A stretch of 25,277 bases of DNA. Origin: Candidatus Sumerlaeota bacterium. Its GTDB lineage: Bacteria > Sumerlaeota > Sumerlaeia > JADFCT01. The stretch is from contig JAPLSP010000478.1 of NCBI GenBank assembly GCA_026398575.1, positions 1 to 25,277 of the forward strand. The letters run 5' to 3'. The notes beneath the pieces were generated by a model that was not told the origin of the DNA, did not search any database, and was given only the letters and a program-made list of their open reading frames with translations. Shown in pieces: positions 1 through 25,277 of this stretch; position 1 is the stretch's first letter; each line of letters starts with the position of its first letter. The translations under genes and the position numbers were made by a program.

Positions 1-51
1 CGTGACATCCGCGTCATCCGTGTTCTATATAAAAACAAAAGCGATCACCAC
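1..51. repeat. Short 9-nt periodic stretch at left edge, no gene seen
   Basis: The first 27 bases read as three loosely related 9-nt units (CGTGACATC, CGCGTCATC, CGTGTTCTA). An AT-rich stretch then leads to the stop codon of the first gene. The stretch is cut by the window edge, so it may be the end of a larger repeat or just chance. I see no coding signal. Confidence 0.2.
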
Positions 52-1044
52 TTACATTTTCACGTATTCCTTAAACAACCTCAGGAACACCCGGTATTCC
101 TCCATCGAAACTCCCGGCGGCGTTTGATGGTCCACGCTGGGGATGAATCCGCCGGTCTTCATGATTGGAAGCAGCCGCTCGAATTCATTGCGGATCGCGT
201 GCTCGCCCTTGTTCATGACCATCTTGTCATAGTGCCCGATCATGAGCAAATCCGGAAACTGCTTGCGCATCTTCATGCCATCCACGCCTGCCTGGCGTTC
301 CAGCGGCAAGACGCCTTTGATCCCCACTTTTTGGAGCCAGGGAACCATGAGCGTCACGTCGCCGTCGGTATCCACGATCGGGATGATCTTATGTTCTTCG
401 AGCAATGGCAGGAACTGGCGATAATATACTCCCATGAATTCGTCAAACACCGATTTGCCGATCATTGGGCCATGATTATAAGAGACGTCCTCGGCGAACG
501 TCATGAAGGTCGGAACGCAGACTTTGAGCATCTGCTTCAACATGCGGACATGATAATCCGCCAGGTCCTGGTTGATTCGATGGATCAGCTCAGGCTGCTC
601 ACCATAAGCCAGCATCAGCCGGTCGAACCCCATTAGCGTCCGCGTGAACCAGAAGAAGCCCTCGAAGGTGGCCCAGACCACCGCTTCGCCGCGCGCCTGC
701 CGCTCCGCCCACGGACGCATCGCCTCAATCGCCTGCGCGTGATCGGGATAGAGCAGCGGCAGCACCCTTACGTAATCGTCCATATTCGAGACGATCCCTT
801 CGACGTGATGCTGCGCGGCTTCGATGGTGGCCTCGGTGGTGCTGAACCAGAATTGTTGATAAGGATCGAGTCCGAAATATTGCGCGATGTCGAAAACCGT
901 GAGCAGCTCTGCGGGTAGCCCCTCCGTTTGCCAGCGCGCAATGGTCTTATCCCACCACATCGCCCATTCCCACATCGGCAGGCGGTCCACTGGCTGAAAA
1001 TTCATCACTGCCCGGAACCGCTCGACGTGATTCATTGCTTCCAT
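52..1044 (-). CDS. Uroporphyrinogen decarboxylase (URO-D) family protein, non-heme paralogue
   Basis: A 330-aa protein with the URO-D/MtaA-like TIM-barrel pattern. It opens with NHVERFRAVMNFQPVDRLP, has FAEDVSYNHG near residues 183-192, a VDTDGDV strand near 224-230, PLERQAGVD near 247-255, and SVDHQTPPGV near 303-312. The N-terminal arginine-rich signature of true heme-pathway HemE is absent, and no His-x-Cys zinc site typical of MtaA-type methyltransferases is visible. A heme role is therefore unlikely. Paralogues of this type are numerous in PVC-like genomes and have been suggested to handle corrinoid methyl groups or other small substrates, which is not shown here. The start was chosen at 1044 because GGGAGGAG sits 7 nt upstream. 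The open frame runs further upstream without homology. It is the last gene of the left minus-strand set, 98 bp after the GH99-like gene. No signal peptide, so it is cytoplasmic. Confidence 0.85.
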   Translation of the reverse strand: MEAMNHVERFRAVMNFQPVDRLPMWEWAMWWDKTIARWQTEGLPAELLTVFDIAQYFGLDPYQQFWFSTTEATIEAAQHHVEGIVSNMDDYVRVLPLLYPDHAQAIEAMRPWAERQARGEAVVWATFEGFFWFTRTLMGFDRLMLAYGEQPELIHRINQDLADYHVRMLKQMLKVCVPTFMTFAEDVSYNHGPMIGKSVFDEFMGVYYRQFLPLLEEHKIIPIVDTDGDVTLMVPWLQKVGIKGVLPLERQAGVDGMKMRKQFPDLLMIGHYDKMVMNKGEHAIRNEFERLLPIMKTGGFIPSVDHQTPPGVSMEEYRVFLRLFKEYVKM

Positions 1045-1142
1045 GATGCCGCTCCTCCCTGACGCATTCCTATCCCAATAACAATAGCTGCGAAAAGGAA
1101 TGCCACAGACACCCCTGCGTATCCAAGCAAATCCGTCGCGTT

Positions 1143-2843
1143 TCATTTTTCTTCGAAGCGATAATTGAACCGGCCATTGGGGGCGCTGTCGCCGTTGAGG
1201 GTGAATTCGTTGACATCGCCTTCGCGCTGGATGTTGTCGGCCCATTTGAAATCGAAGCGCATCGGCTTAGAGGCGGCGCCAAATCCCAAATCGGAACGCC
1301 GGATCGCGAGCATCAATTCATTATCATGAACGCGATATTTGATTTCGCTCTTCGCGCGCCAGCCGCCGGCGCCAGAGCCAGAGCCGGCGCCATCATACGC
1401 CTCCAGCGATGAGACGCCGGCGTCTTTCACGGTTCGATTGACGACAAAGTCATAGCCTTCCCATCCGGTGTTGTGATCGCAGTCGCTGTCAATGAAGAGC
1501 ATCATCCAATGCGGACCGGCGCTGGGCGCGATCGGGTCTTTCGTGCGGGCATAGAAATATGCGAACTCGCCATCGCGCGCCACCTTCAGCGCGACGAAAT
1601 CGTTCCGGCCCGTTTGATTGATGTAGCGCGCGCAGTTGTTGTAGCCGGGATGATCGCGCCGCGCCGCATCGCCGATGTCATCGCGGAATTCCGGCGCCAC
1701 GTCCGCCCATTGATCGAAGCCGCCATCAAGGCGGATCGTCTTGGGCGCGCTGGCCGCGGGCGGTTTGCGCGCGCCCTTGAATCGCCGGATATAGGAGACC
1801 ATCTGATAATAATAATTATCGCCGTGGCCGCCTTTCATCGGTTCGATGTCGCGGCTGTGTTCCTCGTCGAACGTATCCACGAACATCACCGGCGCCTTCA
1901 CGCCGCCGAACTGATCGAATCGCCCGGCTATCCATTCGTTCCAGCCGGTGATGAAGACGAACTTCGGGTCTTCCTTGAGAGCGCGATCCCATTGCTCGGA
2001 AAAGTTATAGCCATGCTGAACCGCATCGGGTTTGCGATCAAACGCCCCTGCGTGGAAGCTGCGTCCGCGCGCATCTGGTTCGCTCATCGAACCCAGCCTG
2101 GCGCCGACGGCATTCTGCGCCACGCCGACCGACATCTGTTCTTTTTCACCCGCGGAGTTTTTGAAGACGTGCTGTGGAGCGACCTCGAGCCAGCTCCACA
2201 TCTCCTGTGCGGTCGGCCCGCGAAAATAATCCGGCTGCGGTTTGCGGAAGGTGAAGAATTCGCGAATGCGCTCGCTCTGACGGATCATCGCGGGATCGGC
2301 AAGGATCAGCGGCTTGCCCTCCCATCGAAACCACAAATCCGGATAGAGCCCCGGTTGATATAGATCGCGAAACAGCTCCTCAACCACCTTTGAAGGATTT
2401 CCAAAGGGACATAGAAAAACCACTTGTGGAGTTTTGCCGCCGTTTTGCCGCACTTCGGAAAAGACGCGCAGCAACGCCATGTAGTACTGCTTATAGGTGA
2501 AGTTGTTTGTGACATCAAAAATCAGCGTATCCACGCCTGCGTCCGAAAGCATCTGCGCGTGCTTGCGCAGGACGTAGGCATCGTCCGTCAGGTAGTAACC
2601 AAAGAGCGATTCTCCCCAGTGGTGCGGCGCATGCAGTGGCCCCCAGAGCGTGCTGTCCTTTTTTTGCATCGCGCCGGGATCGCGCGCCAGAATCTTGGTG
2701 ATGTCATAAGGTCCGCCATTGACATGCGCGCCAAGCCACAAGAAATAAAAAACGCCAACAAAGCGATCCGCGCGCGGCGTGCCGGTTTCGGCGAAAGCGG
2801 GGCGCGCGGCGTCGTAGGCCGCGAATAACAACAGCAAGGCCAA
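1143..2843 (-). CDS. Secreted GH99/WbsX-like glycoside hydrolase with C-terminal CBM9-like domain
   Basis: The 566-aa frame starts at a TTG and opens directly with a hydrophobic stretch ending near AFAE, which looks like a signal peptide. Residues about 27-360 resemble the GH71/GH99/WbsX-type (beta/alpha)8 fold. They include VGVFYFLWLG, DTLIFDVTNN near 105-114, and FITGWNEWIAG near 297-307, the WNEW motif usual at a late strand of these barrels. After a Pro/Ala linker near 360-368, the segment IRLDGGFDQWADV begins a CBM9/DOMON-like beta-sandwich reaching the C-terminus. The likely role is hydrolysis of an extracellular glycan, substrate unknown. Oddity: no good ribosome-binding site precedes the TTG. 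An ATG at 2877 reads MILYPVKAVLAVG in another frame, and removing one base near 2844-2850 would join it to this frame. The N-terminus may be frameshifted or the assembly wrong there. The barrel assignment is moderate and the family number uncertain. Confidence 0.75.
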   Translation of the reverse strand: MALLLLFAAYDAARPAFAETGTPRADRFVGVFYFLWLGAHVNGGPYDITKILARDPGAMQKKDSTLWGPLHAPHHWGESLFGYYLTDDAYVLRKHAQMLSDAGVDTLIFDVTNNFTYKQYYMALLRVFSEVRQNGGKTPQVVFLCPFGNPSKVVEELFRDLYQPGLYPDLWFRWEGKPLILADPAMIRQSERIREFFTFRKPQPDYFRGPTAQEMWSWLEVAPQHVFKNSAGEKEQMSVGVAQNAVGARLGSMSEPDARGRSFHAGAFDRKPDAVQHGYNFSEQWDRALKEDPKFVFITGWNEWIAGRFDQFGGVKAPVMFVDTFDEEHSRDIEPMKGGHGDNYYYQMVSYIRRFKGARKPPAASAPKTIRLDGGFDQWADVAPEFRDDIGDAARRDHPGYNNCARYINQTGRNDFVALKVARDGEFAYFYARTKDPIAPSAGPHWMMLFIDSDCDHNTGWEGYDFVVNRTVKDAGVSSLEAYDGAGSGSGAGGWRAKSEIKYRVHDNELMLAIRRSDLGFGAASKPMRFDFKWADNIQREGDVNEFTLNGDSAPNGRFNYRFEEK

Positions 2844-2886
2844 CGGCCAATACAGCCTTTACGGGATATAAAATCATGTGAAAACT

Positions 2887-3006
2887 GAGACAGGATAAAT
2901 TAGAGACAGGATAAATTTATCCTGACTCTAATTTATCCTGTCTCCAATCCATCCTGTCTCGAATCCATCCTGTCCATAATTTATCCTGTCCCTAATCCAT
3001 CCTGCC
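2887..3006. repeat. Phased 16-bp repeat array with orientation switch
   Basis: Seven full 16-bp units and a partial one follow each other with no spacer. Units at 2887 and 2903 read GAGACAGGATAAATTW. From 2919 the unit flips and continues as ATCCTGNCTCTAATTT-like copies at 2919, 2935, 2951, 2967, 2983 and a partial at 2999. The switch point forms the palindrome GGATAAATTTATCC. The ATCCTG core is constant and the last four bases alternate between ATTT and ATCC. The array fills the spacer between the VOC gene and the GH99-like gene. There are no unique spacers, so it is not a CRISPR array. Confidence 0.9.
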
Positions 3007-3016
3007 ATCACGCCGC

Positions 3017-3418
3017 CTATTTCAAAAACGGCGTCTGCCAGCTTTCGGGGGTGTAGCAGTGCAGCTCGATACGGTTGCCGTCGGGGTCGCTCAGCCACGC
3101 CTGCCAGCTGTGATCCATGCCCAGTTTGGGGTCTGTGACTTCGACGCCGCGCGCGCGCAGTTCCATCACGGTGTTCTCGATGCTGTCCACTTCCAGGCAG
3201 ATGTGCTTGTAGGATTGCTTGGGCGCGGCAGGCTCCACCTCGCCTTCGAACAGCTCGATAAAATTCCGCCCTCCGATGCTTAGGTAAACCCCAAACCGCC
3301 AGTTCTTGTCCTTGACAAAATCGAAGGCATGCGTGAAGCCCAGTTGGTCCTTGTAGAATTGAATCGAGGCTTCCAGGTTGCGGACGGTGAAACAAGCGTG
3401 CGCGAGTCCAGTGATCAT
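3017..3418 (-). CDS. VOC (glyoxalase/bleomycin-resistance/dioxygenase) superfamily protein
   Basis: A 133-aa single-module-pair VOC protein, the usual length for glyoxalase-I-like subunits. It shows two beta-alpha-beta-beta-beta modules. The four metal-ligand positions of the fold are all occupied: H7 (LAHACF), E55 (FIELFEG), H72 (YKHICLEV) and E118 (NRIELHCY). It also has the family signature DPDGNRIEL. A divalent-metal lyase/isomerase of the glyoxalase or methylmalonyl-CoA-epimerase type is plausible, but the substrate cannot be inferred. The start at 3418 was preferred because GGAG lies 6 nt upstream. The alternative ATG at 3430 has AAGG directly touching it. No signal peptide, so cytoplasmic. 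It lies between the GH30-like gene, separated by a long palindrome, and the 16-bp repeat array. Confidence 0.9.
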   Translation of the reverse strand: MITGLAHACFTVRNLEASIQFYKDQLGFTHAFDFVKDKNWRFGVYLSIGGRNFIELFEGEVEPAAPKQSYKHICLEVDSIENTVMELRARGVEVTDPKLGMDHSWQAWLSDPDGNRIELHCYTPESWQTPFLK

Positions 3419-3469
3419 GATCTGCTCCATCCTTGTGATATGATTGGCGCCCTTATTTTTCTTTTGCGA

Positions 3470-3556
3470 TACGCCGTAGGCCACTCGATCCGAGAGCGGC
3501 CAAAATCCTTGATTCTTGTTTCATGGCCGCTCTCGGATCGAGCGGCCTACGGCGTA
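3470..3556. repeat. Long palindrome A1 (GTAG-type), 31/32 bp stem
   Basis: The arms at 3470-3501 and 3525-3556 are complementary at 31 of 32 positions, around a 23-nt AT-rich loop. The only mismatch is A versus G at position 14. The arms contain GCCGTAGGCC near their outer ends and CGAGAGCGGCC next to the loop. The element ends 3 bp after the stop codon of the GH30-like gene. It could therefore act as a strong transcript end or 3' protector for that minus-strand message. It shares GTAGGCCNCTC with the palindromes at 11943 and 19306. Confidence 0.9.
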
Positions 3557-3559
3557 CTG

Positions 3560-6052
3560 CTATTTGATGTCTGCGAGGAAACCGTCGGGCAAATGCCCGA
3601 GTGGAACATTGGTCAGCGTGATGATCCCTCCTGCTGGAATTGTTGCTTCAGTCACGCCCCCCGTGGGCGCCGGCGCCGCCTCGACCGCGTTGGCGTTATA
3701 GGGATCAGCCCTCTCCAGCCATTTGAATGCTGCGCCGCCGCCTTGAATCTTCGCTTTGCGCGGCGCCGTCGAGCGGTTGAGCAGGACCACCGTCATGGCG
3801 CCGGCATCGCCCTGATATGCCGTCGCCATCAAATCCGCATCGCTGTTTTCCACGGCGATGCGCTTCATGCCTTCCTTGATCCGCCGGCTGAACGCGCCAT
3901 AGACGCGCAGTTGATAGGACGATGGCGCCGGCGTGAATCCTTGCGCCGCGTCCGGCACGAAGAGTGTCCGCGTCCATCCATAGCTCGGCTCCACGACGTT
4001 CAGCAGCGTCCAGCAATAGATCACCGCCTGCGCGTCGAGAATCGCGAGATTTTTGTGATAGAGTTCCCCGAGCGCCAGCGCCACACGATAGCCGGGCAGC
4101 TGATACTCGTTGTTGTTGATGCAAATCTCGGTGGCGAGGAAGGGCTTGTCTTCGACGACGGCCTTCCAGCGAGCCATCGTCTCGTCAAAGCGGTCGGGAT
4201 TCGCGAAGTGATTTTGATAATCGTATTCATGCGTCGCCACGTAATCAATGACGTCCCACACTTCCTTGAATGACTTGAATTCCTGAGCGCGCTTAATCCC
4301 GCCGCTCATGGTACCGGGGTCGCTGAGATGAATCTTGACACCCTTGAATCCAGCGCGGTCCAGCTCGCGACGCAGCGTCAGGGTCATCTCTTTATAGATT
4401 TCGGCTGGCTGACTGTTTTCATTCTGAATGCCCATGACATCCGGCGGCGCGCCCGCCTTCTCAACGCTCGCTTTGCAGTATCCCAGCATCGCCCGCGTGT
4501 AGGCCTCCGGATCGGCATGGCTTTTCGTGTCGGCGGGACCCTTCGTACCGGCCCAGAGCGGCAGCAGCCAGAATTCAAACCAGACTTTTCCGCCGAGGCG
4601 CTTGATCAGTTTGTTGTAGGTGAAATTGCTGGCTTCGCCGTTCGGGAAGTTGTCGGCGTAATAGTGGGGCCAGGCGTCGTCCAGCGATTCCCAGTTGGTC
4701 ATCTCCTTGTTCAAAGCGCGCCCGGTCGGATACTCGCGTTGGATGAGCAGGTTGTATTCGGCGACGATTTCCCACCAGCGGCGCTTGCCTTCGGGAGAGA
4801 GCATCGCATAAGCGGGCGGCGGCGTGATTCCCCCGAAGCCCATCATAGTCTGATACGCCTTGGTCGGGATGATCCGAACCTCGGTTTCCTTTGCCAGCGG
4901 GCGGATGATCTTTCCCTGCGCGGCGCCGCGGGCGTCGCTCAACCGCAACTGGTGCGAGTTCACATCCACCGCACAGCGGCGGCGCAGCGCTTCCTTTCCG
5001 TTGAGCGATACGGCAACTTCAGCCGGATTGTCGAACGCGACGGTGACCGCCCGGAGCGCGCCCTTGCAGGCGATCGTATCCGTCAGCCAGATTTTTTCGG
5101 GATGCCGCTGGGCTTTGGCCGGCCGGCCGTTCGCGCCTTCCGGAAGGCCGAAGGAATCATAGAACCGTTGCGAAACCATGACGGAGTTGGATGAGATCGC
5201 CACCGTCACGCCGCCGTGGTCGCCATTGAAAATCCATTCCAGCGATCCGCCGCCCGGATTGAACTCCTCCAGCAATAGCGTCCGCTCGAAAAGCGCCGGC
5301 AGGAATTCCTTGGAGAAGTAGCTGACGGTCTTCCAGGAAAGGCCGGGATATTCGTCTTTGCGCTTGCCGGCGCCGAGCACGAACGATTCCGCTTCGCCCG
5401 CAGGCGGCGCAAACTCCTGAAGGTCAACGCTCGCGCTTGTGGCCGGCGCGCCCAATCCGCCCAGTATAAGGCGTATCGCATTGGGATTCGCGACGGCGCC
5501 CAGCATCAGGCAGTCGAGATTGATCGGTCCCGATCCCGGCATGGCGCGCAATTCAAGCGTGTGTTTGCCTTCGGGCAGTTCGCCGATATTGAACTTTGCC
5601 GCCACCCATTTCCATTCGCGGTCCTTGTGGCCCCATCCGTTTGTAGCCGGCAGCATGATGACGCCCTTTTCCGCGCCATCCCACACAACGGCAAAACTGC
5701 TTTTCAAGTCTGAGGCATACCGGACGTGGAGATCGGGATTCTGCTGCGCCTTATCGAGCGCAATGTTCCACCGGCAGACAATGCCTTTCTGCCGGTCAGA
5801 ATGCACGCCAAGCAACAGGCCCTTGCTGGCCGCCGGACGCGAGTCTTTGGTCAAGCCGGCAGCGGGCTCGGCGGTTTCCGCTTCGATCATCAGCGGCGCG
5901 GCTTCGGCCGCCAGTGTGGATTGGAATCTCCCGCCAAGCAGCAAGCATGCGGCTGAAATAATCATTACGCAATAGGCATGGCGTCGCAGCTTCATTCCGT
6001 TGAAGATTACTTTGCGAGGCGCTGTTCCCAGCTTGGCTGCATGGCTGTTCAT
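3560..6052 (-). CDS. Secreted GH30-like (clan GH-A) glycoside hydrolase, multidomain
   Basis: An 830-aa protein. A late hydrophobic stretch (about 24-48, ending TLAAE) is the signal peptide, preceded by a long basic n-region. A start at Met20 is possible but has a weaker ribosome-binding site. Residues about 55-190 look like a carbohydrate-binding beta-sandwich (EAETAEP at the start, INLDCLMLG at the end, as in CBM6/35-type modules), followed by a second beta-rich region. The catalytic barrel starts near 400 with MMGFGGITPP, like the GFGG opening of GH30. It carries GIQNEN with candidate acid/base E545, and FLATEICINN with candidate nucleophile E642. A beta-sandwich ending in IPAGGIITLTNV follows, also GH30-like. 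GGGGGAG sits 4 nt before the ATG. The start overlaps the epimerase stop as ATGA, which suggests translational coupling. Substrate unknown. Confidence 0.8.
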   Translation of the reverse strand: MNSHAAKLGTAPRKVIFNGMKLRRHAYCVMIISAACLLLGGRFQSTLAAEAAPLMIEAETAEPAAGLTKDSRPAASKGLLLGVHSDRQKGIVCRWNIALDKAQQNPDLHVRYASDLKSSFAVVWDGAEKGVIMLPATNGWGHKDREWKWVAAKFNIGELPEGKHTLELRAMPGSGPINLDCLMLGAVANPNAIRLILGGLGAPATSASVDLQEFAPPAGEAESFVLGAGKRKDEYPGLSWKTVSYFSKEFLPALFERTLLLEEFNPGGGSLEWIFNGDHGGVTVAISSNSVMVSQRFYDSFGLPEGANGRPAKAQRHPEKIWLTDTIACKGALRAVTVAFDNPAEVAVSLNGKEALRRRCAVDVNSHQLRLSDARGAAQGKIIRPLAKETEVRIIPTKAYQTMMGFGGITPPPAYAMLSPEGKRRWWEIVAEYNLLIQREYPTGRALNKEMTNWESLDDAWPHYYADNFPNGEASNFTYNKLIKRLGGKVWFEFWLLPLWAGTKGPADTKSHADPEAYTRAMLGYCKASVEKAGAPPDVMGIQNENSQPAEIYKEMTLTLRRELDRAGFKGVKIHLSDPGTMSGGIKRAQEFKSFKEVWDVIDYVATHEYDYQNHFANPDRFDETMARWKAVVEDKPFLATEICINNNEYQLPGYRVALALGELYHKNLAILDAQAVIYCWTLLNVVEPSYGWTRTLFVPDAAQGFTPAPSSYQLRVYGAFSRRIKEGMKRIAVENSDADLMATAYQGDAGAMTVVLLNRSTAPRKAKIQGGGAAFKWLERADPYNANAVEAAPAPTGGVTEATIPAGGIITLTNVPLGHLPDGFLADIK

Positions 6053-6918
6053 GTTTCTCCCCCTTGGAGAACACGACTGAAGAACTTCATTCCCTGGCGC
6101 GCGAATTCATCGCCGTTAGGACATATATCCTGAAAAATTCCGCGCGTATAGGCGAAATCGCCGAGCGATGTGTTATAGGTTTCGAAGATGATCCGCGCAT
6201 CGGGCCGCGTTTGGCGCAGCGCGGCGAAAATTCCATCCCAAGGAATCAAGCCGCTGCCCGGGACGCCGCGATCGTTTTCGCAGGCGTGCATGCCCCAGAG
6301 CAGCGATCCGATTTCCCGGATCGCTTCGGGGAAATCCCGAATTTCCGTCACGACATGATAGGTGTCGAGCAGGATCGAAAGATTGGGGTGATCCACCAGG
6401 CGCAGAAGGTCAATGGCCTGGCGCGGCGTCGTGATCAAATGCGTGCGGAAGTGGCTCATCGGCTCGATGGCGATTCGCACGCCGGCGCGCGCGGCGTATT
6501 CGGCCAGGCGGCGCAGATTTTCGGCGATTCGCGGCATTTCATCGGCGGGCGGGCGGCGGCGCAGGACCCTGCCGGGATGGCCATAGATCGCGCCGCAATA
6601 AGCCGCAGCGCCGGATAGCGCGGCCAGGTCAATCATCCGCCGGTGCCAGGCGAGTCCGCGCGCGCGGCAATCGGCGTCATCCGATGAAATGTCGCACTCC
6701 ATCGGCCACACGCCGCCGGGGCTCATCACAATCTCCATGCTCAGGCTTTCGGCATGGCGTCGCAGGAGAGGCGCCGAAAATTCGACATCGTCGCCAATCG
6801 CGATTTCGAGCGCCTCCAGCCCCAGGAGTTTGGCGCGCTCAAGCAGATTGAGCGAGTCGCCCGACCAGCGATCCGTCCAAAGAAAAATATGCGCGCCGAA
6901 TTTATATCGCCCGCTCAT
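6049..6918 (-). CDS. D-tagatose 3-epimerase-like sugar isomerase/epimerase (AP-endonuclease-2/xylose-isomerase TIM barrel)
   Basis: A 289-aa cytoplasmic TIM barrel. The metal set of the ketose 3-epimerases is complete and falls at residue numbers I recall for the Pseudomonas cichorii enzyme: E152 (IAIEPMSHF), D185 (ILLDTYHVV), H211 (GMHACEND) and E246 (IFETYN). H188 and R217, which contact substrate in that family, are also present. Residue 158 is Arg, where I recall Glu in characterised enzymes, so the substrate may differ. Family members interconvert ketohexoses at C3, or act on inositol or uronate intermediates. GAAAGG lies 5 nt before the ATG. The TGA overlaps the ATG of the GH30-like gene. 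This links sugar release outside the cell to isomerisation inside. Assignment to the superfamily is firm, to the exact reaction weak. Confidence 0.88.
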   Translation of the reverse strand: MSGRYKFGAHIFLWTDRWSGDSLNLLERAKLLGLEALEIAIGDDVEFSAPLLRRHAESLSMEIVMSPGGVWPMECDISSDDADCRARGLAWHRRMIDLAALSGAAAYCGAIYGHPGRVLRRRPPADEMPRIAENLRRLAEYAARAGVRIAIEPMSHFRTHLITTPRQAIDLLRLVDHPNLSILLDTYHVVTEIRDFPEAIREIGSLLWGMHACENDRGVPGSGLIPWDGIFAALRQTRPDARIIFETYNTSLGDFAYTRGIFQDICPNGDEFARQGMKFFSRVLQGGET

Positions 6919-6953
6919 GAATGCCTTTCAGACACCAAGCCTTTTGATAAATG

Positions 6954-7037
6954 GCGCTATTATTAGCGTCCGTTAGCGTTTATTAGCGGTTGCTCGTTGT
7001 CCGGACAAAACCGCTAATAGGCGCTAATAATCGCTAA
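6954..7037. repeat. Imperfect palindrome C built of TTAGCG/CGCTAA units
   Basis: Left-arm segments ATTATTAGCG and TATTAGCGGTT pair with AACCGCTAATA and CGCTAATAAT on the right. The left arm has about 10 extra bases (TCCGTTAGCG) that would bulge out. The loop near 6991-7007 is GC-rich. The right end overlaps the stop codon of the metallopeptidase gene (7034-7036), and the left end lies about 35 bp before the epimerase start. It may end one transcript or sit in the leader of the next. It is a different sequence family from the GTAG palindromes. Confidence 0.7.
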
Positions 7038-7849
7038 TTCCTCTTTTTAAGGACAGTGATTTCGGAATTCATTTTGCCGGTGTAGAGATTATCCATCAGC
7101 GCGAAACTTTCAGGATCGTATTCCTTCAGTCCGTCGCGGCCATTGGCGGGCTTCTTGCCCTTCATCGAAAGATAACCGCGCGTGCCCCAATACCACATGG
7201 AAAGCTCGGCGAAAAATTCGCTCTCGTTGTTGGCCGCATACGATCCCACCCACAGCCCTGCATCCAGCGAACGCTTCAGGCGGTCTTTGAATTTCAGACG
7301 GACGGACGCCGGAACGCCGTGCTCAAGAATATTATGCGCGAACTCATGCACGCAGATGTCGCTCCCCTTATAGCGGTCCTTGTCCAGCCGCAGGAGATTT
7401 TCCTCGCCGCACGAGGTCAGCAATCCGCCCAGGCCGCGCGTGCGCTCATCCACGGTCTGCTTGCCGTCGAAGGGCTTGCCTTTAAGATGACGGTGTTCGG
7501 GGAGGTCCGACGTGTTTTGATTGCGCCCGATGATGTGCAATTGCGCGCCGGCTGCCCGCAGATTTTCGCGGACGGACGGCAGTTTTTCGAGCATCATCGA
7601 AAGGCGCTGTTTTCCCTGACGCAGCGCTTCATCTGCCACGTCCTTATGCGCCTTGATGGGAATGCCTTCATAGTCGAGGCGCTTGGAGAAAAAGTCTTTC
7701 TCCGGCGGCTCGATGAGGATGATTTTATCCAGTGTTTGAGATCCCGAGCTCTCTTCGCCGGCGCCAGCGGCGCGGCCAACCAGAAAGACCGCAACAACGC
7801 CTGCAAAAAGAATAAAACTCAGCAATCTCATATTAATGTATCGTTTCAT
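7034..7849 (-). CDS. Exported zinc metallopeptidase-like protein (HEFAH, gluzincin-like)
   Basis: A 271-aa protein from the ATG at 7849, with an N-terminal hydrophobic segment (residues about 9-28) ending in GRAAGAGE, consistent with export. It carries the zinc-protease helix CVHEFAHN (H168, E169, H172). Downstream, AANNESEFFAE (E209/E211/E215) supplies a possible third ligand, the spacing expected of gluzincins such as the anthrax-lethal-factor-like (ATLF) group. The rest is not recognisable to me. The open frame extends upstream of 7849 over the end of the preceding gene, and I saw no clear ribosome-binding site for any start. An ATG at 7831 is an alternative. It begins 25 bp after the stop of the NPCBM/cytochrome protein, so the two are probably co-transcribed. 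Role unknown; the peptidase activity is inferred from the motif only. Confidence 0.75.
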   Translation of the reverse strand: MKRYINMRLLSFILFAGVVAVFLVGRAAGAGEESSGSQTLDKIILIEPPEKDFFSKRLDYEGIPIKAHKDVADEALRQGKQRLSMMLEKLPSVRENLRAAGAQLHIIGRNQNTSDLPEHRHLKGKPFDGKQTVDERTRGLGGLLTSCGEENLLRLDKDRYKGSDICVHEFAHNILEHGVPASVRLKFKDRLKRSLDAGLWVGSYAANNESEFFAELSMWYWGTRGYLSMKGKKPANGRDGLKEYDPESFALMDNLYTGKMNSEITVLKKRN

Positions 7850-7874
7850 GCGGCCAGGAGCAACATGAAAAAAA

Positions 7875-10800
7875 TCACTCCAGCGTCGGTTTCGCAATTT
7901 CGCCGCGCAACTGCGCCTGGCCGCCTTCGCGCTCATAGACGCCGTAGAACATCGAGACGCAGTCGAGCCACAACGTAATGCGATGCATATCTTCAGCGGA
8001 GAGTTTGACGTCGTGATGGCCTTTCTTCAGCATCGCATAAAGCGCTGATGCCTGCGCGCCGAATTTACCGGGCGTCGTGCGATAGCCGTCGGCATAATTG
8101 ATGTAAGCGTACTTCGGAACAAGGCTGGCATAAGAGGCATACCAGTTGCGGACGAGCGGTTGCCGGCCCAGGTTCGGCGCCTTGCCCACATTCTTCGCGT
8201 GGCACTCGGCGCAGTTTTTATCCAGCACGGGCTGGACCAGGCGCGGATAACTGAACGGATACGATCCATCCACGTCCGGCTTCAGGCGCGAAGGCTCGCG
8301 CAACGTGGCCATGACCTGCTTCTTCATCGCCGCCGGGGCGCTCTGTTTGCCGCGCTCATGGCAGCCGACGCACGAAAGCGTCTCATCTTCGTGCAGATAG
8401 GTTCCCGAGCGCATGGATTGCACGGCCAGTTCGTTTTCATCCAGCGCTTGGAAAAAGATTTCCTTGTTCGCCGGCACGGCGAAATACGCGCTGCCATCTT
8501 CCTCGACAGGAACCGTGCCCAAGACTTGACGGACCGGCACGACGGAATCCATGGAGTTGGGCTGGCGCATGGCGGTTTCATGCGGCGGCCCGCCGGACGG
8601 AACGCTCATCGGCAGGACTTGAAGCACGCGCAGCGATTTGATCTTCGTGCCCTCCGGCCATGGCTTGAGGCTGTCATAAACATTGACCAGCGTGAGCACG
8701 CCCTCCGGCGACTTTCCGTCCGGCGTCTTGCCATCCGTTTTTGCCGCGATGCGCGCGGCCGGATTGGTCTCAGGGCCGCGTTTGTCCATATCCGGCATGA
8801 CGGCGGGCATGGGACGCGGGCGCGCCGGCATCGGGCTGAGGCAGGCGATCTCGGGATCGCGATAGATCAGTTCCTTGTTTCCGAAAACATCCACCAGATA
8901 GATGCCATAATTCCCGGGGAGATAGCCGCTTCCCTGCGTGCCCTTCTCCGCCTGCATCAACTCATCATAAACGCACAGAAAATAATTTTCACTCAGCGGC
9001 CACGGCGTTCCATAAACTTGCCGCCCTCCCTGGCTTTCCGGGAAGCCGACTTCCGGCGTGACACGCTTGACCGGCGCCATCGTGTCGTCGTCGAACACGC
9101 GCGGATCAATCATCACGAGCGAGCCATAGGCCTGCCCATGATGCGGCGCAGCGGTGGCCACGAATTTATGCGACCCGGGAATGGCGCGCACGTCCAGTTC
9201 CATATCCGGCCGCGTCGGGCGCGGCGCGAAATTGCCTTGCACCTGCCGCGCGTCGCGCCCATCGAGCGTCGTGATCCAGGGATGATGCGCCGTGCAGCCG
9301 TGGCGGTCCACGTAGTCCCAGCGCGTATATACAATGCGGCCGTCGTTCGTGACGCTCGGGTGCCACTCGTTGGTTTCGTGGAAACTGAGACACGTAATCC
9401 CGTTGCCGTCGGCGGCCATGTCGAACAGCGAATAGAGCGGGCACGCGCGGCCACAGCGCAGATAACCGCCGCGACGTTCGCTGATGAAGGCGATGCGCCC
9501 ATTGGGAAGCCAGCATGGATCGAAGTCGTTGAAGGTGCCGTCCGTCAGCTGCCGCAAGTCCGAGCCGTCCAGATTGACCTTGAAGACGTGATAGCAATGG
9601 CCTTCATCCCAATGGCCCTGGGTTGGGTCGGTATGATGCCGGTGATTGCGGTCGCCTTTTCCTTCCACATAAGCGAAAAGGATTGACTTGCCGTCGTAAG
9701 ACAATTCGGGCGACAGAAATGTTCCGCCTTCGTACTCCGGACCGTGCAGGTTGCCCATGCCGTCGAACGACAAAGCCGGCGGCTTATTCGGGCCGCCCGA
9801 TAGTTTTTGCCCTTTCAGCCGTCCGTTCTGAACCTCGGAATTGGCAAGCACGTCGCGCAATTGCGGATTCGGTCCGAAGGGATTCGATAGCACATAAAGC
9901 CCGCCGCCCGGAGTCGCGGCCATGCCGTAGTATTGATCGCACATGTGATTATAAAGGGCGCGATGGCGCTTGATGAAGAGAATCTTGTCGAAGTCCAGAA
10001 GCGGATTGGCGAAAGCAATCTGGCGGCGCAGGCGGCTGGCATCGGCAAAGAGCAAATAACGCGCCTCGGAGTTTTTGACGTCAATCGCGTGTTGCGCCTG
10101 CTGGAGATCGGCCAGTTCTTTCTCATAAGCGGCGAATGCGGTGGAGGATGCAGTGGAAGATGCGGCGCGCTTGAGATCGCTCAGCAGGGCGGCCGTACGG
10201 CGCAGCGTCACGTCCAACGGATCGCGGTCGCTTTCCATGATGAGCGCTTCCGGACGCAAGGTCTCGCTCGTCACTTTGGCGAAGTGGGCACGATTGCCCA
10301 AATCAGACAAGAGCCCTGCGTATTGCTGGTTCCACTCTTTTTCGATATTCGCGTTCACGGGAGCGGAAAGAAAATCGCGCATCCCCCGCAACATGAGCAG
10401 CGACGAGCGGCGAATCTTCTGAATATCCTCGCTCACTGTGGCAAGTTTCTTCAGCGCGTCATCCTCACCGCGCGCCGCGCTGGCGAAGACGTTCTGCCAG
10501 ACGCGATTCTTCGCGTCGAAATCCGCCAGCAATGAATCCGCGCCGCCGAAACGGTCGGGAAGCGCCTTGGCCAGAGCCTCGATGGACGCGCGCGCCGTCG
10601 CAAGATCAGTCTCTGACGAAGACTTCAACGCGCCGGCTGCGCGCTCGGCTTTGGTCTTGAGCGCATCCCATCGCTTGTCATCCGCCGGCGCCTGCGCGGT
10701 CTGAAGTTCCGCGAACTGCTTCTCGAAGGCGCGCCGTAGATCGCCGATCCAGATTCGCTCCAGAGGCGCGCGGCAATCGCGCCAGCGGCAGCCTTGCGCA

Positions 10801-11699
10801 TAGAGATTCAGCCATCGCGGATCGTCCGGGGAAGATTTGGCGCGGCTCAGATCGTCGAGTTGTTTTTTGATTGCGTCGCCTTGCGGCCCGAGATCAGCCA
10901 CAATGCGGTTGATGATCCCGCGCTCGATATTCGTGTTATTGCCTTGCTTCAACCATGCCTGGGCGTTCTTGCCGGCGTCTTTCTCGAAATCCTTCATCTG
11001 CTGCGGAAAGTCCCGCCCGACCATCTTCCAGACCGCCGACTCGAACTCGGGGCCGTCGAACACGACTTTGAACCGCGCCGCGCCGGTCGCACGATTGGCG
11101 TCTATCCCGACCCACGCCTCGAATTTTTCGTATTTGCCATCCAGCAGGTAGCAGACGTCGCTATCGGTGTGGACCCAGATTCCATGCTCGAATTTCTTGT
11201 CCTTGATCTGAAGCGGCTTGTTCTCCCAATTCTTGTCAACGAGCAATTCCCCCCACCCCACCTGCACAGACACTGGCTTGAGCGCCCCAAGCCACGTGAC
11301 CGAGCCATCCTTCGCGGTCAATTTCGCATCTCCCCAGATATTGCAGTTGCCCACCCCTTGCTCCAACTTGCCAATCAGTCGCATCCAGCGCTGGCCCGCC
11401 ACGCTGACAGAGACTTGCTGCCCCGGCCCATCGCCGCGAAGGGAATCAGTTTCGAAGGGCTTGACCATTGCGCCGACAGTCACGCCGGCGGCTGCTTGTT
11501 TCTCCGTTCCAGCTGCGCGCGCATGTCCGGCGCGAACAGCCAGCATCGTCTCGGCCCAGGTGTCTTTTTTTGCATAGAGCGAGGGATCAGTTTCCACCGC
11601 CACGCGATCCTTCGCGGACAACAAAGCCACCCCGCCAATAGCCACCCCGCCGATAGCCAAAAGCAACGCCAACATCTCAACCCAAGATTTTCGAACCAT
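7875..11699 (-). CDS. NPCBM-domain / hydrazine-synthase-alpha-like propeller protein with two c-type heme motifs
   Basis: A 1274-aa exported protein. A hydrophobic segment at about 9-28 is a signal peptide or anchor. Residues about 95-215 match the NPCBM/NEW2 carbohydrate-binding fold, with VTWLGALKP, EHGIWVHTDSD, and YLLDGKYEKFEAWVGID. A charged, probably helical linker follows (about 250-570). A propeller-like region opens near 585 (CDQYYGMAAT). It includes ELSYDGKSILFAY, DGSDLRQLTDG, FDPCWLPNGRIAFIS and RCGRACPLYSLFDM, the pattern annotated elsewhere as the HZS_alpha middle domain. The C-terminus holds CVGCHE near 1110 and CAECHA near 1162, both CxxCH heme-attachment motifs. The architecture is common in PVC bacteria and its role is unknown. 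True hydrazine synthase activity is not implied. An electron-transfer or sugar-oxidising function outside the cytoplasm is a reasonable guess. AGGAGG lies 11 nt before the ATG. Confidence 0.85.
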   Translation of the reverse strand: MVRKSWVEMLALLLAIGGVAIGGVALLSAKDRVAVETDPSLYAKKDTWAETMLAVRAGHARAAGTEKQAAAGVTVGAMVKPFETDSLRGDGPGQQVSVSVAGQRWMRLIGKLEQGVGNCNIWGDAKLTAKDGSVTWLGALKPVSVQVGWGELLVDKNWENKPLQIKDKKFEHGIWVHTDSDVCYLLDGKYEKFEAWVGIDANRATGAARFKVVFDGPEFESAVWKMVGRDFPQQMKDFEKDAGKNAQAWLKQGNNTNIERGIINRIVADLGPQGDAIKKQLDDLSRAKSSPDDPRWLNLYAQGCRWRDCRAPLERIWIGDLRRAFEKQFAELQTAQAPADDKRWDALKTKAERAAGALKSSSETDLATARASIEALAKALPDRFGGADSLLADFDAKNRVWQNVFASAARGEDDALKKLATVSEDIQKIRRSSLLMLRGMRDFLSAPVNANIEKEWNQQYAGLLSDLGNRAHFAKVTSETLRPEALIMESDRDPLDVTLRRTAALLSDLKRAASSTASSTAFAAYEKELADLQQAQHAIDVKNSEARYLLFADASRLRRQIAFANPLLDFDKILFIKRHRALYNHMCDQYYGMAATPGGGLYVLSNPFGPNPQLRDVLANSEVQNGRLKGQKLSGGPNKPPALSFDGMGNLHGPEYEGGTFLSPELSYDGKSILFAYVEGKGDRNHRHHTDPTQGHWDEGHCYHVFKVNLDGSDLRQLTDGTFNDFDPCWLPNGRIAFISERRGGYLRCGRACPLYSLFDMAADGNGITCLSFHETNEWHPSVTNDGRIVYTRWDYVDRHGCTAHHPWITTLDGRDARQVQGNFAPRPTRPDMELDVRAIPGSHKFVATAAPHHGQAYGSLVMIDPRVFDDDTMAPVKRVTPEVGFPESQGGRQVYGTPWPLSENYFLCVYDELMQAEKGTQGSGYLPGNYGIYLVDVFGNKELIYRDPEIACLSPMPARPRPMPAVMPDMDKRGPETNPAARIAAKTDGKTPDGKSPEGVLTLVNVYDSLKPWPEGTKIKSLRVLQVLPMSVPSGGPPHETAMRQPNSMDSVVPVRQVLGTVPVEEDGSAYFAVPANKEIFFQALDENELAVQSMRSGTYLHEDETLSCVGCHERGKQSAPAAMKKQVMATLREPSRLKPDVDGSYPFSYPRLVQPVLDKNCAECHAKNVGKAPNLGRQPLVRNWYASYASLVPKYAYINYADGYRTTPGKFGAQASALYAMLKKGHHDVKLSAEDMHRITLWLDCVSMFYGVYEREGGQAQLRGEIAKPTLE

Positions 11700-11801
11700 A
11701 TCCTGTTATGCCTCCTATGAGGGCAACACTACGCCATCTATTTTGCCGGCTTTATTATTGGCGCCGACAATAGACAGGCAACACATGAAATTTGTAACGC
11801 C

Positions 11802-11861
11802 TTCCTGCGAATCATGGCCAAATGAATACGTAGGATTATACGAAAGAAATTTGGTAGCAGG
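11802..11861. repeat. Dispersed hairpin motif F, copy 1
   Basis: This about 60-bp stretch starts TTCCTGCGAATCATGG and contains CCAAATGAAT, TAGGATTA and TTTGGTAGCAG. It matches the stretch at 15709-15766 over its length. The core folds into a hairpin: TCCTGC pairs with GTAGGA (one G-U), and GAATCAT with ATGAAT. The strand and role are unknown. Its position in a divergent spacer would suit a leader or small-RNA element. Confidence 0.6.
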
Positions 11862-11942
11862 CAAGCGCCATTTGCCAGGATGCGTCCCGACTTATAGTTT
11901 GGCGCCAAACTTCAGGAATAATTCAGCGCGTCTATCAAAGCT

Positions 11943-12032
11943 GGCGCCGCATGGTAGGCCGCTCCGCTCCGTCGGGCGGCCTTGGCGCGCTATAGCCGTC
12001 CGACGGAGCGGATCGGCCTACCATTCGGCGCC
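11943..12032. repeat. Long palindrome A2 (GTAG-type), 38-bp arms
   Basis: The arms at 11943-11980 and 11995-12032 match at 35 of 38 positions around a 14-nt loop. The outer ends are GGCGCC, followed by ATGGTAGGCCG. The mismatch nearest the loop is G opposite T, which would be a G-U pair in a plus-strand transcript. The same wobble recurs in the copy at 19306. The GTAG at the stem base is the hallmark of REP elements moved by RAYT transposases; no RAYT gene is in this window. Confidence 0.9.
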
Positions 12033-12139
12033 AATCTGGATTGATCCCGCCTTTCATCGCGAAGCAACAAAGGTCTTGTGCTTATAGAGCAGCTACACCG
12101 TGAAGGGCGCCCCATTTGCCAAGGCCGCAAAAACATTCC

Positions 12140-12168
12140 TTGAAACGCTCGCTGGTTAACAATAAGAT
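12140..12168 (+). promoter_or_regulatory. Candidate sigma-70-type promoter for the hydrolase/C45 operon
   Basis: TTGAAA at 12140-12145 (5/6 to the consensus -35) is followed after 17 bp by TAAGAT at 12163-12168 (4/6 to the -10). It lies about 115 bp upstream of the ATG at 12282. The spacing is ideal but the hexamers are imperfect and the phylum's consensus is unknown. Confidence 0.35.
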
Positions 12169-12281
12169 TACCTCCATTATTCATTCACACGGAAGCCGAT
12201 CATGGGAGAGCGCATACGAAGCGCGATTGCCGCGTTGGCGCCGGAGGCGAAGCGTTGGCATCTCGCGCAAGGGGAAGGCAA

Positions 12282-14003
12282 ATGAAACGAAGAACTATGA
12301 TCCTGTCGCTGGCGTTCGCGCTGGCGTTCGCGCTGATGGCCCGGGCGGTCTGGAGCCAGCAGGAGGCCGCGAGGGAAGAGCGGGCGCCTGTGCCCGCGGA
12401 AAAAAGTTTCACGGGCAAGGCGTTCACCTACACGCGCGCCCTGCGCGAGCGGACGCGCGGATACGCGCTCTACGATGTTCGGTTCCCCTCGCCGGTGGTC
12501 TCGCCGCAGGAGGCCAACAACACGGTTCCTGCGGAGCTTTATTTCCCCACCAGCGCGACGCGCGCGCGCGCACACCCGGCCGTGGTCTGCCTTCACATCC
12601 TCCATGGCAATTTCGAACTCGAACGGCTGATCTGCTCGCGGCTGGCGCAGAGCGGCGTGGTCGCGCTCTTCTTCAAGCAGCCTTACTACGGCGAGCGCGG
12701 CGGCGAACTGGGCCGGCAGATTCTGGCGACCGACGCCAATCTCCTCACGAGCGCGCTGGATCAGGGGCTTGAGGACGCCCGGCGCGCGGTGGACGTTCTT
12801 CAGACGATGGAGGAGGTTCATCCCGGCCGCATCGGCTTCATGGGGATCAGCATGGGCGCCATCCAGTCGGCCAGCGTCTGCGGGCGCGAACCGCGCGTTT
12901 ACAAGGCCTATCTGGCGCTGGGCGGCGGCGACATCCGGAAAGTCATCCTGACGGCGCGCGAAATGACGGGCATACGGTTGTTCATCGAGGGGTTGCCTCC
13001 CGCGGAGCAGGAGCGCGTGTGGGCGTGCGTGGACCGGCTCGATCCGCTCATGGCCCGCGAGGCGCTGCGCAAGCTCGCGGGAAAAGACCGGTTGCGCATG
13101 GTGTGCGCGGAGCTGGACCAGGTGGTGCCGCCCGATTGCAGTCGCAAACTGGCCGAGGCCGCCGGCATTGCGGACCGGGTGACCTGGCTCAAAGGGATGG
13201 ATCACTATTCCGCGATGGCGGGATTCCCCCGGATCATGGACGACGTGCTGGCCTTTTTCAGCGCGGACGTCCCCGCGTCGTGGCGCCCGCCGCAGATGGA
13301 CGGCGAGAAGAGCGCCACCGAACTGGTCGGCGTCTTCCTGTCGGGGCTGGCGGCTTTCCTGGGCGGACAGCCGCAGGAAAACACAGCCCACATGACGGGC
13401 CTGGAGGGGGAGGCGACGATCGGCGGCAAGAAGGAAACCTTCTCGTTTGATTATATTTCCGGGGACCGGGGACGTTTCAAACTCTCCGGCGTCTTTCCGG
13501 CGATTGGCAAGGCCGGGCTGGGGCTGGGCGCATATCCATGGCTGATCGGCGGCGGCAAGGTGGTTTTCTGCGGGACGCAGGAGGCGGTCGCGGGCCGTCT
13601 GCCTTCGGAGATGATCCAGCCTCTGCGGATGATGCGCTGGCGCATGGCGCTGGGCGTGCTGGCGGTCGCGGCGCAGGCCCCCGAGACGCTGAAGAACTAC
13701 TACACGCTGACCGAGTCGCGCCGGGCCAACGGCGATCGCGCGGTGGAACTGCAGTTTGACATTAAAGGCGCGAAGGGAAAACTGGATTTGGTATTCGGCA
13801 AGGACGACATGCCCCGCGAGGCGTCCGTGAACATCAGTGGAATTGTTGGGCGCGTCCGCTTCACGCACTGGCGGCTGAATGCGGCGATTGACGACTCGGT
13901 GTTCGACGCGCCGGCAGGACTGCCGCGCAAAGAGGTCCGCCAGGAGGACGCGCTGCGCATGTTCGCGGCAGCGTTTGAATACGCGATGGAGGCCATGGAA
14001 TGA
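12282..14003 (+). CDS. Secreted alpha/beta hydrolase fused to a LolA-like domain
   Basis: A 573-aa protein from the ATG at 12282, with GGGGAAGG 3 nt upstream. The n-region MKRRT and a hydrophobic core to about residue 24 (RAVWSQ) form a signal peptide. Residues about 60-330 are an alpha/beta-hydrolase domain: oxyanion region VVCLHILHGN near 101-110, nucleophile elbow MGISMG with S190, acid candidate D279 in AELDQVVPP, and H308 in KGMDHYS. It most resembles acetyl-xylan-esterase/dienelactone-hydrolase-type enzymes. Residues about 345-573 form a second, beta-rich domain with DYISGDRGRFKLSG and a C-terminal VRFTHWRLNAAIDDSVFDAP. This resembles LolA-type lipoprotein-carrier folds. An esterase joined to a hydrophobic-ligand-binding fold may act on lipids or acylated glycans, which is inference. 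Its TGA overlaps the ATG of the C45 gene (ATGA). Confidence 0.82.
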   Translation: MKRRTMILSLAFALAFALMARAVWSQQEAAREERAPVPAEKSFTGKAFTYTRALRERTRGYALYDVRFPSPVVSPQEANNTVPAELYFPTSATRARAHPAVVCLHILHGNFELERLICSRLAQSGVVALFFKQPYYGERGGELGRQILATDANLLTSALDQGLEDARRAVDVLQTMEEVHPGRIGFMGISMGAIQSASVCGREPRVYKAYLALGGGDIRKVILTAREMTGIRLFIEGLPPAEQERVWACVDRLDPLMAREALRKLAGKDRLRMVCAELDQVVPPDCSRKLAEAAGIADRVTWLKGMDHYSAMAGFPRIMDDVLAFFSADVPASWRPPQMDGEKSATELVGVFLSGLAAFLGGQPQENTAHMTGLEGEATIGGKKETFSFDYISGDRGRFKLSGVFPAIGKAGLGLGAYPWLIGGGKVVFCGTQEAVAGRLPSEMIQPLRMMRWRMALGVLAVAAQAPETLKNYYTLTESRRANGDRAVELQFDIKGAKGKLDLVFGKDDMPREASVNISGIVGRVRFTHWRLNAAIDDSVFDAPAGLPRKEVRQEDALRMFAAAFEYAMEAME

Positions 14004-15676
14004 AAGCGATTACTCTGCGCATGATGGCCCTATGGGCGCTGAAGTTTGGACATTTCATTACGTTCCCCCGAAGGGGGGAAACAATCATAGCCGTGGGTGA
14101 AGCGAAGCGAACCCACGGCAGCAGCAGACGGAATTATCGGTCCCTGAAGGGGGCCAACGGCGTCTTAAAAGCAATCCTTCGCCTTAGCCAATTCGACACG
14201 CTCAAACGAAACGCAGCAGGCCGTTCGATCTGCGTTGGCCCCCTTCGGGGACCTGTCTTTGTGCGCCCCATCTCCGTGGGTTCGCTTCGCTTCACCCACG
14301 GCTATGATTGTTATCCCCCTTCGGGGGATTCACATGCCGGAACTCCAACGACAAGGTCTTCGGGGGATTCACATGCCGGAACTCCAACGACAAGGTCTTC
14401 GGGGGATTCACATGCCGAAACTCCAACGACGTGGGCTTCCAGCCCTCATTCTATAGGTGCAAACTCCAGGGCCCTATGGGCGCTGTTTGGCTTCCTGTGC
14501 GTTGCGGCGCAAACGGCGGCGCAAACGGCGGCGCAAACAGGAGCGCAAACGGGGGCGAAGGAAGTGGCGCAACTGACGGCGCAAACGGCGGCGCAGGAGA
14601 TGCAGATCGCGGCCAAAGACACTGGCGGCCACGGCATTCTGTACAAGGCCGGCGAGAAGCGCGTGCTCGTGGTGAGCGGAACGCCCGAGCAGATGGGCGC
14701 GGCCCACGGGCGGCTGCTGAAGGATCTGGTCCCCCATGTGGCGTCGCGCACGATGGCCCTGGTGGGGGCGGGTTATTCGATTCAGAAGGGCGATTGGTTC
14801 TACGACCGCGTCGAGGATATCCATCGCCGCGCCACGCCGCATACGCCGGAGCGGTTCATCCGCGAATGCAAGGCCATGGCGGCCGCCGCGGGGATCACCG
14901 AGCGTGACGCGCTGTGCGCTAACTTCTTCCCCGAGCTGTTCCATTGCAGCGGCGTGGCCGTGCGCGGCGCGGCCAGCGCAGACGGGCGCGTCTTGCATGC
15001 CCGGGTGCTGGACTACATGCGCGACGTCAACCTCCAGAAATACACCGTCGTGCAGGTCTTCGTCCCCGAGGGCGGCATTCCGTGGATGTCGCTGGGCTAC
15101 GCCGGATTCTTGGGAACGGTCACGGCGATGAACGCGCGCGGTCTGGCGATCGGCGAGATGGGCGGGCGCGGCGAGGGCGACTGGGACGGGATTCCGATGA
15201 CCTTCCTGATGCGCGAAGTGGCGGAAAAAGCCGCGACGGTCGAGCAGGCGCTGGAGATCATGCGCAAGGCGCCGCGCACGTGCGAATACTACTACGTGAT
15301 CAGCGACGCCAAGCGCGACATGGCGGGCGTGTACGCCACGCCGCTCAAATTCGAAGTGCTGAAACCGGGTCAGCAAGACCCACGCCTGCCCGAGGTTCCC
15401 GCCGATACGGTGATGTTCTCCAGCGGGGATCGCGCCAAAATGCTTTCACAGCGGTTGCGGGAGCATTACGGAAAGATCACGCCAGAGGTGATGATCGAAA
15501 TCATCAAGCGGCCGGTGGCGATGAAGTCCAACCTTCATAACGCCATCTTCATGCCCGAGACGCTCGATATGTGGTTTGCCGACGCGGGCAAAACCACGCC
15601 CGCCTGCGACGAGCCCTACACAAAGGTGAACCTCAAGAAAATCCTGGACCTCTATGCGGCGGCATTTGTGAAATAA
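14000..15676 (+). CDS. C45-family Ntn-hydrolase (acyl-transferase/peptidase) with an in-frame insertion in its signal peptide
   Basis: The 558-codon frame starts inside the stop of the hydrolase gene. The catalytic part (from about residue 215) matches the acyl-CoA:6-aminopenicillanate acyltransferase / C45 family: LVVSGTPEQMGAAHGRLLKD, then FPELFHCSGVAVRG with the predicted autoprocessing and nucleophile Cys316 (codon 14945-14947). SADGRVLHARVLDYM and NARGLAIGEMGG follow. Such enzymes cut themselves before the Cys and then hydrolyse or transfer acyl amides. The N-terminal part is odd. MKAITLRMMALWAL is followed by 148 repeat-derived codons, after which ALWALFGFLCVAAQ resumes. Removing them leaves an ordinary signal peptide on a 410-aa protein with Cys168. 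After it comes a run of AAQT repeats. Whether the extended product is exported or the gene is now dead cannot be read from sequence. Confidence 0.82.
   Translation: MKAITLRMMALWALKFGHFITFPRRGETIIAVGEAKRTHGSSRRNYRSLKGANGVLKAILRLSQFDTLKRNAAGRSICVGPLRGPVFVRPISVGSLRFTHGYDCYPPSGDSHAGTPTTRSSGDSHAGTPTTRSSGDSHAETPTTWASSPHSIGANSRALWALFGFLCVAAQTAAQTAAQTGAQTGAKEVAQLTAQTAAQEMQIAAKDTGGHGILYKAGEKRVLVVSGTPEQMGAAHGRLLKDLVPHVASRTMALVGAGYSIQKGDWFYDRVEDIHRRATPHTPERFIRECKAMAAAAGITERDALCANFFPELFHCSGVAVRGAASADGRVLHARVLDYMRDVNLQKYTVVQVFVPEGGIPWMSLGYAGFLGTVTAMNARGLAIGEMGGRGEGDWDGIPMTFLMREVAEKAATVEQALEIMRKAPRTCEYYYVISDAKRDMAGVYATPLKFEVLKPGQQDPRLPEVPADTVMFSSGDRAKMLSQRLREHYGKITPEVMIEIIKRPVAMKSNLHNAIFMPETLDMWFADAGKTTPACDEPYTKVNLKKILDLYAAAFVK
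14065..14327. repeat. Nested inverted repeats inside the insertion
   Basis: The outer arms at 14065-14118 and 14274-14327 match at 52 of 54 positions. Each arm is itself made of two small hairpins, CCCCCGAAGGGGG and CCGTGGGT...ACCCACGG. The inner arms at 14139-14159 and 14233-14253 match at 20 of 21 positions and again hold a CCCNGAAGGGGG hairpin. The whole would fold as a large cruciform or multi-stem RNA. Confidence 0.9.
14319..14435 (+). repeat. Three 39-bp tandem repeats
   Basis: Units at 14319, 14358 and 14397 begin CTTCGGGGGATTCACATGCC. The first two are identical, and the third differs at a few positions near its end. The 39 bp is 13 codons, so the host reading frame is kept, giving SSGDSHAGTPTTR-like peptide repeats. 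There is no spacer between units. Confidence 0.95.
14504..14599 (+). repeat. 12-bp coding repeats (AAQT) after the predicted signal-peptide cleavage region
   Basis: GCGGCGCAAACG occurs in direct succession at 14504, 14516 and 14528, then decays, and returns at 14576 and 14588. It encodes AAQT units directly after the hydrophobic core of the signal peptide. Slippage of this tract would change the length of a mature N-terminal linker without breaking frame. Confidence 0.85.
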
Positions 15677-15708
15677 GTCCGGATGCAGGCGGATCAAGGC
15701 AGAGCGCA

Positions 15709-15766
15709 TTCCTGCGAATCATGCCCAAATGAATCTGCAGGATATAAGGGAATAATCTGGAAGCAG
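15709..15766. repeat. Dispersed hairpin motif F, copy 2 (between convergent genes)
   Basis: This is the second copy of the motif at 11802-11861, starting ATTCCTGCGAATCATGC and ending TCTGGAAGCAG. The hairpin TCCTGC/GCAGGA with inner GAATCAT/ATGAATC (one mismatch, one bulged T) is better paired here than in copy 1. It fills the space between the C45 stop and the stop of the convergent repeat-protein gene, so it may serve as a terminator. It has no downstream T-run on either strand. Confidence 0.6.
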
Positions 15767-15770
15767 CGCG

Positions 15771-17609
15771 TTAATACCCGCGCAAGTAGATGGCGATCAA
15801 ATCGGCGATATCCACGCGCGTATCCATGTTGACATCCGCCGCGAATAATTCTTCGGGCGTCAGGGCGACCTTGCCGAGGAGATAGTCACGCAGGCGCACG
15901 GCGGGGATGGTCGTCCTGAAAAGATACATCGGCCCGGGCATGTCTCCTTGCGGGCGATGCGCCACCACTTGCCAGAGATATGAATCGCCCAGCGTCAGGG
16001 CGGACACGGGGCGGAATTCCGTTTGCGCGATGTTTTGCGCGACCAGTGACAGCGGCTCTGTGGTCCCTAAGTAAACATCGTAACCGGTAGCCGAGGGCGA
16101 GGCATCCCAGCGCAGCGTGACATCCACCCACGCGAAGCCGCCGTCTCGCGGAAAGGGCTGCACCAAGCCCAGGTTGACCGGCGGAATCTGATTGAGGGAT
16201 AGATTATATGCGCCCGTGATGTCCTGTCCATAACCGGAGCAGACAATTGTATAGGTTCCCGTTTTTTTGAGTTTGTAATTGGATATCTGCGCGGTGGGGT
16301 CCCCCCAACCTCCTGTTTCCCAAATGCCGTCAGGATCATATAAGTCAATTAGCGGATTGAAATAGATGTTAAAGCTTCGGCTCATTGTGATGATGACGGT
16401 GTCGCTGGATCGAGCGGTGAATCGGAATGAATCCGCATCGCTTACAGTTCCGATTTGGCCTGATAGAATTTGGCCAGGCAAGATTTCACCGCCGTCCAAA
16501 TCCTTCCAGCTGAGGGCTGCGCCTGGAATTTTGGACAGCGATATGGCATAATCGCCAGTGGTGTTCTGACCATAAGCAGAGCAAACAATCGTATATATCC
16601 CCGTCTTTTGCAGTTTATGATTGGAAACCTGCGCGGCGGGATCGCCCCAATATCCTGTTTCGCGGATGCCGTCAGGATCATATACGTCAAATTGCGGATT
16701 GAAATAAATGTTGGAGACCCAGCTCATCGTGATAATCATGGTTTGGCTGGCAACTCCGTCGAACGTGAATGTGTCCGCGGAAGAGACGACGGATATGGCG
16801 CCTTTCAAGGTTTGACCGCTTAGAATAGCGCCGCAATCAGGATTCCATGCTCCGATAGCGGGCACGGGAATCTGCGTCAGCGTTACGGCATAATCGCCCG
16901 TGGTGTGCTGGCCATAAGCAGAGCAGACAATCGTATATATCCCCGTCTTTTGCAGTTTGTGATTGGAAACCTGCGCGGCGGGATCGCCCCAATATCCTGT
17001 TTCGCGGATGCCGTCAGGATCATATACGTCAAATTGGGGATTGAAATAATTGTTGGAGACCCAGCTCATCGTGATGATGACGGTTTGGCTGGCGACTCCG
17101 TCGAATGTGAATGTGTCCGCAGAAGAAACAGTGGATATGGAGCCCAGCATGGTTTGACCGCCCAGAATCGCGCCGCAATCAGGATTCCATGCTCCGATAG
17201 CGGGCACTGGAATCTGCGTCAGCGTTACGGCATAGTCGCCTGTGGCGTTCTGACCGTTCTCTGAACAAACAATAGTATAGATCCCTGTTTTCTTAAGCTT
17301 ATAATTGGAAATCTGCGCGGCAGGATCGCCCCAGTACCCGGTTTCCCGAATACCGTCTGGATCATACAGGTCAAATTGCGGGTTGAAAAATATGTTTGAT
17401 ACTCTGCTCATCGTGATGATAATGGTTTGACCGGCGACGCCGTCGAAGGTGAACGTGTCCGTCTGCGTGACTACGGCAATGGCGCCTGTCCGGGTTTCGC
17501 CCGGACGGATGACGCCATAGTTCACGGCATGCGCGGTCCATGGAATCGAAAGCATCACGAATGCCGTCATGGTAATACAGATCAGCATTCTGCGCGGGTA
17601 GTTCGTCAT
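15771..17609 (-). CDS. Secreted repeat protein: four PPC-like domains, Fn3-like domain, dockerin-like tail
   Basis: A 612-aa protein from the ATG at 17609, with GGGAG 8 nt upstream. The signal peptide ends TAHA at about residue 28. Four beta-sandwich repeats of about 114 aa follow (about 29-480), resembling pre-peptidase C-terminal (PPC) domains. Each has a sequence like ADTFTFDGVASQTVIITM, then FNPQFDVYDPDG, and LQKTGIYTIVCSAYGQ with TGDYAVTL. A fibronectin-III-like domain (TLRWDASPSATGYDVYLGT) comes next. The end, DYLLGKVALTPEELFAADVNMDTRVDIADLIAIYLRGY in two halves, is dockerin-like, with one good calcium loop (DVNMDTRVDIADLI) and a degenerate first half. No catalytic domain is present. 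It is probably a surface or matrix adhesin/scaffold partner. It is a tandem paralogue of the next gene upstream. Confidence 0.85.
   Translation of the reverse strand: MTNYPRRMLICITMTAFVMLSIPWTAHAVNYGVIRPGETRTGAIAVVTQTDTFTFDGVAGQTIIITMSRVSNIFFNPQFDLYDPDGIRETGYWGDPAAQISNYKLKKTGIYTIVCSENGQNATGDYAVTLTQIPVPAIGAWNPDCGAILGGQTMLGSISTVSSADTFTFDGVASQTVIITMSWVSNNYFNPQFDVYDPDGIRETGYWGDPAAQVSNHKLQKTGIYTIVCSAYGQHTTGDYAVTLTQIPVPAIGAWNPDCGAILSGQTLKGAISVVSSADTFTFDGVASQTMIITMSWVSNIYFNPQFDVYDPDGIRETGYWGDPAAQVSNHKLQKTGIYTIVCSAYGQNTTGDYAISLSKIPGAALSWKDLDGGEILPGQILSGQIGTVSDADSFRFTARSSDTVIITMSRSFNIYFNPLIDLYDPDGIWETGGWGDPTAQISNYKLKKTGTYTIVCSGYGQDITGAYNLSLNQIPPVNLGLVQPFPRDGGFAWVDVTLRWDASPSATGYDVYLGTTEPLSLVAQNIAQTEFRPVSALTLGDSYLWQVVAHRPQGDMPGPMYLFRTTIPAVRLRDYLLGKVALTPEELFAADVNMDTRVDIADLIAIYLRGY
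16546..17229 (-). repeat. 342-bp near-identical internal coding repeats
   Basis: Two consecutive domain repeats of the gene are nearly identical at DNA level with a period of 342 bp (114 codons). Matching blocks start at 16591 and 16933, and at 16831 and 17173. The outer repeats of the gene are more diverged. Such similarity implies recent duplication or gene conversion. Confidence 0.85.
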
Positions 17610-17698
17610 AAGTCTCACTCCCAACTCCTGGTGGATTTTTCATCAACTCCTTACAAAACAAAACAAACGAGGCTATGCGCCACATTAGAAACAGCGCG

Positions 17699-19201
17699 CT
17701 AATACCCTCGTAGATACATGGCGATCAGATCGGCGATATCCACGCGCCCATCCATGTTGACATCCGCCGCTGACATCTCTTCGGGCGTCAGGGCGATCTT
17801 GCCGAGGAGGTAGTCGCCCAGACGCACGCGAGTCATGCCCGTTCTGAAGAGATACATCGGTCCGCGCATGTCCCCTTGCGGGCGGCGCGCCACGACATAC
17901 CAGAGATATGAAGAGTAAGCCGACAATTCCGAAGCGGGGCGGAACGACGTACCTGTGATGCTTTGGGCGACGAGCGGTAGCGGTTCACGGGTTCCAAGAT
18001 AAACATCGTAGCTGGTGGCTGCGGGCGTGGCATCCCAGCTCAGCGCGTCATTCCCCCGCGCGAGGCCGCCGTCAGCAGGCACAGGCCTTACCAACCCAAG
18101 GTCGGTCGGTGGAATCTGGTTAAGGGAAAGATTGTATGTGCCCGTGGTGGTCTGTCCAGTCTTCGAACAGACAATCGTATAGGTACCCGTTTTTTCAAGC
18201 TTATAGTCGGAAATTTGCGCAGAGGGATAGAGCCATGCCCTAGCTACGTCATAGCCGACCGGATCATAGAGATTGATTTGGGGCGCCAGAGTATTCTCAG
18301 ACGTATTGGTCATCGTGATATTCACCGTGGCGTTGGACTGGGCAGTGAATCGAAAGGAATCAGCTTCTGTGATGACTCCGATTGCGCCCTGCAGCGTCTG
18401 GCCCGGAAGAATCTCACCACCGTCAAGGTCGCCCCAACCCAGCGCGGCTCCGGGGATTTTTGACAGCGTCAGCATGTATCCGCCCGTTGTGTCCTGGGTC
18501 TCCGCCGAACAGACAATGGTATAGGTTCCTGTTTTCTTCAGATGATGGTTTTCGATCTGCGCATCGGGATATAGGAATGCGTAGGTTTCCATGACGCCCT
18601 CCGGATCGTATAGATCAATTCGGGGACAGATATCGCCGACGCCCGGAATGCGGGTCATTGTGATTATGACGCTATGGCTGGCGACACCATCGAAGGTGAA
18701 TGTGTCTGCGGACGTGATGGTGGTAATCTCGCCTTGCCGGCTTTGGCCGCTGACTATCGCCCCGCAGTCGGGGTTCCACGTTCCGATTATGGGCACGGGA
18801 ATTTGCGTCAACGTCAAAGCGTATGCGCCCGTTTCAGTCTGGGTACAATCGGAACAGAGAATAGTATACATGCCAGTCTTGCGCAGCTGATAGTTCCAAA
18901 TTTGCGCGGTAGGATACAAGTAATCCCCCATTTCCAATGCCCCATCCGGATCGTAAAGTTTGATCCAAGGGCAGATATCGCCATTCCCCAAGATACGCGT
19001 CATGGTGATAATGATGCCTTGGCTGGCAACCCCGTCGAAGGTGAATGTGTCTGTTTGCGTGACAGATGAAATATCGCCCGATCTTGTTTCGCCAGGCCGG
19101 ATGGCGCCATAGTTCACAGCGCGCGCGGTCCATGGAATCGCCAGAATCACTAATGCTATCAGGAAAATGTGGATGGCTGTCCTGTGCGGGCAGGTCGTCA
19201 T
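17699..19201 (-). CDS. Secreted repeat protein: three PPC-like domains, Fn3-like domain, dockerin-like tail
   Basis: A 500-aa paralogue of the gene at 15771-17609, sharing its order of domains and even the leader GGGAGYGAG 8 nt before the ATG. The signal peptide ends TARA near residue 28. It has three rather than four PPC-like repeats (about 29-370). Conserved blocks are TDTFTFDGVAS, IKLYDPDG or IDLYDPEG, and KTGTYTIVCS. These repeats are more diverged from each other than in the paralogue. The Fn3-like domain (ATPAATSYDVYLGTREP) and tail (LGDYLLGKIALTPEEMSAADVNMDGRVDIADLIAMYLRGY in two halves) follow. The dockerin-like calcium loop is intact in the second half only. The two genes are 89 bp apart and point the same way, so they are likely co-transcribed. 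The partner cohesin, if any, is not in the window. Confidence 0.85.
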   Translation of the reverse strand: MTTCPHRTAIHIFLIALVILAIPWTARAVNYGAIRPGETRSGDISSVTQTDTFTFDGVASQGIIITMTRILGNGDICPWIKLYDPDGALEMGDYLYPTAQIWNYQLRKTGMYTILCSDCTQTETGAYALTLTQIPVPIIGTWNPDCGAIVSGQSRQGEITTITSADTFTFDGVASHSVIITMTRIPGVGDICPRIDLYDPEGVMETYAFLYPDAQIENHHLKKTGTYTIVCSAETQDTTGGYMLTLSKIPGAALGWGDLDGGEILPGQTLQGAIGVITEADSFRFTAQSNATVNITMTNTSENTLAPQINLYDPVGYDVARAWLYPSAQISDYKLEKTGTYTIVCSKTGQTTTGTYNLSLNQIPPTDLGLVRPVPADGGLARGNDALSWDATPAATSYDVYLGTREPLPLVAQSITGTSFRPASELSAYSSYLWYVVARRPQGDMRGPMYLFRTGMTRVRLGDYLLGKIALTPEEMSAADVNMDGRVDIADLIAMYLRGY

Positions 19202-19305
19202 AAAGCTCGCTCCCAAGTCTTGAAAGTGCGCACTGCGCTGTCAAGCCCATTGTTGGAACGGCGGGGGCAAGGGCAAGGATATATCCCGATATATGCTTTG
19301 GCGCC

Positions 19306-19383
19306 GCATGGTAGGCCGCTCCGCTCCGTCGGGCGGCCACAACACGCCAAGGCCGTCCGACTGAGCGGAGCGGCCTACCATGC
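19306..19383. repeat. Long palindrome A3 (GTAG-type), 31/33 bp stem
   Basis: The arms at 19306-19338 and 19351-19383 match at 31 of 33 positions around a 12-nt loop. The left arm, including the flank GCGCCGCATGGTAGG, is almost identical to A2 at 11943. The G opposite T near the loop is kept. The right flank lacks the closing GGCGCC seen in A2. It lies between the propeller gene stop (19397) and the start of the downstream repeat-protein gene. Confidence 0.9.
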
Positions 19384-19396
19384 GTGCAGTTTTCCA

Positions 19397-20917
19397 TCAA
19401 GGTAAGACCAAACGATAGCTCACCATGGCGATGAATTTGCTGTCGGGGGACCATGAGGGGACGTTGATGGTTCCTTGTCCGCCGAAGAGGGTGGCGAGGG
19501 GTTTGGGTTTTCCTCCCGTCATCGGCATGATGCGCAAGACTACGTCTTTGTTGGCGGGGTGCCCCTGCACGCTTTTATCAAACGAGAGGAAGACGAGTGA
19601 TATGCCGTCGGGAGAAGGGTGCGGGAACCAATCGGCGTAGTCGGGGTCGGTGGTGACTTGTTCTTGTTGCGAGCCGTCGGCGTTCATACGCCAGATTTTC
19701 ATCAGGCCGGTTCGCTCGGAGTTCCAGTAGATTTGTTTTCCGTCGGCGGTGTAGTCGGGGCCGTCATCCAGGCCTTCGGCGTCAGTGAGGCGCTTTTCTT
19801 CGCCGCCCTCGACCGGGATCGTATAGACATCGAATTTCTCGTTGCGCTTGGCGCAATAGGCCAGCGTCTTGCCGTCGGGCGACCAGCCGTGCCAGTATGA
19901 AGGCCCCAGCGGCGTGACCAGACGTGCGGCGCCGCCGGCGGAGGGGGCGATATAGATTCGCGATCCGAAGCCCTCGTCGCTGGAACTGAGCGCAAGCCAC
20001 TTGCCATCGGGCGACAGGCCGTGATCGTTGTTGCAATGATTGGCGGCGCCGGTGTCGAGACGTTTGGGTTCGCCGCCTTCAACCGGCACTGTGTAAATCA
20101 TGCCTCCCTGATTGATGAGCAGTGTCTTCCCATCGCGCGACCAGTTGGGCGCCTCGAATCTCTGGCGCGCGCGATGGACCATCTTCCGTTCGCCGGTCTC
20201 TACCGCAATAACTTCCAAACTGGTTTCCTGAACCCGCTTCTCGCCTTCTTTGGCGACGCGATTTTTCAGCGCCACATTGGAGAAGATCGCGGTCTCGGAT
20301 GTCTTGGCGTTGTGCGAACTGACCGCGAGGCCGGCATAGACCGGGTCCGGCAGCGCGACCGATACAGCCCCGACCGGCTGAAACGATTCGCCTTTCCGCG
20401 CGACCGAAACCGTGAAGACGTCGCCGTCGCGTTCGAGTTTGACGGTAGCCGGCGCGGTGGTTGGCGTCCGCACGCCATACGTCGTTTCGCCTTTCGCTTT
20501 GCGGTATTGCAGCTCGATCAGACCATCGCCGTGGACGGCCACGTCGCAATAGGGCGAGTCGGGATCAAGGCTCTGCCGGACCATCGCGCAAGCCTTGCGG
20601 TGCTTTTCTTTCCCTTCGCCGATCCACTCGACGTCCATGCTGAAAACCAGATCGCCCGAAAGTTTTCGCCAGACAAACTGGAACGCATCCTCCTTGCCCC
20701 AGATATTCGCGCCGCTGCCCGTGATCCTATACTGGGCCTTGTCAGGAATGAACTCGGCGGCGCCTGGCAGATCAATCGCGCCCACGTCCACAGCGCTTTC
20801 AAACTCGCCCACGCCCACCGCGATGGCGGAGATCGGCATTAGGCTGCACAAGCAAGGGAAGACCGTCCCCAAAATCGCCTTGAGTGTTTTCCCCAACAGC
20901 GCCTCGGATGAAAACAT
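19397..20917 (-). CDS. Secreted TolB-like beta-propeller protein with LamG/DUF1349-like N-terminal domain
   Basis: A 506-aa protein from the ATG at 20917, with AAAGGA 8 nt upstream. The in-frame TTG at 20923 lacks a spaced ribosome-binding site. A hydrophobic segment at about 9-35 is a signal peptide. Residues about 40-220 form a beta-sandwich resembling DUF1349/concanavalin-type folds (FQFVWRKLSGDLVFSMDVEW, YAGLAVSSHN, IFSNVALKN). Residues about 250-500 carry PD40/TolB-type blades: APNWSRDGKTLLINQ, LSPDGKWLALSSS, WSPDGKTLAYCAK, YTADGKQIYWNS, PSPDGISLVFLS and WSPDSKFIAMVS. There are no obvious enzyme residues. Proteins of this type occur next to glycan-degradation genes, where they may bind ligands. 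That is an inference. It stands alone between two long palindromes, A3 and B1. Confidence 0.85.
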   Translation of the reverse strand: MFSSEALLGKTLKAILGTVFPCLCSLMPISAIAVGVGEFESAVDVGAIDLPGAAEFIPDKAQYRITGSGANIWGKEDAFQFVWRKLSGDLVFSMDVEWIGEGKEKHRKACAMVRQSLDPDSPYCDVAVHGDGLIELQYRKAKGETTYGVRTPTTAPATVKLERDGDVFTVSVARKGESFQPVGAVSVALPDPVYAGLAVSSHNAKTSETAIFSNVALKNRVAKEGEKRVQETSLEVIAVETGERKMVHRARQRFEAPNWSRDGKTLLINQGGMIYTVPVEGGEPKRLDTGAANHCNNDHGLSPDGKWLALSSSDEGFGSRIYIAPSAGGAARLVTPLGPSYWHGWSPDGKTLAYCAKRNEKFDVYTIPVEGGEEKRLTDAEGLDDGPDYTADGKQIYWNSERTGLMKIWRMNADGSQQEQVTTDPDYADWFPHPSPDGISLVFLSFDKSVQGHPANKDVVLRIMPMTGGKPKPLATLFGGQGTINVPSWSPDSKFIAMVSYRLVLP

Positions 20918-20971
20918 GAGCAAAGTCCTTTTGTAAGGTTGGGCATGATGCCAATGAACTTAGTGCTCTGA

Positions 20972-21001
20972 GTTATAAATTCAGTGACGTATTTTTGTTG
21001 A
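20972..21001 (-). promoter_or_regulatory. Weak candidate promoter for the propeller gene
   Basis: On the minus strand, TCAACA (20996-21001) and TATAAC (20972-20977, 5/6 to the -10 consensus) are 18 bp apart, about 55 bp before the ATG. The -35 is poor (4/6). Confidence 0.25.
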
Positions 21002-21028
21002 AGGGACGAATGTAATGCGGTCAGATGC

Positions 21029-21135
21029 GGCGCCAGCTTTTGGAGTAAGGTGGCTCGCCGCCGTCGTTGTGGCGTTTCGATGGCCCTGGCGCTAAAAAGA
21101 AGGCGGCGAGCCACCTTACTCCAAAAGCTGGCGCC
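21029..21135. repeat. Long perfect palindrome B1 (GGAG-type), 34-bp arms
   Basis: The arms at 21029-21062 and 21102-21135 are perfectly complementary over 34 bp, with a 39-nt loop. The outer end is GGCGCCAGCTTTTGGAG, followed by TAAGGTGGCTCGCCGCC. The element lies in the 321-bp spacer between the propeller gene and the broken GH95 gene. Apart from it and the candidate promoter I see nothing else in that spacer. An inverted copy lies at 23564. Confidence 0.95.
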
Positions 21136-21238
21136 CCTCCCATCCGCATGAATCCGTTCGTCCTTATATATGAATATCTGTGATGAATTTATGTCATCAT
21201 GTCCGCAAATATGAATAGCAGGCCTTGCGCGCCGTTCA

Positions 21239-23437
21239 TCACCGTTGGATCGAAAGCGATCCATCCAATCGCGCCGATTCGCCCGGCTTCAGATTCAGAT
21301 CAATCACCTTCTGCCCGTAACGCGCCTTGCACGTTGTTCCCGTGATGCTGCGGATCGTGGCGCCGGTCAATTTGCCGTCCTTCCATTGTTCATCCACCTC
21401 GAATCCGCCGCGCGCGCGCAGGCCTTTGATCGAACCGGCGGGCCATGCCTTGGGCAATGCCGGCAGCAGTTCGATCTCGCCTGCGTGCGATTGCATCAGC
21501 ATCTCGCAAAAGCCGGCGGCGATGCCGAAGTTGCCGTCCATCTGCATCGGCGGATGAACGCCAAGCAGGTTGGGAAGCGTGTTATATTGCAGCAGATTAT
21601 GAATCATCTCGTAAGCGTGGTCGCCGTCATGCAGGCGCGCCCACAGGTTGCAGCGCCACGCCCAGGCCCATTCGCGGCGGCTGTCGCCCGACGTGCCGCG
21701 CGCCGCGAGCGAGATGGCGGCGGCCTTGGCCCAATCCGGCGTCTTCGAGACGGATATCCAGCTGCCCGGAAAGACGGCGAACAGGTGCGAGGTGTGGCGG
21801 TGCTGATCCTTGGGGTCATCCCGGTCCGTCATCCATTCCATCAGCTGTCCCCATTTGCCGACCTGCGGCTTGACCAGTTTTTCACGCATCGCCGCCACCT
21901 TGTCGCGATAGGCTTTGTCTACTCCGAGGATATCGGCGGCGGCGACATAGTCATTGAATAATTCCCAGATCAGCTGTTGATCGTGCGAGACGCCGTCCTC
22001 GCGCGGGCCGTGCTCGGGCGACCAGCCGTTCGGGACCACCAGCCGCCCGTCCGGCAGCGCCTTCAGGCAATCCTCCCAGAATTCGCAGGTTTACTTCAGG
22101 ATCGGATAGGCCTGTTTTTTCAGGAAGTCTTTGTCGCCCGTGAAGGCGTAGTGCTCCCAGAAGTGCAGGCAATACCATGCGTTGCTGGGATTGTTCCACT
22201 GCCACCCCATCCCGCCGGTGATGTTGTGTGAGGTGCGGACGGTCCAGCCGCGCTTCGGCGTGAAGCCCTTGCCTAAATCCTTCGCCGCCAGGGTCAGCTT
22301 CGTCCACGACTCGCGCTGGCTCGAAATCAGGTTAAGAAGCGGCTCATGGCATTCGGAGAGATTCGCCGGCTCGGCGGGCCAGTAGTTCATCTGAATGTTG
22401 ATGTTCGTGTGATAGTCCGACGACCAGGGCGGCGTGTTGCTGTCGTTCCAAAGCCCTTGCAGATTCGCCGGCAGCGCGTCGCGCGAGCAGGAGATGACCA
22501 GGTAGCGGCCCATTTGAAAGAGCATGTTCTCCAATCCGGGATCGCCGCCTTCCGTTCCCGCGCGCTTGAGGCGCTCGTCGGTGGGCATCGCGCGCCGGTC
22601 GGCGGGCGCCTCGCCCAAGTTCAACTGCACACGGTTGAAGAGCGACTGGAAGTCCTTGATGTGCGCGGTTTTGAGCGCGTCATAGGATTGCGCGGAGGCT
22701 TTTTGAATCTGCTGGCTGACTCGCGCGTGCGGCGGCTCGCCATGCCAGTTTTTGCCGCCGTCCATCACATAATCAGTCCCAGCCGCGAGGATCAGCGTCA
22801 GACTGTCGCATCCGGAAAACTCGATCTTCCCCTGCGCGGGCTTGAGCGAGCCGCCCTGGTTCACTGCCAGCAGTTGCGATTCATACTTCATCCCATTGCT
22901 GAGTTCGCCGGCAGCGGTCATGCGATTGGCATCCGCTGCGAGGGTCGCCTTATGCATGTCCGCCAGCTCAACCGAACCCGTGTACGAACCGGACTTATCG
23001 GCAGTCAGACGAATCACAAGGACTTGGTCCGGATGGCTGCAAAAATATTCGCGCTGATATTTGACGCCGCCGGATTGATAGGTAGTCCGCGCCACCGCTT
23101 CGCCGATATTCAGTTCGCGGCGATACTGCTCGGCGGTCGCATGCGACGGCAAATCAATAAACACATCGCCGAAAGCCTGATAGGCGCCCATCTTCTTGTA
23201 GTCGCCCGACGGATTCTCGTCGCCGGTCCAGAGGCTGTCTTCGTTGAACTGAATGCGATCCCTGGCCGGCGCGCCAAAGACCATCCCGCCCATCCGCCCA
23301 TTGCCGAGGGGCAGCGCCTCGGCGCTCCATTTTTGCGCTGGCTTGCTGTACCAGAGCGTCAAGTCCTGTGCGTAGGCGGCGCATGCGGCAAAGCAAATCC
23401 ACAGCAATGCCACTGTCCGAAACACTGCAATTTTCAT
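21239..23437 (-). pseudogene. GH95 alpha-L-fucosidase gene interrupted by one in-frame TAA
   Basis: From the ATG at 23437 (GGAG 8 nt upstream) a signal peptide to about residue 24 (AAYAQ) leads into a GH95 protein of 732 codons in all. The beta-sandwich domain has WYSKPAQKWSAEALPLGNGRMG in two parts and FNEDSLWTG. The (alpha/alpha)6 barrel has NLQGLWND and HTNINIQMNYWPAE (N345, N347). Codon 449 is TAA (22091-22093), and the same frame continues TCEFWEDCLKALPDGRLVVP, then WSPEHG (E475) and QMDGNFGIAAG (D634). In characterised GH95 enzymes the Asn pair, a Glu and the DGNFG Asp build the active site. The stop therefore separates essential residues, and neither half should work. GAA to TAA would be the simplest change. 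A sequencing error is possible, because the downstream half looks undamaged. The family removes alpha-1,2-linked fucose (or related galactose) from glycans. Confidence 0.88.
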
Positions 23438-23563
23438 TTTGATCGCTCCAATTCTATCAGCTTTCATAGCAAGCATCCTTTACGCGGCTTTGGGATATTT
23501 CTTGTGTTTTCTCATTGCGGACGATTCGCGACGCAGCGAACAACATGAAATGCGATAAGGAAC

Positions 23564-23657
23564 AGCGCCAGCTTTTGGAGTAAGGTGGCTTGCCGCCTTC
23601 TTTTTTGCGCCAAGGCTATTGAAACGCCAAAAAGAAAGCGGCAAGCCACCTTACTTC
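23564..23657. repeat. Long palindrome B2, inverted copy of B1 with one end missing
   Basis: The stem GTAAGGTGGCTTGCCGC (from 23580) pairs with GCGGCAAGCCACCTTAC (ending 23654), extended by T-rich/A-rich strands with a few mismatches. Its whole sequence, including the loop GCGCCAAGGCTATTGAAACG, aligns with the reverse complement of B1. The C-G pair in the B1 stem is T-A here, a paired change. The right end lacks the CCAAAAGCTGGCGCC present in B1. It lies in the 281-bp spacer upstream of the GH95 gene, which holds nothing else I can support. Confidence 0.85.
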
Positions 23658-23718
23658 CATGAGAAGGTCATGTCAAGAGGAGACGTGGCGACTTCCGCTT
23701 TTTTCTGTTCCGCCCACC

Positions 23719-24690
23719 TTATCCGTTTCGTGTTGCTTCCATCCGCGCTCGTTGTTGGCGCGCTCTTGGCGCCGGCGCACATTGGGATCCGAAACTTTCT
23801 GGCGCTGCAATCTCCAAATCGAATTTGTCATGGACGCCGAGGGCGTTATGGACAATGTCTGAGTAAGGAACGCAGTCGCCCGCCTTCGTAATGTGCAATT
23901 GCTTGTCCACCTCGCCCGATTGGTCGCGCCGCGGCGTCAGGCCGAAATACACGCCCACGGCGCGGCTCTTGACGAATCGCTTCGGATCCTCCAACTTCAA
24001 CACATAGGCCAATGCCGTGATTTCGCCGACGCCGGCCACCGAACGCAGCCAGCGCGTTTCCGGGTATTTCTTATCGCACAGCGACACGATCTTCCGGTCC
24101 AAGCGCCGGATTTTCTCCGTCAGGATCTCGATGGTGTCGAGGATCGAATCCAGAGCCGGCTTCAAGGTCTCCGGCATATCCAGACGCGCTTGGCGCGCGA
24201 ACGATTCGGATGAACACTTGGCGAACCGTTCCCCAAACGACTTGACGATGCCGCGCGCATGGTTGATCAATTTCGTGCGGCTCTCAACCAATACATCGCG
24301 GCATTTGAGCATGGCCATGTCCGTCTGCGCTTCCACGCCGCGGTGCTGGATCGGGCTCAGCAGCTTCGGATCGGCCCGCCCCAGACGCGCCAGAGTTTCC
24401 GCGTCGCGATCATCATTCTTATTATCGCTGTAGCTGATCAACCGGGTCTTGCGCGGATTGCCCACGATCACCTCGTGCTTGCAGCCCGACACCGCGCGGC
24501 TGACCCACGGCGAATGCGTCCCGGCCTCGATCACGACGCGCGAGAGCCCCTGGACGCCGAAAAACTTTTCCATCTCCCTCCGCGTCATGCCTACTTTCCC
24601 TTTACGCTCCACATTCCCTTCGGCGCTTAAAATGCAAAAGCGCGAAAATTTGTCTCCCAAATCCACCCCGATCGTCTGTAAACTACTCAT
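23719..24690 (-). pseudogene. IS110-family transposase, 3' part decayed by frameshifts
   Basis: From the ATG at 24690 the first about 272 residues are a good IS110 transposase. The RuvC-like DEDD domain has GVDLGDKFS (D10), VVIEAGTHSPW (E55), and KNDDRDAETLARL (D93, D96). A helical middle follows. The Transposase_20 part has LRSVAGVGEITALAYVL and a Ser in RRDQSGEVDKQLHITKAGD (S258), at the place of the family's catalytic serine. After GD272 (about 23874) the family continuation RLRSLL is found only in a shifted frame. HNALGVHDKFDLE is back in the first frame, and GAKSANNERGW-like sequence is shifted again. The C-terminal end of the serine domain is therefore destroyed and the enzyme is probably inactive. 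IS110 enzymes normally recombine DNA guided by a bridge RNA encoded in the element. Confidence 0.88.
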
Positions 24691-24870
24691 GAAGGTCGTT
24701 CTCCAATTCTGGGCCGCGAGCCCGATTTGTTTGCTCCTTGGAAGATGCTCGCCCATCCCGTCGCTGGATGGAAAGCCTCATTCCGCAGAGAACGACCTTC
24801 TCATCTTATCTCCAAATGCTGGCGCTTCTTCAGGCCGCAGCGCATACGCCTAATAGGCAAACGCTCGTCC
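24691..24870 (-). other. IS110 upstream end; possible bridge-RNA region
   Basis: The roughly 180 bp before the transposase ATG hold a perfect 13-bp inverted repeat, GAAGGTCGTTCTC at 24691-24703 and GAGAACGACCTTC at 24788-24800, enclosing 84 nt. Within it, on the minus strand, CCATCC and GGATGG can form a small stem, and GGGC/GCCC another. In the IS110 group the structured bridge RNA is encoded just upstream of the transposase, so the location fits. No similarity to a known bridge RNA can be tested here, and the outer element boundary is not visible. Nothing else is recognised up to the PIG-L stop at 24914. Confidence 0.35.
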
Positions 24871-24913
24871 TTGATCTTACAACTTGGCGCAGCAAAGCTG
24901 ATTCCGCGCGCGG

Positions 24914-25277
24914 CTAGCGTATTTCTCTCACGAGCTCGAATGCTTCGGCGGCGCCCAAACCGGAGACGCTGCCCCAACGGATCGCGATGGCCCGCAGGGC
25001 CTCGCTGGAGCGGGGATGGGGGAATGCGCGGGCTTCGCTTTCATAAACGCGCATCGCCTTGATTTTTTTCTCCAGCGTATGCGAGATATCGAAAAACACA
25101 TTCGGATGAAAAACGGGACTGAGCTTTTGGAACGCCCATTCTGTGGATGAAGCGACTTCGTACGCGTACACCGTTTTGACGGGACATCCCGCCATCGTGC
25201 GCGTCGCCGTGAGCGTGGCGCGGAATGTTTGCGAGTGATCCACATTCAGATCGCCGCCGTGCTGGGTGAAAACTACT
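24914..25277 (-). CDS. PIG-L/LmbE-family deacetylase, C-terminal part (5' end beyond the window)
   Basis: About 120 residues are visible, entering from the right edge in the frame VVFTQHGGDLNVDHSQTF. This block carries the late His/Asp motif of PIG-L (N-acetylglucosaminyl-deacetylase-like) zinc hydrolases. Next come CPVKTVYAYEVASSTEW, FHPNVFFDISHTLEKKIKAM, YESEARAFPHPRS and AIRWGSVSGLGAAEAFELV, typical of sugar-deacetylase members of the family. The N-terminal AHPDDE zinc motif must lie outside the window. These enzymes remove N-acetyl groups from GlcNAc-type sugars. In bacteria they occur in sugar-nucleotide, antibiotic, bacillithiol and capsule pathways. No signal peptide can be judged. The pathway is unknown here. 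Confidence 0.88.
   Translation of the reverse strand, partial: VVFTQHGGDLNVDHSQTFRATLTATRTMAGCPVKTVYAYEVASSTEWAFQKLSPVFHPNVFFDISHTLEKKIKAMRVYESEARAFPHPRSSEALRAIAIRWGSVSGLGAAEAFELVREIR

Follow-up and report, generated by a model that had tools for sequence, protein, structure and literature searches.

A hairpin-repeat insert that interrupts a C45/AAT-type hydrolase signal peptide, its core probably a transposase-less derivative of a Y1-associated element

We analysed a 25,277-nucleotide stretch of DNA (hereafter, the window) in which a forward-strand open reading frame of 558 aa (14000..15676) codes for a C45/AAT-type hydrolase whose signal peptide is interrupted by an insert. The assignment follows from the ORF call, a Pfam match to PF03417 (AAT) at residues 349–448 (E 5.8e-13), and comparison with orthologues, with C45-family proteins aligning over residues 170–558. 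The start of the frame overlaps the stop of the upstream gene, and no stop codon occurs between 14000 and 15676, the whole insert included. Directly 3′ of the signal peptide, a tandem-repeat scan detected a 12-bp coding array of AAQT units (14504..14595, forward strand); no promoter or terminator pattern was found in 13850–14700.

An earlier reading of this DNA, made from the letters alone (the sequence-only reading), had described identical 16-bp repeats 444 bp apart around a stop-free, in-frame insert in the signal peptide, and the description is confirmed. On the forward strand, GGCCCTATGGGCGCTG stands without mismatch at 14026..14041, where comparison with orthologues identifies it as host signal-peptide sequence (ALWAL), and again at 14470..14485; the 428 bp between the copies (14042..14469), taken with one of them, make 444 bp, or 148 codons. 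When 300- and 350-bp pieces of the window were paired at random 283 times, no pair had a word longer than 15 bp in common, and the 16-mer at both junctions is therefore not a product of chance. The ends of the insert form an imperfect 13-bp terminal inverted repeat (CTGAAGTTTGGAC / CTGGAGTTTGCAC, matching at 11 of 13 positions), a resemblance that arises in 0.00055 of random ends when small shifts are allowed. Because this inverted repeat starts at 14039 and so uses the last CTG of the left 16-bp copy, the true target duplication could be 13 bp extended by three chance matches.

Most of the insert is a six-hairpin palindrome of 265 bp (14064–14328), arranged as H1-H2-H3-centre-H3'-H2'-H1', with each outer arm consisting of H1, a linker ending in ATAG, and H2. 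Reading along the forward strand, a left flank containing the terminal inverted repeat (14042..14063) is followed by H1 (14065..14077; CCCCCGAAGGGGG, also written CCCCGAAGGGG), the ATAG tag at the 5′ foot of H2 (14087..14090), H2 itself (14091..14118; CCGTGGGT...ACCCACGG, with compensatory changes across the family described below), H3 as the left inner arm (14139..14159; CCCTGAAGGG type), and a 73-bp centre (14160..14232) that would occupy the position of the transposase gene in the proposed autonomous form. The reverse strand then carries H3' as the right inner arm (14233..14253) and the inverted second module, H2'-H1' (14273..14327). Beyond these come an array of three 39-bp tandem units (forward strand; 14319..14435 by one scan and 14319..14430 by another), each starting with the 3′ half of H1', and the right end with its terminal inverted repeat GTGCAAACTCCAG (14431..14469). 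The nested palindromes and 13-codon tandem units already noted from the sequence are thus real: the 55-bp outer arms (14064–14118/14274–14328) are 96% complementary and the 21-bp inner arms (14139–14159/14233–14253) 95%, while the second tandem unit is identical to the first and the third is 90% identical. The insert extends past the palindrome at both ends: 22 bp lie outside it at the left and 141 bp at the right, where the three 39-bp units that start inside H1' make up most of the length. Folding is far stronger than in shuffled sequence (z-scores of -10.2 as DNA and -11.9 as RNA), and GC content is 0.563 in the insert versus 0.585 in the window. A match to Rfam MIR1858 (52.5 bits against a gathering threshold of 137) was rejected as an artefact of the palindrome.

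Comparison with empty sites bears out the view that an ordinary signal peptide was invaded. The insert is absent from all ten orthologous loci examined (from 80 kept), where 23–28 residues stand ahead of a conserved AQ; the nearest of these loci belong to Kiritimatiellae and Verrucomicrobia MAGs, and nine of the ten share the AATGA start context of the window, with one (L009) differing. The DNA of the upstream gene is likewise conserved in several of them. At the protein level, the best 120 of 3057 homologues measure 371–432 aa and, judged by length, lack the insert. A pattern located the conserved motif in 104 of these 120 homologues, the other 16 being left out of the count; ahead of the motif these 104 have a median of 30 residues and a maximum of 73, whereas the window has 205, or 57 once the 148 codons are subtracted. 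Relatives with the same long N-terminus, which the sequence-only reading had named as evidence against an insertion, were found neither among the 120 best homologues nor at the ten loci. Loss of both 16-bp copies would put the gene out of frame, and one copy is therefore presumably ancestral host sequence. The proposal that the event was recent gains from the identity of the two 16-bp repeats, from the identity of two of the three tandem units, and from the intact downstream ORF; the part of the hydrolase 3′ of the insert, up to 82% identical to relatives, fits such an event as well. On these comparisons the insertion looks recent, and would have happened once.

The modules of the palindrome belong to a hairpin repeat family of wide distribution. 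R1, a covariance model of H1-H2, was built from seven modules—the two of the window and five from other loci—and scores the left module of the window at 73.5 bits and the right at 72.6 bits, both having belonged to its training set. Of 288 genomes in the Kiritimatiellae class, at least 56 have matches at E ≤ 0.001, a lower bound because at most 18 candidates were scored per genome; two training genomes (G173 and G200), which either escaped detection or did not come up in the draw, lie outside the 56. G013, whose gene is the closest at the DNA level, is a member of this class and showed neither an R1 match among the up to 18 candidates scored nor a match to the transposase described below. Forty loci chosen from the better R1 matches in seven genomes yielded, together with the window, 60 module matches, and in their alignment, which was fitted to the R1 model and whose loci were also selected by R1, 98.2% of cells pair, with 64 double-change cells versus 19 in shuffles. 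The four bases before H2 read TTAG in 32 modules, ATAG in 14, CTAG in four, ACAG in three, and CCAG in two, the other five being of other kinds or unread; the foot of H2 hence carries NTAG in 50 of 60 cases rather than the canonical REP tag GT[AG]G, and GTAG was never seen.

Copies in G012 and G008 follow the order H1-H2-H3-centre-H3'-H2'-H1' over about 250 bp, with H1' and H3' differing in sequence from H1 and H3, and one-arm copies also exist (for example, L245 and L249). The REPIN trait of inverted hairpin doublets that recur as a unit is accordingly seen in the arms of the window and in the doublets of these two genomes, and modules occur across the 56 or more R1-positive genomes. In our searches the complete insert had no match in plasmids and phages, none in 13 relatives, and, against 345 class genomes, short partial matches (E ≤ 0.01) in nine, several of which were the hairpin module. 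An exact 29-bp hairpin pattern occurred in no viral contig and no genome contig, and a 26-bp pattern from the tandem unit in no viral contig. The tandem array with the right end matched 31 of 345 genomes at E ≤ 0.1, the best at 0.004, which we take as chance. A second copy of the whole 428-bp unit was found in none of the class genomes, relatives, plasmids, and phages searched, and the limits of the unit therefore rest on a single case.

The same modules accompany a particular kind of Y1 transposase. Y1_Tnp (PF01797) was sought in 18 genomes and matched in 16, with or without R1 matches, and in G158 and G143 repeats were present without a Y1 match; general Y1_Tnp presence thus does not track the repeats, unlike a short subclass-1.2-like form, which does. 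R1 matches (12 at E ≤ 0.1) fell in four of 30 Y1 loci (L285, L286, L287, and L301), the first three of which hold the three best-scoring short transposases (150, 157, and 156 aa; Pfam Y1_Tnp, E 7e-25 to 3e-20); for the other Y1 loci the count was 1 of 27, or 1 of 12 among those from R1-bearing genomes. The three proteins score 64.7, 59.4, and 51.5 bits with the NCBIfam IS200/IS605 model, where the cut-off is 55 and the third falls below it, and two of them score 35.9 and 29.2 with the REP-associated tyrosine transposase model (cut-off 80), to which the third gives nothing. TnpAY1 subclass 1.2 is defined by DH[IV]H, WQ, YxxxQxxHH, and a length of about 148 aa; all three proteins contain WQ and YxxxQxxHH, their HUH motifs read DHVH, DHVH, and EHIH, and YxxxQxxHH recurs in each of the 25 loci with a readable HUH motif (five of the 30 were not read by the HUH pattern). 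By signature motifs and length, the associated transposases may be called subclass-1.2-like. In L285 the arms are arranged as H1-H2-H3, gene, H3'-H2'-H1', and in L286 and L287 modules lie on both sides in a less regular order.

A profile of these three transposases, run at E ≤ 1e-15 on the 288 class genomes, matched 40. At least 27 of these 40 genomes were R1-positive, versus at least 29 of the 248 without the transposase (Fisher 3e-13), and 24 of 37 versus 28 of 247 once the training genomes G337, G303, G323, and G078 were removed (8e-12), comparisons in which both draws of 288 are assumed to be the same genomes and the genomes are not independent. Against the association stand the 29 R1-positive genomes without a transposase match, which are drafts and include G012, G008, and G158, whose copies most resemble that of the window in loop length. 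At the level of loci, 21 of 30 subclass-1.2-like loci held a module at E < 0.01 and nine did not; in 18 of the 30 a module in the expected orientation lay within 160 bp, in nine of them on both sides, and 24 of 29 correctly placed modules stood 47–71 bp from the matched gene (range 29–127). Three of these loci (L315–L317) were the founding three again, and with them dropped, modules occurred at 18 of 27 loci, while the other Y1 loci had them in 1 of 27 cases (Fisher 1.4e-6), or in 1 of 12 when limited to R1-bearing genomes (0.0012). Outside the class, the transposase was present in 13 of 23 further genomes (Lentisphaerae, Planctomycetes, Verrucomicrobia, and the like; one of these, G037, belongs to the class sample too and lacks the transposase), with an R1 match at E ≤ 0.01 in 14 of 20 loci scored from 30 fetched, and L346, inspected by eye, showed H1-H2-H3, gene, H3'-H2'-H1'. 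The REPIN-type arrangement, a Y1 transposase gene bordered by the repeat itself, is therefore present in relatives both within the class (21/30) and beyond it (14/20). As modules flank subclass-1.2-like transposases at 21 of 30 loci versus 1 of 27 other Y1 loci, the core of the insert is most likely a transposase-less copy. A tblastn search of the insert with the three transposases gave no significant remnant (best E 1.3), so nothing of the transposase gene is recognised in the 73-bp centre.

Several known systems offer partial parallels. REPINs and REP doublets with their RAYT (TnpAREP) partners, and REPtrons, are likewise dispersed, often inverted, gene-less hairpin repeats that also flank a Y1 gene, and REPs have a four-base tag at the hairpin foot; in contrast, the present family has three hairpins per arm in a unit of about 265 bp, an NTAG tag, and a transposase with the subclass 1.2 signature YxxxQxxHH rather than that of class 2. 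As far as the relevant sections of PMC3733652 go, TIRtrons (TIRYT) also comprise Y1 genes between long inverted repeats that are partly self-complementary and that in some cases form dispersed families as well, although the species named in those sections do not include Kiritimatiellae. Subclass 1.2 is described, in the portion of PMC6006769 that treats it, as generally without terminal secondary structures and without REP, whereas here hairpin modules lie beside 18 of 30 genes. In the literature accessible to our search, outside which most subscription journals fall, we found neither a report, in the parts of the sources covered, that gives subclass 1.2 a REP partner nor one on this repeat in Kiritimatiellae.

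PMC3116915, in part, proposes that REPINs are doublets possibly derived from IS200-like ends. The present results raise the possibility, to which we give slightly less than even odds, that a subclass-1.2 Y1 protein mobilises a high-copy, three-hairpin, NTAG-tagged family in PVC bacteria, an undescribed type of REPtron whose gene-less doublets would spread and occasionally give rise to new stretches of exported proteins. Should the association hold, it would assign a probable DNA substrate to an orphan transposase subclass and account for where the hairpin repeats common in Kiritimatiellae, other Verrucomicrobia, Lentisphaerae, and Planctomycetes come from. The origin of REPINs from IS200-like elements would also become testable, since elements with and without the gene share their arms and coexist in this group.

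For the window itself, our preferred reading, to which we assign a probability of roughly 0.7, is that the core is a transposase-less, REPIN- or MITE-like derivative that entered the hydrolase gene once and recently together with flanking DNA, that the duplication arose through a staggered cut, and that the frame stayed open by luck. In detail, the 265-bp core would be a gene-less derivative of a Y1 element, with the 73-bp centre in place of the transposase gene; a 428-bp stretch comprising the core, flanking DNA, and the 39-bp tandem array would have entered in one event; and a staggered cut with fill-in would have made the 16-bp repeat, through either a DDE-type transposase acting on the 13-bp inverted ends or repair that captured filler DNA. 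That a 16-bp duplication is odd for such an element, as had been remarked from the sequence, is confirmed by the family: none of nine other copies has a flanking repeat above chance, the longest shared words being 7–9 nt (with only 66 bp of upstream sequence available for L247). The 16-bp repeat is not a trait of the repeat family, and canonical REPINs also lack a target duplication, yet one flanks the insert of the window. To our knowledge, single-strand transposition of the IS200/IS605 type makes no target duplication, and the repeat accordingly suggests a staggered cut with fill-in, that is, a staggered break or a DDE-type step.

The two ways of making such a cut are, in our judgement, about equally likely, each of them a serious minority candidate. 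Under the first, a DDE transposase would have moved the whole 428–431 bp unit as a classical MITE, with imperfect 13-bp inverted ends and a 13–16 bp duplication, and the Y1-derived palindrome would be nested within it. The 11/13 inverted ends, at 0.00055 of random ends, speak for this, as do the direct repeats of 16–28 bp reported for the long-duplication group of the IS1202 family in the relevant part of PMC10132070. Membership of that family was rejected, as the insert ends read CTG or AAG and do not begin with 5′-TGT. A further difference is that the insert has no transposase gene. Further counts against a DDE element come from searches with its ends: GGTGCAAACTCCAG occurred in 7 of 345 genomes in unrelated contexts, and CTGRAGTTTGSAC in 37 of 332, with a reversed control pattern matching many genomes too. 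When the terminal-repeat lead was followed in G301, G034, and G045, a similar multi-copy sequence in G301 (CTGGAGTTTGGACATT, preceded by hairpins that vary) proved not to be a flanked element, its 17 loci (L198–L214) representing a different composite hairpin family that ends in CTGGTGCTTGGACATT or a variant. Inverted ends combined with a target duplication were seen in this one copy, with no second among the class genomes searched.

Under the second, repeat-rich DNA would have been captured and 16 bp duplicated, either while a staggered double-strand break was being repaired or by template switching at GCCCTATGGGC, a small palindrome in the target. The insert ends, lying 22 and 141 bp outside the palindrome, and the failure to find a second copy of those ends favour such an origin, and the 16-mer holds GCCC-TAT-GGGC; short palindromes are common, however, and the 11/13 inverted ends would have to be chance. 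Direct single-strand transposition of a REPIN by a subclass-1.2 TnpA, the 16-bp repeat then stemming from some unknown further step, is improbable: the core does belong to a transposase-associated family, but the chemistry described above gives no duplication, none of the nine other copies has one, and core ends and insert ends do not coincide.

Two explanations that dispense with an insertion fare much worse. That the insert is an assembly artefact is very unlikely, for although the window may be a metagenome record, the insert has the coherent architecture of its family and a 16-bp repeat is shorter than the words usually used in assembly. Even less credible is a long N-terminus that forms a conserved, functional coding region, as the open frame might suggest, given that the ten loci and the 120 best homologues lack it, that its DNA is a palindromic repeat, and that none of 262 candidates proved homologous to its peptide at E ≤ 10.

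Returning to the preferred reading, the open frame of the insert calls for little explanation. In 5000 dinucleotide shuffles, each forward frame was open in 4.9–5.6% and at least one of the three in 15%, with a length divisible by three adding a further factor of 1/3. Six-frame translation of 11 palindromes of the family—that of the window and ten 265-bp pieces starting at H1—showed stops in all six frames in eight, with one open frame each in the window palindrome, L253, and L270; the repeats are therefore not designed as a family for read-through, and the suggestion that such elements are built to be frame-neutral finds no support. No other in-frame copy of the insert was found, and the peptide of the 39-bp unit has no homologue at E ≤ 10. 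Judged from these sequences, the open frame in the hydrolase is probably luck. Palindromes lying in frame within coding genes are otherwise known from Rickettsia palindromic elements and intragenic REPs: the pertinent sections of PMC3733652 report in-frame REPs in genes of, among others, the verrucomicrobium Opitutus terrae and Rickettsia conorii, as well as, in Thauera and R. conorii, in-frame REP clusters that encode 43 to 82 residues, and part of PMC10969869 reviews in-frame MITEs. The window differs from the Rickettsia elements in having a single longer insert of 148 codons, in a signal peptide and with a 16-bp direct repeat, with no recurrent in-frame use seen among the family copies translated, 8 of 11 of which are closed in all frames. 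It clearly exemplifies how a repeat of this family can come to lie in frame within a secretion signal, here beside a 16-bp flanking repeat that was not expected.

Export of the hydrolase has probably been harmed, the insert weakening or displacing its signal. The best 13-residue hydropathy within the first 60 residues falls from 2.29 in the empty site to 1.28 with the insert, and the right-hand repeat copy retains a stretch of 2.28 from residue 158; on these hydropathy values, translation from 14000 would probably yield a product whose signal is weak and which has a second, internal hydrophobic stretch behind it. In-frame GTG codons within the insert lie at 14093, 14261, and 14276, all far from the second hydrophobic stretch. 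As a separate observation on the family, one locus (L272) shows an apparent 3′ fusion of a module.

Immediately after the signal peptide of the C45/AAT-type hydrolase lies a 12-bp coding tandem of AAQT units (14504-14595). At the position of this array, the linkers of five homologues (P0003, P0022, P0041, P0042, and P0044) are likewise longer and differ from each other; the position just after the signal peptide thus seems to be tolerant of insertions. Another tandem array, with 16/32-bp periodicity, occupies 2887-3008, where GAGACAGGATAAATT-type units give way to opposite-strand ones.

Hairpin arrangements were also encountered in other genomes. In one of these (G301), a composite family at 17 loci (L198-L214), which we count as different from the family of the insert, comprises several hairpins in fixed order and ends in CTGGTGCTTGGACATT or a variant, and at three places in the same genome (L160-L162) CTGGAGTTTGGACATT stands directly behind varying hairpins. 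At locus L272 (89-784), an ORF with a signal-peptide-like start carries an H1-H2 hairpin module apparently joined in frame to its 3′ part.

Elsewhere in the window, a 40-bp exact direct repeat has copies 7.4 kb apart (11942-11981 and 19299-19338), both outside the insert. A 1274-aa protein (7875-11699) combines hydrazine-synthase-alpha-like, NPCBM, and PD40 domains; CxxCH motifs were found in it by eye, and its Cytochrome_CBB3 match falls below the cut-off for that model. A 26-bp exact direct repeat is present at 21030-21055 and 23565-23590, the latter copy flanked on one side by a GH95/GH65N-type glycosidase gene and on the other by an IS110-family transposase (23719-24756; PF01548 and PF02371 matches).
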